Of a stretch of 64,000 nt of DNA, positions 1-64,000 are shown in pieces (position 1 is the first letter of the stretch; each line of letters opens with the position of its first letter). A program made the translations under genes and the position numbers. The notes below the pieces were generated by a model. It was not told the DNA's origin, did no database searches, and saw only the letters and a program-made list of their open reading frames with translations. Source of the stretch: Sulfurihydrogenibium sp. YO3AOP1 (lineage in GTDB: Bacteria; Aquificota; Aquificia; Aquificales; Hydrogenothermaceae); NCBI RefSeq assembly GCF_000020325.1, contig NC_010730.1, forward strand, positions 608,001 through 672,000, read 5' to 3'.

Positions 1-225
1 ATAATCACAGCTAATCATCTTCCTGACAGGATAAAGTCTAACTCCCAAAAAATATCAGAAAATATAAGGTCAGAAAATAATAGTTTAAATCTTTATGATA
101 TTGAAAAAAATATTATTTTAAAAGTTTTACAAGAAGAGAATTTTAATCAAACAAGAGCAGCTCAAAAACTTGGAATTTCAAGAAAACAGCTGAGAACAAA
201 GATGAAAAACTTCGGTCTTCTCTGA
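1..225 (+). CDS. C-terminal end of sigma-54-dependent (NtrC-type) transcriptional activator, partial
   Basis: The reading frame is open from the window edge to a TGA at 223-225 and has no start here, so the gene begins outside. The visible 74 residues include the HLPDRI stretch typical of the end of a sigma-54 AAA+ domain. A Fis-type helix-turn-helix follows (NQTRAAQKLGISRKQLRTKM), and the protein stops soon after it. This is the DNA-binding end of an enhancer-binding activator. Its receiver or sensor domain, and so its signal, cannot be seen. Confidence 0.85.
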   Translation: MITANHLPDRIKSNSQKISENIRSENNSLNLYDIEKNIILKVLQEENFNQTRAAQKLGISRKQLRTKMKNFGLL

Positions 226-332
226 AAAGGTGAAAAGTGAGAAGTAAAAGGATATTCTTCGCCGGCTGCAGGATGACGTTTAAGAAGATTGATTGATTTT
301 TTAAATTCAGTTAGAATCTAAAATAACTCTCA
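226..332. repeat. fragment of dispersed intergenic repeat
   Basis: Positions 231-275 carry the repeat signature ATTCTTCGCCGGCTGCAGGATGAC found in many intergenic gaps of the window. The piece ends in a degenerate tail similar to the one at 3005-3050. It lies between the activator and the convergent MATE gene. No terminal inverted repeats can be paired here. Confidence 0.6.
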
Positions 333-1649
333 CTAAACTTTAATCTTTTTCCAATCGCCTTTTTTAAAGAAATACCAAAGTATAGCTGCTTTTAAGTATG
401 TTTCTAAAAACATTGCTAAATACACAAATAAAATATTTCCAAAAATTTTTGAAAGTATGTAAGCCGGAATGATTCTTAAAACCCATAAAGAAAATGTATT
501 TATGTATAATGTTGTTTTCGTAGCTCCTGCACCTCTTAAAACACCGCTTAAAACAAACCCTATCGCTAAAGGAATTTGAGTTAGTCCTACTATCCTTAAA
601 TATAAAGAAGCCTCTTCTATTGTTTTTTTATCATTTGTAAACACCATAGCTAAATACTCAGGAAAGATTACCATCACAACACCCATAAGACCCATGAAAA
701 TAGAAGCAATCTTTATTATCTCTTTTGCATATGCTTCTGCCTGCTGTGGATTGTTAGATCCAAGACTTTGACCTACAAGGGTCATTGCTGCGATTGTAAA
801 ACCAAAACCCGGCATGAACGCAAGCCCTTCTATCCTCAGACCTACCTGATAACCTGCAAGTGTATAAATTCCATAATCTGCTATTATCTTTACAAAAAGC
901 AAAAAAGAAAAGTATGTTAAAGTCCTTTCAAAACCACTTGGAACGCCAATTTTAAAAATCTTCTTAACTTCTTCAAGCAAAAAATCAAATTCAAATCTAA
1001 TTTTTGAATGTTTTGAGTTTATCACATACAGATACATAAAAAAGCTTATGTAATAGCTTATGGCTGTGGCAATGGCAGCACCTTTGACTTCAAGCCTTGG
1101 AAATCCAAAATTCCCAAATATCAGTCCATAAGCAAGCACCGTGTTTATAATGTTTGCAACGATTACTATCTTTAAAGGCGTTTTTGTGTCTCCTGCTGCA
1201 TTAAATGCAGAGTATATAGCCATCTCCATGAATAAAACCGGAAAGGTTAAAGCCAATATAGAAAAATACTCTTGACCAAGTCTGATTACTTCATCAGAAC
1301 CTGCCATAAACATAAAAATATACTTAGAAAAGAAAAAGCCTAAGATTGTAAATGGAATAGATAGCAGTAAAGAAAAAACAGAGATAGAAAAGGCAGTTTT
1401 GTTTGACTGTGAGTACTGCTTTGCTCCGATGTATCGCGAAATTACAACAGAAGTACCTACTGAAAAAGTAGCCATCATTGCATACAAAAGCCCTAAAAAC
1501 TGCATAGATATGCCGGCTGACGCGATGGCAGAAGGAGAAACCCTTCCAAGCATGATCATATCTATAAGCACTTGAACGATATCTAAAAAATTACTTAAAG
1601 CAGCAGGAACTGCCAAAGATAAAATCTTTTTTGTGTCTTGATTTAGCAT
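333..1649 (-). CDS. MATE family multidrug/Na+ antiporter
   Basis: This 438-residue integral membrane protein is the usual MATE length, with about twelve hydrophobic segments in two similar halves. The N-terminal half has the family-typical AVPAALSNF and DMIMLGRVSPSAIASAG stretches, and the second half restarts at about residue 235 with FKIGVPSGFE. MATE proteins export cationic compounds using Na+ or H+ gradients; the substrate cannot be told from sequence. The gene overlaps the upstream methyltransferase gene by 7 bp, so the two are probably co-transcribed. A lipid-flippase-like role is possible but not indicated. Confidence 0.88.
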   Translation of the reverse strand: MLNQDTKKILSLAVPAALSNFLDIVQVLIDMIMLGRVSPSAIASAGISMQFLGLLYAMMATFSVGTSVVISRYIGAKQYSQSNKTAFSISVFSLLLSIPFTILGFFFSKYIFMFMAGSDEVIRLGQEYFSILALTFPVLFMEMAIYSAFNAAGDTKTPLKIVIVANIINTVLAYGLIFGNFGFPRLEVKGAAIATAISYYISFFMYLYVINSKHSKIRFEFDFLLEEVKKIFKIGVPSGFERTLTYFSFLLFVKIIADYGIYTLAGYQVGLRIEGLAFMPGFGFTIAAMTLVGQSLGSNNPQQAEAYAKEIIKIASIFMGLMGVVMVIFPEYLAMVFTNDKKTIEEASLYLRIVGLTQIPLAIGFVLSGVLRGAGATKTTLYINTFSLWVLRIIPAYILSKIFGNILFVYLAMFLETYLKAAILWYFFKKGDWKKIKV

Positions 1650-2188
1650 CTTTTTGTTGCAACCAAATAAGCCTTGTATGCTTTTTCATTTTTACAAGTA
1701 ATAACTTCTTTTTCTTGATAGAATACTATTTCCAAAGATAAAAAGCTATGTAATAGCTCATTTTTTCTAAGTAAAAAATCACTGTTTTTTGATGGACTTC
1801 CTTCAAGGAAAGTTTCAAAAATTAAAACGCCATCTTTCTTTAAAGCTTCTTTAATGTATGGAAATAAGATTCTTTCTAAAAAGTTTATATTGATTATCAA
1901 ATCGTATCTATCTTTATCCGGTCTATAAATTTTTAAATCTTGATGAATTGGATTAATGTTTGGATGTAATGTTTTTAGCTTTTCAATTGCTACATCAGAA
2001 ACATCAACAGCATCAACTATAAAGCCTTTTTCTGCCAAGAATAAAGAGTTCCTGCCTAAACCCGCTGCAATGTCAAGTGCCATTCCTATCTTTGCCAAAT
2101 GATAAAAGTTTTTGACAATTTCTGATGGCTCTTTTTCTGCCGAAAAACCGCTTAAATACTTTTGATTCCACCTTTCCCTGTCTTGCAT
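1643..2188 (-). CDS. class I SAM-dependent methyltransferase (TehB-like)
   Basis: This is a 181-residue protein. It has the SAM-binding motif I as ALDIAAGLGRNSLFLAEKG (about residues 37-55), an acidic residue at the end of strand 2 (VDAVDVSD) and a motif IV region DLIININFLER. The pattern resembles small TehB/UbiE-like methyltransferases, but the substrate is unknown. It lies between kdsC (no spacing; kdsC stops at 2189) and the MATE gene (7-bp overlap), so the three genes look like one operon. Confidence 0.8.
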   Translation of the reverse strand: MQDRERWNQKYLSGFSAEKEPSEIVKNFYHLAKIGMALDIAAGLGRNSLFLAEKGFIVDAVDVSDVAIEKLKTLHPNINPIHQDLKIYRPDKDRYDLIININFLERILFPYIKEALKKDGVLIFETFLEGSPSKNSDFLLRKNELLHSFLSLEIVFYQEKEVITCKNEKAYKAYLVATKRC

Positions 2189-2722
2189 CTAAATCTCACA
2201 GTATTTTTTTATGATTTCATCATACTTACCTTGAATTTTTAAAACCAAGTCTATAACTTCCCTAACAGCTCCATTCCCACCTTCTTTATTAGTAATATAA
2301 ATAGCATACTTTTTAACATCTTCCGGTGCAGACGGAACAGTCGCCCCAAATCCAACCCTTTTTAATACTGGAATATCAACAATATCATCTCCAATGTACA
2401 AAATTTCTTCATCTTTAAGATTATACTTTTCTTTAAGCTCATTGTAATGAATTAATTTATTTGAAGAGTTTTGAAAAACTTCTGTAATGTTTAACTCCCT
2501 TGCTCTTTTCTCTACTACTTCTGAACTTCTGCCTGTAATGATGGCTGTTTTTATACCAACCATATTAAGCATATGAATACCTATTCCATCTTTTACACAA
2601 AACATTTTTATTTCCTTGCCTTCTGAGTCGTAGATAATTTTTCCATCAGTTAAAACTCCATCTACATCAAAAACGAACCATTTTATTTTTTTAGCTTTTT
2701 CTATGATTTGCTCGTATCTCAA
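2189..2722 (-). CDS. kdsC: 3-deoxy-D-manno-octulosonate 8-phosphate phosphatase (HAD family)
   Basis: KdsC hydrolyses KDO-8-phosphate to KDO for the lipopolysaccharide inner core. The 177-residue protein has the C0-type HAD layout without a cap domain: FDVDGVLTDG holds the nucleophile and acid Asp pair, then AIITGRSS, a Lys in the SSNKL region, and IGDDIVDIPVL binds Mg2+. Length and motifs match KdsC closely. It is the first gene of the kdsC-methyltransferase-MATE run. With the heptose adenylyltransferase at 4712 it indicates an LPS-bearing outer membrane. Confidence 0.92.
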   Translation of the reverse strand: MRYEQIIEKAKKIKWFVFDVDGVLTDGKIIYDSEGKEIKMFCVKDGIGIHMLNMVGIKTAIITGRSSEVVEKRARELNITEVFQNSSNKLIHYNELKEKYNLKDEEILYIGDDIVDIPVLKRVGFGATVPSAPEDVKKYAIYITNKEGGNGAVREVIDLVLKIQGKYDEIIKKYCEI

Positions 2723-3122
2723 CGGCTTTTTACTCCTTTCGTATGTTTAGAGTTAAATATCATAGCATAGAGAAAAGGATTATAAAGGTGTTCTAAAATT
2801 TTTATAAGTTGTTAGTATATGTAGATATAACTTTGCCTATGCCCGTCATACTGAGGCTGTAAAGCCGAAGGATCTCTTTTTTAAAGAAGGTGAGAAAGTG
2901 AGTAAGTGAGAGGTAAAAAAAGAGAGGAGATTCTTCACTTCGTTCAGAATGACACTTTAGAGGCATAAAGGAGGAGATTCTTTACTGGCTGCAGAATGAC
3001 GATCAAAAGGTTAATTAATTTTTAGACTTAGTTAAAATTTTAAAGCACTCTTTACAAATATTTACTCAAATCAAAAATGCTATAATAAATACTCTTAAAT
3101 ACTCAATTTCAGGTGATTAAAA
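2723..3122. repeat. dispersed intergenic repeat, type B-like composite
   Basis: No gene is seen in this gap. It begins near 2788 with GGTGTTCTAAAATTTTTATA and ends near 3050 with TTAAAATTTTAAAGCACTC, roughly inverted ends like those of the type B elements at 38486 and 54201. Inside are a CATACTGAGG...CCGAAGGATCTC hairpin unit, the GTGAGAAAGTGAGTAAGTGAGAGG spacer also present near 16530, and two GGAGATTCTT...GAATGAC units. The final 70 bp hold the dapE promoter and ribosome-binding region. Confidence 0.65.
3057..3116 (+). promoter_or_regulatory. promoter -10 and Shine-Dalgarno for dapE
   Basis: TATAAT lies at 3081-3086, but no good -35 is found at 16-18 bp. TTTACT at 3061 is 14 bp away and ATATTT at 3057 is 18 bp away. 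AGGTGA at 3111-3116 sits 6 nt before a TTG codon at 3123, which supports that unusual start. Confidence 0.4.
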
Positions 3123-4193
3123 TTGATTACAGACTCAGAAAAACAAAAACTTATTGACTATACAGTAAAGCTTGTTAACATTCCGTCTGTTATAGGCAAT
3201 GAAAAAGAAATAGCAGACTTTGTAGAAGATTTTTTGAAAAATTACAATCTAAACATCATCAGACACAACAATTCTATAATAGCTTACGATAATTTAGAAC
3301 CATCAAAAAAGACGATCGGATTTATCGGTCATCTTGACACAGTACCTGGAACAAATGATTTTACAGGTCAAATAATAGAAGATAAAATATACGGACTTGG
3401 TGCAAGTGATATGAAAGGTGGTCTTGCTGTTATGATGGCTTTGATAGACCATTTTTCTGATAAAGAAAAATCATACAATGCTATCTATGTGTTCTATGAA
3501 AAAGAAGAAGGTCCTTATGTAGATAATGGATTAGAGCCATTATTATCACAATATAATATCATTCAAAAATCAGATTTAGCTTTTGCCTTAGAGCCAACTA
3601 ATAACGTCGTGCAGGTTGGATGTCTTGGAACGATGCATGCATCGGTAATTTTTGAAGGAAAAAGAGCACATTCAGCAAGACCATGGCAGGGAGAGAATGC
3701 AATCCATAAATCTGTAAACTTTCTAAAAAGACTTTCTGAGTTTGGAATAAAAGAATATGATTTTCACGGAATTAAATACTACGAAGTTATGAACGCTACA
3801 ATGGTTAGCTTTTCCGGCGGAAGGAATATAATTCCGGATAAATTTGAGATAAATGTAAATTACAGATTTGCACCGGGTAAGTCAATAGAGCAGGCGAAAG
3901 AAGAGCTTTTAAATCTTGTAAACAACGAAGCGAAGGTAGAGTTTACAGACGTTGCACCATCCGGCAATGTTTGTCTTGATAATCCAATCTTAAAAGATTT
4001 TATATCTAAGTATAATCTGCCAATAGAAGCAAAGCAGGCTTGGACAGATGTTGCAAGGCTATCCTTATACGGAATTGATGCTGTAAACTTTGGACCCGGA
4101 GACCCGGCTCAAGCACATCAAAAAAATGAATACATTCCTATAAAAAACTTATTTGATAGTTATGAAATTTTCAAAGATTTTCTAAGTCGTTAA
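3123..4193 (+). CDS. dapE: succinyl-diaminopimelate desuccinylase-type M20 peptidase
   Basis: DapE removes succinate from N-succinyl-LL-diaminopimelate in lysine and peptidoglycan precursor synthesis. The 356-residue M20 metallohydrolase shows the first metal motif FIGHLDTVPG, the second metal/catalytic stretch GLGASDMKGGLAV and the Glu pair YEKEEGPY (EE). The bridging AHSARPWQGENAIH lies in the dimerisation domain, and a late GPGDPAQAHQKNE supplies the last His ligand. Length and motifs fit the shorter Gram-positive-type DapE group. The start is TTG at 3123, supported by AGGTGA 6 nt upstream. The 3' end overlaps the convergent pgsA by 23 bp. Confidence 0.82.
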   Translation: MITDSEKQKLIDYTVKLVNIPSVIGNEKEIADFVEDFLKNYNLNIIRHNNSIIAYDNLEPSKKTIGFIGHLDTVPGTNDFTGQIIEDKIYGLGASDMKGGLAVMMALIDHFSDKEKSYNAIYVFYEKEEGPYVDNGLEPLLSQYNIIQKSDLAFALEPTNNVVQVGCLGTMHASVIFEGKRAHSARPWQGENAIHKSVNFLKRLSEFGIKEYDFHGIKYYEVMNATMVSFSGGRNIIPDKFEINVNYRFAPGKSIEQAKEELLNLVNNEAKVEFTDVAPSGNVCLDNPILKDFISKYNLPIEAKQAWTDVARLSLYGIDAVNFGPGDPAQAHQKNEYIPIKNLFDSYEIFKDFLSR

Positions 4194-4725
4194 GCTGTTT
4201 AATGCCGTCATAAGTATAAGTCAGCAGAGATAAAACCATAACAATAAAAGTTATGATTAAAGCTGATTCATAAAATAAATGGTTATAAAGATTTGGAAAA
4301 ACATTTGAAATTAGGGTATAAATTACTGTAAATATTTGTAAGAAAGTTGTCATTTTTCCAAAAAAAGAAGGTCTGACTCTTAAACTTCCTTTGATTAGAT
4401 AAATCAAAAAACTTCCTGCAAGGATATAAATATCTCTTGATATTGCTAATAAGATAAACCAAAAAGGAAATTTTATAAATAAATCCGAGTTAAAAATGAA
4501 TACAAAAGCCGAAACGAGTAGAGTTTTGTCTGCTATTGGGTCAAGAATTTTGCCAAGCTGTGTTTCTTGATTATACTTTCTTGCAAGATAACCATCTACT
4601 GCATCTGTTAAACCAGCAATAGCAAAAGTTATTAAGGCAAAAAGAGGCATGTTGTACCAAAGAAATGTTATAAAAACAGGAACAAGGATTATTCTTAAAA
4701 GTGTAAGAAGGTTAGGCAGATTCAT
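4171..4725 (-). CDS. pgsA: CDP-diacylglycerol--glycerol-3-phosphate 3-phosphatidyltransferase
   Basis: PgsA makes phosphatidylglycerophosphate, the first committed step to phosphatidylglycerol. The 184-residue membrane protein starts with [15 protein letters not shown] and carries the complete CDP-alcohol phosphotransferase signature D-x2-DG-x2-AR-x8-G-x3-D-x3-D as [19 protein letters not shown] followed by ILDPIADK. About five hydrophobic helices follow. Its start overlaps the end of the heptose adenylyltransferase gene by 14 bp. The later enzyme of the pathway, PgpA, is encoded at 57331. Confidence 0.92.
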
Positions 4726-5167
4726 TTTTTACTTTTTCTATAATCTTTGTTGTAGAGGTGTCATAAACAAAGTCTATTGTATAAACCTTGCCACCATAAG
4801 ACATGACAAAATCTGCACCAACAATATTTTCTATCTTCCAATCTCCACCTTTTACAAGCACATCCGGTTTAATTTCTTTTATTAGCCTTTCAGGGGTATC
4901 TTCTTCAAAAACAATAACCAAATCTACCGGTTTTAAAGCTTGTAAGACTTTTTTTCTTTGCTCTACCGGATTTACCGGTCTGGTCGGTCCTTTTAATCTT
5001 TTTACAGACTCATCACTGTTTAATCCAACGACAAGAAAATCTCCAAGAGATTTTGCTTTCTCTAAATAATCTACATGTCCGGCATGGATAATGTCAAAAC
5101 ATCCATTTGTAAATACGATTTTCTTTCCTTTCTCTCTTTCTTTTTGGATAATATCTAAATAGTCCAT
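4712..5167 (-). CDS. rfaE2: D-glycero-beta-D-manno-heptose 1-phosphate adenylyltransferase, stand-alone
   Basis: This enzyme activates heptose-1-phosphate with ATP or CTP to an NDP-heptose for the LPS inner core. The 151-residue protein is a single nucleotidyltransferase domain, with [19 protein letters not shown] (HxGH signature), [18 protein letters not shown] and VLVKGGDW. In enterobacteria this domain is fused to a kinase as HldE; here it stands alone. It is translationally coupled to pgsA downstream and lies one base from the membrane-protein gene upstream. Confidence 0.9.
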
Positions 5168-5168
5168 A

Positions 5169-5495
5169 TCATCTCCTTGGCACTATTATAATGTAGTTCA
5201 GCAAAAAAATAGGGAAAGATATTAAAAAATATGTGCTATTGTTAAAAATTATGGAGATAAAAAATCCTGCTATTAGAGGGACATATCCAAGGATAAGCTG
5301 ATTTTTGAAAGATATCTTTTTTCTGTTAAAAAGCAGATAAGCCGGTAAAACAGAAAAAATGGATAAAATATAAACCGGATAGCCAATATTAAATGGATTT
5401 AAAGGTATCTTTAGAAGTATCAATAAAGCAAAAAAGATAAAACTGCTAAATAAAAATGCAAAGTAAAGCTTTCTTTTTTCTAAAAGCTGGTCCAA
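5169..5495 (-). CDS. small integral membrane protein of unknown function
   Basis: The family is not recognised. The 108 residues hold four predicted membrane segments, roughly residues 11-29, 39-56, 66-84 and 87-104, with Arg/Lys-rich connections (NRKKISFKN) and a C-terminal PRR. It lies one base from rfaE2 and two bases from the SPOR-domain gene, inside a run argS - SPOR - this gene - rfaE2 - pgsA. The position suggests an envelope role, but that is inference only. Confidence 0.65.
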
Positions 5496-5497
5496 CC

Positions 5498-6364
5498 TTA
5501 ACTTCCAACTCTTTTAATAAAGCCTTTTATATCATGTTCTCTTTGATAATCTCTTGCTTCTTTTTCAGTTTTAAACTTTCCAACCAACACTTTATGAAGT
5601 CCATTTTCTTCTATGATGTAAGCATTAGGATATTTTGTTTTTTCTATTTCGGCCTTTTCTCTTGTTGAAAATGCTCCTACTTGAATAGAAAATCCACCGG
5701 ATGATATTAATGAAGTTATCTCTTTGCTATCAACTTTCTTACTTTCTTTTGGCTGCTGATATTTTACAGGCTTAGATTCTTCTTTATTTTTTTCTACTTT
5801 TGCAGCTATTGCAGGTTGTTTAGGTTTTTCTTCTTTTGGTTGTTCTTTAGAAATAGCTTTTTCTTGCTGTTTAGGTTTTTCGGTTTGTTTTTGTACTGTT
5901 TGTTGTTTTTCTTCTGATTTTGGTTTTTCAGGTTGTTTTTCAGATGGTTTAGGTTTTTCTTCTTTTGGCTGCTCTTTAGCTAATTGTTCTTTGGATGGTT
6001 CTTTTTCTTGAGCCGGTTTTTTAGCTTCTTCAGGTTTTACGTTTGACTGTCCTGCCGGCTGTTCTTCTTGCTTAGGTTGTGGTGGTTGAGATTCAGCGGT
6101 TGGTTGCTGTGGTGGCTGGGTAGGTTGTGGTTGTGCTTGAATTTGTTGTGGTGGCGTTGCCGGTTTTTCTAAGTTTGTTGCTACTTTTATATCTGGTTCA
6201 GATATTGTTTTTTCTGACTTAGAGTAATAATTTAATCCAAGAGCTATGAAAACAAGAGTTATCAATAATCCTGAAAGGAATATAATCAATCTTTCCATCA
6301 TTTCTTTTTTTCTTTTTTTCTTTATCTGCTGAACAGCTGCTTTTAAGTCTCTGTCTTCCATCAC
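5498..6364 (-). CDS. SPOR-domain membrane protein with long P/Q/K/E linker
   Basis: SPOR domains bind denuded peptidoglycan glycan strands, commonly at division sites. This 288-residue protein has a basic cytoplasmic N-terminus (QQIKKKRKKEMMER) and one membrane helix at about residues 25-45. A low-complexity linker rich in Pro, Gln, Lys and Glu spans about 60-205. The C-terminal SPOR domain (about 215-288) contains GGFSIQVGAFSTREKAE and HKVLVGKFKTEKEARDYQ. The start overlaps the argS stop by 4 bp. The layout is that of an FtsN/DedD-like bitopic protein, but the identity as FtsN is not shown. The linker DNA is repetitive, so its length may vary. Confidence 0.85.
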   Translation of the reverse strand: MMEDRDLKAAVQQIKKKRKKEMMERLIIFLSGLLITLVFIALGLNYYSKSEKTISEPDIKVATNLEKPATPPQQIQAQPQPTQPPQQPTAESQPPQPKQEEQPAGQSNVKPEEAKKPAQEKEPSKEQLAKEQPKEEKPKPSEKQPEKPKSEEKQQTVQKQTEKPKQQEKAISKEQPKEEKPKQPAIAAKVEKNKEESKPVKYQQPKESKKVDSKEITSLISSGGFSIQVGAFSTREKAEIEKTKYPNAYIIEENGLHKVLVGKFKTEKEARDYQREHDIKGFIKRVGS

Positions 6365-8022
6365 ATCCTCTCAACAGGTGTTATACCCATTATTTTAAAT
6401 AAAGCTCTTAAAACATTTCTAACCGCTTTTAATAAATATAGTCTTGCTTTCATTAACTTTTCGTCATTTTCTATCAAAAACTTATGATAGTAATAATATT
6501 TGTGTAATCTTGACGCAAGCTCATAAGTAATGTTGGTTATTTTGTGTGGCTGGTTTTTTATGGTTGCATCATAAATTTCATCCGGAATGGTTGAAATATA
6601 CTTCATCAAACTTCTTTCTAAATCTTCTTTTAATAAAGACAAATCAGCCTCAAAATCTTCTTCTGGGTTAAAGTTAAATCGTTGCTGAGCTTCTCTAAAA
6701 ACGCTGCTTATTCTTGCATGGGCGTATTGGACATAGAATACTGGGTTTTCATTGCTTTTTTTAAGTGCAATGTCTATGTCAAAGTTTAAGTGTGTGTTTG
6801 GGTCCTTTGATGCGAAGAAATAGATAACCGCGTCCTTTCCTACTTCTTCTACAAGCTCTCTAAGTGTTATAAAGTCTCCTGACCTTTTTGACATTTTCAC
6901 TTCTTCGCCGTTATTAAAAAGCTTAACAAGCTGAATAAACAGTACATTTATCCAATCTTCTTTTACACCAAAAGCCATGATTGCGGCTTTTAATCTTGGG
7001 AAGTATCCGTGATGGTCTGCTCCCCACACGTTTATTATAAAATCGTAGTTTCTCAAATACTTATCGTAATGATATGCTATATCTGCGGCAAAATATGTAT
7101 AGCTTCCGTCAGATTTTCTTATTACTCTGTCTTTTTCATCTCCATAGAGAGATGTTTTTAGCCATAAAGCTCCATCTTTTTCATAGATTAACCCTTTACT
7201 TTCTAAAAATTTTAAAGCCTGCTCTACCTTTCCGTGTTCATATAAATGTCTTTCACTATACCAGATATCAAACTCAACGCCGATAAGCTTTAAATCTTTT
7301 TTTATCTCATCAAGCAAAAAGTTCTTGGCATACTCAGCACAAAATTCTATCGCCTCTTCTTCATCTAAGAAAGATAGTATTTTTTCTCTTTCATAATGAT
7401 AAAGCTCTTTTGCTATATCTTTTATATACTCTCCATGATAGCCATCTTCCGGAAATGGATAACTTGGTTCTTCTATTTGTCTAAATCTTGCATAGACAGA
7501 CATTCCAAGCTTTTTAATCTGATTTCCTGCATCATTTATATAAAATTCCCTTTCAACTTTATATCCGATGTAATCATAAAGATTTGAGAGTATGTTACCT
7601 ACTACTGCACCTCTACCATGTCCTAAATGGAGTGGTCCGGTTGGATTTGCGCTAACATATTCAATGTTTGTCTTTCCTTTGTTTTTTTCTTTTGCTTTTC
7701 CAAACTCATCTTTTTCTTCAATTGCTTTGTTTAAGATTTGATGGTAAAAAGCATCAGAAATAAAAAGATTTATAAATCCACCGCCTGCTACTTCTACTTT
7801 TTCAAAATAAGGGTCTTTTTCAAAGAGTGCTTTTAGCTGGTTTGCAACTTCAAAAGGTTTTTTGTTTAGGTTTTTGCTAAGTATGAATGCTGCATTTGTT
7901 GATAGGTCGCCGAATTTTTCTTCTTTTGGAGACTCTATTTTTATTTTATCTTCAACACCTTCAAATAAAAGATTGTTTTGTTTAAGAATGTTTAAGATTT
8001 TATCTCTAATCTCCTGCTTCAC
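6361..8022 (-). CDS. argS: arginyl-tRNA synthetase
   Basis: This class I synthetase charges tRNA-Arg. The 553-residue protein has an Arg-tRNA N-terminal domain, the HIGH motif as ANPTGPLHLGHGRGAVVGN and VWGADHHGYFPRLKAA. The KMSKS-like motif is present as VKMSKRSGDFITL, and the DALR anticodon-binding domain contains the VQYAHARI region. Length is normal for the family. It overlaps the upstream membrane-protein gene by 17 bp and the downstream SPOR gene by 4 bp, so the genes are tightly linked. Confidence 0.96.
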   Translation of the reverse strand: MKQEIRDKILNILKQNNLLFEGVEDKIKIESPKEEKFGDLSTNAAFILSKNLNKKPFEVANQLKALFEKDPYFEKVEVAGGGFINLFISDAFYHQILNKAIEEKDEFGKAKEKNKGKTNIEYVSANPTGPLHLGHGRGAVVGNILSNLYDYIGYKVEREFYINDAGNQIKKLGMSVYARFRQIEEPSYPFPEDGYHGEYIKDIAKELYHYEREKILSFLDEEEAIEFCAEYAKNFLLDEIKKDLKLIGVEFDIWYSERHLYEHGKVEQALKFLESKGLIYEKDGALWLKTSLYGDEKDRVIRKSDGSYTYFAADIAYHYDKYLRNYDFIINVWGADHHGYFPRLKAAIMAFGVKEDWINVLFIQLVKLFNNGEEVKMSKRSGDFITLRELVEEVGKDAVIYFFASKDPNTHLNFDIDIALKKSNENPVFYVQYAHARISSVFREAQQRFNFNPEEDFEADLSLLKEDLERSLMKYISTIPDEIYDATIKNQPHKITNITYELASRLHKYYYYHKFLIENDEKLMKARLYLLKAVRNVLRALFKIMGITPVERM

Positions 8023-8338
8023 TTTTTCTCCTTCCTTTTATACAAATTATGTAGCTGATAAAGTTTAAATAGATAAAAATAACGGCTAAATTAATTATAT
8101 CAAATTTCATGGCTACAAAAGGTGTAAAGACAAGAATTCCAATAGTGTAAATCTTTATAGGGCAATTTTTTGGCAGGCTTTGATTTTTTATTAAAAATGG
8201 AATAAAGATTAATAGTCCAAGTAAGCCAATATAGGTTAGGTCTAATTCTTGCTCATCAAGGAAATTTCTAAAAAATGGATATAAAAAGCTTATTATCCAA
8301 GCTGCGATGATTATAAGTAGTATGAGAAGTTTTGGCAT
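8006..8338 (-). CDS. small integral membrane protein of unknown function
   Basis: The family is not recognised. The 110 residues form about four hydrophobic segments (roughly 3-20, 35-50, 62-79 and 82-100) and end in a basic tail KGRRKSEAGD. Its last 17 bp overlap the start of argS. A repeat fragment lies upstream, so this is probably the first gene of the argS operon. Confidence 0.6.
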   Translation of the reverse strand: MPKLLILLIIIAAWIISFLYPFFRNFLDEQELDLTYIGLLGLLIFIPFLIKNQSLPKNCPIKIYTIGILVFTPFVAMKFDIINLAVIFIYLNFISYIICIKGRRKSEAGD

Positions 8339-8381
8339 ATAAAATTATAATCTATTAAGTAGCCTTATGTTTTAATTACGA

Positions 8382-8484
8382 GAGTGTTAGGCTGTTCAAA
8401 AAAATACACACAGTCATTTCTGAGCGAAGCGAAGAATCTCATGTTTTTATTGAATTTCTCACCCGACGTATTGTAAAAATTTTA
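8382..8484. repeat. chimeric intergenic repeat (type B start, inverted type A end)
   Basis: The left part GGCTGTTCAAAAAAATACACACAG followed by TCATTTCTGAGCG...GAAGAATCTCATG resembles the start of type B elements. The right part TTTATTGAATTTCTCACCCGACGTA is the reverse complement of the left end of type A elements. The copy therefore joins the ends of two families. Confidence 0.6.
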
Positions 8485-8507
8485 ACAATTATTTTATCAC
8501 AACCTAC

Positions 8508-9104
8508 CTACTCCCTAATCAACTCCCTTATCAACTTGCTTCGTAAACTCTCTAAAAACTCTACATTCTCTATCTCTATCTGTGATGCTTCCTTTATGCT
8601 TTTTTCCATCAAACCTTTTAAAAAATCAAACTCTTTACTGTTTAAATCCAATCTCTTTAAATCAAGCTCTCCGTTTAGGTAGGTTATCTTTAAAAGAAAC
8701 AAAATTTCAAGAAGTTTTGGAAGTTTAGAAATGGTTAAAAAATACAAACTCTTTTTTAAAAGAATAAAGATTTTCTCATCTTGATGTGGTGCAAGCTTGT
8801 ATGTAAAGTTAATAATGTTAAATCCTGCTTCAAATTTTTCTATATCTTGGCTTATGTAGTAGCCGATTTGCTTGTAAGAGTCTATCTCAGATATGATGAG
8901 CTTGTCTTTTATTTTGATCAGCACAGCTTTAAACCAACAAAATGGAGAAAGTATTGAATAAGGCATATTTTTTAGATACTGACCGTTTTGAATGTATATG
9001 CTTTCTTTTCCGGATTTTTTTGTGTATACAGTAATAGTTAAATCTTTTTCGCCTACGAATTTTCTATTTAAAACAATAGCTTCATCTTTATAGACAGTTT
9101 CCAT
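8508..9104 (-). CDS. recO: RecO-like DNA repair protein
   Basis: RecO loads RecA on SSB-coated DNA together with RecR. The 198-residue protein opens with the RecO N-terminal OB-fold pattern, KDEAIVLNRKFVGEKDLTITVYTKKSG, followed by a helical region. It is shorter than typical RecO (about 240 residues), and I see no CxxC zinc-finger cysteines in the C-terminal half. Its ATG overlaps the polA stop codon (TAATG), so it is translationally coupled to polA. The assignment rests on the N-terminal pattern and the repair context. Confidence 0.7.
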   Translation of the reverse strand: METVYKDEAIVLNRKFVGEKDLTITVYTKKSGKESIYIQNGQYLKNMPYSILSPFCWFKAVLIKIKDKLIISEIDSYKQIGYYISQDIEKFEAGFNIINFTYKLAPHQDEKIFILLKKSLYFLTISKLPKLLEILFLLKITYLNGELDLKRLDLNSKEFDFLKGLMEKSIKEASQIEIENVEFLESLRSKLIRELIRE

Positions 9105-10867
9105 TACCCCTTATTCCAACTATCAGAAACAACCATTTCAAAAGCAACTGGAACATCTTTTAAAATTAATTTTCCTGCTTTTTCCATAGATGAAGATAAA
9201 ACCTCTTTTGCCTTTTCTATATCTTTTGCAGCAACTTCTACCAGGATTTCATCATGAACAAGGTTAACAACCTTCGCATCTAAATCGTTTCTTTCTTTAA
9301 AGAAAAACACAACAGCCATTTTTAATAAATCACTGCCTGAGCCTTGAATTGGATAGTTAACTGCGTCTGTAAATTTGTATGCTATTAGCTTTCTACCAAG
9401 CAACGTTTCAAGCTCAATAGACCTGTGTTTATCAAGATGTTCTTTAACTTTGTCATGCCAATCTTTAAAAGATTTGTAAAATTTAAAATAATTTTCATGA
9501 AATTTTTTAGCTTCCTGAAGAGATATACTGACGCCATAATTAGCCTTTGCATACTCTACTAGCGACTTTGGAGACATTCCATAGATTAAACCAAAGTTTA
9601 TAGCCTTTGCAAGTTGTCTTTCTTCCTTTGTGATTTCATCATAACTTTTTCCTGTAATGATTGAAGCTGTAAGCTTGTGTAGGTCTTTACCTTCATTAAA
9701 GGCGGTAATCATGTTTTCATCTTTTGTATACTGGGCAGCAATTCTTAGCTCAATCTGAGAGTAGTCAGCCACTATAAACTTATATCCTTCCTTAGGTTTA
9801 AACAGATATTTAAGATTTTTTGGTATGTTTTGAAGGTTTGGACGAAGTGATGACATTCTTCCTGTTGCTGCTCCAATCTGCTTAAACTCTCCGTAAACCC
9901 TTTCGTTTCTTGTAAATTGTAATATCTCTTTGATTTTATCGATTATTTTTTTGTCTGCTCTTAGTTTTAAAAGCAGTCTGACTTCTTCTATATCTTCATA
10001 GTCTTTTAAGAATACATCTTGAGATGAAAACGAACCTTTTTCTGTTTTTGGTAATTTGATTTTAAGTTTGTTTGTTAGATAGTTTACCACCTGCTGTGGA
10101 GAAAATGGGTCTGCTCCTGTTTTTATTTTAAATTTCATATAGTCAGATTGAAATTCAGATTCTTTTTGTTTTAGAAGTTTTTTTGCCTCTTCTTCATCTA
10201 TTGGAATGCCTGAGAGTTCAATCTCTACGAGTGCCGGAAGAAAAGCCATTTCAAGTGCTGCTACCGGATTAATCACACCAAAAACTTTAAAAGTTTCTCC
10301 TGATGCCTTTTTATGCAAATTATCTTGATTTAATTGATTTTTCTCTTCTTTAAAAAGATGTCTTAATGTATCTATATCTTTTGCTGCGTATTCTATCTGT
10401 TCAGATGAAAGGTCTTTTGCCCACCAAGGTGATTTTTGATATGTTTTATCTACATCTAAGCTGACAAATCTTTTTGCAGATGCTGATAGAGAATGCCTTT
10501 GATTGCTGTCTCCTTTTGCCAATATCTGAGATGCTATCATAGTATCAAAAACGATTTTTGGGAGTATGTTCAAATTTGTTTTTAAAAATTTTAAGTCAAA
10601 CTTTAAGTTATGTCCGATAATTCCTTTATTTTCTATCAGGTTTTGAATATGATTTTTAACCACTTCAGGATTTATCTTTAGTAAGTCAATGACAAAAGTA
10701 TTCTCTTCATCACCAATTTGAATAAGCCTGATTTTATCATTGAAAAAATCTATGTTTTCAAAATCTTTTATCATTACTTCTGTATCTAAATACAGATAAG
10801 GCGTATCTTGTAATACTTTTAGACTTTCAAGCTGATTTTCTTGTGTGATGTAGTTTATATCCATCAT
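9104..10867 (-). CDS. polA: DNA polymerase I, 3'-5' exonuclease plus polymerase domains only
   Basis: This family A DNA polymerase acts in repair and gap filling. The 587 residues begin directly with the proofreading exonuclease: LYLDTEVMIKDF supplies DxE, then GHNLKFDLKFL and the late YAAKDIDTL. The polymerase follows, with motif A as VADYSQIELRIAAQYT, motif B as RQLAKAINFGLIYGMS and motif C as LVHDEIL. There is no 5' nuclease domain, so the protein is about 340 residues shorter than E. coli Pol I. Short polymerases of this type are known from Aquificae and are related to those of hot-spring viruses. The start overlaps the pncA stop by 4 bp. Confidence 0.93.
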   Translation of the reverse strand: MMDINYITQENQLESLKVLQDTPYLYLDTEVMIKDFENIDFFNDKIRLIQIGDEENTFVIDLLKINPEVVKNHIQNLIENKGIIGHNLKFDLKFLKTNLNILPKIVFDTMIASQILAKGDSNQRHSLSASAKRFVSLDVDKTYQKSPWWAKDLSSEQIEYAAKDIDTLRHLFKEEKNQLNQDNLHKKASGETFKVFGVINPVAALEMAFLPALVEIELSGIPIDEEEAKKLLKQKESEFQSDYMKFKIKTGADPFSPQQVVNYLTNKLKIKLPKTEKGSFSSQDVFLKDYEDIEEVRLLLKLRADKKIIDKIKEILQFTRNERVYGEFKQIGAATGRMSSLRPNLQNIPKNLKYLFKPKEGYKFIVADYSQIELRIAAQYTKDENMITAFNEGKDLHKLTASIITGKSYDEITKEERQLAKAINFGLIYGMSPKSLVEYAKANYGVSISLQEAKKFHENYFKFYKSFKDWHDKVKEHLDKHRSIELETLLGRKLIAYKFTDAVNYPIQGSGSDLLKMAVVFFFKERNDLDAKVVNLVHDEILVEVAAKDIEKAKEVLSSSMEKAGKLILKDVPVAFEMVVSDSWNKG

Positions 10868-11442
10868 TCTAAATCTTCAAGCTCTACTGCTACAACTGTT
10901 TTTTCTAAAAGACTGTCTATCACTTCTTTCTCTTTATCTTCAAAAACCGGCTTAATCGCATCAGTTAGTAAAAATACTTGATATCCAAGATTTACACCGC
11001 CAATAGCTGTGTTTTTTACACAAAAATCTGTTGCCACACCACAAACAAATATTCTTTTTATTCCTCTTTCTTTTAATAAGCTATCTAAAACTGTATTTTG
11101 AAAACCTGAGTAAGCATCAAAATCTTGTAAAAAACCTTTTGAAATGATAAATTTGTTGTCTAATGGAATTTTTAAGTCTGGATGAAACTTTGCACCTTCT
11201 GTATTTTGAACGCAATGAGGAGGCCATATTCCGCCAAATCCTTTAAAAGATATATGATTTTCCGGATGCCAATCTCTTGTAAAGAAAACAGGAAGTCCTT
11301 TATTTTCAAATTTTTCTATGTATTTGTTTATCGTTGGAACGATTTTGTCAGCATCTTTTACAGGCAAAACTCCATACGGCATAAAATCATTTTGCATATC
11401 AACTACAACTAAAGCGTCTCTATCTGTAAGCTTTACTCTCAT
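10864..11442 (-). CDS. pncA: nicotinamidase (isochorismatase-like hydrolase)
   Basis: PncA hydrolyses nicotinamide to nicotinate for NAD salvage. The 192-residue protein has the catalytic Asp in VVVDMQNDFMPYG, the metal-site region RDWHPENHISF (D-x-H...H), a Lys in ISKGFLQDFDAYSGF, and the nucleophile Cys in VCGVATDFCVKNTA. These are the family's catalytic elements. It overlaps dksA-like by 4 bp and polA by 4 bp. NAD biosynthesis also appears at 58515 (nadC). Confidence 0.92.
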   Translation of the reverse strand: MRVKLTDRDALVVVDMQNDFMPYGVLPVKDADKIVPTINKYIEKFENKGLPVFFTRDWHPENHISFKGFGGIWPPHCVQNTEGAKFHPDLKIPLDNKFIISKGFLQDFDAYSGFQNTVLDSLLKERGIKRIFVCGVATDFCVKNTAIGGVNLGYQVFLLTDAIKPVFEDKEKEVIDSLLEKTVVAVELEDLE

Positions 11443-11795
11443 TTTTCTTCTTCCTCTTCTTGTTTTTCTTTACATTTTATACATAAAGAAGCAATAGGTC
11501 TTACTTTCAATCTTTCGTATGGAATCTCGGCACCGCATGATTCACATATTCCATAAACGCCATACTCTATTTTTTGTAAGGTTTGTTCTATTCTTTTTAA
11601 AAGCTTTCTTTCTCTGTCAAGATTGCGAAGTGTTAAGATTCTTGAAGTCTCAGCCTCTGCTCTTTCCATCTCATCAGCACCTTCGAATGAAAGAGCTTCT
11701 CCTGTGTTTCTTTTTGTATCTTCTATCAGCTGATTTCTCCATTCAAGTAAGATATTTTTAAGCTCCTCTATTTGCTCAGGTGTAAGGTGTTGCAT
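11439..11795 (-). CDS. DksA/TraR-type C4 zinc-finger protein
   Basis: DksA-family proteins bind the RNA polymerase secondary channel and work with ppGpp. The 118 residues show an N-terminal coiled-coil hairpin (LKNILLEWRNQLIEDTKR ... LRNLDRERKLLKRIEQTLQ). A four-Cys zinc finger CESCG...PIASLCIKC follows, then a Glu-rich tail. The acidic tip residues that make true DksA are not obvious, so this may be a TraR/DksA-like regulator. It is the first gene of a tightly overlapping run with pncA, polA and recO. A RelA/SpoT enzyme is encoded at 23144. Confidence 0.85.
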   Translation of the reverse strand: MQHLTPEQIEELKNILLEWRNQLIEDTKRNTGEALSFEGADEMERAEAETSRILTLRNLDRERKLLKRIEQTLQKIEYGVYGICESCGAEIPYERLKVRPIASLCIKCKEKQEEEEEK

Positions 11796-11944
11796 TTTTT
11801 AACCTCAAATAAAATATCAAATACATAATTTTATCACACTGAAAAATATTTCAAACTTGGCTTTTTTACAGGATAATAAAGAGTTTTTCACTTTATAATA
11901 TGATTCTTCGGATTTAAGTTTTTAGGATAAAAATGACGGGTGAT

Positions 11945-11976
11945 GTGTAGGGGCGATTCATGAATCGCCTCTAACT
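11945..11976. repeat. palindromic intergenic repeat
   Basis: GGGGCGATTCATGAATCGCC at about 11952-11971 is a near-perfect palindrome. Related copies occur near 14763, 22924 and 44454, usually inside the larger dispersed repeats. It could form a cruciform or RNA hairpin. Here it stands without the rest of the composite. Confidence 0.65.
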
Positions 11977-12029
11977 TATTCCTCACTCTTTACCTTCTCA
12001 CATTTTAACTTGAAAAGTCATTTTTTTTA

Positions 12030-12061
12030 ATGTAAACTTTTCTGTAAAATTAGGTTAACGA
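12030..12061 (+). promoter_or_regulatory. candidate BirA operator upstream of bioB
   Basis: ATGTAAACT (12030-12038) and GGTTAACGA (12053-12061) are inverted half-sites separated by 14 bp, ending 9 bp before the bioB start. They resemble the known BirA box, which is TTGTNAACC and its inverse spaced about 14-16 bp. Whether this organism's BirA has a DNA-binding domain is not visible here. Confidence 0.45.
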
Positions 12062-12070
12062 GAGGAAATA

Positions 12071-13072
12071 ATGGAAATTTTAAATAATCTTGCAGAAAGA
12101 GTAATATCCGGAGAAAAGCTTACAAAAGAAGAAGGGCTTCAAATTCTATCGATTCCTGATGAGTTAGTAATGGACCTTGTTGAAGAAGCTTCAAAAGTAA
12201 GAAAGTATTTTTTTAAAAATCAGATGGAGTTTTGCAGTCTGATAAATGCTAAAAACGGAGCTTGTACAGAAGATTGCTCATTTTGTGCCCAATCCTCACA
12301 TTATAAAACACCTATCAATGCTTATGGATTAGTTAGTAAAGATGAAATGCTTGCAGGTGCAGAAAAAGCTGTTGCTATAAATGCTAATAGATACTGTATA
12401 GTTGTTAGTGGAAGGAAGGCTTCTAAGGAAGAAGTGGATAAAATAGCAGATGCTATAAAGGAGATTAAAAAAACTTATCCAATAAAGGTTTGCTGCTCAC
12501 TTGGAACAGTTGATGAAAAAGATTTAGACAAGTTAAAAGTTGCTGGAGTGGATAGAATAAATCATAATTTAGAAACATCTGAAAAATATTTTTCGAAAAT
12601 TGTTTCTACTCATACGTGGAAGGAAAGGTATAAAACGATTAAAAAGATTCAAAAGGTTGGTTTATCTACTTGTACAGGTGGAATTTTTGGCATGGGGGAG
12701 TCTGACGAAGACATTATAGATTTGGCAATGACTTATAGAGATTTAGAAGTAGATTCAATACCGTTAAATTTTTTAATCCCAATTCCTGGAACACCTCTTG
12801 GAGATAAGCATAATTTAACACCTTTAAGATGCTTAAAAATTATTGCGTTGTTTAGATTATTTAATCCAAAATCTGAGATTAGGTTGTGTGGTGGTAGAGA
12901 GCTAAATTTAAAAGATTATCATGATATTGCTTTTGAGGTTGCTAACTGTCTTATGGCAGGTGGTTATTTAACAAGGGCAGGAAGAGAACCGGGTAAAGAT
13001 GAAGAAATGGCAAGAAGATTAGGAAGAGAATTAATTAAAAATGGTGCAAGTTTTAGTGTGAGTAATGAATAA
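12071..13072 (+). CDS. bioB: biotin synthase
   Basis: BioB inserts sulfur into dethiobiotin, the last step of biotin synthesis, using radical SAM chemistry. The 333-residue protein carries the radical-SAM cluster motif CxxxCxxC as ACTEDCSFCAQSSHY. It also has the BioB-typical stretches CCSLGT, RINHNLETSEKYF, GGIFGMGES and PLNFLIPIPGTPL, and the late RLCGGRE region. The ATG at 12071 is preceded by AGAGGA. The gene is alone on its strand with a possible BirA operator in front. Its neighbour at 13091 is convergent. Confidence 0.96.
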   Translation: MEILNNLAERVISGEKLTKEEGLQILSIPDELVMDLVEEASKVRKYFFKNQMEFCSLINAKNGACTEDCSFCAQSSHYKTPINAYGLVSKDEMLAGAEKAVAINANRYCIVVSGRKASKEEVDKIADAIKEIKKTYPIKVCCSLGTVDEKDLDKLKVAGVDRINHNLETSEKYFSKIVSTHTWKERYKTIKKIQKVGLSTCTGGIFGMGESDEDIIDLAMTYRDLEVDSIPLNFLIPIPGTPLGDKHNLTPLRCLKIIALFRLFNPKSEIRLCGGRELNLKDYHDIAFEVANCLMAGGYLTRAGREPGKDEEMARRLGRELIKNGASFSVSNE

Positions 13073-13090
13073 AATAAAAACTAATAAACT

Positions 13091-14139
13091 TTACTCAGCA
13101 ACAATTACCTTATTTTTTCCATCTCTTTTTGCTTGATACAATGCCTCATCAACTCTTCTATATAAAGTATCAATTGTATCACCCTCTTTAACTTGAGTAA
13201 CTCCTAAACTTGCAGAGATTCTTATAACTTTACCATCGTACTTAATCTCATGATTTTCAATTACATTTCTTATTCTTTCAGCTACATTTTTACCATTTTC
13301 TAAAGTGACATTTGGCAATATAATTCCAAATTCTTCTCCACCGAGCCTTCCTATTATTGTATTTGCTCTTAAATAAGTACGTAGTAAATTTGAAACTTCT
13401 TTTAAAACTAAATCTCCTGCCGGATGTCCAAATTTATCATTAATTTGTTTAAAATTATCTAAGTCCAATAAAATAAGTGTAAAAGGAGTTTTTTCTCGTT
13501 AAAATCTTTAATTAAATCATTTAAAGCTCTATCAAAACTTCTTCTGTTTACAAGACTAGTAAGAAAATCCAAGGTTGCTTCCTGTTTTACAACTTTAAGC
13601 TCTGTATTTAATCTTATTATCTCTTTATGATATTCTTCAAGCTTAGACATTAATCTGTCATTTTGCTGTTTTAACATTTTTAAATGCTCTAAAATAGTTA
13701 AAAATTTTGAATCTTCATTTTCTTTTATAATATTCTCATGTTTTGCTATGTTTTCTTGATGTAAGTTCATTACCTCAAGAATTTGGAAAACTTTTTCATC
13801 TATTTCTTCAGCTATTAATTCCAATTTGTCTGTAATATCTTTTCTTGATTCAATTTCTAAGAGTTTTTCATCTAACCGACTCATCTCTAAATCGTTTAAA
13901 TCAGCTTTATACATAGCTAATATATCTCTTTCAGATACATTTCTATTGTTTTCAATAATATTGCAGAAAATTCTAAATAAAATGGAGAAGTTTTTAGGTA
14001 TCATTAGAATGTTATATTTGATCATAAACTTCAATTGTCTACGTACAATCTCATAAATTAGTTCTAAATCTTTTTTGTCTAAATTTCCTTCTTCATTGAT
14101 TTTTTCTTCTACCTTACAAACCATTTTAATTTTTTCCAA
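13091..14139 (-). pseudogene. GGDEF diguanylate cyclase split by a one-base frameshift
   Basis: Two reading frames join into one protein of about 349 residues. The N-terminal frame (13459-14139) has a helical sensor-like region with long coiled coils, then TLDFLTSLVNRRSFD, which opens the GGDEF domain. The C-terminal frame (13091 to about 13490) continues with LDLDNFKQINDKFGH, the active site GRLGGEEFGI and RISASLGVT. The break is at a T run at 13489-13494 (six A on the coding strand); seven would restore TPFTLILLDLDNF. The inhibitory I-site position reads RANT rather than RxxD. The active site is intact, so this is either a recent mutation, a sequencing error or slippage. It would make cyclic di-GMP. 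Confidence 0.85.
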
Positions 14140-14152
14140 AAATTTAGGCTAT

Positions 14153-14638
14153 TTATTTCTTTTTCGCCGTTTCTTGGGCAAACTTTACGATTTCTTCTTC
14201 TGGAATGTCTAATCCATGCTCTTTAACAAATTCTTTTAGGTTTTCAATGATATTCTCTACCTTAGATAAAGCTCTTCCCTTATCTGGAGTTGGGTCTTTT
14301 ACAAGACCGTAAATTTGCCTGCCTTCATGCCATTCTGGTAAGTATTCTGTTATTGGCACTCCTTCCTGCGTTGTAAATAAAAGACAATGACAGTATTTAA
14401 ATATTTGCATCTCATCACAAGCACAAATCCATCTTCTTTTTTTAACTTCCTCTTCTTTATTTGGATAAAAATTACAAGGGCAAAGTGGTTTTCCAAGCTC
14501 CTGGACATGAGCTGCCAATCCTTGAATTACAGCCATTCTTACTTCTTCATTAGGATTTGGCACAGTACCTGATTTTTCAGCAAAGTTATTTGCAAATTTT
14601 ATCATTTTTTCTAAAATTTCTGGCTTTATTTCTGACAT
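14153..14638 (-). CDS. ftrB: ferredoxin:thioredoxin reductase catalytic subunit
   Basis: This protein passes electrons from reduced ferredoxin to thioredoxin through a 4Fe-4S cluster and an adjacent disulfide. The 161-residue protein has exactly the FTR beta-chain signature CPC-x16-CxC-x8-CHC: LCPCNFYP, WICACDEMQ and FKYCHCLLF. No variable (alpha) subunit gene is adjacent. Ferredoxin is reduced or used by the por and kor enzymes of the same window, so thioredoxin could be linked to the carbon-fixation redox state; that link is inference. The next gene downstream on the same strand is the broken GGDEF gene. Confidence 0.88.
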   Translation of the reverse strand: MSEIKPEILEKMIKFANNFAEKSGTVPNPNEEVRMAVIQGLAAHVQELGKPLCPCNFYPNKEEEVKKRRWICACDEMQIFKYCHCLLFTTQEGVPITEYLPEWHEGRQIYGLVKDPTPDKGRALSKVENIIENLKEFVKEHGLDIPEEEIVKFAQETAKKK

Positions 14639-14665
14639 GATATCCTCCTGATTATTTAAAAGTCA

Positions 14666-14909
14666 ATATAATTATCTTATTCTATCAATATGTCGGGTGA
14701 GAAATTCAGTAAAAGTAAGAGATTCTTCGCATGGCTGCAGAGTAACAACTTTACTTTTGTAAGGGCGATTCATGAATCGCCCCTACCCTCTTCCACTTTT
14801 CCACTTTCCTTTTCATCCTGAGGACGTAAGTCCGAAGGATCTCCTCTTTAAATTCTATAAAAACCACTAATTTCTCACCTAAGGTATATAATTATCTTAT
14901 TCTATCAAT
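14666..14909. repeat. type A small inverted-repeat element with 24-bp flanking direct repeats
   Basis: The element spans about 14690-14885. Its ends are GGGTGAGAAATTCA (from about 14695) and CTAATTTCTCACC (to about 14881), an inverted pair. Identical 24-bp sequences flank it at 14666-14689 and 14886-14909. Inside are a GAGATTCTTCGC...GCTGCAGAGTAAC unit, the palindrome GGGCGATTCATGAATCGCCC (about 14764-14783) and a CATCCTGAGGACGTAAGTCC hairpin unit. No open reading frame is present. It fills most of the gap between the FTR gene and the cytochrome gene. Confidence 0.8.
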
Positions 14910-15004
14910 TTCTAAAATATGAATTTCATCATTTATTTGAAATTTTTACTAATTACAATTATCATTATAACATAAGGCTAAAAAACTTTTAAAAGGGGCT
15001 TGCT

Positions 15005-15820
15005 ATGAAAAAGGTAATCGTTTCAGCTTTAGTTTTAGCATCAGTGTCTTTTGCTCAAGAAATAAAGTTAGAAAAACCACCTCAAACACTGAGTAAATAC
15101 TTTCCTCCTACTTCTAACAAGTTTGAATTTTTAAACTCTATGCATGCAATGTCTACAGCTTTTACAGGTATGTTTGTAAACATTCAAGAAAATGATTGGA
15201 ATAATGCTTTAAAATGGGCAAATATTTTGAGAGAAAATTATCTTAACATCGGAAAGCTTGTTCCGGAGTACGATAAAGCCTTGAAGAAATCTGAAATAGA
15301 CCAGCTTGTGAATGCTGTTAAAGAGAAAAATTTTGATAAGGTAAAGCTAAATGCTGATATAGTCGGAAAATCTTGTGCTCAATGTCATCAAAAGCAACAG
15401 ATTGCCACCAAAATTATGTATCATTATCCATCTTTCAGTTTAGTAAATTTAGAAGACCCTGTTAGCAGAAGTAATTTAGAGTTTGAAGATTACATGAAAA
15501 AGATGACAGATTCTATGAAAAAGATAAGAATTTATTTAGAAGATAATAAACCAGAAAAAGCTATAGCAGAAGGAAATAATTTTGTTAAAAGATTAAAATC
15601 TTTATCTCAAAGCTGCAATGATTGTCATACTAACAAAATGTCTGTAGAAATTTATCAAGGCAAGGAGCTCAATGAAAAGTTAGACCTTCTATCAAAAGCC
15701 CTGCAAAGCAAAAACAAGCAGGAAGTTTATAAAAACCTAAGCTGGATATCTATGAATAACTGTTCTAAGTGTCATAATACACACCAAACAACAGCCCATT
15801 TAAAAGAGATGTTAAAATAA
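15005..15820 (+). CDS. secreted triheme c-type cytochrome
   Basis: The 271-residue protein starts with a signal peptide (MKKVIVSALVLASVSFAQ, cleavage near residue 18). It contains three CxxCH haem sites: CAQCH at 124-128, CNDCH at 204-208 and CSKCH at 253-257. The regions between are helical and suggest repeated four-helix-bundle (c'-type-like) modules; the first haem and the last two may sit in two such modules. It should be a periplasmic electron carrier or redox partner. The exact family is not recognised. GGGGC lies 6 nt before the ATG as a weak ribosome site. The following flavodoxin-fold gene is 21 bp downstream and may be co-transcribed. Confidence 0.85.
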   Translation: MKKVIVSALVLASVSFAQEIKLEKPPQTLSKYFPPTSNKFEFLNSMHAMSTAFTGMFVNIQENDWNNALKWANILRENYLNIGKLVPEYDKALKKSEIDQLVNAVKEKNFDKVKLNADIVGKSCAQCHQKQQIATKIMYHYPSFSLVNLEDPVSRSNLEFEDYMKKMTDSMKKIRIYLEDNKPEKAIAEGNNFVKRLKSLSQSCNDCHTNKMSVEIYQGKELNEKLDLLSKALQSKNKQEVYKNLSWISMNNCSKCHNTHQTTAHLKEMLK

Positions 15821-15841
15821 CTGATTAAAAAGGAGTGAAAG

Positions 15842-16426
15842 ATGAAAAACGCAGTTATACTATACGCACATCCAAATCCAAAAAGCTTTTCAAATGCTAT
15901 AAAAGAAACAGCTTTTGATTTTTTATCAAAAAATGGTTTTAACGTGGAAGTGGTAGACCTTTACAGCATAAACTTTAATCCTATTCTATCTGCAAAAGAT
16001 TTTGAAAACATTCAGCAAGGGACTGCTTCAGAAGATGTTAAAAAGCAACAAGAAATTATAAGCAAATCAGATTTGATTGTTTTAGTTTATCCTATTTGGT
16101 GGTATAACATGCCTGCAATCTTAAAAGGGTACATAGATAGAGTCTTCTCTTATGGTTTTGCTTATGTTATGGAAGGTGATGAGATAAAAGGTCTTTTGAA
16201 AGGTAAAAAAGTTGTTATTTTTGCAAACTTTGGTGGTAGTGAAGAAGAATATAAAAGAGATAATTTTGATAAATGTTTAAGTAAAACTTTTGAGGAGATT
16301 TTTAGATTTTGCGGGATTGATTTCATAAAAATAAAATTTTTCTACAGCGTTCCATATGTAGATGATAGTGTAAGAAAAGGTTATTTAGTGGAAGTAGAAA
16401 ATACGTTAAAAGAAATGGTAGGTTAG
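15842..16426 (+). CDS. flavodoxin-fold NAD(P)H dehydrogenase (quinone) family protein
   Basis: This is a 194-residue protein of the NQO/KefF/MdaB-like family. These enzymes use FMN or FAD to reduce quinones by two electrons. Visible features are the FMN-phosphate loop region ILYAHPNPKSFSNAIKE, then DLIVLVYPIWWYNMPAILKGYIDRVFSYGFAY, which is highly typical of this family (quoted here in parts: VYPIWWYNMPAILKGYIDRV and FSYGFAY). A KGKKVVIFANFGG stretch follows. AAAGGAGTG lies 6-8 nt before the ATG. It follows the triheme cytochrome. A protective quinone-reductase role is plausible. Confidence 0.85.
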   Translation: MKNAVILYAHPNPKSFSNAIKETAFDFLSKNGFNVEVVDLYSINFNPILSAKDFENIQQGTASEDVKKQQEIISKSDLIVLVYPIWWYNMPAILKGYIDRVFSYGFAYVMEGDEIKGLLKGKKVVIFANFGGSEEEYKRDNFDKCLSKTFEEIFRFCGIDFIKIKFFYSVPYVDDSVRKGYLVEVENTLKEMVG

Positions 16427-16429
16427 TGA

Positions 16430-16600
16430 GAAATTCATATGTTTAAGAGTGTTCCAAAATTCTTGCAAGCTTCCTTTCCGTATCATCCTGAGGCTGTAAG
16501 CCGAAGGATCTCCTCTTTTAAAAAGGTGAGAAAGTGAGTAAGTGAATAAGTGAGAGGTAAGAAAAACAGGAGATTCTTCGTACGGCTGGAGAATGAGCAA
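16430..16600. repeat. dispersed intergenic repeat, composite
   Basis: It opens with a short type A end (GTGAGAAATTCATATG), then a type B-like start (GAGTGTTCCAAAATTCTTGC). A CATCCTGAGGCTGTAAGCCGAAGG hairpin unit, the GTGAGAAAGTGAGTAAGTGA spacer and a GGAGATTCTTCG...GAATGAG unit follow. It fills the gap between two convergent genes. Confidence 0.65.
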
Positions 16601-16682
16601 AAAGTCAACCTTTCTTTGATGCTTGATAATCAAAAAACCTAAGACTAAATGGTCTTGATTAATTACTCTTAAAAAGCAAAAT

Positions 16683-18110
16683 CTATCTAATTTTGTTATT
16701 TGTATTCAACTTACCAATTCCAACCATATGTGGATATTGAGCAAGGATGCTACAAATTTTTTCCTGAAGTTTATTAGCTATCTCCGTAGTTTTTAAATCA
16801 TTAACTAAGATAGAGAAAACAAATACTTCGCCGTTGGAAGCCTTTACATAACCAGATAGATTCTTAACTTTTTTAATATAACCCGTTTTGGCTATTATTC
16901 TTCCTTTCAAAGATTGGTCATTTAATCTGTGTTTTAAAGTTCCATCTACTCCAGAGATTGCTAAAGATTCAAAAAAATCATAGAAATAAGGAGTTTTGTA
17001 TATATAGTCTAAAACTTTAACTAAAGCTTCTGGAGTAGTGTAGTTATATTTTGATAGTCCACTTCCATCGTAAATTCGTATATTTTCAGTTGCTACATGC
17101 ATTTTTCTTAATGTATCTATGATTGCTCTTGCTGATGCGTATGTACTTCCTACTCCATAAACTTCCTTACCTATCGTTCTAAAAATTTGCTCTGCATAAA
17201 AATTATTACTGTCCTTGTTTGCTTTTTTGATTAACTCTCTTAACGGTTTTGACTGGTGAATAACAAAATATTTGTATGATGCAGCCTTTCCTAAATACAT
17301 TTTTCCTGAAACTTTAATTCCATTTTCATCTAAAATTTTTGATAGAACTGATAGAGTAAATATTGATGGATGATTAACCGGAATAGAAAATTCTAAATTT
17401 AAACTCCTTTTTGAAGAAACTTTACCTTCTAAAATTAATCTATTACCTTCAACTCTTAAAATTACATTTCCAGCTTTTTTTGAAAACTCTATATTATTTA
17501 CGATTTGATAATAGTTATTTAAAGGATTCATAGAAACATAAACTTTACCGTTTTTTATATTAACCGAAATTCTTAAACAGTTTTCATTTACTGAAAGTCC
17601 GCTAAATCTTGCTGTAAAACAGTAGTTTAAATCATCTTCAGGCCACCCTTGACCTGTACCTTCTTCAGAAAAATATGAATTATCACCTATAAGATTTCCT
17701 TCAACTCTATTTATTCCATACTCTTTCAGTTTTTTAACCATATTTTCTAAATCCTGGACTGTTAGCGATGGGTCTCCGCCACCAATTAGATATAAATTTC
17801 CATACAATGTTCCATTTTTAACATTACCATTTGTGGCAAGGGTTGTTCTGTACTTAAAATCTGGGGATAAATTTGCTATTGCAGAGATAGTTGTTATAAG
17901 TTTTTGATTAGAAGCAGGAATAAATGGATTTCTATAATTGTACATATATGTAAAATCATCCTCAGAAAGAGATTTTATAAATATTCCAACCTTTGCATCA
18001 TTTTCATTGTTTATATCCCTAATTATAGACTCAAATTGATACTTTAAAATTTCTGAAGAATATGCAGAAAAACTAAAAATCAATAATAAAAGAAAGATTA
18101 TATATCTCAA
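16683..18110 (-). CDS. dacB: D-alanyl-D-alanine carboxypeptidase/endopeptidase (PBP4 family)
   Basis: PBP4 cuts peptidoglycan peptide cross-links or terminal D-Ala in the periplasm. The 475-residue protein has an N-terminal signal peptide (IIFLLLLIFSFSAYS). The active-site SxxK is SNQK at residues 67-70 within IPASNQKL, the SxN motif is in KANKDSNNFYAEQ, and KTG is in RIIAKTGYIKK. The GGGDPSLT stretch and the long insert between SxxK and SxN are typical of class C PBP4 enzymes. It is followed by the cyclic-type C-terminal sequence without a membrane anchor. Confidence 0.92.
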   Translation of the reverse strand: MRYIIFLLLLIFSFSAYSSEILKYQFESIIRDINNENDAKVGIFIKSLSEDDFTYMYNYRNPFIPASNQKLITTISAIANLSPDFKYRTTLATNGNVKNGTLYGNLYLIGGGDPSLTVQDLENMVKKLKEYGINRVEGNLIGDNSYFSEEGTGQGWPEDDLNYCFTARFSGLSVNENCLRISVNIKNGKVYVSMNPLNNYYQIVNNIEFSKKAGNVILRVEGNRLILEGKVSSKRSLNLEFSIPVNHPSIFTLSVLSKILDENGIKVSGKMYLGKAASYKYFVIHQSKPLRELIKKANKDSNNFYAEQIFRTIGKEVYGVGSTYASARAIIDTLRKMHVATENIRIYDGSGLSKYNYTTPEALVKVLDYIYKTPYFYDFFESLAISGVDGTLKHRLNDQSLKGRIIAKTGYIKKVKNLSGYVKASNGEVFVFSILVNDLKTTEIANKLQEKICSILAQYPHMVGIGKLNTNNKIR

Positions 18111-18143
18111 GATTCTTAACTCCTCAATAAGTCTTATCTACAA

Positions 18144-18380
18144 ATGTTTCGGTTTTGTATATTATTTCTTTAATAACCGGGTGAAAAACTCAATAAAAGT
18201 AGGAGATTCTTCGCTTCGCTCAGAATGACAAACAAAGTTACCCTTCCTATAATACTTATTAATCAACCTTTCGCTGTCATCCTGAGGACGTAAGTCCGAA
18301 GGATCTCCTCTTTAAATTCTATAAAAACCACTAATTTCTCACCTAAGGTATGTTTCGGTTTTATATATTAATTTCTTTAA
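18144..18380. repeat. type A small inverted-repeat element with about 30-bp flanking direct repeats
   Basis: The element occupies about 18174-18349. Its ends are CCGGGTGAAAAACTCAATAAAAG and CTAATTTCTCACCTAAGGT. The flanks 18144-18173 and 18350-18380 both read ATGTTTCGGTTTTRTATATTA followed by (A)TTTCTTTAA, differing by one substitution and one inserted A. The right copy includes the last codons of the aminotransferase gene, so the duplication took in the 3' end of that gene. Internal units are GGAGATTCTTCGCTTCGCTC and GTCATCCTGAGGACGTAAGT. Confidence 0.8.
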
Positions 18381-19101
18381 CTTTCATCAAACCATGCAAA
18401 GCATTACTGATAAATATTAGGTCTGCTTCTTTAATGTCTTTTAATGTGAATCTTCCTTCTACAACTATAAAACCTTGTGTTTTTGCTTCTTGTAGAATAA
18501 CCTTTCTTGAAACACCATCTAAAACACCGTTATCAAGAGATGGAGTATATAAATACCTTCCTTTTATCCAATAAATAGTAGCTGAAGATGTTTCTGTAAT
18601 AAAGTTATTTTCATTTAAAATAACACAATCGAAAAATCCATTTTCTTTTGCATATCTTTTTATCAGGATGTTTCTTAGATAGTTAGTAGATTTGATTTTT
18701 AAAAGTGGGTCTGAAGAATGGACTTTGTAAGGTGAAACTGTAAGTCTTATCTCTTCCTTTATTGGTTCATATGGCTTAGTAATGACTATAACATTTTTTC
18801 CATAAGGCTTTAATGGAAAATAAGAGTTTCCTTCCGATAATATAATTATTTTTACGTATAAATCTTTAACTTCTGATTTACTTACTGCATCTTCTATATA
18901 AAAAAGAAAATCTTCCTTTGTTATTTTAGGAATATTTAAAATCTCACAACCTTTATTTAGTCTTTCGAAGTGGTAGTCTATGTATTTTGGCAGTTTTTCT
19001 TTGTATCTAAAGGTTTCAAAAACCCCTTCTCCATACATAAGAGGTCTAATCAGATTTTTTTGCTCAAACTCTTTTCCGTTTATAAAGACTTTTTCCGCCA
19101 T
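18361..19101 (-). CDS. class IV aminotransferase / aminodeoxychorismate lyase-like
   Basis: The 246-residue PLP enzyme has the fold type IV pattern: an early Arg in PLMYGEGVFETFRYKE and the PLP Lys in LLKIKSTNYLRNILIKRYA. CVILNENNFITETSSATIYW and a late LIFISNALHGLMKV follow. The short length and the TNYL and NALHG stretches suit aminodeoxychorismate lyase (PabC), which makes 4-aminobenzoate for folate. Branched-chain or D-amino-acid aminotransferase cannot be excluded without a search. It is transcribed toward dacB, and a small inverted-repeat element has inserted just after its end. Confidence 0.8.
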   Translation of the reverse strand: MAEKVFINGKEFEQKNLIRPLMYGEGVFETFRYKEKLPKYIDYHFERLNKGCEILNIPKITKEDFLFYIEDAVSKSEVKDLYVKIIILSEGNSYFPLKPYGKNVIVITKPYEPIKEEIRLTVSPYKVHSSDPLLKIKSTNYLRNILIKRYAKENGFFDCVILNENNFITETSSATIYWIKGRYLYTPSLDNGVLDGVSRKVILQEAKTQGFIVVEGRFTLKDIKEADLIFISNALHGLMKVKEINI

Positions 19102-19164
19102 GTTGGTAACCTCAGAAATTTGAAATCTACAAATTGAGATATATTATATCAGAGGGTGATGGAA

Positions 19165-19452
19165 ATGAGAAAAAGTGAAAAAGTTATCATCTTAGTAATC
19201 GTTTTAGCTATAATTTTTTCTGTTGGAACTGCAATCGTTATTAGAACTGTTCAAGAATTTACTGAAGGCTCAGACTTAGGACCTTTTGTCGTGGTAGTTT
19301 TTGCAAGATTGGCGACGCTATTGGGTTTTCTTTCAATCATTGTTGCTTTATTCTTAAGAGGAAGTTTTAAAGATGTTGAAAAACCAAAAACAGATTTACT
19401 TGAATTAGAAGAAAAAATTCAAAGGATTGAAAAAGAAAAAAGGGGGCAGTAA
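19165..19452 (+). CDS. small membrane protein with two TM segments and coiled-coil tail
   Basis: The family is not recognised. The frame also has GTG and ATG codons at 19156 and 19159, but AGAGGG at 19151-19156 is best spaced for the ATG at 19165 (8 nt), giving 95 residues. Two hydrophobic segments lie at about residues 6-26 and 38-60. A charged C-terminal coil follows (LLELEEKIQRIEKEKRGQ). Its stop codon lies inside the hairpin that terminates the convergent por operon. Confidence 0.6.
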   Translation: MRKSEKVIILVIVLAIIFSVGTAIVIRTVQEFTEGSDLGPFVVVVFARLATLLGFLSIIVALFLRGSFKDVEKPKTDLLELEEKIQRIEKEKRGQ

Positions 19453-19457
19453 CCCCC
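19430..19457 (-). terminator. rho-independent terminator of the por operon
   Basis: On the minus strand GGGGG (19457-19453) pairs with CCCCC (19446-19442) across a six-base loop. It is followed by CTTTTTTCTTTTTC. It lies 8 bp after the porB stop. On the plus strand there is no U tract after the hairpin. Confidence 0.75.
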
Positions 19458-19464
19458 TCTTCGA

Positions 19465-20499
19465 TTATTGACCTTCTTTATTGTCTTCAGGATTTGCGAA
19501 AAGTGCTTCGTAATCTATTCCTTCTTTCTCAGCAAGTGCTTTAGACATTTCTTCTAAAGCTAATAGATGGTTCCATTTATCATCTATTTCTTTTTGAATT
19601 CTTTCAACGATTTCTGGATATTTTAATACGTGTTTCCATCTTGGCTGAGCTGAGATATACTCTTCAATTGGTTTTGGTCTTTTTGGTTTAATGTTGACTT
19701 TCCAGTATTTACCATTGATTACTTCATACACTGGCCAGTATCTTGTTTCAACAGCAAGCTTTGCGAGTCTCATTGTATCTTCTGGAGCAAATCTCCAAGA
19801 AAGAGTACAAGGTTGAAGTGTGTTAATAAATTTTGGACCTTTAAAAGTTAAAGCTTTTTTAACTTTTCTTGTTAAATCTCTATAGATATGAGGAGATGCT
19901 TGAGCTACATAAGGTATACCATGTGCAGCCATAATCATAGTCAAGTCTTTTCTTGGCTCTTGCTTTCCTACTTTAGCAGAACCAACCGGAGTTGTTTTAG
20001 TATATGCACCAATAGGCGTTGCAGAAGATTTTTGGTATCCTGTGTTTTGATACCCTTCGTTGTTATAGCAAACGTAAAGGAAGTTATGACCTCTTTCTGC
20101 TGCTGCAGATAATGATTGGAATCCAATATCGTAAGTTCCACCATCACCACCAAATGCAACAAACTCTATATCTTCATCAATCAAACCTTTCTTTTTAAGA
20201 ACTTTATAAGCAGCTTCTACACCGCCAATTACAGCCGCCGCAGACTGAAAGTTAACATGAATCCATGGCGTATTCCATGCTGTATATGGATATACTCCTG
20301 TTGTAACTTCAAGGCAACCTGTTGCAGTTGATACTACTACTGGCTTATCAATAGCTAATAACACTTCGTTAACAATTGGTGGAATACCACAGCCGATACA
20401 CATTCTATGACCAGGAGCCAATGGATTATGAGAATGATATTTTTCCTCTCTTTCTTGAGCTAAATCTGCTAATACTTGAATGGTTACTTTTTTTGCCAT
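19465..20499 (-). CDS. porB: pyruvate:ferredoxin oxidoreductase, beta subunit
   Basis: The beta subunit binds thiamine diphosphate and a 4Fe-4S cluster. In this organism the enzyme probably runs as pyruvate synthase, carboxylating acetyl-CoA with reduced ferredoxin. The 344-residue protein has cluster cysteines in HRMCIGCGIPP and STATGCLEV, and a third well downstream in LQPCTLSWRF. The ThDP/Mg motif is FGGDGGTYDIGFQSL with YNNEGYQNTGYQKSSATP. These stretches are those of pyruvate-type rather than 2-oxoglutarate-type enzymes. It is the last gene of the gamma-delta-alpha-beta operon, 2 bp after porA. Confidence 0.92.
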   Translation of the reverse strand: MAKKVTIQVLADLAQEREEKYHSHNPLAPGHRMCIGCGIPPIVNEVLLAIDKPVVVSTATGCLEVTTGVYPYTAWNTPWIHVNFQSAAAVIGGVEAAYKVLKKKGLIDEDIEFVAFGGDGGTYDIGFQSLSAAAERGHNFLYVCYNNEGYQNTGYQKSSATPIGAYTKTTPVGSAKVGKQEPRKDLTMIMAAHGIPYVAQASPHIYRDLTRKVKKALTFKGPKFINTLQPCTLSWRFAPEDTMRLAKLAVETRYWPVYEVINGKYWKVNIKPKRPKPIEEYISAQPRWKHVLKYPEIVERIQKEIDDKWNHLLALEEMSKALAEKEGIDYEALFANPEDNKEGQ

Positions 20500-20501
20500 G
20501 A

Positions 20502-21692
20502 TTACGCCCTCGCTTGTAAGTATTCTACTAAATAATCTCTTGATTCAACGCCTTTTTCAAGTCTTTCAACTCTATCAAAGGCTTTCATAAATTCTTCTTC
20601 ATGAATTTCTCTACCACCTAAACCATAAATAAAATTGTGGATTAATGGTCTATTTTGATTATGGAATACTGCAGATGCAATATCTTTAAACAATGGACCG
20701 CCAATTCCATCAAAAGAGTCTGCTCTATCAAATACAGCAACACCCTTAGCATTAGATAAAGCTCTTGCTACCTCTTTTACAGGGAATGGTCTGTATAATC
20801 TAATTTTAATAGCTCCAACCTTTCTACCTTGTGCTCTTAGTGCATTAACTGCATCTTTCAATGTACCAAAAGAAGAACCCATGGAAATTCCAATGTACTC
20901 TGCATCATCCGTCATATACTCTTCTATGAAATCATAATATTTTCCGCTGATGGATTCAAACTCTTGTGCAACTTCTCTGAAAATATCGTATACTTTTAAG
21001 AAATCTACGTGTTGTTGATATTTACATTCTGTGTAATAGTCTGGCTGTGCGGTTGCTCCATAAGTTACAGGTTTAGATACATCTAGCAATGGATAAGGGA
21101 TTCTGTGGATGCCGGATGGTCCTACAAAATTTCTTACTGTTTCATCATCGAGGACTTCCACGTTCTCGATAGAGTGAGAAACTATATATCCATCATAGTT
21201 AACAATTACTGGGAACATTGTTTTTTCTGCGATTTTTACAGACATAATAAGATTGTGATATGCCTCTTGAGCATTTTCTGAGAAAATAGAAATCCAGCTT
21301 GTGTCTCTTGTTAGCATTGAATCCGCATGGTCGCAGTGGATAGATAAAGGAGCGGATAATGCTCTATTAACGTCAATTAAAACTATTGGTAATCTCATAC
21401 CAGAAGCTATGTATAAGTTTTCAACCATATACGCAATACCCGGACCTGCCGAAGCTGTTATTACTCTTGCTCCGGCTGCTGCAGCACCGATACATGCAGC
21501 CATTGCTGAGTGTTCGCCTTCTACAGCAACCATATCTGTATCTACTTCACCATTTGCAACATATTCTGCAAAAAATCCCATTAATTCTGTTTGTGGAGAT
21601 ATTGGATAAACTGCAGCTACATCAAAGTTAATTTGCCTCATTGCTTCAGCTGCAGCCTGATTACCTGTTAACGCGATTACTTTTGTTGGCAT
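20502..21692 (-). CDS. porA: pyruvate:ferredoxin oxidoreductase, alpha subunit
   Basis: The alpha subunit carries the pyrimidine-binding domain that completes the thiamine diphosphate site. The 396-residue protein starts with IALTGNQAAAEAMRQINFDV, then VYPISPQTELM (the YPITP-type motif) and VEGEHSAMAACIGAAAAGAR with the catalytic Glu. A late swapped-domain stretch RLYRPFPVKEVARAL follows, with GVAVFDRADSFDGIGGPLF. Length is normal for four-subunit enzymes. It lies between porD (18 bp) and porB (2 bp). Confidence 0.93.
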   Translation of the reverse strand: MPTKVIALTGNQAAAEAMRQINFDVAAVYPISPQTELMGFFAEYVANGEVDTDMVAVEGEHSAMAACIGAAAAGARVITASAGPGIAYMVENLYIASGMRLPIVLIDVNRALSAPLSIHCDHADSMLTRDTSWISIFSENAQEAYHNLIMSVKIAEKTMFPVIVNYDGYIVSHSIENVEVLDDETVRNFVGPSGIHRIPYPLLDVSKPVTYGATAQPDYYTECKYQQHVDFLKVYDIFREVAQEFESISGKYYDFIEEYMTDDAEYIGISMGSSFGTLKDAVNALRAQGRKVGAIKIRLYRPFPVKEVARALSNAKGVAVFDRADSFDGIGGPLFKDIASAVFHNQNRPLIHNFIYGLGGREIHEEEFMKAFDRVERLEKGVESRDYLVEYLQARA

Positions 21693-21710
21693 GTTTATAT
21701 CCTCCTATAA

Positions 21711-22016
21711 TTACTCAAGCTCTTTTAACTTAATTTCCATTTCTGGAACCATTTCTAATGCGTCATAAGGACATTCAACGGCACAAATTCCGCATCCTTT
21801 ACAATATATAAAATCTGTTTCAAATCTTTGCTCTCTATTAACGGGAATACTATCATCTGGACAAAAAATCCAGCAGATTAAACAGTTCGTGCATTTTTCT
21901 GTATTTAATACAGGTCTGAGCATTCTCCAAGAACCAGTATTATTAATCATACTTGACCCGGCTTCTGCGACTATAGAGCCTATCGGTATTTCAAACCATT
22001 TTTTTAATTCATACAT
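21711..22016 (-). CDS. porD: pyruvate:ferredoxin oxidoreductase, delta (ferredoxin-like) subunit
   Basis: This 101-residue subunit carries two 4Fe-4S clusters that pass electrons between the catalytic core and ferredoxin. The first cluster motif is KCTNCLICWIFCPDDSI and the second is YCKGCGICAVECPYDAL. The N-terminal part with TGSWRMLRPV is typical of PorD. It lies 23 bp after porG and 18 bp before porA. Confidence 0.93.
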   Translation of the reverse strand: MYELKKWFEIPIGSIVAEAGSSMINNTGSWRMLRPVLNTEKCTNCLICWIFCPDDSIPVNREQRFETDFIYCKGCGICAVECPYDALEMVPEMEIKLKELE

Positions 22017-22039
22017 AACAATTAACCTCCTGAAATTAA

Positions 22040-22636
22040 TTAAGCTTTATAAACTTCCTCATATCCTCTTCTTAATGCTTTAAGATTTTGCTCAAGAACG
22101 TTTCTTAATTTAGAACTTGCACCAAATGCTTCAGTGATCTCTTGCTCTAAAGCTTCTAAGTCTACCAAACCTGTGGCTTTTGCTACAGCTCCTAAAACTG
22201 CAGTGTTTGGAATGTTTCTTCCGAACTCTTCCATCGCAATTTTTGAAGCGTCAACAATCCAAAGCTCGTTATTTGGTATACCGAGTATTTGTCTAACTTT
22301 TTCTGGTGGGAAATTTGTATTAACTATAAAAATTGTATTCTCATCTGTACCACTTACTATGATATCTCTTATAGTAAACATTAATGATGGGTCTGTTATA
22401 ATTACTATTTCTGGACTGTCAACCGGTGCTCTGGTATTTATAGGATTATCTGATATTCTTGTTGAGACTTTAACTGGTGTTCCAGACCTTTCAAGACCAA
22501 ACTCTGGCATTGCTTGACCATATTTACCTCTTATGATAGCAGCTGAAGCTAACATTTTTGCAGCGGTAACGGTACCTTGACCACCTCTTCCGTGCCATCT
22601 AATTTCTCTTACAGCTTTATCTGTTGCGGTTGTCAT
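22040..22636 (-). CDS. porG: pyruvate:ferredoxin oxidoreductase, gamma subunit
   Basis: The gamma subunit binds the CoA substrate region. The 198-residue protein has the family opening EIRWHGRGGQGTVTAAKMLA, then MPEFGLERSGTPVKVSTRI, and ends with a helical stretch. It is the first gene of the four-gene operon. The start is preceded by AGGAGG, and the promoter and a palindromic operator lie about 40-70 bp upstream. Confidence 0.93.
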   Translation of the reverse strand: MTTATDKAVREIRWHGRGGQGTVTAAKMLASAAIIRGKYGQAMPEFGLERSGTPVKVSTRISDNPINTRAPVDSPEIVIITDPSLMFTIRDIIVSGTDENTIFIVNTNFPPEKVRQILGIPNNELWIVDASKIAMEEFGRNIPNTAVLGAVAKATGLVDLEALEQEITEAFGASSKLRNVLEQNLKALRRGYEEVYKA

Positions 22637-22669
22637 AGGAATTAACCTCCTAAAAATTTAAAATTTATT

Positions 22670-22705
22670 AAAACGATGTTATACTAATTTAACACTAAAA
22701 ATCAA
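22670..22705 (-). promoter_or_regulatory. por promoter with overlapping AWAAC-N3-GTTWT palindrome
   Basis: On the minus strand TTGATT (22705-22700) and TATAAC (22683-22678) are 16 bp apart, ahead of porG. The palindrome ATAAC-ATC-GTTTT (22682-22670) overlaps the -10 box and the likely start site. The same palindrome is present at the kor and nuoCD promoters. The position over the -10 suggests repression, which is inference. Confidence 0.6.
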
Positions 22706-22850
22706 AAAAATCAAGTTATTTCTTAGATTTAATGAAAATCGAATATATTAAAAAAGTGAGTAGGTGAGTATGAGATTTCACATATAAATTTGTAAGTTCT
22801 AAACATTCAGCAAAAATCTAAGCTTTTTCACTAAATATAATGTATGAGAC

Positions 22851-23086
22851 TGCTTACAAAAATCAGTATCGTCATTTCTGAAGCCGGCAAAGAATCTCTG
22901 ATCTTTTTACCTCTCACTTATTTACTGTATGGGCAATTCATGAATTGCCTCTACTCACTTTCTGACTTTTTAAAAGAGGAGATCCTTCGGACTTACGTCC
23001 TCAGGATGACGAGGAACTTCCGAATGATGTCATTCTGAAGCCGTGCGAAGAATCTCATATTTTTATTGAATTCCCGACGTATAGAT
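22851..23086. repeat. chimeric dispersed repeat (type B start, inverted type A end)
   Basis: It opens with GAGACTGCTTACAAAAATCAG (type B start, also at 38486). The palindrome GGGCAATTCATGAATTGCC and the inverted unit GGAGATCCTTCGGACTTACG follow. It closes with TATTGAATTCCCGACGTA, the reversed left end of type A. The rest of the gap between the divergent por and rel genes (22706-22850, 23087-23143) is AT-rich with nothing else recognisable. Confidence 0.65.
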
Positions 23087-23143
23087 ATATTATAATAAGA
23101 AGCGTAAATACATTGTAAAATAAATATTTTAAAAAGGAATGCA

Positions 23144-25285
23144 ATGAAAACCTTAGATGCACCTGCAAAAGAGCTTTTAAATAAGATAGATTATCTAAAA
23201 CCAGAAGAAAAACAAGAAATAGAAAATGCTATTGATTATGTCATTGAAAAGCATAAAGACCAGTATAGAAAATCTGGAGAACCTTATTATATTCACCCAA
23301 TAGAAGCAGCAAAAACCATAGCAGATTTAAAATTAGATAAAACTTCTATAATTTCTACGCTTTTACATGATATTGTTGAAGACACGGATACTACCCTTGA
23401 AGAGATAGAAGAAAAATTTGGTAAAAAGGTTGCTGAAATTGTTGATGGTGTTACAAAAATCGGAAAGTATCAGTTTGAAAATTTAGAAGATGCAAAGTAT
23501 GAAAATTTTAGAAAATTAATTATATCAACAGCAAAAGATATAAGAGTTATACTTGTTAAGCTTGCAGATAGACTTCATAATATGAAGACACTTCAGCATT
23601 TAAGAGAAGATAAACAAAAAAGAATCGCCAAAGAAACGCTTGAAATATATGCTCCAATAGCAAGCAGACTTGGTCTTTGGAATATAAAAAGAGAATTAGA
23701 AGACCTTGCGTTTATGTATCTATATCCAGAAGAGTATAAAAAAGTTGCTACATATTTTGCCCATTCAAAAGAAAAGTATGAAAAATATCTCACAGAAAAA
23801 GTAATACCGGTTCTTAAAGATGCTTTAAAGCAGCATGGAATAAAAGCAGAAATACAATACAGATATAAACACCTATACAGCATATATGAAAAAACATTAA
23901 GAAAAAACCTTAAATTAAGCGATGTTTATGATGTTTTTGGAGTTAGAGTTTTAGTTGAAGATGTAAAAGACTGTTATTTAGCCTTAGGGGTCGTTCATTC
24001 AATATGGACGCCTGTACCGGGTAAATTTAAAGATTATATCTCACTTCCAAAATCTAACTTTTATCAAGCACTTCATACAACTGCTGTAGGACCAGAAGGA
24101 AGATTTGTAGAGATACAGATAAAAACTTTCCAAATGCATAAAATAGCAGAAGAGGGAATAGCTGCTCACTGGATTTATAAAGGTGGAAAAGATTTAACAG
24201 AAAAAGATGCACAAACATTTGTTTGGCTTAAAAATCTGTTAGAAACATTAAAAGAAAATTCAAGTAGCGAAATAATAAACGATATTAGTAATGACCTAAT
24301 ACTTGATGAAATTTATGTATTTACACCAAAAGGCGATTTGATTAAACTTCCATCAGGTTCAACTCCAGTAGATTTTGCATATGCCATACATACAAAGGTT
24401 GGTCATAAAGCAGTTGGGGCTAAAGTAAATGGTAAATTAGTTCCACTTGATACAAAGCTAAAAAGTGGCGATGTTGTAGAAATTATCACAAAAGAAGGAC
24501 ATAATCCTTCAAGAGATTGGCTTAATTTTGTAGTCACATCTAAAGCAAAAACAAACATAAAGCAATATATAGCAAAGATTGAGAAAGAAAAGTCAATTAA
24601 GTTTGGAGAAAAGTTATTAGATAAATTTTTAAAGAAGATTAATAAAAAATTGAGCACATTAACAGAAGAAGAAAGAAATAGAATATTAAAAAAATATAAT
24701 TATAAAACCTTCGAAGACTTTTTAGCTGCTCTTGGTGATGGAAAAATCTCACCTGCAAAAGTGATTAGACTTTTAAGGGAAGATAAAGAAGATACAGAAA
24801 CAAAATCAGAAACCAAAAAAACAGCTTCGGATATTACGATAGAAGTTGATGGAATATCAAATATTTTGTCTCATTTATCAAAGTGCTGTATGCCAGTCCC
24901 GGGTGATGAAATTTATGGCATAGTTTCAAAAGGAAAGGGTATTGCTATTCATAGAAAAGAATGTCCTAATATAAAACCGGTTTTAGAATCAGAGCCTGAA
25001 AGAATCATCAATGTAGCTTGGGGTAAAAATATAAATCATCTATACAATTCTCAAATAAAAATATTTACTGAAGATAAGCCCGGAATGCTTGCAAATGTTT
25101 CTAATGCAGTAGCCAATGCAAAATCAAACATATCAAATGCTCGTGTTCAAACTTTAAAATCTGGTAAGGCAATCATAGATTTAACAATTCAAGTTAGAAA
25201 TAAAGAGCATTTAAATGGAATTTTAAAATCTATAAAGAATACGCCAGGTGTGATCTCTGTTAGTAGAGTTTTGAAAAAGGGTTGA
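23144..25285 (+). CDS. relA/spoT: bifunctional (p)ppGpp synthetase/hydrolase (RelA/SpoT homologue)
   Basis: This enzyme makes and degrades the starvation alarmone (p)ppGpp. The 713-residue protein has an N-terminal HD hydrolase domain with intact metal residues (YYIHPIEAAKT, LLHDIVEDTD). A synthetase domain contains DVFGVRVLVEDVKDCY and KFKDYISLPKSNFYQALH. A TGS domain (about 385-450) has DFAYAIHTKVGHKAVGAKV, and the C-terminus has a conserved-Cys region (LSKCCMPVPGD) and an ACT domain (about 640-713). Both catalytic domains look active. The gene is alone on its strand between the por and kor operons. ATG at 23144 follows AAAAAGGAATGCA. Confidence 0.95.
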   Translation: MKTLDAPAKELLNKIDYLKPEEKQEIENAIDYVIEKHKDQYRKSGEPYYIHPIEAAKTIADLKLDKTSIISTLLHDIVEDTDTTLEEIEEKFGKKVAEIVDGVTKIGKYQFENLEDAKYENFRKLIISTAKDIRVILVKLADRLHNMKTLQHLREDKQKRIAKETLEIYAPIASRLGLWNIKRELEDLAFMYLYPEEYKKVATYFAHSKEKYEKYLTEKVIPVLKDALKQHGIKAEIQYRYKHLYSIYEKTLRKNLKLSDVYDVFGVRVLVEDVKDCYLALGVVHSIWTPVPGKFKDYISLPKSNFYQALHTTAVGPEGRFVEIQIKTFQMHKIAEEGIAAHWIYKGGKDLTEKDAQTFVWLKNLLETLKENSSSEIINDISNDLILDEIYVFTPKGDLIKLPSGSTPVDFAYAIHTKVGHKAVGAKVNGKLVPLDTKLKSGDVVEIITKEGHNPSRDWLNFVVTSKAKTNIKQYIAKIEKEKSIKFGEKLLDKFLKKINKKLSTLTEEERNRILKKYNYKTFEDFLAALGDGKISPAKVIRLLREDKEDTETKSETKKTASDITIEVDGISNILSHLSKCCMPVPGDEIYGIVSKGKGIAIHRKECPNIKPVLESEPERIINVAWGKNINHLYNSQIKIFTEDKPGMLANVSNAVANAKSNISNARVQTLKSGKAIIDLTIQVRNKEHLNGILKSIKNTPGVISVSRVLKKG

Positions 25286-25320
25286 AAATCAAAAAATCAA
25301 GGCAGGCACGAAGACCTGCC
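25284..25320 (-). terminator. terminator of the kor operon (possibly bidirectional)
   Basis: GGCAGG (25301-25306) pairs with CCTGCC (25315-25320) across an 8-base loop between the convergent rel and korB genes. On the minus strand the hairpin is followed by TTGATTTTTTGATTTTC, so it serves korB. On the plus strand the following sequence is TATATAG, a weak tail. Confidence 0.65.
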
Positions 25321-25332
25321 TATATAGATATG

Positions 25333-26238
25333 TTATGGTCTGTATCTTTCTAAGATTTTATCCCAGTCTGGATTGTCAGTAGCACCAAACTTTTCTTTCA
25401 ATGCAAGGACTTTGTCTTCAAAAGTAGGTTTTTCAATCTTTAAGAAGATACCAAGTGGAACTTTTGCATTAGGGTCATTATCGTGATCTAATGCATGGGA
25501 TGCAAGCTCAACAGCCTTTGCGTAGTCTGATGGGTCATGACCTAAGTCTTTGTTAATATCTATAGTTCTTCCTTTGTAGTATTGGAATGTATCTATCTTG
25601 TTGTATGTTGGGCATGGAGATAATATGTTTACAAAAGAAAATCCTTTATGTTCTACAGCAGCTTTTAAGATTTCTGCTTCATGCTTTGGATTTCCTGAGT
25701 AGGTCTGAGCTACAAACGTTGCTCCACATGCAATTGCAAATGCTATTGTATTCATTGGCTCTTCAATGTTTCCATAAGGTGTTAAAGAACCCTTGTATCC
25801 AGTTCTTGAAGTTGGAGATTGTTGGTTTTTTGTTAATGCGTACATTCTATTATCCATACAAACAACAGTCAAATCAAAGTTTTTTCTCGCAGCGTGTGGA
25901 AAGTGTTCCATACCAATAGAGAATAAATCTCCATCACCAGCTGTTACAATTGCTGGAACTTCTGGCTTTGCAAGTCTCGCACCAACTGCAACAGGTATTG
26001 CCCTACCATGGCAAGTATGAACTCCAAAAGCATTCATCCATAAAGGTAATCTTGACGAACATCCAATTCCTGAAACGAGTGTTAAAGCTGTTGGGTCAAA
26101 TTGTTCTTCGCTAAAAACCTTTGCAAGTCCACTAACAACTCCAAAGTCTCCACAACCAGGACACCATGTTGGCTCTATATTACTTCTATAATCCTTTGGT
26201 TCTAATTTTTCTTGTAATCTTACAAATCGGTATGACAT
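25333..26238 (-). CDS. korB: 2-oxoglutarate:ferredoxin oxidoreductase, beta subunit
   Basis: With KorA it makes 2-oxoglutarate from succinyl-CoA and CO2 in the reductive TCA cycle. The 301-residue beta subunit has the ThDP and cluster regions PTWCPGCGDFGVVSGLAK, VSGIGCSSRLPLW and AGDGDLFSIGMEHF with NRMYALTKNQQSPTSRTG. A late Cys lies in NILSPCPTYNK. This two-subunit 2-oxoacid enzyme type (gamma-alpha fusion plus beta) is the 2-oxoglutarate form known from Aquificales. It lies 26 bp after korA. Confidence 0.92.
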   Translation of the reverse strand: MSYRFVRLQEKLEPKDYRSNIEPTWCPGCGDFGVVSGLAKVFSEEQFDPTALTLVSGIGCSSRLPLWMNAFGVHTCHGRAIPVAVGARLAKPEVPAIVTAGDGDLFSIGMEHFPHAARKNFDLTVVCMDNRMYALTKNQQSPTSRTGYKGSLTPYGNIEEPMNTIAFAIACGATFVAQTYSGNPKHEAEILKAAVEHKGFSFVNILSPCPTYNKIDTFQYYKGRTIDINKDLGHDPSDYAKAVELASHALDHDNDPNAKVPLGIFLKIEKPTFEDKVLALKEKFGATDNPDWDKILERYRP

Positions 26239-26264
26239 TTCTACTTACCTCCTGTTAAAAATTT

Positions 26265-28052
26265 TTAAGCATTAACTTTGCTTCCTACTAACTCTTCAAT
26301 TTTAGCTTCAATTTCTGCAGGTATAAATGGCTCTCCTCTGTAAACATTGAATTGAACTGGTCTTACATTTGTAAACATTCTAATAAATCTTGCAAATTGA
26401 CCTGTATAGTTAGCTTCAGGTACAAGAGTAATATCAGACATGCTTGCAACTTTTTCAATAGCTTTAGCCGGAACAGGATACAAGAGTTTTGGATAAAGTG
26501 CAGCCACTTTATAACCTTTCTTTCTTAATCTTTGAACAGCTTCTTTTGTGATAGATGCTGTTAATCCCCATGCTATTACAGAGATATCAGCTTTTTCGCC
26601 CTCTTGTAAATCTCCAAGATCCCACTCTATAAGATGTTGGTTCTCATCTTCTATATTTTGAAGCTTTTTAAATCTTTTTTCCATCATTTTTACTCTAACG
26701 TCTGGTCTTGTTCTTGGGGATGAGTCTTCGCCGTGCTCTAATCCAGTTGCTGCATATGGCTTTGGAGATACACCCGGAGCAAGCATTGGTGCAATTCCAG
26801 TTTCTGTAACTTTGTATCTTAAGATTTCATTTGGATCAACGTTCATATCTTTTGTAATCAATGGTCTGTTGATTAATTTTGATTGAATTTCTTTAATGTT
26901 TGGTGTTGGAATTGCTTCTGCTCTTAAAGATAATGATGCATCGGTTAAGAATAATACAGGGCATTGATATCTTTCCGCAAGGTTGAAAGCTTCAACTGTT
27001 AGATAGAAGTTTTCTTCAACGTTTGTAGGTGCTATGACGATTCTTTGACCATCACCATGACCACCTATTGCGGCTGCGTATAAATCTGCTTGGTCGTGTT
27101 TTGTTGGCATACCGGTTGATGGTCCACCTCTTTGAACATCTACGATAACAGCTGGAATTTCTGCCATTGATGCAAGACCTATTAGCTCTTGCATTAAAGA
27201 TACACCGGGCCCAGATGTTGCAGTCATTGCTTTTACGCCTGAGAAAGACGCACCAATTACTATAGCCATCGAAGAAATTTCATCTTCAGCTTGGTACACA
27301 TAACCGTTTGCTTTTAAGATTATTTCTGATAAATAGTTACCAACTGTTGTTGCTGGTGTAATTGGATATGCAGCAAAAACTTTACAGCCAGCTACTGCTG
27401 CACCAAGAGCTATTGCTTCGTTACCTTCAAGGATGATAACATCTTTTCTTGGCATTCTTTCTGGCAATCTGTAAGGGTCTATCTTTTTGATATTATTTTT
27501 GACCCAGTTAATACCAGCGTCTAAAGCTTTAAAGTTTAGGTCTACTACATCTTGTCCTTTTTTAGAGAATTTAGAAACGATTTGCTCTTTATAAACATCT
27601 ATTGGAATATTAAACAATTCAGATGCTGCACCAAGAGCTACCATATTTTTTGTAATGTATGCACCAACTTCTTCTTTTGCAAGCTTAGACATAGGAACAG
27701 CATAAGCTATAACGCCTTGTTTTTCTAACCAGTCAAATTCTGGTTCAAAATCTCCACCTTCTGGTCCGTCCCAAACGAGAACCGTTCCGGGTTTTAAAAG
27801 TGGTTTATTTACTTCATAAGCTTCACCGTTGAATGCAAAAAGTATTTGAAATCCATCACCTTGAGATAAGATTTTTTCATCAGACATTCTAACTTGAGAG
27901 AGTGCATAACCACCTTTAATTTCTGCCGGAAAGCTTTTAAAAGTAACAACTTCAAGACCTAAGTACGTTGCCGCTCTCATTGTAAAATCACCAGCAGAGA
28001 TGACACCTTCTCCACCTTCACCTGCAAACTTAATTGTTAAATCAAAAGCCAT
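26265..28052 (-). CDS. korA: 2-oxoglutarate:ferredoxin oxidoreductase, fused gamma-alpha subunit
   Basis: This 595-residue protein joins the gamma domain (about 1-185; LTIKFAGEGGEGVISAGDFT, FPAEIKGGYALSQVRMS) to the alpha domain (about 200-595). The alpha domain contains LEGNEAIALGAAVAGCKVF, AYPITPATTVGNYL, QAEDEISSMAIVIGASFSG and RGGPSTGMPTKHDQADLY. The fusion separates it from the four-subunit pyruvate enzyme at 19465-22636. It heads the kor operon. ATG at 28052 follows TAGGAGGATTTAGCG. Confidence 0.93.
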   Translation of the reverse strand: MAFDLTIKFAGEGGEGVISAGDFTMRAATYLGLEVVTFKSFPAEIKGGYALSQVRMSDEKILSQGDGFQILFAFNGEAYEVNKPLLKPGTVLVWDGPEGGDFEPEFDWLEKQGVIAYAVPMSKLAKEEVGAYITKNMVALGAASELFNIPIDVYKEQIVSKFSKKGQDVVDLNFKALDAGINWVKNNIKKIDPYRLPERMPRKDVIILEGNEAIALGAAVAGCKVFAAYPITPATTVGNYLSEIILKANGYVYQAEDEISSMAIVIGASFSGVKAMTATSGPGVSLMQELIGLASMAEIPAVIVDVQRGGPSTGMPTKHDQADLYAAAIGGHGDGQRIVIAPTNVEENFYLTVEAFNLAERYQCPVLFLTDASLSLRAEAIPTPNIKEIQSKLINRPLITKDMNVDPNEILRYKVTETGIAPMLAPGVSPKPYAATGLEHGEDSSPRTRPDVRVKMMEKRFKKLQNIEDENQHLIEWDLGDLQEGEKADISVIAWGLTASITKEAVQRLRKKGYKVAALYPKLLYPVPAKAIEKVASMSDITLVPEANYTGQFARFIRMFTNVRPVQFNVYRGEPFIPAEIEAKIEELVGSKVNA

Positions 28053-28101
28053 CGCTAAATCCTCCTACTTGAGTTTTATAACCTTATTCAAATTTTAAAA
28101 A

Positions 28102-28150
28102 AATATAACATTGTTTTATTTTCTTGTCAAGAATTTTATAACGCTGTTTT
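28102..28150 (-). promoter_or_regulatory. kor promoter with two AWAAC-N3-GTTWT palindromes
   Basis: On the minus strand TTGACA (28130-28125) and TATATT (28107-28102) are 17 bp apart, a near-consensus promoter. Two palindromes are present: 28105-28117 (ATAAC-ATT-GTTTT on plus) overlapping the spacer, and 28138-28150 (ATAAC-GCT-GTTTT on plus) just upstream of the -35. Their centres are 33 bp apart, about three helical turns. Confidence 0.7.
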
Positions 28151-28218
28151 ATTTTTTTAACTGACAATCATCACAAAATTATTAATTTTCATAATCTTAA
28201 ACTTATTTTTATATAAAA

Positions 28219-28252
28219 AGTGATCCCTCGGCTTTACAGCCTCGGGATGAAT
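28219..28252. repeat. fragment of dispersed intergenic repeat
   Basis: GTGATCCCTCGGCTTTACAGCCTCGGGATGAA is one hairpin unit of the dispersed repeat, with CCTCGGCT and the inverse across a short loop. It lies just after the sucD stop codon and could act as a 3' stem-loop of the sucCD transcript. Confidence 0.55.
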
Positions 28253-28255
28253 TTA

Positions 28256-29137
28256 TTAATTTCCTTTTAGAATTTTCTCTACAGTCTCTCCAATTATTGA
28301 TGGGTTTTTAACCGTTATTGCTCCTGCAGATTCTAAAGCTTTGTATTTTTCTGCTGCTGTTCCCTTTCCACCGGAAATAATAGCTCCGGCATGTCCCATT
28401 CTTTTTCCTGGTGGTGCTGTTACCCCTGCTATATATGCAACAACCGGTTTTTTAACATAAGATTTTATGAATTCTGCAGCCTCTTCTTCTGCTGTTCCAC
28501 CGATTTCACCAATCATAACGATTGCCTCAGTTTCTGGGTCATCTTGAAACCATTTTAAAACATCGGCAAAAACTGTTCCCGGAATTGGGTCTCCACCAAT
28601 ACCTACAGCCGTTGATTGACCAATTCCTCTTGTTGTAAGCTGATATGCCGCTTCGTATGTTAATGTTCCACTTCTTGAAACTATTCCAACGTTGCCTTTT
28701 TTAAAGATATGACCAGGCATAATTCCAATTTTTGCCTCTCCCGGTGTGATTACGCCCGGACAGTTTGGTCCTATTAAAACTGTGTCCGGATAGTATTTTT
28801 TGATGTACTGTTTTACAGGTAGCATATCATTAACCGGGATACCCTCTGTAATACAGATTACTGTTTTTATTCCTGCATCCACTGCTTCTAAAATTGCATC
28901 TGCTGCAAATGGCGGTGGAACGAAGATTAGTGAACAGTCTGCCCCAGCTTCTTTAACTGCTTCATTTACAGTATCAAATACAGGTATTCCTTCTACATTT
29001 TCACCTTTTTTACCGGGAGTAACTCCACCTACAACCTGTGTTCCGTATGCTTTACATTGTGTAGCATGAAAGCTTCCTTCTCTTCCGGTTATTCCTTGAA
29101 CAATTACTTTTGTATTTTTATTTACTAATACGCTCAT
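28256..29137 (-). CDS. sucD: succinyl-CoA synthetase, alpha subunit
   Basis: The alpha subunit carries the phosphohistidine. In the reductive cycle the enzyme makes succinyl-CoA for KorAB. The 293-residue protein has the CoA-binding Rossmann opening [38 protein letters not shown] and the active His near the end in [17 protein letters not shown]. It is 11 bp after sucC and of normal length. Confidence 0.96.
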
Positions 29138-29147
29138 CTTAACCTCC

Positions 29148-30317
29148 TTACTGTTGTTTATTTGCTGCTTCTACTGCTTTTAATGCACCTTCCCACATTG
29201 TATCAGCAGTAATTAATGGCAATCCTGATTCTTGAAGCATCTTTTTACCAAGTTCTACGTTTGTTCCTTCCATTCTAACGATTACAGGAACGTTTATAGA
29301 TACTTCTTTTGCAGCAGTGATAATACCCTCTGCAAGTCTATCACATCTTAAAATACCACCAAAAATATTTATAAATATTGCTTTTACGTTAGGGTCTGAG
29401 AGGATTATTTTAAATGCGTTTGCTATTTGGGTTGCGTTTGCAGAACCACCCACATCTAAGAAGTTTGCAGGTTCTCCACCAGCAAGCTTGATTGTGTCCA
29501 TAGTTGACATTGCAAGGCCTGCACCGTTAACCATACATGCAATATTTCCATCTAATTTTATGTAGTTTAAGTTGAATTTTTTAGCTTCTACTTCTAACGG
29601 CGAAATTTGAGTCGGGTCGTCCATTTCCATAATTTCTGGATGTCTAAACAATCCGTTATCATCAAACTCTATTTTTGCATCAAGAATAACAATATTTCCA
29701 TCTTTTGTTAAAACTAATGGATTTATTTCAACCATTGAAGCATCTAACTCTATATAAATCTTATAAAGAGTTGTAAAAATTGATGCAGCTTTGTTTAATA
29801 GATTTTTTGGAAGACCAAGTTTTAAAGCAAGCTCTCTTGCATGATAGCTTCTTAATCCTATGAATGGTTCTATTGTTTGGGTAATAATTGCCTCCGGATT
29901 TGTTGCTGCTACTTCTTCTATTTCCATACCACCAGCAGCAGAAACCATGATAATTGGCTTAGATTTACTTCTGTCAAGTGTAATAGCCACATAGAACTCT
30001 TTGTCTATTGCTGTAGCTTCTTCTATATATAATCTGCTAACCGGTAAACCCTCCGGTCCTGTTTGGAATGTAGCAAGCTTTTTACCAAGTAACTCTGATG
30101 CTATTTGTTGAACCTCTTCTATAGATTTTGCAAGTTTAACACCACCGGCTTTTCCTCTACCGCCTGCGTGAATTTGGGCTTTCACAACAACCGGCCATGT
30201 TCCAAGCTCTTCTGCTGCTTCAACAGCCTCTTTAACATCAAAAGCCGGATAACCTCTTGGTACCGGTAGACCATACTTTCTAAAAATCTCTTTTGCCTGA
30301 TGTTCATGGACTTTCAT
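29148..30317 (-). CDS. sucC: succinyl-CoA synthetase, beta subunit
   Basis: The beta subunit has an ATP-grasp fold and sets the nucleotide and succinate sites. The 389 residues begin [20 protein letters not shown] and contain [41 protein letters not shown] and [18 protein letters not shown] follow. It pairs with sucD downstream. Upstream, 25 bp away, is a coiled-coil gene (30342-31220) that seems to share the transcript. Confidence 0.96.
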
Positions 30318-30341
30318 CTACGTCAACCTCCTTGTATTGAT

Positions 30342-31220
30342 TTAGTCAAAGTCATATGAGTAGTAAATCTTTACTCCTTTTTCTTCTGCATATCTATCTA
30401 CTTGTGGCAATGTTTGATAAGTAATCATTATAGGTATAATCTTCTCAGCAAAAAAACCTTTAATCATTTCAATCGTTTTCAAAAACTTATCTACATCTGT
30501 CTTTTTAAGCTGACTTTTACCTTCGCCTATGATTACAACCTGTTTATCTTTCTGTCTTCCTTTTCCAAAAATATTAACTTCAATAAACTTTTCTTTGCCT
30601 AACTCTAAGTAAGTTCTTATAAGTTTTCCTTCTATATCTATATCAAAGTCTTTTTTCAATAGTTTTGGTAGAGATTTATAAGCTCTATCCTCTAATGTGT
30701 ATCCAACAGTATGGGCCAGTCCGCCAACTTCTTTTCTTGTTAGTTTTATACCTTCTTCAACTTTAACGAGTCTTTCTTCCAACTTCTTTTGATTTTCTGT
30801 AAGTTCTTTTACTGATGCTGTTAACTGTTCAACCCTTTCAGTAAGCTTATTTAATCTTTCTTCTGTTTGTCTTTGAGCTTCTACAAGTTGATTAACCCTT
30901 TCTGTGAGCTGGTCTAATCTTTCGGTTAACTGTTCAATCCTTCCAGTAAGTTTATTTAATTCTTCCTCTGTCTGCCTTTGTGTCTCAACTAACTGCTGAA
31001 ATTTTTCTTCTAACTTCTTTTGATTCTCTGTAAGCTCTTTTACTGACGTTGTTAAATCTTTTACTGATATAGTAAGCTTTTCAACCTCTGTTTTTAGCTC
31101 TACAAAGTCTTCTCTTTTTACAGTTTCGCCCAAAAACTTTACAAGTTTTATAATTGCATTTTTTGTTTTTGGGTCCAGCTCTTCCAAAACTTCAAGAAAA
31201 TCTATCGGTATAACCTGCAT
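30342..31220 (-). CDS. coiled-coil protein with PD-(D/E)xK-like C-terminal domain (DUF3782-like)
   Basis: This is a 292-residue protein. Residues 1-40 form a helical lead and about 40-170 are near-perfect heptad repeats built from variants of LTERVEQL and KELTENQKKLEE. The C-terminal domain (about 175-292) has EGKLIRTYLELGKEKFIEVN and VVIIGEGKSQLKKTDVDKFL, where E-x-K resembles a PD-(D/E)xK nuclease core. The repeats are also visible in DNA (for example near 30781 and 31015), so repeat number may change by slippage. Such proteins are multi-copy in hyperthermophiles and archaea; the function is unknown. It seems to be the first gene of the sucCD transcript. Confidence 0.7.
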   Translation of the reverse strand: MQVIPIDFLEVLEELDPKTKNAIIKLVKFLGETVKREDFVELKTEVEKLTISVKDLTTSVKELTENQKKLEEKFQQLVETQRQTEEELNKLTGRIEQLTERLDQLTERVNQLVEAQRQTEERLNKLTERVEQLTASVKELTENQKKLEERLVKVEEGIKLTRKEVGGLAHTVGYTLEDRAYKSLPKLLKKDFDIDIEGKLIRTYLELGKEKFIEVNIFGKGRQKDKQVVIIGEGKSQLKKTDVDKFLKTIEMIKGFFAEKIIPIMITYQTLPQVDRYAEEKGVKIYYSYDFD

Positions 31221-31312
31221 TCCACCTTTTCCTCAATGGTCTTAATTAATAAAAGCTAAGCTAAAAATTCTATATATCAATGATTTTTAAAATTCTTAAT
31301 ATTAAAAAAATA

Positions 31313-31484
31313 CGTCGAGTGAGAAATTTAATAAAAGAGGAGATTCTTCGCCGGCTGCAGAATGACAAATAAGGTTACCTTTCTCTGATGCTTATCATTC
31401 AACCTTTCTATGTCATCCCGAGGACCTTAGTCCCAAGGATTCCTTCATCTAAATTTTATAAAAATCCCTAATTTCTCACCCCTA
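31313..31484. repeat. type A small inverted-repeat element
   Basis: The ends CGAGTGAGAAATTTAATAAAAG and CTAATTTCTCACC form the type A inverted pair. The internal units GGAGATTCTTCGCCGGCTGC and GTCATCCCGAGGACCTTAGT are in the standard order. The flanks (ATTCTTAATATTAA on the left, ATTCAATATTTA on the right) are only loosely similar, so any duplication has decayed. It lies between the fum genes and the coiled-coil gene. Confidence 0.7.
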
Positions 31485-31508
31485 CATATTCAATATTTAT
31501 AATTGAAC

Positions 31509-32078
31509 TTAAATCACTAATTTTCTATATTTCTTTTGACCTTCTTCAAAAACATCTCCACCATATATATCATTAGCAACAATTACAGGAAAATTCTCAA
31601 AATATAGCTTTCTGATTGCCTCCGGCCCTAAATCTTCGTATGCTACCATTTCTACCTTTGTAATATGTTTAGATAAAAGCGCTGCCGTTCCACCGTAAGC
31701 AGCAAAGTATACTGCTTTATATTTCTTTAAAGCCTCTTTTACTTCCTGACCTCTCCATCCTTTACCTATGGTTCCTTTTAGTCCAAGCTCAAGAAGTTTT
31801 GGAGTGTATTTGTCCATTCTGTAAGCTGTTGTAGGTCCTGCCGAACCTATTGCTTGACCCGGTTTTGCCGGTGTAGGTCCAACGTAATAAATGACCTGAC
31901 CTTTTACGTCAAAAGGCAATTTTCCAGTTTTTTCATACTCTTCAAGCATTCTTTTATGTGCTGCATCTCTTGCTGTATAGACCCAACCGTTTATTAAGAC
32001 TTTATCTCCGGCTCTTAAATTTTCTATAACTTCATCTGTTAAAGGTGTTGTGATTATTTTAGCTTCTACCATAGTCAA
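31509..32078 (-). CDS. fumB: class I fumarate hydratase, beta (C-terminal) subunit
   Basis: This is the smaller subunit of the heteromeric oxygen-sensitive fumarase. It has 189 residues, with INGWVYTARDAAHKRM, YYVGPTPAKPGQAIGSAGPT and TAYRMDKYTPKLLELGLKG, typical of the Fe-S hydro-lyase C-terminal domain. It catalyses fumarate/malate interconversion together with the alpha subunit encoded 4 bp upstream. Here FumB means the beta subunit, not the E. coli isozyme. Confidence 0.92.
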   Translation of the reverse strand: MTMVEAKIITTPLTDEVIENLRAGDKVLINGWVYTARDAAHKRMLEEYEKTGKLPFDVKGQVIYYVGPTPAKPGQAIGSAGPTTAYRMDKYTPKLLELGLKGTIGKGWRGQEVKEALKKYKAVYFAAYGGTAALLSKHITKVEMVAYEDLGPEAIRKLYFENFPVIVANDIYGGDVFEEGQKKYRKLVI

Positions 32079-32082
32079 ACTC

Positions 32083-32928
32083 CTATATTTCTATCTCTTT
32101 ATGTCTTGCTGCATGACATTGGATATTAACAGCAACTGGCAAAGAAGCAATATGGCAAGGTGCGATTTCAATTTTTACATCCACAACCGTTGTTGTTCCA
32201 CCAAATCCAAGTGGTCCAACCCCAAGCTGGTTTGCAAGTTCTATAAGCTCTTCTTCTAATTTTGCTATTCTTGGGTCTGGATGACGTTCTCCAATATGTC
32301 TAAAAAGAGATTTTTTAGCCAACACTGCAGAATAATCGAAAGTTCCACCTATGCCAACGCCTACTGTAAAGGGTGGACACGCGTTTGGACCTGCGTTAGC
32401 TATAGATTGAAGAATAAATTTTTTAACTCCTTCTAATCCATCTGCCGGCTTTAACATAGCTTGTTTACTTTGATTTTCAGACCCGCCACCTTTTGCAGCA
32501 AATTTGATTTTTATTTTATCTCCTGGCACAATGTCAAAGTATATCAAAGCTGGAGTATTATCTCCCGTGTTTTTTCTGTCAAAAATTGGGTCGTAAGCCA
32601 AAGATGCTCTTAAGTATCCTTCTTTTGTAGCTCTTCTAACACCTTCATTTATAGCTTCTCTCAAACTTCCGCCAACAATCTTAACATCTTGACCAACTTC
32701 CACAAAAAATACAGGATAGCCAGTATCTTGACAATAAGCTACTTGCTCTTTTTCTGCCACTTCTGCATTCTTTAAAATTTCATCTAATATTTCTCTTCCA
32801 AGTGGAGATTCTTCTTTTTCTTTTGCTATTTTTATTGCTTGAATAAAATCCTCCGGAAGCTTGTATTCACTATCCATTACAAGATTTTTAACTTTATCTA
32901 TGATTTCATTAACGTGTATTTCTCTCAA
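32083..32928 (-). CDS. fumA: class I fumarate hydratase, alpha (N-terminal) subunit
   Basis: The 281-residue subunit binds the 4Fe-4S cluster. Cluster-ligand cysteines are visible in VAYCQDTGYPVFFVEVG, in NAGPNACPPFTVGVGIGG and near the end in IEIAPCHIASLPVAV. PKGGGSEN-like AAKGGGSENQSKQAML is also typical. In the reductive cycle fumarase dehydrates malate to fumarate. The gene lies 29 bp after mdh and 4 bp before fumB, so the three form one operon. Confidence 0.93.
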   Translation of the reverse strand: MREIHVNEIIDKVKNLVMDSEYKLPEDFIQAIKIAKEKEESPLGREILDEILKNAEVAEKEQVAYCQDTGYPVFFVEVGQDVKIVGGSLREAINEGVRRATKEGYLRASLAYDPIFDRKNTGDNTPALIYFDIVPGDKIKIKFAAKGGGSENQSKQAMLKPADGLEGVKKFILQSIANAGPNACPPFTVGVGIGGTFDYSAVLAKKSLFRHIGERHPDPRIAKLEEELIELANQLGVGPLGFGGTTTVVDVKIEIAPCHIASLPVAVNIQCHAARHKEIEI

Positions 32929-32957
32929 AGGTTTCTACCTCCAATATAAACAAAAGC

Positions 32958-33956
32958 TTATATTAATTTTAACTCTTTTATTCTCTCAATTCCTGATTTT
33001 ACAGATTTAACTGAAGATTCCCACATTGCTTTTTCTTCTTGGCTTAACTCTACTTTTAGTACTTCCTCCCATCCATGGGCACCAACTTTAACCGGTAAAC
33101 CAATACAAATATCGTAAGCTTCATAGAATCTTGCATCCTCTCCTTCTAAATAAATAGAACATGGCATAATCTCTTTTTTATCTTTTAAGATTGCTTCTAC
33201 CATTTCAACGACAGAAGCTCCGGGTGCATGGTAGGCAGAGGTTCCCATTAAGTTAACAATCTCCCCTCCCCCGTATTTTGTTCTATCTATAAGCTCTTTC
33301 AGCTTTTCTTCTGTAAATAATTTCTTAAGAGGAATTCCTCCAACGTTTGAAACAGAAATTAAAGGAACCATATCATCTCCATGACTACCAAGGACAAAGC
33401 AGTTTATATTTGATACAGAGACCTTAAGTTCTTGAGATATGAAAGTTTTAAATCTTGCCGTGTCAAGAACTCCGGCCATTCCTAAAACTCTATGCTTGTT
33501 AAAACCTGTGATTTTTAACGTTGTATAGGTTAAAACGTCAACCGGATTAGAAACCACTATAACAACGGCGTTTGGTGCATACAATGCTATTCTTTCTGCT
33601 ACTGTTCTTATGATGTTAACGTTTGCTGTAAGTAAATCATCTCTGCTCATTCCCGGTCTTCTTGGAAATCCGGCTGTTATTACAACTATATCTGAATCTT
33701 TCATTGGTTCATAACCTTGACCATCCGGAGTGACATTGTACCCTTTTATATCAACATCAACCCCAAGAGCTGCAGCCATTTGTTTAATATCAAGAGCTTT
33801 TCCTTTTACAACTTCAAAAGTTTTATCTTCTGTTTTTTTGGGCAGGTCAAAAAGTTTTATATTTGCTAATTCTTTGATTGCTATCAAATTTGCTACATGC
33901 TCCCCAACATTCCCCGCTCCCACTATGGAAACAGTTGGTCTTTTATACTCTCCCAT
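32958..33956 (-). CDS. mdh: NAD-dependent malate dehydrogenase (LDH-like type)
   Basis: This enzyme reduces oxaloacetate to malate in the reductive cycle. The protein has 332 residues from the ATG at 33956. This start is favoured because AAGGAGG (33970-33964) lies 7 nt upstream and the nucleotide-binding motif SIVGAGNVGEHVANL follows soon after. The longer open frame to 34019 has no family-like residues. The Arg pair in AGFPRRPGMSRDDLL marks malate rather than lactate specificity, and the catalytic His is in LGSHGDDMVPL. It heads the mdh-fumA-fumB operon. Confidence 0.93.
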   Translation of the reverse strand: MGEYKRPTVSIVGAGNVGEHVANLIAIKELANIKLFDLPKKTEDKTFEVVKGKALDIKQMAAALGVDVDIKGYNVTPDGQGYEPMKDSDIVVITAGFPRRPGMSRDDLLTANVNIIRTVAERIALYAPNAVVIVVSNPVDVLTYTTLKITGFNKHRVLGMAGVLDTARFKTFISQELKVSVSNINCFVLGSHGDDMVPLISVSNVGGIPLKKLFTEEKLKELIDRTKYGGGEIVNLMGTSAYHAPGASVVEMVEAILKDKKEIMPCSIYLEGEDARFYEAYDICIGLPVKVGAHGWEEVLKVELSQEEKAMWESSVKSVKSGIERIKELKLI

Positions 33957-33989
33957 TTTAAAGCCTCCTTGAGCAAAAATTTGTATAAT

Positions 33990-34036
33990 TAGGATATAAC
34001 GACATTTGAATTTTGTCAATCAAACGGTGTTTGATT
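33990..34036 (-). promoter_or_regulatory. mdh promoter with 19-bp perfect palindrome
   Basis: On the minus strand TTGACA (34019-34014) and TATCCT (17 bp further) form a promoter for mdh. AATCAAAC-GGT-GTTTGATT at 34018-34036 is a perfect palindrome with 8-bp arms that overlaps the outer two bases of the -35. Its core CAAAC-N3-GTTTG resembles the por/kor/nuo palindrome AWAAC-N3-GTTWT. Confidence 0.65.
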
Positions 34037-34080
34037 TTTTTAAAATCAAAGAAATTATTATTTTTATTTAAGAGTTATAT

Positions 34081-34300
34081 GGGACTGTTCTAAAATCTTT
34101 GTAAACCGTTGAACGTATATGTTCTGAAGATTTAGTCCGAGGAGAGTTTTTACTTTTGATTTTTTGAAAAGAAAATCAGGAGATTCTTCGCTTACGCTCA
34201 GAATGACGCTGTAGAGAAAAGGCGAAAGGTCTTCACGCGGCTTCGGAACCGACGATCTGTTAATTAATTTTTAGATTTAGCTAAAATTTAAAGCACCCTG
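34081..34300. repeat. dispersed intergenic repeat, type B-like
   Basis: It opens with GGGACTGTTCTAAAATCTTTG and closes with TAAAATTTAAAGCACCC, a rough inverted pair. Internal units include GGAGATTCTTCGCTTACGCTC followed by AGAATGACG. Nothing else is recognised in the gap from 34037 to 34360. Confidence 0.6.
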
Positions 34301-34360
34301 TAGCATTATAAAGTTCGTAGGTGAGCAGCTCTGTTGCTGTGATTAAATGAGTTTTTTATT

Positions 34361-34732
34361 CTACCCCTGTTTTATATTAAGGTAAGTCAAAGCTATTCCG
34401 GCTAAAACAAGAATTGGCAAGCCTATGATGATGGTTACTACAATGGATAAAATACTTGCAATAGCTGACTTTTTAAAGTCTTCTTTGAATAAAATTTTAC
34501 CAAGATAAATCTGTATAAAAATAAGTAGTGTAAACATCAAAATAAGCGAGTAATGAGATAAATATTTTTCAGACAGAAGCTTAAAAGAGCCTGCTATCGT
34601 ATAGCTTATTAGCACAACTAAAAAAGACAAAAAGAAAGAAGTATTTTTATAGACAGCAAGCTTTGAAGAATACCAGTAAGAAAAGGTAGCAATCAATAAA
34701 AATGAAAAACCAACTATAAAATTATAAAGCAT
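34361..34732 (-). CDS. small integral membrane protein of unknown function
   Basis: The family is not recognised. The 123 residues form four hydrophobic helices (roughly 4-20, 32-51, 62-80 and 92-115). It follows midA after one base and ends the nuoCD-nuoI-midA run. A role near complex I is possible only by position. Confidence 0.6.
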   Translation of the reverse strand: MLYNFIVGFSFLLIATFSYWYSSKLAVYKNTSFFLSFLVVLISYTIAGSFKLLSEKYLSHYSLILMFTLLIFIQIYLGKILFKEDFKKSAIASILSIVVTIIIGLPILVLAGIALTYLNIKQG

Positions 34733-34733
34733 T

Positions 34734-35888
34734 TTACACCTCTATTTTGTACCTATCGCTTTCGTACGGAAGGTTTTTAAGTCCAGCAATGTCTGGATTT
34801 TGTATATTTTTTGATTGAATCAAAATTTTAAACTTTTCTCCCATTCCCTTTGGTAGGATTAAGGTTTTTAATCTGTTTAATCTCTCGTAAGATTTGTAAT
34901 CTCCTTTTTCTTGTAGTTCTTGAAAAATATCCATCAAACCAAGACTAATTAAAAAGTGTGCTTGGTCTGTAAAGCCTACAAAATCAAGCTTAGATTTTTT
35001 ACCATAGTAAACCAGCGCAGAGAAATTAACATGAGATGTTATATCTTGAAGACCAACATTTTGATAAAAGTTTTCGTTGTATGTGTGTTTATAATAACAA
35101 AGAAGCGTTCCCCTCATTCTGTATGGTTTATAGAGTTCTTTTGATGGATAGCCATAATCTATTGTAAAGACAAAGCCTTTTTCTAATTTATTTCCGATTT
35201 CTTGTATTAAATCCTTAGCATACAGATTTATTTCTGTTGTCATTCCTTCCGGAATATCAATGTTTAAATCTTTTAAATACTGTAAAATATCCTTCTGTGG
35301 CTCTTTTAAAACTTCTTTTATGTCATCACCTTCCAATGTTATATAAACTTCAAATATTTTGCCACCTATTTTCCTGATTAAGTGAACAGGTAATGCATCA
35401 AAAAGCTCGTTTGAGTATATGATGCCATTGATATTGTCAATTTCTGTTAAATCTTCATAGAAAGATACATTATCAAAATCTTTTAAAAGCTTTTTCTGAT
35501 AGTCTCTGTGGTATGGAGATTTTTCAACTGAGATGAATTCTAAAGTTTTATACAAATTTGGATAGTTATTTTTTATGTAAGATAAAACATCATAAGCAAG
35601 AAGCCCTTTTCCAGAACCTAACTCAGCTATCTGAAATTTTTGATTTTTAAAGTAATTTTCATAGATCTCATTAAACTGTTTTGCAAGAAGATTTCCAAAG
35701 GCAGGGTCTAACTCGCTTGATGTATAAAAGTCTCCAAGTCCTCCGATTTTTTCCTTTTCTGATGTGTAATATCCAAGATTTGGATAATAAAGAGCCATCT
35801 CCATAAAATCTTTAAAGGAGATAGCCCCTTCCTGCTGAATTTTTTGTTTAATTATATTAATTAACTCTTCTTTTCCGGTTAATTGCAT
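34734..35888 (-). CDS. midA: MidA/NDUFAF7-family protein arginine methyltransferase
   Basis: The mitochondrial member of this family dimethylates an Arg of NDUFS2 and is needed for complex I assembly. The 384-residue protein has the family opening ISFKDFMEMALYYPNLGYYT, GGLGDFYTSSELDPAFG and a SAM-binding IAELGSGKGLLAYDVL. IIYSNELFDALPVHLI and FTIDYGYPSKELY follow. It lies directly after nuoI (zero spacing) and nuoCD, whose NuoD part carries the matching Arg (HRGVEKL, Arg240). The context strongly suggests that it acts on NuoCD; this is inference. Confidence 0.88.
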   Translation of the reverse strand: MQLTGKEELINIIKQKIQQEGAISFKDFMEMALYYPNLGYYTSEKEKIGGLGDFYTSSELDPAFGNLLAKQFNEIYENYFKNQKFQIAELGSGKGLLAYDVLSYIKNNYPNLYKTLEFISVEKSPYHRDYQKKLLKDFDNVSFYEDLTEIDNINGIIYSNELFDALPVHLIRKIGGKIFEVYITLEGDDIKEVLKEPQKDILQYLKDLNIDIPEGMTTEINLYAKDLIQEIGNKLEKGFVFTIDYGYPSKELYKPYRMRGTLLCYYKHTYNENFYQNVGLQDITSHVNFSALVYYGKKSKLDFVGFTDQAHFLISLGLMDIFQELQEKGDYKSYERLNRLKTLILPKGMGEKFKILIQSKNIQNPDIAGLKNLPYESDRYKIEV

Positions 35889-36581
35889 TTAAGCTGTTTG
35901 ATCTTGGTAGTTAGGACCAAGTCTTGGCATGTTAAAGTCCCAAAGTTTTTCTCTTGTTTTATCGTATTCTGGCCATAACTTTTGGTCTTTTCTCCATTCT
36001 GATTTTTCATTAAACTTTTCTTTTCCTCTTCTTGCAACAAAATCATTTGCTATTTGAGTAAGCTTATCTTTATCTAAAACCCAGCTTTTTCTTGTGTAAG
36101 ATGAAAGGTCGTATATATCTGTCATGATGATACAATCGGTCGGGCATGCTTGGGTACATAAACCGCAAAATGTACATTTAGATAAATCCATGTTAAAAAC
36201 TGTCATTACTTTTAATCCATAATGTGGATGGTCTTCTGGAACATCAAGCTTTTCTGATTGGATATCAAAAAGCTCCGGTACTGGACAAGCTGCCTGACAA
36301 AACTTACAAGCAATACATCTTGTTTCTCCAGGTTCTGGCGGCTTAATCTTCAATCTTTTCACCCAACTATCAAATTCAGGATTTTCCGTTCCATCTACTG
36401 TTCTAAGTCCGTGAATTCCTCTAAATCTTGGTGGTGGAGTAACCACTTCGTAAGGAAAGTCAACAGTTATTACCTTTTTCCAAAGATGCTTTATTGTAGT
36501 TTTTAATCCTTTTATAAAATCTAAGAAAAATATTTTTTCTACAAGGGTTTGTGGTTTTGCTCCTACTTTTTTAATTCCCAT
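35889..36581 (-). CDS. nuoI: NADH-quinone oxidoreductase subunit I
   Basis: NuoI carries two 4Fe-4S clusters in the peripheral arm of complex I. The 230-residue protein has RFRGIHGL near residue 50, the first cluster CIACKFCQAACPVPE and the second CTFCGLCTQACPTDCI. An extended C-terminal tail of about 80 charged residues (LWPEYDKTREKLWDFNMPRL) makes it longer than E. coli NuoI (180). It lies 12 bp after nuoCD. The other nuo genes are not in this window. Confidence 0.93.
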   Translation of the reverse strand: MGIKKVGAKPQTLVEKIFFLDFIKGLKTTIKHLWKKVITVDFPYEVVTPPPRFRGIHGLRTVDGTENPEFDSWVKRLKIKPPEPGETRCIACKFCQAACPVPELFDIQSEKLDVPEDHPHYGLKVMTVFNMDLSKCTFCGLCTQACPTDCIIMTDIYDLSSYTRKSWVLDKDKLTQIANDFVARRGKEKFNEKSEWRKDQKLWPEYDKTREKLWDFNMPRLGPNYQDQTA

Positions 36582-36593
36582 GTTTAAAACCTC

Positions 36594-38324
36594 CTATCTG
36601 TCCGTTTCTCCAACAACTGGGTCTATGGTTGAAAGTAAAGTAATTGCATCTGCAATCGGTCTTCCAATGATTGCTTTTGTAAATACTTGTAGATTATAAA
36701 ATGCACCGGATCTAATTCTCATTCTGTGAGCTTTTAATCCATCTTTTTTATTGTAGATATAAAATCCAAGCTCACCTCTTGGGTTATCTGATGATGCGTA
36801 AGTTTCACCAGCTGGAAGTTTCATTCCTCTACCATCTATTGTTACTTTTAACTTTTTCTCATCCGGTGTTTGGAAGAAGTACGGGTCATCTTTAGACATT
36901 TTTCTAAGTTTAGCTATACACTGCTCTATTATTCTTATGCTTTGTCTCATCTCTTCCATTCTTACTAAGTATCTATCGTAAGAATCACCTTTTTCTCCAA
37001 CAGGAATATCAAACTCAACTTCTCCATAGGCATCATACTTATCTATTTTTCTAACATCATAAGGGACGCCAGAACCTCTTGCTACTGCTCCGGTTAAACC
37101 ATACTGATATACATCTTCTTCTGTAATAACACATACATCTTTATTTCTTGAGAGCCAAACTCTGTTTCTTGTTAAGAGTGTTTCGTAATCATTAATTCTT
37201 TGTGGAAGGTCTTTTATAAGATGTTCGATAGCATCTAAAGCTCCATAAGGTAAATCTGCAAATACTCCACCAATTCTAAAGTAATTTATTGTAAACCTTG
37301 CTCCGGTAATTCCTTCTATAATATCCATTATTTTTTCTCTTTCTCTAAATGTATATAAGAACATTGTCAAAGCACCAAGGTCAAGGGCATAGGTTCCAAG
37401 CCAGAGAAGATGACTATTGATTCTTGAAAGTTCTGCCATCATAGTTCTAATCCATTTTGCCTTTTCTGGCACTTCTATTCCAAGCATTTTTTCTGCTGCT
37501 AAAACATAAGCATGGTTTTCATTTATTGCTGCGATATAGTCCATTCTGTCTGTGTAAGGTATAAACTGCTGCCAGTTGACATTTTCGCCAAGCTTTTCAA
37601 CACCTCTATGAAGCTGACCGATGATAATATCACATTGTTTTACATATTCACCGTCTAAGTCAAATAAAAACCAAATTGTACCGTGTGTTCCCGGGTGAAG
37701 CGGTCCCCAGTTTAACACTATTTGAGATGTTTTTACCGGCATTCTTTTTTTCTGTGTTATTTCTAAATCTTCCATTGTTGGAAGGGCTGTATGCATTCTA
37801 TCGTAATTAAATAAACCTTCTAAATTTTCTCCTCTCAAAGTTTCGTTTAGAGATGGCAGCTCAGTGTCTTTTATACCTTCAAGCGGAAAGTCTTTTCTGA
37901 GTGGATGGTATGGATAGGTCTCCCATAGCAACATTCTGACTAAATTTTCATGACCTTCAAACTTTATACCAAACATATCCCAAGCTTCTCTTTCAGCCCA
38001 TTTTGCACCTTTCCAAAGGTTTGTAAGTGTTGGAAGCGTTTCGTTTTCCGCCCATGTTTTGACGATTATTCTTTCTTGATTTTTTGGAGAAAATAGAATA
38101 ACTACTCCTTGAAATCTTGGGTTTTCTTTTTCTCCATGGTCTATTATCGTAAGGTCTATAAACATTTTGAATTGATATTCCGGATCTTCTTTTAAGAATG
38201 TTAGAAATTCTATGAATTTATCTTTTGGCACTTCTACAGATAAAACACCCTTTCCCTCTGAAACCTTTGGATATCCAAACCTTTCTTCCAACTTTTTAGC
38301 TTTTTCTAAGCTTATCCATGCCAT
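36594..38324 (-). CDS. nuoCD: fused NADH-quinone oxidoreductase subunit C/D
   Basis: The 576 residues join NuoC (about 1-190; EREAWDMFGIKFEGHENLVR, YPYHPLRKDFPLEG) to NuoD (about 195-576; VLNWGPLHPGTHGTIW, GQLHRGVEKL, PYTDRMDYIA). The NuoD C-terminus has the family's DPVVGETDR ending. NuoD lines the quinone pocket. Arg240 in LHRGVEKL corresponds to the position methylated in mitochondrial NDUFS2. It heads the nuoCD-nuoI-midA operon. ATG at 38324 follows GAGAGGCAGAAAGGT. Confidence 0.94.
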   Translation of the reverse strand: MAWISLEKAKKLEERFGYPKVSEGKGVLSVEVPKDKFIEFLTFLKEDPEYQFKMFIDLTIIDHGEKENPRFQGVVILFSPKNQERIIVKTWAENETLPTLTNLWKGAKWAEREAWDMFGIKFEGHENLVRMLLWETYPYHPLRKDFPLEGIKDTELPSLNETLRGENLEGLFNYDRMHTALPTMEDLEITQKKRMPVKTSQIVLNWGPLHPGTHGTIWFLFDLDGEYVKQCDIIIGQLHRGVEKLGENVNWQQFIPYTDRMDYIAAINENHAYVLAAEKMLGIEVPEKAKWIRTMMAELSRINSHLLWLGTYALDLGALTMFLYTFREREKIMDIIEGITGARFTINYFRIGGVFADLPYGALDAIEHLIKDLPQRINDYETLLTRNRVWLSRNKDVCVITEEDVYQYGLTGAVARGSGVPYDVRKIDKYDAYGEVEFDIPVGEKGDSYDRYLVRMEEMRQSIRIIEQCIAKLRKMSKDDPYFFQTPDEKKLKVTIDGRGMKLPAGETYASSDNPRGELGFYIYNKKDGLKAHRMRIRSGAFYNLQVFTKAIIGRPIADAITLLSTIDPVVGETDR

Positions 38325-38350
38325 ACCTTTCTGCCTCTCAAAAAATTTTT

Positions 38351-38388
38351 AAAACAGTGTTATAAAATCTTAACCTGTTTTTTGAAAA
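38351..38388 (-). promoter_or_regulatory. nuoCD promoter with AWAAC-N3-GTTWT palindrome
   Basis: On the minus strand TTTTCA (38388-38383) and TATAAC (38364-38359) are 18 bp apart. The palindrome ATAAC-ACT-GTTTT (38363-38351) overlaps the -10 exactly as at the por promoter. Confidence 0.55.
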
Positions 38389-38474
38389 TTATCAAGTATT
38401 ATTAGGATATCACAACTGCTTTTAAAATGTGGTCTGATTTGTGTTTAGATTTTATAATTCTGATTGAATCAAGA

Positions 38475-38653
38475 AGTATTATGTTGAGGCTGCTTGTAAA
38501 AATCTACACTGTCATTCTGTAGCCGGCGAAGAATCTTATGTTTTTTCTTTTCAAGTCAAAAAAATCAAAAAAGAGATCCTTCGGACTTTGTCCTCAGGAT
38601 GACAAGGAAAGGCAAATTTACAAAAATTTTTACAGCACCCTCAGTATTACGTT
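38475..38653. repeat. type B small inverted-repeat element with 11-bp target duplication
   Basis: The element spans about 38486-38642. Its ends are GAGGCTGCTTGTAAAAATCT and AAATTTTTACAGCACCCTC, an imperfect inverted pair. The flanks AGTATTATGTT (38475-38485) and AGTATTACGTT (38643-38653) match at 10 of 11 positions. Internal units are GTCATTCTGTAGCCGGCGAAG and GGACTTTGTCCTCAGGATGAC. No reading frame is present. Confidence 0.75.
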
Positions 38654-38666
38654 TCACTTACAAATA

Positions 38667-39287
38667 TTATTTAATCCTTTTTAGAGTTATATTTACTTTT
38701 CCTTCAATTTCTATAAGATACGGTACATCTTCATTTTTATTTATATATATTGTAATCCTTTTTGTTTTGCTATTTTGTGGCTCAAATATGTAAATATATT
38801 CTGATGCTGTATCTTGCTTTGATATTTTTACAGGCGCATCGTTGATTTTTATTTTCATATTTAAAATATCATCTTCTTTTAATCTGCTTTTAAAAAACTG
38901 GGATATTATTGGTAACCAAGGTTTTTTTTCATATATTTCTTGGTTTTCATATATTTTTTCTCTTTCTTTTTCTTTCTCATAAAGAGCTTTGTAATCATTT
39001 TGTTCTAAATAAACAAAGTCATAATTGTACAGGAATCTTAATGATGGGTAAGTTTGCCCCCTTGCTTCAATTCTGTTGTCTTTTTTAATAAAGTAAACTT
39101 CACCGACTCCTATCCCCAATGCATACACTTTATATATAGCTGTATAATCTTCTTCCTTTTTTGTTTTACCTTCGTATGCTACAACATAAAAAGGCTCTGT
39201 TCTAACTATTTCTTCATCGGATTTAGAAGATTTAAATCCAGTTAAAATTATTGAGATTGTTAGTATTGTGATTAAGATTTCGCTCAT
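38667..39287 (-). CDS. exported DUF3108-like protein
   Basis: This is a 206-residue protein with an N-terminal hydrophobic segment (ILITILTISIILTGF) that may be a signal peptide or anchor. The rest is beta-rich and charged: YKVYALGIGVGEVYFIKKDN, then SLRFLYNYDFVYLEQNDY and ITIYINKNEDVPYLIEIEG. The order and spacing resemble DUF3108 (outer-membrane-associated beta proteins), but I am not certain. It directly follows radC with no gap. Confidence 0.5.
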   Translation of the reverse strand: MSEILITILTISIILTGFKSSKSDEEIVRTEPFYVVAYEGKTKKEEDYTAIYKVYALGIGVGEVYFIKKDNRIEARGQTYPSLRFLYNYDFVYLEQNDYKALYEKEKEREKIYENQEIYEKKPWLPIISQFFKSRLKEDDILNMKIKINDAPVKISKQDTASEYIYIFEPQNSKTKRITIYINKNEDVPYLIEIEGKVNITLKRIK

Positions 39288-39977
39288 TTAAATCAAGCCT
39301 GCTTTTGCAAAGCTGTAAAAATCTTTTTTACCAACTATTATATGGTCAAGTAAATCAAAGCCAAGCTCATTGGCAAGTGTTTGAAGCTTTTTAGTAAACT
39401 CAATATCTTCTTGCGATGGAGTTGGGTCATTGTTTGGATGGTTATGGCTTATTATAATTCCATTACAATTATGCTTTATTGCATAGTATAAAATGTCTCT
39501 TGGTAGTACTCTAACTACGTTTAAAGAGCCTTTCGCTATAACTTCTTGAGCTATTAGATGGTTAGAGCTGTTTAAGTATAAAGCTACCATATGCTCTTGG
39601 GTCTCTTTTGATAAAAATTTTAAATAATTAAAAGCATCGGATACGGAAGTGATTTTTATTTTTTCAGCGTGGTCGTCCATTCTCTTTGCAATTTCTATGA
39701 TTGCAAGAATTTGTAAAGCTTTTGCCTCACCAATGCCTTTTATTTTTTTCAAATCATCTAAGGTTATATCTTTTAGGTCTTTAAAGCTTTTTCCATTGAG
39801 TATTTTTTGGGCGAGTCCTATAACATTTATTCCTTTTGTTCCACTGCCAAGAGATATTGCTAAAAGCTCTTCATCAGAAAGGAAAGAAAAACCCCCTTTA
39901 AGGGCTTTCTCCCTTGGAAGCATATCTTTTGGAAGTTCTTTTATACGTTTTTTATAGATGAGCCTATCTTGTTTCAT
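39288..39977 (-). CDS. radC: RadC family protein (JAB/MPN-type)
   Basis: The 229-residue protein has an N-terminal helix-hairpin-helix region (LKDITLDDLKKIKGIGEAKA) and a C-terminal MPN+ domain with the metal motif IISHNHPNNDPTPSQEDIEF. The motif has the H-x-H-x10-D type ligand arrangement. The last part contains LLDHIIVGKKDFYSFA. The classic role in DNA repair has been questioned; the biochemical function is unsettled. It overlaps the upstream zinc-ribbon gene by 4 bp. Confidence 0.92.
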   Translation of the reverse strand: MKQDRLIYKKRIKELPKDMLPREKALKGGFSFLSDEELLAISLGSGTKGINVIGLAQKILNGKSFKDLKDITLDDLKKIKGIGEAKALQILAIIEIAKRMDDHAEKIKITSVSDAFNYLKFLSKETQEHMVALYLNSSNHLIAQEVIAKGSLNVVRVLPRDILYYAIKHNCNGIIISHNHPNNDPTPSQEDIEFTKKLQTLANELGFDLLDHIIVGKKDFYSFAKAGLI

Positions 39978-40453
39978 TCTTCTCTTTGCCAGTAAACCCT
40001 TACATACTTTTTGCCTTCTGGATAGCTTAGCTTTAAATCTCCTTTATGTGCTCTATGGATAGCTTCGCCTATTCTTCTTGCAAGATGTTCATATGTTGTT
40101 TTAATTACAATTTCATCATCTTGTTCTTCTATAGAAATAATTCTTTCTAATGGTCTGTATTTCATTTCCTCTTCTTCTACATTTTTGATTTGATTAAAAA
40201 TTTCTTCTTTATGTTTTTTTAAATAAGGAGTTATTTTTAAATAAACTACTCCACCTTCGTATTTATCCTCAATTCTTTTACATGCAGGACAAATGAATTT
40301 TTCTGCGTTTGCAGGCGGTGGATTTATCCATTCAAAAATTCCATCATGGAAAACGACGCCGCATCTTTCACATACAGATGGGTCATGATATTTTTCCTTT
40401 GTAAAGTATGGGTCATGAATGTACTCTTGAATTAGCTTGTCCATTCTTTTCAT
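39974..40453 (-). CDS. zinc-ribbon protein of the BCAM0308/NMD3-like type
   Basis: This is a 159-residue protein. An N-terminal CERCGVVFHDGIFEWINPPP and a following FICPACKRI form a four-Cys zinc ribbon. The C-terminal half (ERIISIEEQDDEIVIKTTYE, HLARRIGEAIHRAHKGDL) looks like a small alpha-beta RNA- or protein-binding domain. The layout resembles proteins annotated as BCAM0308 family; the function is unknown. It overlaps radC by 4 bp. Confidence 0.6.
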   Translation of the reverse strand: MKRMDKLIQEYIHDPYFTKEKYHDPSVCERCGVVFHDGIFEWINPPPANAEKFICPACKRIEDKYEGGVVYLKITPYLKKHKEEIFNQIKNVEEEEMKYRPLERIISIEEQDDEIVIKTTYEHLARRIGEAIHRAHKGDLKLSYPEGKKYVRVYWQREE

Positions 40454-40501
40454 GATCTTTCTCCTTAGCTTTTTATTTAATATAATAATATTTTATGCAC
40501 A

Positions 40502-40680
40502 CGTCGGGTGAGAAATTCAATAAAAGTAGGAGATTATTCTTCGGCTGCAGGATGACAAATAAAGCCACCCTTTCACTGATGCTTATCAATCAACCTAACC
40601 TTTAGCTGTCATCCTGAGGACGTAAGCCCGAAGGATCTCCTTTTAAATTCTATAAAAATCACTGATTTTTCACATAAGGT
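40502..40680. repeat. type A small inverted-repeat element
   Basis: The ends CGTCGGGTGAGAAATTCAAT and ACTGATTTTTCACATAAGGT form the type A pair. The internal units GGAGATTATTCTTCGGCTGC and GCTGTCATCCTGAGGACGTA are in the standard order. TGTCATCCTGA at 40607-40617 is an exact match to the target the IS110 guide RNA would specify. Clear flanking duplications are not visible. From 40681 to 40797 the gap is AT-rich and must hold the dnaE promoter, which I cannot place. Confidence 0.7.
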
Positions 40681-40797
40681 ATACAATCTGCTTAATTTTA
40701 CCATATATTAAATTTATAATCAAAAATTAAAAATTTGAAGTATTATAAATTGCAGATATAAAATTTAGGTCTAATTAATATGCCGAGGTGGTCAAAA

Positions 40798-43700
40798 ATG
40801 GCACAAGATTTTGTTCATTTACATTTACACTCTCATTACTCACTACTTGATGGAATGATAAAACCAAAAGAGCTTGCAAAAAAAGCAGTTGAATATGGAT
40901 ATAAAGCAGTTGGTCTTACTGACCATGGAAATATATTTGGGGCTGTCGAGTTTTATGAAGAAATGAGAAAAGTTGGCGTTAAACCGCTTATAGGTATGGA
41001 AAGCTATTTTACTAACAACAGGTTTGAGAAAAAAGGTGAAGGCTCAGACGATATTCTTACAGATAAAAACTATCATTTAATTCTTTTTGCCAAAGATAAA
41101 ACAGGATTTAAAAATCTAATGAAACTATCTTCCATAGCATACACTGAAGGATTTTATTATAAACCAAGGATAGATTGGGAACTTCTTGAAAAGTATCATG
41201 AAGGACTTATCTGTCAAACAGCCTGTTTAAAAGGATTTGTTCCAAATCTGCTTGCACAAGGTAAATACGAAGAAGCTAAAAAATATGCAAAGAGATTAAA
41301 AGATATCTTTGGAGAGGATTTATATTTTGAAATTCAGGTAAATGGTTTAGAAGAGCAAAATATAGCTAACGAAGGAATAATAAGGCTTGCAAAAGAGCTT
41401 GGCGTTAAGGTTGTGGGAACCAACGATTCTCACTATCTTAACCCAGAAGACCATACAGCTCACGATGTAGTAAAAGCATTACAGATGAAGAAAACACTAA
41501 AAGAATTATACTCAGAAGGCAAGGCTTTTAGAGTTAAAGGTCTTCATTTTACAAGACCGGAAGAGATGTATGAGAAATTCAAAGGTTATGAAGAGTATTT
41601 AAAAAATACAATGGAAATTGCAGAGAAATGTAATTTAGAGATAGATACAGCTGAAACAAGAGGATACTTATTCCCTAAGTTTGAAACCCCTGAAGGAATG
41701 ACTCCTGCCCAGTATTTTGAAAAACTTGCAAGAGAAGGATTAGAAAAACGCTTAGAAAGCATAAAGGATCTAACGCCTGAAAAACTCAAAGAATACAGAG
41801 AAAGATTGGATTATGAGATAAATGTTATAAACCAAATGGGTTTTGCAGAATACTTTTTGATAGTTCAAGATTTTATTAACTATGCAAAGAAAAACGGAAT
41901 ACCGGTAGGACCTGGCAGAGGTTCAGCCGGTGGTTCATTGGTTGCATACTGTCTAAGAATAACAGAAGTAGACCCTCTTAAGCATGGACTACTTTTTGAA
42001 AGATTTTTAAATCCTGATAGAATCTCAATGCCGGATATAGACGTAGACTTTTGCATGGAAAGAAGAGAGAAAGTTATTGATTATGTTAAACAAAAGTACG
42101 GAGAAGATAGCGTAGCCCAAATTATCACGTTTAACTTTATGAAATCTAAAATGGTTATAAGAGATGTTGCAAGAACTCTTGGATTTCCTTATCAAGAAGC
42201 AGATAAAATCGCAAAAATGATACTACCCGGACCAATTCAAGGTTCTACGCTAACAATAGATGAAAACTTGGAAGCCCATCCTGACTTTAAAAAACTGTAT
42301 GAAACTGATGAGAAGGTAAGGGAGCTTTTAGACCTTGCTAGAAAGTTAGAAGGTTCAGCAAGACACACAGGAATCCATGCAGCCGGTATTGTTATAGCTC
42401 CCGGAACATTGGATGAATACGTGCCTGTATACAGAGATAAAGACGGAAACAGGGCAACCCAGTTTGAGATGAAAACCTTAGAACAGCTTGGACTTGTAAA
42501 AATGGACTTTTTAGGTCTAAAAACTCTAACAGAACTTGATTATATGAAAAAATTAATCAAAGAAAGACACGGGATAGATGTTGATTATAACAGCTTACCT
42601 TTTGATGATGAAAATGTTTTTAAACTTTTACAGTCAGGAAGAACTACCGGCGTATTCCAATTAGAAAGTAAAGGTATGCAGGACCTGTTAGTAAGATTAA
42701 AGCCATCAAACTTGGATGAGATTATAGCTATTCTTGCACTATTTAGACCTGGGCCGCTTATGAGTGGAATGGTGGACGAATACATAGAAAGAAAGCACGG
42801 CAGAAAGCCTATAGAATACCCATTTGAAGAAGTAAAGGATATACTAAAAGAAACATACGGATTAATAGTATACCAAGAGCAAATAATGTTTATGTCAAAC
42901 ATACTTTCAGGGTTTACCATGGCAGAAGCTGATACATTAAGAAAAGCTATAGGCAAGAAAAACCCTGAAGTTATGGCAAAAATGAAAGATAGATTTATTG
43001 GTGGAGCGGTAGAAAGAGGATTCAGTAAAGAAAAAGTAGAAAAACTCTGGGACGATATAGAAAAGTTTGCTTCTTACTCGTTCAACAAATCTCACTCGAC
43101 AGCTTATGCATATCTAACATATTGGACAGCATGGGTAAAAACATACTATCCTGAAGAATTTTTCGCAGTAAAATTATCAACTGAAAACAACGACAGTAAA
43201 TTCTTAAACCTGCTTCTTGATATGGAAAACTTTAACATAAAACTTCTTCCTCCGGATGTAAACAAAAGCATGCCTGAGTTTGCCATAGAAGAAAAATCCA
43301 AAATTAGATTTGGATTATCAAGAATCAAGGGTATTGGAGAAGAGGTCGCAAAATCCATAGTAGAAGAAAGAAAAAATGGTCCATTTGTAGATATTTTTGA
43401 TTTCTGCGAAAGATTTGATACAAAAGTAGCAAACAAAAAAGTTTTAGAATCTTTAATAAAGGCTGGAGCTTTTGATTTTGAAGGAATTGATAGAGGTATC
43501 TTGCTTGAAAACGTAGAAAAAGCAATCACAACAGGACAAAAAGCAAGAGATAGCAAATCAGCAGGGCAGAACTCACTTTTTGCACTTACAACAACTCCGG
43601 TTGTAAACGTAAAACACATATACGAGGATGGAACCAAATTAACAGAAAAAGAAAAACTAAGATTAGAAAAAGAAGTTCTTGGATTTTACCTTTCCGGACA

Positions 43701-44295
43701 TCCATTGAATGCTTATAAAAATGAGCTAAAGAATAAAGTATTAAAAATTAGCGAGATTATGGAGTCTGCTTTTGGCGATAAAACTTTCCAGTCAGGTTCA
43801 AAAGTTAAAATTGCGGGTGTCATAGATGAGATTAAATACAAAAAAACAAAATCCGGAGCAACAATGATAGTGTTTCAGATTTCTGACGAAACCGGACAGA
43901 TGGATGTAAGAGCATTTCCAGAAAAACTTGAAAACAAAGAATTGTTTCAAGATGACAATATAGTCATTTTGGAAGGTGTTTTAGAAGTAGATGAAGAACA
44001 GGAGAAAGTATCAATGACGGCGAATAATGTTGAATCGATAGATAGCTTAACAAGAGAGATTAAAGGTATTAAAATAAAACTTTCAAGAGAAAAAGCAGCC
44101 AATGGTGTATTAGAAAAAATAAAGAACGTTCTAACTAAAAACAAAGGAGATAAAGAAGTTGTAGTTGTTCTTTATAATGGCAAAAAACCATACTGTGAAA
44201 TTGCTTTACATTCTGATTTTCATGTAAATTATGATGAAAATTTTAAATATGAAATACTTAATCATCTTTCTGAGAAGGAGATAGAGGTGTATTGA
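40798..44295 (+). CDS. dnaE: DNA polymerase III, alpha subunit
   Basis: This is the replicative polymerase. It has 1165 residues from the ATG at 40798, chosen because GAGGTGG (40785-40791) lies 6 nt upstream; an in-frame ATG at 40780 has no ribosome site. The PHP domain shows VHLHLHSHYSLLDGMIKP and AVGLTDHGNIFGAVEF. The polymerase active site shows PVGPGRGSAGGSLVAYCL and MPDIDVDFCMERR. The helix-hairpin-helix region (FGLSRIKGIGEEVAKSIVEE) and an OB fold follow. The stop codon abuts the terminal inverted repeat of the mobile-element nest. Confidence 0.96.
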   Translation: MAQDFVHLHLHSHYSLLDGMIKPKELAKKAVEYGYKAVGLTDHGNIFGAVEFYEEMRKVGVKPLIGMESYFTNNRFEKKGEGSDDILTDKNYHLILFAKDKTGFKNLMKLSSIAYTEGFYYKPRIDWELLEKYHEGLICQTACLKGFVPNLLAQGKYEEAKKYAKRLKDIFGEDLYFEIQVNGLEEQNIANEGIIRLAKELGVKVVGTNDSHYLNPEDHTAHDVVKALQMKKTLKELYSEGKAFRVKGLHFTRPEEMYEKFKGYEEYLKNTMEIAEKCNLEIDTAETRGYLFPKFETPEGMTPAQYFEKLAREGLEKRLESIKDLTPEKLKEYRERLDYEINVINQMGFAEYFLIVQDFINYAKKNGIPVGPGRGSAGGSLVAYCLRITEVDPLKHGLLFERFLNPDRISMPDIDVDFCMERREKVIDYVKQKYGEDSVAQIITFNFMKSKMVIRDVARTLGFPYQEADKIAKMILPGPIQGSTLTIDENLEAHPDFKKLYETDEKVRELLDLARKLEGSARHTGIHAAGIVIAPGTLDEYVPVYRDKDGNRATQFEMKTLEQLGLVKMDFLGLKTLTELDYMKKLIKERHGIDVDYNSLPFDDENVFKLLQSGRTTGVFQLESKGMQDLLVRLKPSNLDEIIAILALFRPGPLMSGMVDEYIERKHGRKPIEYPFEEVKDILKETYGLIVYQEQIMFMSNILSGFTMAEADTLRKAIGKKNPEVMAKMKDRFIGGAVERGFSKEKVEKLWDDIEKFASYSFNKSHSTAYAYLTYWTAWVKTYYPEEFFAVKLSTENNDSKFLNLLLDMENFNIKLLPPDVNKSMPEFAIEEKSKIRFGLSRIKGIGEEVAKSIVEERKNGPFVDIFDFCERFDTKVANKKVLESLIKAGAFDFEGIDRGILLENVEKAITTGQKARDSKSAGQNSLFALTTTPVVNVKHIYEDGTKLTEKEKLRLEKEVLGFYLSGHPLNAYKNELKNKVLKISEIMESAFGDKTFQSGSKVKIAGVIDEIKYKKTKSGATMIVFQISDETGQMDVRAFPEKLENKELFQDDNIVILEGVLEVDEEQEKVSMTANNVESIDSLTREIKGIKIKLSREKAANGVLEKIKNVLTKNKGDKEVVVVLYNGKKPYCEIALHSDFHVNYDENFKYEILNHLSEKEIEVY

Positions 44296-44604
44296 GAGAT
44301 TGCTCCAAAATTCTCGTAAACTAACCTTTTTCCGTCATCCTGAGGCTGTAAAGCCGAAGGGTCTTCTCTTTTGAAAATTGATGAATAAGGAGATTCCTGG
44401 TCGGCTATAGAATAACAATACTTTACTTCCAAATTCTCATACTCTTCTGTAACGGCAATTCATGAATTGTCTCTACTTTCACTTTCCCTGTCATCCTGAG
44501 GACGTAAGTCTAAAGGATCTCCTATTTTAAAATCTTTTTAATAGTGAAGAAGACAAAAAAGAAGGAGATTCTTCGCTATCGCTCAGAATGTTCTATGTTA
44601 AATG

Positions 44605-44882
44605 TCAAGTACAAAAATTTTCATCAAATGGTCTTCTGCTTTTTAATACACCATATGCTTGCCTTAATAACTTATGTGCTACAGCTACTAATGCTAATTT
44701 TTTAGCCTTACCTTTACTTACTAATCTTTCGTATAATTCTCTGCAGTATTTGTTAAACCTTATTGCTGATAATGCTGCCATATAATATTTTCCTTGCATA
44801 TGGATTTCCCATCTTTTTTATCCAGCCACTTTTCTTTACACATGCTGCACTTTCATATGGGCTTGGATTAATTCCTGGGAGT
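44605..44882 (-). pseudogene. IS110 transposase, C-terminal fragment (frameshifted)
   Basis: Reading from 44880 downward, the minus strand encodes PGINPSPYESAACVKKSGW and IKKMGNPYARKILY. After an apparent 2-bp loss near 44782 it continues in another frame with YMAALSAIRFNKYCRELYE, RLVSKGKAKKLALVAVAHKL and so on to a TGA at 44605. This is the Transposase_20 domain of IS110 transposases. The piece that should precede PGINP, including the usual tunnel of about 80-150 residues, is missing. Confidence 0.85.
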
Positions 44883-46166
44883 TAAAATAATGTTGTGTCT
44901 AAATAAAATTATAAGGAGGAATAGTAATGGATAAGAAAGAATACTTTGAAAAAATATTAGACAGATCTACCGAAGAATTAGTAAAAGAACTTTTCCCAAA
45001 CGGTATAACAACTCAAGAAGAAAAGATAGGTATAAGAAAGCTTTTAGAATCTGTTGTGGAACTGATTATGAATCAGGAAAGAAATTTCTTCCTTGAAAAT
45101 GATGAAGACAACAAAGCAAACGGATATTATGAAAGAAGCCTAAATACTGGTTCTTTCAAGCTTAACATAAATGTCCCAAGAGATAGAAAGGGTAGATTTA
45201 GACCACAAATATTACCTGACCCTTACAAAAGAGTTAATGAAGATTACATAAACCTTCTTATGAGTTTAGTATCCAATGGATACTCAGAAAGCAAGATAGA
45301 TTCTACATTAAAAAGCTTGGGCTTAAACTACTCAAAACAACATATGGATAAAATCAAAAAAGAGCTTATAGAAAGACTTAATGATTTTAAAACAAGAGAG
45401 CTTCCATCGGATGCATTTGTACTGTATATAGACGCATATCACTGTGATATAAAAGAGAAAAACAAAATCAGAAAGGCTTCTGTCTATGTAGTTCTTGGAA
45501 TAGATTTACAAGGAAATAAAGATATATTTGGATTTTATACATTTTTCAGTAGTGAAAATAAAGCAGACTGGATAAAAGTATTCAATGATTTAATAGATAG
45601 AGGACTAAAAAGGGTAATGCTTATAGTAAGTGATGATTTTCCTGGGATAACAAAAGCCATAGAAACACTATTTCCTTATACAGACCATCAGCTATGTTTA
45701 GTCCATTTACAAAGAAACGTTAGAAATCAGATGGATAAAGAAGATTCACAAGTATTTAACAAAGAACTGAAAAACATAAAAGAAAACAGCTTAGATTATG
45801 AAGATGGATTAGAAAAATTAGATGATTTATGCGGTAGATTTAAGTCTAAATATCCAAGCTTTATAAAACATATTCAATCTAACAAAGAGAGATACTTATG
45901 TTTTTTAAAATATCCAGAAAATCTAAGAAAGCACATATACACAACAAATCCAGTTGAAAGTGTTAATAGCATGATAGAAAAGGTAAGAATAAATTTAGGT
46001 GGATATTTTCAATCTGTGGACATTCTTGAGATAAATCTGCTTATACAAAGAGACAATTTAAAGAATGGAAAATGGAAAAAGCCTATACCTGCTTTTAAAG
46101 GAGTCTCTTATGAAATTTTACAATTGTTTAATAAAAAGTTTTCAATCCAGACACAAAATTATTGAC
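44883..46166 (+). mobile_element. IS256-family (mutator-type) insertion sequence
   Basis: The ends carry inverted repeats: AATAATGTTGTGTCT at 44886-44900 and the reverse complement AATAATTTTGTGTCT at 46163-46149, 14 of 15 identical. The outer limits are set to within about 3 bp. No target duplication is seen: the flanking 8-mers are CTGGGAGT and AAGTCTCC. The single gene inside fills almost the whole element. Confidence 0.82.
44927..46165 (+). CDS. IS256-family transposase
   Basis: The 412-residue DDE transposase has the first Asp in LYIDAYHCDIKEK, the second in LIVSDDFPGITKAI and the Glu in YTTNPVESVNSMIEKVRINL. CLVHLQRNVRNQM, the family's C/D-x2-H signature, lies in between. The frame is intact and has a strong AAGGAGGA 6 nt before the ATG, so it may be active. 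Its last codons run into the right terminal repeat. Confidence 0.93.
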   Translation: MDKKEYFEKILDRSTEELVKELFPNGITTQEEKIGIRKLLESVVELIMNQERNFFLENDEDNKANGYYERSLNTGSFKLNINVPRDRKGRFRPQILPDPYKRVNEDYINLLMSLVSNGYSESKIDSTLKSLGLNYSKQHMDKIKKELIERLNDFKTRELPSDAFVLYIDAYHCDIKEKNKIRKASVYVVLGIDLQGNKDIFGFYTFFSSENKADWIKVFNDLIDRGLKRVMLIVSDDFPGITKAIETLFPYTDHQLCLVHLQRNVRNQMDKEDSQVFNKELKNIKENSLDYEDGLEKLDDLCGRFKSKYPSFIKHIQSNKERYLCFLKYPENLRKHIYTTNPVESVNSMIEKVRINLGGYFQSVDILEINLLIQRDNLKNGKWKKPIPAFKGVSYEILQLFNKKFSIQTQNY

Positions 46167-46648
46167 AAGTCTCCATGACTTAATGATTCTCTTTTGTTTC
46201 TTAGCATTGTAAGCTGCTGTTGTAAGTCTTCCAATATCTTTAGTTTTACTTCTATTTCTTTTTCTACATCTGATTTTGGTTTATAAAGCTCTCCATCGAA
46301 AAACGTTCTTCCATATTCTGCAATAAAGAATGAATCAGCTTTATCTGTTTTAACTCTTGTCATTTTAGCTTCCATAAATTTCTTTATTGAAAATGGATTT
46401 ACTACTGCTACTTTATAACCATTTTCATACAGATAATTAGCAAGCTTTAAATGGTAAACTCCCGTATGTTCCATTATGATAAGCATATCTGACTTTTTAA
46501 ACTTCTTAAGGTAAGGCTTTATTTTCATTTCAAACTCTACCGGGTCAGATTTAACTTCAAAAGTTTCTTTCTTGTTATCATACAAAACTGTAGCAGTGAA
46601 TGAGTTTTTAGATACATCAACTCCTATAACAATTTTGTAGCTGTTCAT
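46167..46648 (-). pseudogene. IS110 transposase, N-terminal (DEDD) fragment
   Basis: The likely start is the ATG at 46648, with AAGGAGG (46662-46656) 7 nt upstream; the longer frame from 46666 would begin inside an RNA hairpin. The piece carries the RuvC-like DEDD residues: VIGVDVSKNSFTATVLY, IIMEHTGVYHLKLANYL, and AKMTRVKTDKADSFFIAEYG. A helical stretch follows until the sequence runs into the IS256 end and stops. It cannot make a full transposase. Confidence 0.88.
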
Positions 46649-46659
46649 AATAGTACCTC

Positions 46660-46685
46660 CTTTCATAAAATACTTGACATGAAAG
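46660..46685 (-). other. hairpin next to the IS110 transposase ribosome site
   Basis: On the minus strand CTTTCAT (46685-46679) pairs with ATGAAAG (46666-46660) across 12 nt. The 3' arm runs straight into the GGAGG of the transposase ribosome site. The loop holds GTCAAGTA, part of a 10-bp sequence whose inverse is at 44602-44611 near the other end of the element. Confidence 0.55.
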
Positions 46686-46687
46686 AA

Positions 46688-46849
46688 ACTTCCTGATAAC
46701 CTATCATCGTAGTTAAATACAGGCTTAAAAGCCTAATGTTCTGATTCAGGTTTTAGGAAGTAGAGGAAGGACAGTCTAAAACATCCTGATCGGTCTTAAA
46801 AGACCAATGACAGAAACTTGATCTGTCCTTCTTTTTTTCTCCCATGTCT
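46688..46849 (-). ncRNA. IS110 bridge RNA with target-binding and donor-binding loops
   Basis: Transcribed toward the transposase, the region folds into two bulged stem-loops. The first has a 9-bp stem (46831-46823 with 46774-46766), internal-loop strands 46822-46806 and 46791-46775 and an apical hairpin GGTCTT/AAGACC (46805-46792). The second has a 7-bp stem (46761-46755 with 46694-46688), loop strands 46754-46735 and 46720-46695 and an apical hairpin AGGCTT/AAGCCT (46734-46721). Second-loop guides: AGAACATT equals the right end (44594-44587), and TACGATG is complementary to the left end (CATCGTA, 46913-46907). First-loop guides: TGTCAT equals the left flank (46916-46911), and TCAGGATG pairs with CATTCTGA of the right flank (44590-44583) with one G-T wobble. 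Length near 160 nt fits known bridge RNAs. Confidence 0.85.
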
Positions 46850-46855
46850 ATAATT

Positions 46856-46884
46856 ATTATAAAACTTATTCTCTTATAGTTTAA
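46856..46884 (-). promoter_or_regulatory. putative promoter of the bridge RNA
   Basis: TATAAT at 46861-46856 on the minus strand would start transcription near 46849, just before the first guide stem-loop. The hexamer 17 bp upstream is TTAAAC, a weak -35. Confidence 0.4.
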
Positions 46885-47128
46885 AAAATTTTTAGTATAT
46901 TTAATATACGATGACATCATTAATGTTTTCGTCATCCTGAGGCCGAAGGCCGAAGGCCGAAGGATCTCATGCTTTAATATGTTTTAAAAGGAAGGAACAA
47001 TAACAGGAGATTCTTTGCCGGTTTTAGAATGACGATGTTGATTTTTGGAGCAATCTCTTTTATTATAGACCCATATTATCCCTGTGATATCATATTATGT
47101 TAAAAATCATAAGACCAATGAGGCGTTA

Positions 47129-48283
47129 ATGGATTTAAAAAATTTTAAGCTCACTATGCCAACAGATTTTACTATTGGAATTCTTGGCGGTGGACAGCTT
47201 GGAAAAATGATTGGTTTTGAATGTAGAAAACTTGGCTTAAACGTTGTATGCCTTGACCCACACGAACATGCTCCAGCTTCTTCTGTATGCAAACAAATAG
47301 TTGGCAGTGTAAATGACAAAGAAAAACTGACAAAATTAAATAATATGTCAAATATTATCACATACGAAATTGAACATATAAATATAGATTCTTTAAAAGA
47401 AACAATTCCGGCAGACAAAATTTATCCATCACTAACAACTCTTGAAATCCTTCAAGACAAATACAAGCAAAGAATGTTTTTTAAAAAACATAACATTCCT
47501 CAGCCGGAATTTTTAGAAATAAAAGACATTTCAGAAATAAAAAATCATATTCCATGCGTTCAAAAGATAAAAAAAGGTGGATATGATGGCAGAGGCGTAG
47601 TTGTTATCAAATCAGAAGAGGATTTAAATAAAGCGTTAAAAGAAGAATCTTATATAGAGTCACTGGTAGACATAGAAAAAGAAATTGCTGTCATAGTAGT
47701 TAGAAATATCAATGGAGATATTAGGGTTTATCCGGTTGTTGAGATGGTATTTAATCCAGAAGGAAATCTGCTTGAATATCTCTTAGTGCCAGCAAATATT
47801 GATGAAAGACATTATAAACTTGCACAAGAGATATCAATATCTGCTATTGAAGCTTTGGAAGGTGTTGGAGTTTTCGGCGTTGAGTTGTTCCTTACAAAAG
47901 ACGGAAAAATACTTTTAAACGAAATAGCACCAAGAGTTCATAACTCAGGACACTATACGATAGAAGCCTGCGAGACAAGTCAGTTTGAACAGCTTGTCAG
48001 AGTACTAACAAACCTACCCCTTGGCTTAACAAATCAGTATTTACCAGCTGTAATGATAAATTTACTTGGAGAAAAAGGCTACAAAGGAAAGCCAATTTAT
48101 GAAAATTTAGACAAAGTTCTCGCAATAGATGGTGTATATGTTCATATTTACGGAAAATTAGAAACATTTCCGCTTAGAAAGATGGGACACATTACAATAA
48201 TAGACTATGATAAAAATAGACTTATAGAAAAAGCAAAAGTAGTGAAAGATTTAATCAAAGTAAAAGGAGAAGTTGAGATATGA
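47129..48283 (+). CDS. purK: N5-carboxyaminoimidazole ribonucleotide synthase
   Basis: PurK carboxylates AIR with ATP and bicarbonate in purine synthesis. The 384-residue ATP-grasp protein has [20 protein letters not shown] near the start, [15 protein letters not shown], and [20 protein letters not shown] with the family RVHNSGHYT ending. The open frame extends to 47084, but GAGG at 47118-47121 supports the ATG at 47129. The extra upstream residues look unrelated. The gene overlaps purE by 4 bp. The mobile-element nest ends about 70 bp upstream. Confidence 0.93.
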
Positions 48284-48792
48284 TAGGAATTATCATGGGA
48301 AGTGATTCAGATTTGCCTGTAATGTCAAAAGCAGCTGTTGTATTGGATAAATTTGAAGTTCCTTATGAGATAACAATCGTATCAGCTCACCGAACGCCAG
48401 ACAGAATGTGTCAGTATGCAAAAACAGCGGAAGAAAACGGTATTAAAGTAATCATAGCCGGAGCTGGCGGTGCAGCCCATCTTCCTGGAATGGTTGCATC
48501 ATTGACACATCTTCCGGTAATTGGCGTTCCAGTAAAAACTTCTTCTTTAAGTGGTCTTGATTCTTTGTTGTCAATCGTTCAAATGCCGGCAGGAATACCA
48601 GTTGCCACAGTAGCCATAAACAACGCAGAAAATGCAGCATTACTTGCTTTATCTATATTATCTACATTTGATAAGAATATCGCAGATAAATTAAAACAGT
48701 ATAAAGAAGAGCTAAAGAATAAAATAGAAGAAAAAGCCAAAAAACTTGAAGAAATTGGTTATAAATCATATATTGAAGAGATGGGAATTTGA
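48280..48792 (+). CDS. purE: N5-carboxyaminoimidazole ribonucleotide mutase
   Basis: PurE moves the carboxyl group made by PurK to form CAIR. The 170-residue protein has [52 protein letters not shown] and [20 protein letters not shown], all characteristic of class I PurE. It overlaps purK (ATGA) and is followed after 19 bp by a small coiled-coil gene. Confidence 0.96.
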
Positions 48793-48811
48793 AAATAAGA
48801 GGTTTTTTGCT

Positions 48812-49156
48812 ATGAGTGATGTAATTCCATTAAAAGCATATCAAATACTTGAAGATACACTTGGAAAAGAGAAAGCTCAGGAATTGGCAGAAGTTTTATC
48901 AATTCATATCTCTAGCGAGCTTATGAATACAAAAGAATCTTTAAAAGTAGAAATCTCAGAAGAACTTAAAAAAGAACTTGCTACTAAGTATGATTTAAAG
49001 ATTTTAGAAGTTGAACTGAGAAAAGAAATTGATTTGGTTAGAAAAGACATGAAGATTATGGAAATCAGACTCATAGCTATAATAGTAATAATAAATATAA
49101 TTTTTAATCCAAACGCCTTAGAGCTTTTAGGAAAGCTTTTTGGGATCATAAAATAA
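48812..49156 (+). CDS. small coiled-coil protein with C-terminal membrane segment
   Basis: The 114-residue protein is read from the ATG at 48812, which has AAGAGG 9 nt upstream; the longer frame from 48746 overlaps purE and has no family support. The middle is a charged coiled coil (EISEELKKELATKYDLKILE, VELRKEIDLVRKDM) and residues about 85-103 are hydrophobic (LIAIIVIINIIF). The pattern resembles DUF1640/CCDC90-like small membrane coiled coils. Function is unknown. It sits between purE and ffh. Confidence 0.65.
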   Translation: MSDVIPLKAYQILEDTLGKEKAQELAEVLSIHISSELMNTKESLKVEISEELKKELATKYDLKILEVELRKEIDLVRKDMKIMEIRLIAIIVIINIIFNPNALELLGKLFGIIK

Positions 49157-49170
49157 ACAGGAGGTAGTAA

Positions 49171-50505
49171 ATGTTTGAACTTTTAACAGAAAAGTTTAGC
49201 TCAGTAGTTGAAAAATTAAGAGGCGTTAAAAAAATAGATGAAAAAACTCTTGATGAAGCACTTAAAGATATAAGAACAGCTTTATTAGAGGCTGATGTTA
49301 ACGTTAATGTTGTAAAAGAGTTTATCTCTGATATAAAACAAAAAGTTCTTGGGCAAGAACTTATAAAAGGTCTTTCTGCTGGTGAGACAGTTATTAAACT
49401 TATCTATGATGAAACAATAAAAATTCTTGGTGGAGAAGAGTCACCAACGCTTGCAAAACCAGACAATCCACCAGCAATAATAATGTTAGTTGGTCTGCAA
49501 GGTACCGGTAAAACTACAACGGCAGGTAAGCTTGCAAAATATCTTAAATCAAAAGGTTATAGGGTCGGTGTTGCTTCTACAGACGTTAGAAGACCGGCGG
49601 CAGCAAAGCAGTTATGCACCCTTGCCCAATCTATAGATATACCTTGCTTTGTTGATGAGGAAGAAAAAGATGCATTAAAGCTTACAGAAAAAGTTATCCA
49701 AGATGCTAAAAAACAAGGATTTTCTTACATAATACTAGACACTGCTGGAAGATTACATATAGATCAAGAGTTAATGGAAGAATTAAAGAAAATAAAAGAA
49801 AAAGTCAAACCGGCTGAAGTTCTATACGTAGCAGACGCAATGCAAGGTCAAGATGCAATCACGACCGCAGAAGAATTTCATAAAGCCGTTGGACTTACCG
49901 GCGTAATCCTAACAAAGCTTGATGGTGATGCAAAAGGTGGTATTGCTCTATCGGTTAGAAAAGTTCTTGGAGTCCCAATCAAATTTATTGGAACAGGAGA
50001 AAAAATTGAAAATTTAGAGCCATTTTATCCAGATAGAATAGCTCAAAGAATACTTGGTCTTGGTGATATACAAACATTAATTGAAAAAATGCAGGCTGCC
50101 ATTGAAGAAGACAAAGCTAAGCAAATGGCAGAAAAAATTATGAATGCAGAATTTACTTTAGAAGATTTAAGAGACCAAGTTAGAATGATAAGAAATCTTG
50201 GACCTATGGAACAAATTTTAAAGATGATTCCGGGCGTAGGAAGCAAGATAAAAGATTTAAAAGTAGACGAAAAGCAATTTGTAAAAATAGAAGCTATTAT
50301 CAATTCAATGACTCCAGAAGAAAGAGTAAAACCACATATAATAAACGGTAGCAGAAAGAAAAGAATAGCAAGAGGTAGCGGAACTACAATTTTAGATGTT
50401 AACAAAGTTTTAAAACAGTATGAAGAGATGAAGAAGATGATGAAGAAGATGAAAAAAATGTCCAAAGGTGGAGGCTTTAATCTACCGTTTAAATTGCCAT
50501 TTTGA
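49171..50505 (+). CDS. ffh: signal recognition particle GTPase
   Basis: Ffh with SRP RNA targets inner-membrane proteins to FtsY. The 444-residue protein has an N domain and the G domain with P-loop GLQGTGKTTTAGKLAKYL, DTAGRLHIDQELMEEL and TKLDGDAKGGIALSV. The methionine-rich M domain (about 300-444) contains GPMEQILKMIPGVGSKIK and the RNA-binding region SRKKRIARGSGTT. GGAGGT precedes the ATG. No SRP RNA was recognised in the window. Confidence 0.96.
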   Translation: MFELLTEKFSSVVEKLRGVKKIDEKTLDEALKDIRTALLEADVNVNVVKEFISDIKQKVLGQELIKGLSAGETVIKLIYDETIKILGGEESPTLAKPDNPPAIIMLVGLQGTGKTTTAGKLAKYLKSKGYRVGVASTDVRRPAAAKQLCTLAQSIDIPCFVDEEEKDALKLTEKVIQDAKKQGFSYIILDTAGRLHIDQELMEELKKIKEKVKPAEVLYVADAMQGQDAITTAEEFHKAVGLTGVILTKLDGDAKGGIALSVRKVLGVPIKFIGTGEKIENLEPFYPDRIAQRILGLGDIQTLIEKMQAAIEEDKAKQMAEKIMNAEFTLEDLRDQVRMIRNLGPMEQILKMIPGVGSKIKDLKVDEKQFVKIEAIINSMTPEERVKPHIINGSRKKRIARGSGTTILDVNKVLKQYEEMKKMMKKMKKMSKGGGFNLPFKLPF

Positions 50506-50531
50506 TTAACTTGCGAAAAGAATAAGTTAGA

Positions 50532-50770
50532 GGAGACTGTTCTTAAATTTTTTAATGTCGTAGGGTGTACGTTTAGATATAATTTTATCTTTGAGTGTTA
50601 TCTGAGGACGTAAGTCCGAAGGATCTCTTATTTTGATGTTTTTTAATATGGAAGAAGACAAAAAGGCGGAGATTCTTCGCTGACGCTCAGAATGACAGCA
50701 TTGGGTGGCTTTGTCATCCAGAAGACTTTAGTTCAATGGATCTCCTCTTTTTTCTATTAGGATTACTGAT
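50532..50770. repeat. composite dispersed intergenic repeat
   Basis: It opens with GGAGACTGTTCTTAAATTTT (type B start) and contains GAGGACGTAAGTCCGAAGGATC, GGAGATTCTTCGCTGACGCTC and AGAATGACAGC. It ends with GATTACTGATTTTTTTCGCC, a type A-like right end. It separates convergent ffh and the binding-protein gene. Confidence 0.65.
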
Positions 50771-50783
50771 TTTTTTCGCCCTC

Positions 50784-52526
50784 TCACTCTTTTATATAAA
50801 CATACTCATCTTTATACCAGCCCCAAACAGTAGGAAAAACATTTTTTAGCTTATTCCTTACTACTACCATTTCCTGCGGTGCAACTATAAAAATCATAGG
50901 CTGTTGTTCTCCGATGATTTTAAATGCTTTTTTGTAAAGCTCATCTCTTTTATTCTGGTCAAGTTCTACAGCGGCAAGGTTAAAAAGTCTATCTACTTCA
51001 GCCTCCCAATCAGTAGCCGGCTTTTGTTGTTTTGGATTCCACATATGCATATGACCGGACGAAAGCCATACATTTTGGCTAAAATATGGGTCCATACTTC
51101 CGGTTAACCCAATGATTACAGCTTCAAAATCATAATTAGACATTAGTTTTGAGACTAAGTTATTAAAATCAAGTCCTTGAAAGTTTACTTCAATCCCTAT
51201 CTTTCTTAAGTCTTCTTTTAAAATATTTCCAATTGCTTCTCTTTCTTTATTGCCTGCATTTGTTATAAGCGTAAAGCTTAGCTTATGACCTTCATTATCG
51301 TACAAATACCCGTCCTTCCCTTCTTTAAACCCGATAGATAATAAAATTTCTTTTGCTTTTTGAAGATTGTACGGGTATTTTGGATAATAATTTTCATCAT
51401 AAAGTCTTCTGTCTGCCGGAGTTACTGCTGTGTAAATTGGCGTTGCAAGTCCATTGTAAACTATATTTTTTATTCCTTCTCTATCAACCGCATACGAAAT
51501 AGCTTGTCTAAATTTTGTGTTTTGAAACCATTTTAATTTGTATTTTTCAATCGGTGCTTTTGGATTTTGATTAAAAAATAAAAACAACGTAGAAGGTGTA
51601 GCCCCAAGGTTGTAGATTGTATAATCTCCTTTTTTTGCATTTTCTAAAAGCTTAGATAAATCGGTAGCCCTTACGCCGTATATATCAGACTCTCCTGACA
51701 AAAATTTAACTAAAGAAACGTCAGGGTCTTTTATTATCTGTGATTTTATAGATACTATATAAGGTAGTTTTTGACCTTTTTCATCTTTTTCCCAGTAGTA
51801 AGGGTTTCTTTCATATATTACATACTGACCTTGAACGTATTTTACAAGCCTATATGGACCTGTCCCGATTATTTGCGTTGGGTCTGTGTTAACCGTCCAA
51901 GTAGATGGAAATTTTCCTTCTTTGACTGATTTTTCTAATACATGCTTTGGTAAAATTGGCTGTGAAACTGCATTTAAGAAAACAGCAAAAGGCTTTGGAA
52001 GTGTAAATTTAATTGTTTTATCATCTACTTTTTCAACTTTAAAAGGTTTACCTTCAACTGTTAAAACATCCTTAGCTGAAGATGGAATGTTTGGATTGTA
52101 GTAAATTTGATTGTATGTAAAGACTACATCATCGGCAGAGACCGGCTTTCCATCAAACCATTTTGCATCTCTTAGATGGAAAATCCATACAGTGCCATCT
52201 TTGTTTACTTCCCACTTTTCTACTAAATCTGGCTCCGGCAGTAGCGTTTTAACATTTGTTTTCGTAAGTCCATTAAACAACATTCCTATTATTGCAGTTG
52301 AGCTTGTCTCTTGAGCCATTACTGGATTTAATGTTTTAGCATCTGCAGACAAAGACCTTTTTAACTCTCCACCTTCAACGCCAATGGCAGGTTCAAGGTT
52401 CTTTATATCTAAGGTTTTTATTGGATATTCGTTCTTTGAATTTGATGGCTTTATAAGATGAAATGGTAAAAAGAATAAAAGAATAACTCCAAAGGTGATT
52501 AATAAATTTTTAATGAATTCTTTCAT
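50784..52526 (-). CDS. family 5 (peptide-type) ABC transporter substrate-binding protein
   Basis: This is a 580-residue extracytoplasmic binding protein. An N-terminal hydrophobic segment (LLITFGVILLFFLPFHLI) serves as signal or anchor; no lipobox Cys is seen. The SBP_bac_5 signature is visible in VEKWEVNKDGTVWIFHLRDA and KWFDGKPVSADDVVFTYN. FRQAISYAVDREGIKNIVYN and a late IIGEQQPMIFIVAPQEM follow. The ligand is probably an oligopeptide. No permease or ATPase genes are adjacent; it instead overlaps uppS upstream by 4 bp. Confidence 0.9.
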   Translation of the reverse strand: MKEFIKNLLITFGVILLFFLPFHLIKPSNSKNEYPIKTLDIKNLEPAIGVEGGELKRSLSADAKTLNPVMAQETSSTAIIGMLFNGLTKTNVKTLLPEPDLVEKWEVNKDGTVWIFHLRDAKWFDGKPVSADDVVFTYNQIYYNPNIPSSAKDVLTVEGKPFKVEKVDDKTIKFTLPKPFAVFLNAVSQPILPKHVLEKSVKEGKFPSTWTVNTDPTQIIGTGPYRLVKYVQGQYVIYERNPYYWEKDEKGQKLPYIVSIKSQIIKDPDVSLVKFLSGESDIYGVRATDLSKLLENAKKGDYTIYNLGATPSTLFLFFNQNPKAPIEKYKLKWFQNTKFRQAISYAVDREGIKNIVYNGLATPIYTAVTPADRRLYDENYYPKYPYNLQKAKEILLSIGFKEGKDGYLYDNEGHKLSFTLITNAGNKEREAIGNILKEDLRKIGIEVNFQGLDFNNLVSKLMSNYDFEAVIIGLTGSMDPYFSQNVWLSSGHMHMWNPKQQKPATDWEAEVDRLFNLAAVELDQNKRDELYKKAFKIIGEQQPMIFIVAPQEMVVVRNKLKNVFPTVWGWYKDEYVYIKE

Positions 52527-53218
52527 ACTCTTCCAAAACGCCTATCTCTGCTTTGATAATCATAAAGAGCTTTCAAAAACTCTTCTTCATCAAAATCCGG
52601 CCATAAAACATCGGTAAAGTAAAGCTCAGTGTAGGCAAGCTGCCATAGTAGAAAATTAGATATTCTTTTTTCTCCGCTTGTTCTGATTAACAAGTCCGGG
52701 TCTGGAATTTCTGGAAGATATAGATAATTTCTAAAACTTTCTTCATCTATCTTTTCAACATTACTTTTAAGTATTTTATTTACAGCGTCAACAATCTCAG
52801 CCTTTCCGCTGTAATTTAGTCCAATTATAACGGTAAGGCTACTACAATTCTTAGTTTCATCTTCAGCTTTTTTCATAGCTTCTAAAACACTATCCCATAA
52901 ACCTTCTTTTCTTCCCATAAATAAAAGCTTTATATCATTTTCTTTCAAAAACGGTAGTTTTTCATGTATATATTCTACAAACAACTGCATTATTGCATTA
53001 ACTTCTTCTATGGGTCTTTGCCAGTTTTCTGTTGAAAATGCAAATAAAGTAATGTATTTTATACCTACCTTTTTTGCGAATTTTATTGTTCTCTCGACAG
53101 TCTTAACACCTTCTCTATGACCATAAACTCTATCCAGGCCTCTCATTTTAGCCCATCTACCGTTTCCATCCATGATGATAGCAACATGGTCAGGTATCTT
53201 AAACAGATTTTCTATCAC
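52523..53218 (-). CDS. uppS: undecaprenyl diphosphate synthase (cis-prenyltransferase)
   Basis: UppS elongates farnesyl diphosphate to C55, the lipid carrier for cell-wall synthesis. The 231-residue protein has HVAIIMDGNGRWAKMRGLDR with the catalytic Asp, GHREGVKTVERT, TLFAFSTENWQRPIEEVN and DLLIRTSGEKRISNFLLWQL. TELYFTDVLWPDF completes the signature. It overlaps both neighbours by 4 bp (cpoB-like upstream, binding protein downstream). The isoprenoid route starts with dxs at 62021. Confidence 0.95.
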   Translation of the reverse strand: MIENLFKIPDHVAIIMDGNGRWAKMRGLDRVYGHREGVKTVERTIKFAKKVGIKYITLFAFSTENWQRPIEEVNAIMQLFVEYIHEKLPFLKENDIKLLFMGRKEGLWDSVLEAMKKAEDETKNCSSLTVIIGLNYSGKAEIVDAVNKILKSNVEKIDEESFRNYLYLPEIPDPDLLIRTSGEKRISNFLLWQLAYTELYFTDVLWPDFDEEEFLKALYDYQSRDRRFGRV

Positions 53219-53913
53219 TTAAGAACCTCAAGCTTTTTCTTTGCAAGAGATGCTGGCTCAGAATCTGGATATTTCTTTATTAAATCTTGTAAATATTGTT
53301 TTCCTTTTTCTTCATTTCCAAGCTCAATGTAAGAGTATCCAAGTTTTAACATTGCATCCGGATATTTATTACATTTTTTGATCTTTCCTTCATCACATTT
53401 TTTTAAGAATATTTCCCAAATATCTATCGCATCTTTGTATTTCTTTTCTGCATAAAAAGTTTGACCTGCCCAGAAAATTGCATTTCCATAAAGGTCAGAA
53501 TCAGGATATTTCTTAAGAAACTCTGTAAAAGCTTTTCTCGATTCTTCTATATTTCCTTTAAAATACAAGTCTAATGCATATTGATATAATTGCTTATCAT
53601 TCTGTGGAACAGCAACTTCTTCTTTCCCTTCTTTTTTGACTTCTTGCGGTGGAGTTGGTGAAGATGCATATGTTTGTCTTCCCATTTTTAATTTTTCTAT
53701 ATCTGCTGAATTTTCTGCAACTTTTTGAGAAAGCTTATCTAAACGAGCATTGATGTTTTTTATATTTTCTGTGTTGTCATTAGTCCTATCTTTTAATTCA
53801 TTTACTTCTTGTCTTAAACTTAACAATTCTCTTTGCAATGTAGTTATTTTATCTTCAGACGCACAGGAAAATAAAAATATACTGCTAAATCCTAAAAATA
53901 AAATTTTTTTCAT
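53215..53913 (-). CDS. CpoB/YbgF-like TPR lipoprotein
   Basis: The 232-residue protein has a lipoprotein signal peptide (MKKILFLGFSSIFLFSC, Cys17). A coiled coil follows (about 25-75; LQRELLSLRQEVNELKDR). The C-terminal TPR repeats (about 105-232) include YQYALDLYFKGNIEESRKAF, YGNAIFWAGQTFYAEKKYKD and MLKLGYSYIELGNEEKGKQY. The lipobox differs from E. coli CpoB, which is periplasmic and soluble. The layout matches the Tol-Pal-associated YbgF family that coordinates outer-membrane constriction and peptidoglycan synthesis; no tol genes are visible here. Confidence 0.82.
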   Translation of the reverse strand: MKKILFLGFSSIFLFSCASEDKITTLQRELLSLRQEVNELKDRTNDNTENIKNINARLDKLSQKVAENSADIEKLKMGRQTYASSPTPPQEVKKEGKEEVAVPQNDKQLYQYALDLYFKGNIEESRKAFTEFLKKYPDSDLYGNAIFWAGQTFYAEKKYKDAIDIWEIFLKKCDEGKIKKCNKYPDAMLKLGYSYIELGNEEKGKQYLQDLIKKYPDSEPASLAKKKLEVLK

Positions 53914-53923
53914 CGTAAACCTC

Positions 53924-54118
53924 CTATTTAAAGAAAAATAATAATATTATTATTGCAGATGTAGTACCAAGAGCTATTATGCTAACTTCTGCCAAGAAAA
54001 GCAATGGATTTGACATATGCAATAAATATTTATCAAGCAAAAACGCAATAAATGGCAATCCCATCAAAGAAGTAAGAAGAACAATAATAAAAACAGGATT
54101 TTTGAATAGCTTTTTCAT
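53924..54118 (-). CDS. small two-TM membrane protein of unknown function
   Basis: The 64 residues form two hydrophobic helices (about 8-25 and 37-62) linked by a short polar turn (LDKYLLHMSNP). It lies 10 bp before the cpoB-like gene and may be the first gene of that operon. Family not recognised. Confidence 0.5.
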   Translation of the reverse strand: MKKLFKNPVFIIVLLTSLMGLPFIAFLLDKYLLHMSNPLLFLAEVSIIALGTTSAIIILLFFFK

Positions 54119-54188
54119 TTTTTTACCATATTTCCCTGTGTTTTTGTGATTTTATTATTATAGCATTTTTAAAGATATAGCTTGCTTT

Positions 54189-54366
54189 AAATTATGAAAG
54201 GAGGCTGTTCCAAGAATCCAAATCGTCATTCTGCAGCCGGCGAAGAATCTAATGTTTTTTCTTTTCAAGTCAAAAAATCAAAAAAGAGATCCTTCGGCTT
54301 ACAGCCTCAGGATGACACGGAAAGGTAAGTTTACGAGAATTTTAGAACAACCTCAAATTATGAAAG
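54189..54366. repeat. type B small inverted-repeat element with 12-bp target duplication
   Basis: AAATTATGAAAG occurs identically at 54189-54200 and 54355-54366. Between them is a 154-bp element with ends GAGGCTGTTCCAAGAATC and GAATTTTAGAACAACCTC, an imperfect inverted pair. Internal units are GTCATTCTGCAGCCGGCGAAG and GGCTTACAGCCTCAGGATGAC. Confidence 0.82.
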
Positions 54367-54576
54367 AGTTTTAAAGCTTTAGCTAAGTCTAGAAAATTAA
54401 TCAACTTTTTTGATTGTCATTCTAAAGCTGTGAGAAGAATCTTCACCCTTTCACTACTCACTTATTCACTTTCTTTAAAACATTAGATCTTTCGAACTAA
54501 AGTCCTGGCAATGAAATAAACAATGGTGTCATTTACAATTCTATGAATTGCAAAAATTTTAGAACAGCTCCATTGA
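54367..54576. repeat. decayed second copy of dispersed repeat
   Basis: GTCATTCTAAAGCTGTGAGAAG, CTTTCGAACTAAAGTCCTGGC, a decayed palindrome near 54530 and a type B right end (CAAAAATTTTAGAACAGCTCC) can be recognised, but with many changes. Together with the adjacent element it fills most of the 590-bp gap between 54119 and 54704. Confidence 0.5.
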
Positions 54577-54639
54577 TTAACTGACTAAAGACTTTATAGG
54601 ATGGGAAAGAAACTTTAATACTTTTATTACATTTAAATA

Positions 54640-54666
54640 AAAAAGGACCCTCCTTCGCGGAGGGTC
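54640..54666 (-). terminator. rho-independent terminator of the napH-like gene
   Basis: GACCCTCC (54646-54653) pairs with GGAGGGTC (54659-54666) across five bases. On the minus strand the hairpin is followed by CTTTTTTATTTAAATG. It lies about 40 bp after the stop codon. Confidence 0.8.
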
Positions 54667-54671
54667 AATGA

Positions 54672-54694
54672 GGGGGTTTGGGAGGGGAGGAGGG
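54672..54694 (+). other. G-quadruplex-forming motif
   Basis: Four G runs (54672-54676, 54680-54682, 54684-54687 and 54692-54694) are separated by loops of 3, 1 and 4 bases, which meets the standard quadruplex pattern. It lies between the napH-like stop codon and its terminator. The mRNA carries the C-rich strand. Confidence 0.55.
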
Positions 54695-54704
54695 TAATAT
54701 AAAA

Positions 54705-55577
54705 TTAATGCTTATTCAGAGATTTTCCAGATATAAAATCTGGGTCTCTTGGAGGTAATTCTTTCACAATGCCCATTGCTACAGGTAGGCATTTTTCAGA
54801 TTGAGCTTTTGTGCAAGAATCTATACAATTATAACATTCTATACAAGCTGCAATTCCTTTATAAAAGTCTTGAATGTAAGCCATTCTTCTTGGGTCTAAT
54901 GCCATAGGGCAATTTTTGACACATTCTCTACAGTCTGTACAAGCATCTACGTTAACTAACGTAGGTTTATATAAATGGTGATATGGAGTAATCTTTTGGT
55001 AAATTCCTGTTGGACAGAAAACCCTGCACCATCTTTTACCGATGAAAAGTTCAAAATAAAACATTCCGGTCATTCCAAGAAAAACAATCCACATAGGAAC
55101 AAATGCCGGGTTTGTTTTGTAGAAAAATACTCTTAAATCTGTGACCCAGTTTAAGAAAAGCAAAGAGAATAAAACAGATGTTATAAGAGTAAATACAATA
55201 TAAAAAATTTTACTTGTTGTTGGTGATTTTGGCGTCCAAGTCATTCTTCTTATTTTTTCTTGAACCTCAGCAAACCATCCACCGGGGCAAATCCATCCGC
55301 AGAATACTCTTCCAAGAACAAGGTTTAAAACAATTACAAGAATTGCAAATATACCACCTGCAAAGATAACAGGTGCTAAACCTTCAGCTACTGTCACAGG
55401 ATTTCCAAAAATATAAGCTTCATTTCTTGCAATGTCTATTTTTGCTATCTTGAAAATAGGAATAATAATTAACAAAAATATGACAGTCAGATATGCAATG
55501 TTTCTTAAAATTGTAAACTTATTTTTCTCAAAGTAGCTTGGTTGTGGACAGCTTGTTTTTTCCATAGTTGCTTGCAT
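54705..55577 (-). CDS. NapH/CcoG-like membrane polyferredoxin
   Basis: The 290-residue integral membrane ferredoxin has about four or five helices and the two motifs typical of NapH-type proteins: VFCGWICPGGWFAEVQEKI and RWCRVFCPTGIYQ. Two 4Fe-4S motifs follow, CTDCRECVKNCPMALD and CIECYNCIDSCTKAQSEKC. Such proteins pass quinol electrons to periplasmic enzymes or help assemble metal cofactors. No nap, nos or cco genes are adjacent, so the partner is unknown. A promoter with a palindromic operator lies just upstream. Confidence 0.82.
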   Translation of the reverse strand: MQATMEKTSCPQPSYFEKNKFTILRNIAYLTVIFLLIIIPIFKIAKIDIARNEAYIFGNPVTVAEGLAPVIFAGGIFAILVIVLNLVLGRVFCGWICPGGWFAEVQEKIRRMTWTPKSPTTSKIFYIVFTLITSVLFSLLFLNWVTDLRVFFYKTNPAFVPMWIVFLGMTGMFYFELFIGKRWCRVFCPTGIYQKITPYHHLYKPTLVNVDACTDCRECVKNCPMALDPRRMAYIQDFYKGIAACIECYNCIDSCTKAQSEKCLPVAMGIVKELPPRDPDFISGKSLNKH

Positions 55578-55592
55578 TTTTTATAACCTCCC

Positions 55593-55641
55593 GGTTAATA
55601 AACATTAACCAATATTATACTCTTTTTTTAAAAATCTTCAA
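55593..55641 (-). promoter_or_regulatory. promoter and palindromic operator of the napH-like gene
   Basis: On the minus strand TTGAAG (55641-55636) and TATAAT (55619-55614) are 16 bp apart. GGTTAAT-AAAC-ATTAACC at 55593-55610 is a perfect 7-bp-arm palindrome just after the -10, over the likely start site. The form TTAAT-N4-ATTAA is reminiscent of Crp/Fnr-family sites (TTGAT-N4-ATCAA), but the match is partial. Confidence 0.6.
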
Positions 55642-56281
55642 GAGATGGATTGACTGGTAAAGTGCCATATTTTGCATCCTTTACAATTACTTTTCTACCA
55701 CTTACTACCACTCTATCTTCAACTAACCATTTAATAGCCTGTGGATAAATTTTATGTTCAAACTCTAAAATTCTATTGGATAAACTCTCTTCTGTGTCCT
55801 CCGGTAAAACTGGAACAACCGCTTGAACTATTACGGGTCCATTGTCAAGTTCTTTAGTTACAAAATGAACAGAACATCCGGTTATTAAAGAGCCATAATC
55901 TAAGGCTTGTCTTTGTGCGCTTTTACCTTGAAAAGCCGGAACTAAAGAAGGATGTATATTTACAATTTTACCTTCAAAAGCATCTATAAACTCATCTGAC
56001 AAGATTCTCATATATCCGGCTAAAACCACAAAGTCCGGATTTTCTTTTTTAATTAATTCTGCTATGTATATGTCGTATCCCCTTCTTGTTTCAAAAAATG
56101 ATGGGTCTATAAATTTTGTTTTTATGCCATACTCTTTTGCTATTTCAAGCCCTTTTGCATCTTTTTTGTTTGACAAAACTAAAGATACCTTAGCATTTAT
56201 CTTCCCGGATTTTATAGCTTCTAAGATGGCTTTTAGATTGCTTCCTCTTCCGGATATAAGAACTACTAAATTTTTTGACAT
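55628..56281 (-). CDS. purN: phosphoribosylglycinamide formyltransferase
   Basis: PurN transfers a formyl group from 10-formyl-THF to GAR. The 217-residue protein has VVLISGRGSNLKAILEAI, the formyl-transfer core FVVLAGYMRILSDEFIDAF with GKIVNIHPSLVPAFQG (catalytic Asn and His), and TGCSVHFVTKELDNGPVIVQ with the Asp. It lies 12 bp after purM. Confidence 0.95.
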   Translation of the reverse strand: MSKNLVVLISGRGSNLKAILEAIKSGKINAKVSLVLSNKKDAKGLEIAKEYGIKTKFIDPSFFETRRGYDIYIAELIKKENPDFVVLAGYMRILSDEFIDAFEGKIVNIHPSLVPAFQGKSAQRQALDYGSLITGCSVHFVTKELDNGPVIVQAVVPVLPEDTEESLSNRILEFEHKIYPQAIKWLVEDRVVVSGRKVIVKDAKYGTLPVNPSLEDF

Positions 56282-56293
56282 TTATACCTTCCA

Positions 56294-57316
56294 TCAAATA
56301 ATGTTAACACTTCTTTCACCTTCTTCTAAATAACCAATTATATAAGGTTTTTCTCCTAAATCTTCGAGCAATTGAATAGCTTCTTTTTCATCCTTCTTAT
56401 CAATTGCTAAAATCATTCCTATGCCCATGTTGAATGTTTTATACATATCTTCCTTTGGAACGTGTCCTTCTTTCGCGATCCATTTGAAGATTGGTAAAAC
56501 TTCCCATGAACCTTCTTCTATCACAGCTTTTAAACCCGGTCTAATTACTCTTATAAGATTTCCTGGTATCCCACCGCCTGTGATGTGTGCTATAGATTTT
56601 ATATCTATTCTTTCAGCTAAGGTTAAGATCGTTTTAACATAAATTTTTGTTGGAGTTAATAACTCTTCCCCCAATGTTTTTCCAAATTCTTGGAAATAAT
56701 CTTTATAAGAATATCCTTTTACTTCTATAATCTTTCTAACTAAGGAGTAGCCATTACTATGAACGCCTGAGGATGCAATGCCTATGAGTATATTTCCTTT
56801 TTCTGTTTTGCTACCATCAAGCATTTTTTCTCTTTCTACAATGCCAACGGCAAAACCCGCCAAGTCATACTCGTCATCTTTGTACATGCCGGGCATTTCA
56901 GCAGTTTCTCCACCTACTAAGCTACATTCAGCCAGTTCACAACCTTTTGCTATACCCTTTATAACTTCTACCGCTGTTTCAGGCTTTAGTTTACCGGTTG
57001 CAAAATAATCAAGGAAGAATAAAGGTTTTGATGTAGTTGTTACCAAATCATTAACACACATAGCCACAAGGTCAATGCCGATCGTGTCGTGTTTATTAAG
57101 CTGTTGAGCTATTTTTAATTTTGTTCCAACCCCATCAGTTGAAGATGTGATAACAGGATTTTTATATTTACTTATTTCAAGTAAGTATGCAGATGCAAAG
57201 CCCCCGATTGGCGTGATTACATTTTTCGTGAATGTTTTTTGAACAAAACCTTTAATCTCTTCTACAAACTTATCAGCCTTTTCTATGTCTACGCCAGCAT
57301 CTTTGTATGTAATCAT
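56294..57316 (-). CDS. purM: phosphoribosylformylglycinamidine cyclo-ligase
   Basis: PurM makes AIR from FGAM with ATP. The 340-residue protein begins MITYKDAGVDIEKADKFVEE and has TSSTDGVGTKLKIAQQL, LVAMCVNDLVTTTSKPLFFL, SLVGGETAEMPGMY and HITGGGIPGNLIRVI. All are PurM signatures. It is 14 bp after pgpA and followed by purN. The product AIR is the substrate of PurK and PurE, encoded at 47129-48792. Confidence 0.96.
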   Translation of the reverse strand: MITYKDAGVDIEKADKFVEEIKGFVQKTFTKNVITPIGGFASAYLLEISKYKNPVITSSTDGVGTKLKIAQQLNKHDTIGIDLVAMCVNDLVTTTSKPLFFLDYFATGKLKPETAVEVIKGIAKGCELAECSLVGGETAEMPGMYKDDEYDLAGFAVGIVEREKMLDGSKTEKGNILIGIASSGVHSNGYSLVRKIIEVKGYSYKDYFQEFGKTLGEELLTPTKIYVKTILTLAERIDIKSIAHITGGGIPGNLIRVIRPGLKAVIEEGSWEVLPIFKWIAKEGHVPKEDMYKTFNMGIGMILAIDKKDEKEAIQLLEDLGEKPYIIGYLEEGERSVNII

Positions 57317-57330
57317 TTCTTACCCCTGTT

Positions 57331-57813
57331 TTAAAATTTAAAGAAGTATATTAATGCATGTAAGATTATCCAGCTGTAAACACCGGCTAAAATATCATCA
57401 GCCATAATGCCAATTCCCATTGGGTATTTTTCTAAGGTTTTAATTGGTGGTGGCTTAAGAATATCTACTATTCTAAAAATAACAAAGCCAAGTAAGAAAT
57501 ACATCAGAGCTTGATTTAAAGGTATGTTTGCTGTATTGATTCCAAGCATAGTTACCATATAGCCGGCTATCTCATCAATGCTTACAAAAGATGGGTCTTT
57601 ATCATTATACTTTTGACTTACTTCATAAGATGCCCAGATGCCAATAAAAAACACAGATAAAGTAATAGAAATTTGAGCTAAAAGTCCTTTATCCCAGTAT
57701 AAATAAAAAAACGGTATCGCTCCCAGTGTTCCAACCGTTCCAGGTGCGATGGGAAATTTACCTAAGTAAAATGAAGTGGCTAAAAATAGTGCAATATGGT
57801 CTTTTAAACTCAT
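57331..57813 (-). CDS. pgpA: phosphatidylglycerophosphatase A
   Basis: PgpA dephosphorylates phosphatidylglycerophosphate, completing phosphatidylglycerol synthesis begun by PgsA (4171). The 160-residue membrane protein has the family motifs GKFPIAPGTVGTLGAIPFFY, DPSFVSIDEIAGYMVTM and FRIVDILKPPPIKTLEK with MGIGIMADDILAGVY. These hold the conserved acidic metal ligands. It appears to head the pgpA-purM-purN run. Confidence 0.93.
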   Translation of the reverse strand: MSLKDHIALFLATSFYLGKFPIAPGTVGTLGAIPFFYLYWDKGLLAQISITLSVFFIGIWASYEVSQKYNDKDPSFVSIDEIAGYMVTMLGINTANIPLNQALMYFLLGFVIFRIVDILKPPPIKTLEKYPMGIGIMADDILAGVYSWIILHALIYFFKF

Positions 57814-57896
57814 TAAAACTCCGATAAATATTTTAATTTCATTATAACATATGAAGCCTTCGGCTTGAATAATATTATATAATAGATAAACAAATG

Positions 57897-58050
57897 CTTT
57901 GGGTGAGATATTAGTGATTTTTATAAAATTTAGATAAGGAGATCCTTCGGACTAAAGTCCTCAGGATGACAATAAAGGTTGAATGATAAGCATCAGAGGA
58001 AGGACGACCTTGTTTGTCATTCTGCAGCCGGCGAAGAATCTCATTACTTT
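57897..58050. repeat. inverted copy of type A repeat, right part missing
   Basis: Read on the minus strand it follows the type A order: GTCATTCTGCAGCCGGCGAAG in inverse, the TGATGCTTATCATTCAACCTT spacer and GTCATCCTGAGGACTTTAGT. It ends at the reverse complement of GGTGAGATATTAGTGATTTT. The outer left end of type A is lost. It lies between divergent pgpA and hemJ. Confidence 0.65.
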
Positions 58051-58084
58051 TTAATTAGAAAACTAAACGTTTAGGAGTTTAAGA

Positions 58085-58513
58085 ATGTATCTATGGATAA
58101 AAGCTATGCACATAATCTTTATGGTTTCTTGGATGGCAGTTTTGTTTTACCTGCCAAGGCTTTTTGTCTATCATGCAGAGAATAAAGACAATAAAGAGTT
58201 TGTAAAGATTGTTAAGATAATGGAAAAAAGACTTTTTTATGTAATCGGAATTCCGGCGTTTGTTATTACTCTCATCACAGGTTTAAGCATGATATTTATG
58301 AACCCTGAACTTTTTAAATCCGGCGGATGGCTTCATGCCAAGCTAACATTAGTGGCGGTTTTGATAGCTTATTTCTTCCATAATGAGCATGTTAGAAGAA
58401 AATTTGAAAGAGATGCATGTGATAAATCTGGCAAATTTTTCAGAATATACAACGAAATACCAACAGTATTGTTAATTTTAATAGTGATTTTAGTAATTGT
58501 GAGACCGTTTTAA
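58085..58513 (+). CDS. hemJ: protoporphyrinogen IX oxidase, HemJ type
   Basis: HemJ oxidises protoporphyrinogen IX in haem synthesis. The 142-residue membrane protein has about four helices, the conserved His in WIKAMHIIFMVSWMAVLFYL, LPRLFVYHAE, and the late LHAKLTLVAVLIAYFFHNEH with the conserved Lys. Length and motifs match the HemJ/UPF0093 family. TAGGAG precedes the ATG. It is one base from nadC. Confidence 0.92.
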   Translation: MYLWIKAMHIIFMVSWMAVLFYLPRLFVYHAENKDNKEFVKIVKIMEKRLFYVIGIPAFVITLITGLSMIFMNPELFKSGGWLHAKLTLVAVLIAYFFHNEHVRRKFERDACDKSGKFFRIYNEIPTVLLILIVILVIVRPF

Positions 58514-58514
58514 C

Positions 58515-59342
58515 ATGCTGGACAAAAATTTTGTAAGAAAAAAGCTTTTAGAGTTTTTAGAAGAAGATGTTGGACACCAGGATATAACAACAGACAATTT
58601 AGATACGGATAAATCCATAGAAGCTTACATGATAGCAAAAGAAGATGGGATATTAGCCGGAATTGAGTTTGCCAAGGAAGTTTATAATTTGGTAGGTGGT
58701 TGTAAGCTTGAAAATTTTGTAAAAGATGGAGCGTCCATAAAAAAAGGAGACATTATAGCTATAGTCTATGGCAATGGTAAAAGCATTTTAAAAGCTGAAA
58801 GACTAAGCTTAAATATCATTCAAAGACTTTCCGGAATAGCAACCTTAACAAACAAATACGTAGAAAAAATAAAAGATACAGGTGTTAAACTACTGGACAC
58901 AAGAAAAACAACTCCAGGATTCAGAGCTTTTGAAAAGTATGCTGTAAAAGTTGGTGGTGGAGATAATCACAGATTTGCACTTTATGACATGGTAATGATA
59001 AAAGATAATCATATAGCTTTAGCCGGTTCAATAACAGAAGCAGTAAATCAAATTAAAAAGAAAGTCTCTCCAATGGTTAAGATAGAAGTTGAAGTTTCAA
59101 GCTTTGAGCAACTTGAAGAAGCATTAAAAAATCCTGTTGATGTTATCATGCTTGATAACATGTCTGCCACAGATGTAAAAAAAGCAGTAAAACTTATTAA
59201 TAAGTCAAAGCTTGTTGAAGTATCCGGAAATATAACAATAGAAAATATAAGAGATTATGCATTAGCAGGACCGGATTTTATATCAACCGGAGCGGTAAGT
59301 CATTCTGCCAAATGGCTTGATATTAGTTTAAAATTTAAATAA
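58515..59342 (+). CDS. nadC: nicotinate-nucleotide diphosphorylase (carboxylating)
   Basis: NadC (quinolinate phosphoribosyltransferase) makes NaMN from quinolinate and PRPP. The 275-residue protein shows EDVGHQDITTDNL, AERLSLNIIQRLSGIATLT, LLDTRKTTPGFRAFEKYAV and KVGGGDNHRFALYDMVMIKD with NHIALAGSI. VIMLDNMSATDVKKAV follows. It lies one base after hemJ and 15 bp before leuB, so the three appear co-transcribed. Confidence 0.95.
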   Translation: MLDKNFVRKKLLEFLEEDVGHQDITTDNLDTDKSIEAYMIAKEDGILAGIEFAKEVYNLVGGCKLENFVKDGASIKKGDIIAIVYGNGKSILKAERLSLNIIQRLSGIATLTNKYVEKIKDTGVKLLDTRKTTPGFRAFEKYAVKVGGGDNHRFALYDMVMIKDNHIALAGSITEAVNQIKKKVSPMVKIEVEVSSFEQLEEALKNPVDVIMLDNMSATDVKKAVKLINKSKLVEVSGNITIENIRDYALAGPDFISTGAVSHSAKWLDISLKFK

Positions 59343-59357
59343 AGTAGGAGGATGTAA

Positions 59358-60434
59358 ATGAAAAAACATTTTAAAATTGCAGTTTTACCCGGTGATGGAA
59401 TTGGACCAGAGATTATTGACTCAGCATTAAAAGTTCTCGACGTGGTAGCTAAAAAATATGGATTAACTTTTGAGTACAAATTTGGGCTTGTTGGTGGTGC
59501 TGCTATTGATGAGACAGGAGACCCGCTACCACCGGAAACATTAAAGATATGTAAAGAAAGCGATGCAATTTTATTTGGTGCTGTAGGTGGAGAAAAATGG
59601 GACAACTTACCAACAGACAAAAGACCGGAGAAAGGATTGCTAAGAATCAGAAAAGAGCTTGAACTTTTTGCAAACATAAGGCCGGCAAAAGCATACGAAC
59701 CTTTATTAGATGCTTCACCGCTCAAGCCAGAAATTATTAAAGGGGTTGATTTAGTAGTTTTAAGAGAATTAACAGGGGATGTTTACTTTGGAGAGCCAAG
59801 AGGAAGAGAAGTTAGAAATGGTGAAAGAGTTGGCTATAATACAATGATTTATTATGAACACGAAGTTAAAAGAATTGCTAAGCTTGCTTTTGATCTTGCA
59901 AGAAATAGAAGAAAGAAAGTTACAAGCGTAGATAAAGCAAACGTTTTAGAAGTTAGCGGATTATGGAGAGAAGTGGTAAACGAAGTTCATGCTGACTATG
60001 CAGATGTAGAACTTGAGCATATGTATGTAGATAATTGTGCTATGCAGCTTATCAGAAGGCCAAAAGATTTTGACGTGATAGTAACCGGAAACATTTTTGG
60101 AGATATTATTTCTGATGAAGCTGGAGCTTTAACCGGTAGTCTTGGAATGCTTCCATCTGCAAGCATTGGAGAAAGATATGCATTTTATGAGCCAATCCAC
60201 GGTTCAGCACCGGATATAGCAGGAAAAGGAATTGCAAATCCAATAGCAACAATCTTATCTGCAGCAATGATGCTTGAAATAACATGTAAAGTTCCAGAAG
60301 CTGCAAGAGACATAGAAAGGGCAATAGAAAAAGTTCTTGAAGATGGATACAGAACAGGCGATATCTGGTCTCCTGGTACTAAAAGAGTAAACACTGCAGA
60401 AATGACAGAAGAAATAATTAAGAGAATAGGATAA
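59358..60434 (+). CDS. leuB: 3-isopropylmalate dehydrogenase
   Basis: LeuB oxidises 3-isopropylmalate in leucine synthesis. The 358-residue protein has [74 protein letters not shown] with the catalytic Tyr and Lys further on, and [20 protein letters not shown]. These match LeuB rather than isocitrate dehydrogenase. GTAGGAGGATGTAA precedes the ATG. Confidence 0.95.
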
Positions 60435-60454
60435 AGTTTACACTTTTTTAGAAT

Positions 60455-60590
60455 TTAAAAAGGAGATTCTTCGGCTTATAGCCTTAGGATGGTAAAGAAA
60501 GTGGAAAACTGGAAGAAAATAAAGTTGTCGTTTCTATAAAGCCGTATGAAGAATCTCCTCCTTTGTTGAATTTTTCGCCAGACGTACAGC
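60455..60590. repeat. fragmentary dispersed intergenic repeat
   Basis: GGAGATTCTTCGGCTTATAGCC, TATAAAGCCGTATGAAGAATCTC and GTTGAATTTTTCGCCAGACGTA (an inverted type A left end) are recognisable. The copy is rearranged relative to the standard order. Confidence 0.55.
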
Positions 60591-60627
60591 CTGATTTTAT
60601 AAATTATTTATTGTTAAAGAGAGTCAG

Positions 60628-60786
60628 ATGATGAACGACGTAGAATTTATTAAACTTATAATAATCCTTATCATAGCATATTTAGTAATGAAATTAGTTG
60701 GTCTTGCTTTTAGAATCATAATAAAAGTATTGATATTTATCGGAGTTTTGTATTTAATATTTCATTATCTAACCACACATGGCTAA
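60628..60786 (+). CDS. small hydrophobic protein, 52 residues
   Basis: Two adjacent ATG codons (60628 and 60631) are preceded by AAAGAGAG. The protein is almost entirely hydrophobic with two segments, IKLIIILIIAYLVMKLVGLA and FRIIIKVLIFIGVLYLIF. It ends 3 bp before the TonB-like gene, so it may be co-translated with it. Family not recognised. Confidence 0.55.
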   Translation: MMNDVEFIKLIIILIIAYLVMKLVGLAFRIIIKVLIFIGVLYLIFHYLTTHG

Positions 60787-60789
60787 AAT

Positions 60790-61566
60790 ATGCAAAACTC
60801 ATTATATGAAGACAGGAAAATTTTAATAGTTGGAATTCAGATATCGTTAATAATTCACATTATCTTATACATTTTTCTAAAAATCGTTCCATTTCCGACT
60901 TTAAGTATAGATACTCAAAAACCCATTGAGATTAAAATTGAGGAAATAAGAAAAGAAATAGAAAAAGTAGAAGTCAAAAAAATACCGGTTCAGACAAAAA
61001 AAGAAGAAGTAAAAGTTAAAAATCCTATTGTAAATGAAGAGAAAAAAGATCTTCCGGTTAACAAGCCTCAAGTAAATCAAATAGAGAAGAAAGAGACTAC
61101 ATCAAAAACAACGCCGGCAGAAAAAATTCAAGATAAACCTCAAGAATCTCCTATAAAAAAAGAAACATTAAAGATTGAAGATGAAAACCTAAAACTTTTA
61201 AGCCAGATTGGTAAAAATCCGGAAGGGTCTGGGGTACAAAAATCAAATCAAGAAGAAAGCCTATCTTTTGGGCAAAAATTATCAGATATAGACAAATCAG
61301 CAGAAGGAACGGCATTAAGCAGAAGTTTATTATACAAGCCACCCCCACCAAAGCTTACATCATCCATATCACAGCCGTCTGTAAAAGCCAAAATATGGAT
61401 TAGTCCATCCGGAAACGTTGAAAAAGTGGAATTAATTAATATTACAGGAGATACAGAGATAGATACAGCTGTTATAAAATATTTAAAAAAATGGAAATTT
61501 AACCAGATAAACACAAATCAAACACAATGGGCTGTTGTGACGGTAAGATTTGGAAAAGGAGAGTAA
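60790..61566 (+). CDS. TonB-like energy transducer
   Basis: This is a 258-residue protein. One membrane helix near the N-terminus (about 14-34) is followed by a Lys/Glu/Pro-rich linker (about 45-150) and a C-terminal TonB-like domain (about 185-258). That domain contains VKAKIWISPSGNVEKVELIN and TAVIKYLKKWKFNQI. TonB couples the inner-membrane proton gradient to outer-membrane receptors; TolA-like roles use the same layout. No exbB or exbD genes are visible here. Confidence 0.8.
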   Translation: MQNSLYEDRKILIVGIQISLIIHIILYIFLKIVPFPTLSIDTQKPIEIKIEEIRKEIEKVEVKKIPVQTKKEEVKVKNPIVNEEKKDLPVNKPQVNQIEKKETTSKTTPAEKIQDKPQESPIKKETLKIEDENLKLLSQIGKNPEGSGVQKSNQEESLSFGQKLSDIDKSAEGTALSRSLLYKPPPPKLTSSISQPSVKAKIWISPSGNVEKVELINITGDTEIDTAVIKYLKKWKFNQINTNQTQWAVVTVRFGKGE

Positions 61567-61567
61567 G

Positions 61568-61819
61568 ATGATAGTAGAAGTTTTTTCTTCAAATAAAAAA
61601 TCTTTTTTCTTTGCTCTTAAAGAATTAAAAGATAAGATAGATAAAAGATTTGATAGCTATGATTTTCTGATTTTTTCCATTCATCCAAAATATGGCTATC
61701 AAGATTTGCCTTACTTAATAGAAAAGATATTTCAAACAAATAATTATGCCGGCTTTCATGCCGTTAATGCCTTTGAAAATGAAAATAATAAAAATATAGT
61801 TGAAAGGGATTGTTTTTAG
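61568..61819 (+). CDS. short FIST-N-like protein, possibly truncated
   Basis: The 83 residues from the ATG at 61568 follow the TonB-like gene directly. FFFALKELKDKIDKRFDSYD then FLIFSIHPKYGYQDLPYLIE, and NNYAGFHAVNAFENE resemble the start of a FIST sensory domain, which is normally much longer. The frame ends at 61819 and a repeat remnant begins within 70 bp, so the rest may have been lost. The family assignment is tentative. Confidence 0.45.
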   Translation: MIVEVFSSNKKSFFFALKELKDKIDKRFDSYDFLIFSIHPKYGYQDLPYLIEKIFQTNNYAGFHAVNAFENENNKNIVERDCF

Positions 61820-61879
61820 CTGTATTAAAGTTTGCAAGGAAGAAAAATAAATCTTAAAACTATCTAAATGCTTTTAAAG

Positions 61880-61985
61880 AGAATCCGCATGTGACAAAAT
61901 GATAATCATCAAAGGACAACCTTATTTGTCGCTCTGAAGTCAGTAGAATCTAATACTTTTATTAAATTTACCACCCAAAATATTG
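61880..61985. repeat. decayed dispersed repeat remnant
   Basis: CATCAAAGGACAACCTTATTTGTCGCTCTGAAGTCAGTAGAATCT (in parts: AAAGGACAACCTTATTTGTC and AGTAGAATCTAATAC) and the following AAATTTACCACCCAAAATAT match the type A order with many changes. Nothing else is recognised between 61820 and 62020. Confidence 0.4.
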
Positions 61986-62020
61986 ACATAACGTCCAACT
62001 TTTCACTTCCTTGCCTAAAA

Positions 62021-63916
62021 TCAAGCAGTATTTAAAACTGCTTTTTTAACTTTTAAAAATTCTTCTATCTTGTTTACCATGCTGTTTACATCTAAACCTA
62101 AATCTCTTTCTAATAGCTCTACCTTTCCATGCTCAATAAATTTATCCGGAATGCCAAATCTTAAAACTTTGTTAGAATAACCATTATCAATTACAAACTC
62201 AGCAACGGCTGAACCAAAGCCACCGTTTAACACTCCATCTTCAGCGGTTATCACAAATTCATGAGTTTTTAAAAGTTTATTTAATAAATTTTCATCCATT
62301 GGTTTAATGAATCTTGCATTAACTACTGTTGGATTAAACCCTTTAAGTCTTAATTGTTTTTTAACTTCCAATGCTCTGTAAACATACTTTCCAACTGCAA
62401 GAATTGCTATATCTCTTCCTTCGTCTAAGATTTCCCAGCTTCCTATTTCAATTGTATTAAAACCTTCAATTTTTACACCGTATCCCGTACCTCTTGGGTA
62501 TCTTAGGGCAAATGGTCTTTTGCTGTTTAATCCTATATAAAGTAAATCTCTAAGTTCTTGCTCATCTTTTGGAGAAGCTATAATCATGTTTGGAATTGGT
62601 CTTAAAAAAGCAATGTCAAAAACGCCGTGATGGGTTGGACCGTCATCACCAACTAAACCGCCTCTGTCAATCGCAAAAAATACAGGTAGTTCTTGAAGTG
62701 CTATATCGTGTATTACTTGGTCGTAAGCCCTTTGTAAAAAGGTTGAGTAGTAAGCTGCAACAGGTTTAAAGCCTTCAAGTGCAAGTGCTCCTGCAAATGT
62801 TGCTGCATGCTGTTCTGCTATTCCTACATCAAAAAATCTATCCGGAAACTTTTCTGCAAACTTTACAAGTCCAGAACCTTCCTTCATTGCAGGTGTAATG
62901 GCAACGATCTTATCATCTTTTTCTGCAAGCTCTACTAACGCATCACCAAAAACCTTGCTGTAAGTTGGCAAGTTTGATGATTTATTAAATACGCCAGAGA
63001 TTTTGTCAAAAGGAGATACTCCGTGGAATGTGGTTGGATTTTCTTCTGCATATTTATAGCCTTTTCCTTTTTGAGTAATCACATGAAGTAAAATCGGACC
63101 TCTCATCTGTTTTATATTTTCCAAGGTTTGCTCCAAATCAAACAGACTGTGTCCATCTATTGGACCAACGTATGTAAACCCAAGCTCTTCAAATATAAGT
63201 CCCGGAGCAAAAAGCCCTTTTGTATATTCTTCTATCTTTCTAAATATTTTTACACCTTGCTCTCCAAAGATTTTATTGATAGCTTCTTTTAATTTTTGTC
63301 TTGGTTTTTGGAAAACCTGCTTTGTAATTATCTTATTAAAGTAAGTATATATAGCACCAACGTTTGGAGATATAGACATTTGATTGTCGTTTAAAATTAC
63401 TATAAACCTTGATGGGTCAAGCCAGCCAGCATTGTTTAATCCTTCGAAAGCCTGACCAGCAGTCATAGCCCCATCGCCAATAACAGCAATGGTATAAACA
63501 TCATCTTTTTTTAAATCTTTTCCAACTCTAAAACCAAGTGCTGCTGAAATAGATGTACTGCTATGTCCAGTGCCAAAATGGTCATACTTACTTTCTTTTA
63601 TCTTAGAAAATCCAGAAATTCCTTTATACTGTCTTAAAGTTCTAAACTGCTCTTTTCTATCTGTAAGAATTTTATAAGCATATGTTTGATGTCCTACATC
63701 CCATACAATTTTGTCTTTTTCAGGGTCAAAAGCCATAAGTAGAGCAACAGTCAATTCAACAGTTCCAAGGGATGGTCCAATATGCCCGCCATTTAAAGAT
63801 GTAACATCAATAATATAGCTTCTTATATCCTCACAGAGTTTTTCGATCTCTTCTTTATTTAAATTTTTCAAATCTTTATAGTTATTTATTTTTTCTAACA
63901 TAGGATAATCTTTCAT
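62021..63916 (-). CDS. dxs: 1-deoxy-D-xylulose-5-phosphate synthase
   Basis: Dxs condenses pyruvate and glyceraldehyde-3-phosphate, the first step of the MEP isoprenoid route. The protein has 631 residues from the ATG at 63916, chosen because GAGGTG (63929-63924) lies 7 nt upstream; the frame extends to 63958 without family-like residues. Signatures are LTSLNGGHIGPSLGTVELTV, IVWDVGHQTYAYKILT, the ThDP motif VIGDGAMTAGQAFEGLNNAG, FEELGFTYVGPIDGHSLF and DVGIAEQHAATFAGAL with RGGLVGDDGPTHHGVFD. Normal length. Confidence 0.96.
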   Translation of the reverse strand: MKDYPMLEKINNYKDLKNLNKEEIEKLCEDIRSYIIDVTSLNGGHIGPSLGTVELTVALLMAFDPEKDKIVWDVGHQTYAYKILTDRKEQFRTLRQYKGISGFSKIKESKYDHFGTGHSSTSISAALGFRVGKDLKKDDVYTIAVIGDGAMTAGQAFEGLNNAGWLDPSRFIVILNDNQMSISPNVGAIYTYFNKIITKQVFQKPRQKLKEAINKIFGEQGVKIFRKIEEYTKGLFAPGLIFEELGFTYVGPIDGHSLFDLEQTLENIKQMRGPILLHVITQKGKGYKYAEENPTTFHGVSPFDKISGVFNKSSNLPTYSKVFGDALVELAEKDDKIVAITPAMKEGSGLVKFAEKFPDRFFDVGIAEQHAATFAGALALEGFKPVAAYYSTFLQRAYDQVIHDIALQELPVFFAIDRGGLVGDDGPTHHGVFDIAFLRPIPNMIIASPKDEQELRDLLYIGLNSKRPFALRYPRGTGYGVKIEGFNTIEIGSWEILDEGRDIAILAVGKYVYRALEVKKQLRLKGFNPTVVNARFIKPMDENLLNKLLKTHEFVITAEDGVLNGGFGSAVAEFVIDNGYSNKVLRFGIPDKFIEHGKVELLERDLGLDVNSMVNKIEEFLKVKKAVLNTA

Positions 63917-64000
63917 ATTAAAGCACCTCATGTAGGTAGTGAAGTATATATTATACATATTTATATAGTTTTCAAATATGCTTAACGTGATGTGTGATAA

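Follow-up and report, generated by a model that had tools for sequence, protein, structure and literature searches.

The midA gene of Sulfurihydrogenibium sp. YO3AOP1 probably encodes the bacterial counterpart of the mitochondrial protein NDUFAF7, which would serve complex I by dimethylating the arginine of the HRGxEK motif in NuoD. What we observed is the family to which MidA belongs, its gene order, its co-occurrence with NuoD and the state of the target residue; from these we infer the NuoD substrate, the arginine site and the effect on assembly.

The gene lies in a window of 64,000 nucleotides (positions 608,001 to 672,000 of contig NC_010730.1; coordinates below are those of the window), in a tight cluster on the minus strand. 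nuoCD (36594..38324, 576 aa), encoding subunits C and D of complex I as one fused protein, is followed after 12 bp by nuoI (35889..36581, 230 aa), encoding a two-[4Fe-4S] ferredoxin-type subunit, and the start codon of midA (34734..35888, 384 aa), encoding an NDUFAF7/MidA-family SAM-dependent methyltransferase, stands immediately after the nuoI stop (0 bp), which bears out the gapless order described in the first-pass annotation. A membrane-like ORF of 123 aa (34361..34732, minus strand) begins 1 bp after midA; it has no match in Pfam or NCBIfam and is the neighbour of midA throughout the Hydrogenothermaceae, including at loci without nuo genes. A scan for promoters and terminators was uninformative, with 17 promoter-like sites (17.5 expected) and 3 terminator-like sites (2.2 expected).

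NuoCD matches the Pfam families PF00346 (E=5.6e-91) and PF00329 (E=1.4e-39) and scores over the cut-off of the NCBIfam model NF004739 (453 bits), whilst the top NCBIfam matches of NuoI are NuoI models, NF004538 (E=1.2e-32) and TIGR01971 (E=1.2e-29), both under their curated cut-offs. A point absent from the first-pass annotation is that nuoCD and nuoI form an orphan second copy here: a complete nuoA-B-CD-H-I-J-K-L-M-N operon, with its own NuoI and NuoCD, is located elsewhere in the genome (G000:C1, about 907.6-918.3 kb), and Aquifex 7q5y_B gives 748 bits to the orphan NuoCD versus 864 bits to that of the main operon. Arg240 of the orphan NuoCD (codon AGA, 37605..37607, minus strand) lies in LHRGVEKL, as had been noted, and aligns with the arginine of the mammalian LHRGTEKL/HRGTEK motif; it is the equivalent of Arg85, dimethylated in bovine and human NDUFS2, and its methylation here is predicted. 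The arginine is also kept in the main operon (QLHRGIEKL), so that both NuoCDs of the genome are of the HRGxEK type, and the substrate could be either paralogue, or both.

MidA matches PF02636 along almost the whole model (E=2.4e-62, 211 bits, positions 1-248 of 249), and in the PDB it matches solved structures of bacterial MidA and of NDUFAF7, with 4f3n (E=8.9e-40, residues 12-363 aligned), 1zkd (E=1.9e-23) and the NDUFAF7 homologue 5ztz (E=1.5e-19, residues 18-363 aligned). The SAM-binding glycine motif ELGSGKG and the NELFD sequence of the NExFD region both fall in motifs that are invariant across ten aligned Aquificota MidAs (columns E89, G91, G93, G95, N160, E161, F163 and D164). In a MidA tree, sequences group largely by phylum, needing 15 changes for 11 groups where 10 is the minimum and shuffling gives a mean of 44.9; the tree does not date the origin, because its deep forks lack resolution and the three Aquificota families stay apart.

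The first-pass annotation took the local gene order as evidence that the modification is ancient, a burden that the arrangement cannot carry on its own. Of the 35 Hydrogenothermaceae loci that could be classified (36 of the 39 MidA genomes were read, one locus, L025, being undeterminable at a contig start), 22 have nuoCD2-nuoI2-midA, an arrangement that involves the orphan nuoCD-nuoI and is limited to this one family. In the other two Aquificota families midA is beside nuo in none of the 24 loci read (0/16 in Aquificaceae, from 57, and 0/8 in family f5, from 14), which rules out Aquificota-wide gene order as evidence, and 31 Bacillota loci with flanks of up to 10 kb show no adjacency, which rules out a single linkage conserved across all bacteria. 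A wider survey, as the first-pass annotation had proposed, nevertheless finds that midA is not placed at random in related genomes, where linkage follows genera, and that it adjoins nuo genes in three further groups, although most midA loci are without nuo linkage. Magnetococcia-type genomes have nuoN-midA adjacency, with midA 12.7-14.1 kb from nuoD in 20 of 86 compared, and nuoN-midA also occurs on a named Magnetococcales contig (L155). In Acidobacteriota, midA adjoins nuo in 13 of 62 loci (62 of 63 were read, 30 with only 1.5-kb flanks), mostly at nuoB, in the arrangements nuoB-midA, nuoA-nuoB-midA, nuoI-nuoB-midA, nuoB-nuoI-midA, midA-nuoB-C-D and midA-nuoA-nuoB; all eight of the midA-adjacent NuoBs tested score over the TIGR01957 cut-off. 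In Verrucomicrobiia, nuoA adjoins midA on one contig. Set against a chance rate of 1.5%, our own generous estimate, and with the placeholder region L430 left out of all counts, adjacency of midA and nuo is more frequent than chance, given 22/35 loci in the family and its occurrence in three other groups. No paper on bacterial midA-nuo linkage was found in the open-licence literature.

The distribution of MidA across genomes also ties it to NuoD. Among 220 Bacilli, both proteins are present in 111 genomes and neither in 109, with no discordant genome, and in a many-phyla sample (50 of 80 loci submitted, 49 searched) NuoD is over the cut-off in 48 of 49 MidA-bearing genomes. In Pseudomonadota, MidA is present in 130 of 137 genomes with canonical NuoD (E<1e-160) versus 1 of 20 in the E. 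coli-like score class (1e-160 to 1e-100), both classes having been chosen after viewing the lists; 7 of 137 MidA genomes are without full canonical NuoD and 7 of 137 canonical-NuoD genomes without MidA. All 63 Acidobacteriota genomes with MidA have NuoD, none of the 139 examined having MidA without it, and MidA is absent from 59 of the 122 genomes with NuoD, part of which keep the NuoD arginine. Genuine MidA was taken as E<1e-20 in Bacilli and <1e-15 in Acidobacteriota, thresholds also chosen after viewing the lists, and lower-scoring PF02636 matches, of which Bacilli had 16, Acidobacteriota 4 and Bacteroidota 6, were left out as presumed other methyltransferases. NuoD occurs without MidA in E. 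coli, Thermus and Deinobacterium, among 14 controls, and in Bacteroidota (n=148), where NuoD is over the cut-off in 131 genomes and a strong MidA is present in one. The genomes are related, so these counts are not independent events.

The arginine itself had been offered as a second argument, and its conservation alone is not proof of methylation, since NuoDs of the E. coli type and of Bacteroidota (42 of 42 read) carry it with MidA absent or, in Bacteroidota, with a strong MidA in only 1 of 148 genomes; according to PMC3750175, the E. coli residue is unmethylated. A tighter relation emerges in those Acidobacteriota genomes that have just one NuoD match, where threonine replaces arginine in 10 of 13 without MidA, whilst arginine is present in 5 of 5 with MidA (Fisher P=0.0065). 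The residues come from 23 MidA genomes (10 via the many-phyla sample) and a chosen subset of MidA-less genomes, in which those with few, listed NuoD matches were taken first and G588, with a sub-cut-off PF02636 match, was counted as MidA-less. MidA is absent from the ten whose only NuoD is of the threonine type. The window NuoCD has arginine, not threonine, in the HxGxEK motif, and LHRGVEK with MidA present sets it apart from the E. coli type, in which the NuoCDs read have HHRGAEK and no MidA; the C-D fusion is common to both and does not by itself separate them.

These threonine-type genomes also bear on whether MidA, though dedicated to complex I, acts at another site or subunit such as NuoB or NuoI, or as a chaperone. 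The neighbours of midA, nuoB in Acidobacteriota and nuoI in Hydrogenothermaceae, could be taken in that sense, as could the retention of arginine in Bacteroidota regardless of MidA. We consider this rather improbable, because genomes with threonine-type NuoD only are without MidA, and the known modification in mammals and Paracoccus is on the NuoD arginine. Known structures place NuoB at this very site, as given in Hameedi (2021), so nuoB linkage fits the NuoD arginine as well. A general role for midA, with adjacency due to chance or hitchhiking, would agree with its position mostly away from nuo outside the named lineages and with the DNA methylation reported in PMC12455994 for a Wolbachia MidA expressed in E. 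coli; it is highly unlikely in view of the Bacilli (111/111 versus 0/109), the Acidobacteriota without a single MidA-only genome and the recurrence of nuo linkage in unrelated lineages. That MidA and NuoD merely mark one respiratory lifestyle is equally hard to credit: the genomes counted are related and the counts cover these two proteins alone, but genomes with E. coli-like NuoCD or threonine-type NuoD only have complex I and no MidA, and gene order ties midA specifically to nuo.

It is thus very probable that, in many bacterial phyla, MidA is a factor dedicated to complex I, given the multi-phylum linkage, the co-occurrence and the threonine-type-only genomes without MidA. In the proposed mechanism for NuoD arginine methylation, MidA would most probably bind NuoD (in YO3AOP1 the D half of NuoCD) at an early stage of assembly and symmetrically dimethylate the arginine of HRGxEK. 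In mitochondria this arginine packs against the N2 cluster, which NuoB (NDUFS7) holds, and would help to lock NuoD and NuoB together; midA may stay near nuo in several lineages because its product serves complex I alone.

That MidA and complex I are often kept or lost together suggests that a mitochondrial protein modification is an old bacterial feature. The earlier proposal of ancient bacterial MidA action on complex I is therefore well supported, mainly by co-occurrence and by linkages in other phyla, whilst its own two arguments, local gene order and the conserved arginine, are weak alone. Whether NuoD arginine dimethylation is itself ancestral is a more finely balanced matter, on which we lean neither way: it could predate mitochondria and be widespread in bacterial complex I (Bacillota, Aquificota, Acidobacteriota and others); E. 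coli-type complexes, Bacteroidota and Deinococcota would then have lost it, and it would be unneeded where threonine replaces arginine, with MidA serving only the arginine-type complex where both types occur. Should the main reading hold, a step in the assembly of mitochondrial complex I that is relevant to disease would be open to study in easily grown bacteria, with natural comparisons among complexes having MidA and arginine, arginine without MidA, or threonine, and the role of dimethyl-arginine near cluster N2, as assembly lock or in redox tuning, would become directly testable.

Among known systems, mitochondrial NDUFAF7, an arginine methyltransferase and assembly factor, shares with the window MidA the PF02636 family, a near full-length match to 5ztz, the same partner subunit and the presence of the arginine target motif; it differs in that the bacterial gene lies directly behind nuoI, its activity is predicted from sequence and the NuoCD next to it is a paralogue, the complete nuo operon being separate. 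The complex I of Paracoccus denitrificans is also bacterial and has the same arginine, and PMC3750175 and PMC11522691 describe dimethyl-Arg65 of NDUFS2/Nqo4 seen by mass spectrometry and cryo-EM, whereas in YO3AOP1 the modification is a prediction. Symmetric dimethyl-arginine is reported from bovine, human, Pichia and Paracoccus complexes, the last being the only bacterial case in what was found, and not from E. coli, with threonine at the position in Thermus. E. coli NuoCD, of clade E complex I, resembles the window protein in its C-D fusion and conserved arginine, and differs in being unmethylated (PMC3750175), in the HHRGAEK motif of the E. coli-type NuoCDs read and in having no MidA. A bacterial origin of MidA methylation, termed 'proteobacterial', was reportedly already proposed by Shahul Hameed et al. 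(2018), and the present result thus extends a known system: the association of MidA with NuoD reaches Bacilli, Aquificota and Acidobacteriota, and, if our reading is right, the published origin is broadened to several further phyla.

The MidA encoded at 35888–34734 on the minus strand is very probably a complex I arginine methyltransferase. It matches PF02636 across its entire length in a family profile search, and in a structure-sequence search it resembles two solved bacterial MidAs, 4f3n and 1zkd, as well as 5ztz, an NDUFAF7 homologue. The tight placement of midA behind nuoCD and nuoI proposed in the first-pass annotation is borne out by the ORF reading, as nuoCD (38324–36594) and nuoI (36581–35889), both also on the minus strand, are 12 bp apart and midA follows with a gap of 0 bp. 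A 123-residue membrane-like ORF with no family match (34361–34732, minus strand) lies 1 bp after midA; a small membrane-like ORF is found downstream of midA throughout the Hydrogenothermaceae, even where midA is unlinked to nuo genes. Elsewhere in the window, a 412-residue ORF (44927–46165) was judged by eye to be mutator/IS256-type transposase-like.

Arg240 of the window NuoCD lies within QLHRGVEKL, which aligns to mammalian LHRGTEKL, confirming it as the counterpart of the substrate Arg. Symmetric dimethylation of this NuoD residue is reported for bovine, human, Pichia and Paracoccus enzymes, with an Arg that is present but unmodified in E. coli and a Thr at the position in Thermus (PMC3750175; PMC8042128). 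NDUFAF7 is reported to carry out the modification in human cells (PMC3829151), and one paper claims DNA methylation for a Wolbachia MidA (PMC12455994). By analogy with mitochondria and Paracoccus, the window MidA would act on NuoD, the methylated site would be Arg240 and the methylation would be needed for assembly.

The window nuoCD-nuoI is an orphan duplicate pair, which the first-pass annotation missed. The genome, a single contig of 1,838,442 bp, contains four NuoD-family matches, the best being the NuoCD (motif QLHRGIEKL) of a complete operon, nuoA-B-CD-H-I-J-K-L-M-N, with its own NuoI (locus L076, within 905000–924000 of contig G000:C1). This copy scores 864 bits against the Aquifex structural NuoCD, compared with 748 bits for the window copy, and MidA could act on either of the two. 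Relatives in four genera retain the orphan pair together with midA.

Among 220 evenly drawn Bacilli genomes, strong MidA (E<1e-20) and NuoD over the cut-off occur in the identical 111 and neither in 109; about 14 Bacilli genomes among the matches listed (e.g. G197, G219, G290, G366) carry two strong MidA copies. In a set of 49 genomes that carry MidA and span many phyla, 48 have NuoD over the cut-off and the remaining one has a fragmented NuoD. In Pseudomonadota (n=180), MidA is present in 130 of 137 genomes with canonical NuoD (E<1e-160) and in 1 of 20 in the E. coli-like score class (1e-160 to 1e-100), that genome's NuoD being a contig-end fragment; 7 of 137 MidA genomes have no full canonical NuoD. 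Acidobacteriota (n=139) comprise 63 genomes with MidA, all with NuoD, 59 with NuoD without MidA and 17 with neither. MidA occurs in 110 of 136 Aquificota: in families f3–f5 it is found, counted by eye, in 12/12 genomes with NuoD at E<1e-160 versus 2/19 others, and 9 of 105 genomes in f1 and f2 (presumably Hydrogenothermaceae and Aquificaceae) have NuoD without it. Aquificaceae MidAs (loci L061–L065, L090–L100) are mostly about 310–330 residues long, without much of the window MidA's N-terminal region. Of 148 Bacteroidota, 131 have NuoD over the cut-off and one a strong MidA. MidA therefore nearly always accompanies complex I, but the converse does not hold.

Context was read at 36 of 39 Hydrogenothermaceae MidA loci, with midA beside the orphan nuoI in 22, not in 13 and indeterminable in one, and linkage tracks genera (g1, g6, g8 and g10 linked; g2, g3, g4, g7 and g9 unlinked). 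No linkage was found at 16 Aquificaceae loci, 8 loci of f5 (which we take to be Desulfurobacteriaceae) or 31 Bacillota loci. A MidA profile scan yielded 80 loci in many phyla, three of them linked outside Aquificota: midA follows a nuoG-to-nuoN run on a Magnetococcales contig, stands in the order nuoA-nuoB-x-midA on an Acidobacteria contig and adjoins nuoA on a Verrucomicrobiia contig. In the whole-genome survey of Pseudomonadota, nuoD and midA lie about one operon length apart in 20 of 86 comparisons, with midA adjoining nuoN, in what looks like a Magnetococcia stratum. In Acidobacteriota, midA adjoins nuo genes at 13 of 62 loci. At least six gene orders occur there, and the commonest neighbour is nuoB (identity confirmed in 8/8 tested), a telling one because NuoB carries the N2 cluster, close to the NuoD Arg. 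The first-pass claim that the modification is ancient and bacterial points in the right direction, but one gene order and one Arg were insufficient evidence for it; a 2018 paper had already argued for a bacterial, 'proteobacterial' origin.

The Arg is present at 30/30 Bacilli, 30/30 Aquificota and 42/42 Bacteroidota NuoD loci read (30 + 12), several of the last (L388–L429) having altered motifs (HRAFEK, HRCFEK, HRAMEK, HRSIEK). Acidobacteriota vary, many having a Thermus-like Thr-type NuoD (LHTGxEK), in some as sole NuoD and in others alongside an Arg-type second complex I (L185–L194, L241–L247, L321–L336). Wherever a MidA genome has a Thr-type copy, an Arg-type one is present too, and Thr is the sole state in 0 of 23 Acidobacteriota MidA genomes read. 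Among Acidobacteriota with a single NuoD match over the cut-off, those without MidA have Thr in 10 and Arg in 3, versus Arg in 5/5 with MidA (P=0.0065, uncorrected for the genomes' relatedness). Arg-type NuoDs occur in other MidA-less Acidobacteriota, which counts against a strict Arg–MidA rule.

That Bacteroidota and E. coli-type enzymes keep the Arg where MidA is absent suggests an independent role for the residue, and also that not every complex I is methylated by MidA. In PMC4859585 the E. coli complex I falls in a distinct clade, E; the gammaproteobacterial-like NuoCDs of the E. coli type keep the Arg (4/4) in the motif HHRGAEK, where the window NuoCD has LHRGVEK.
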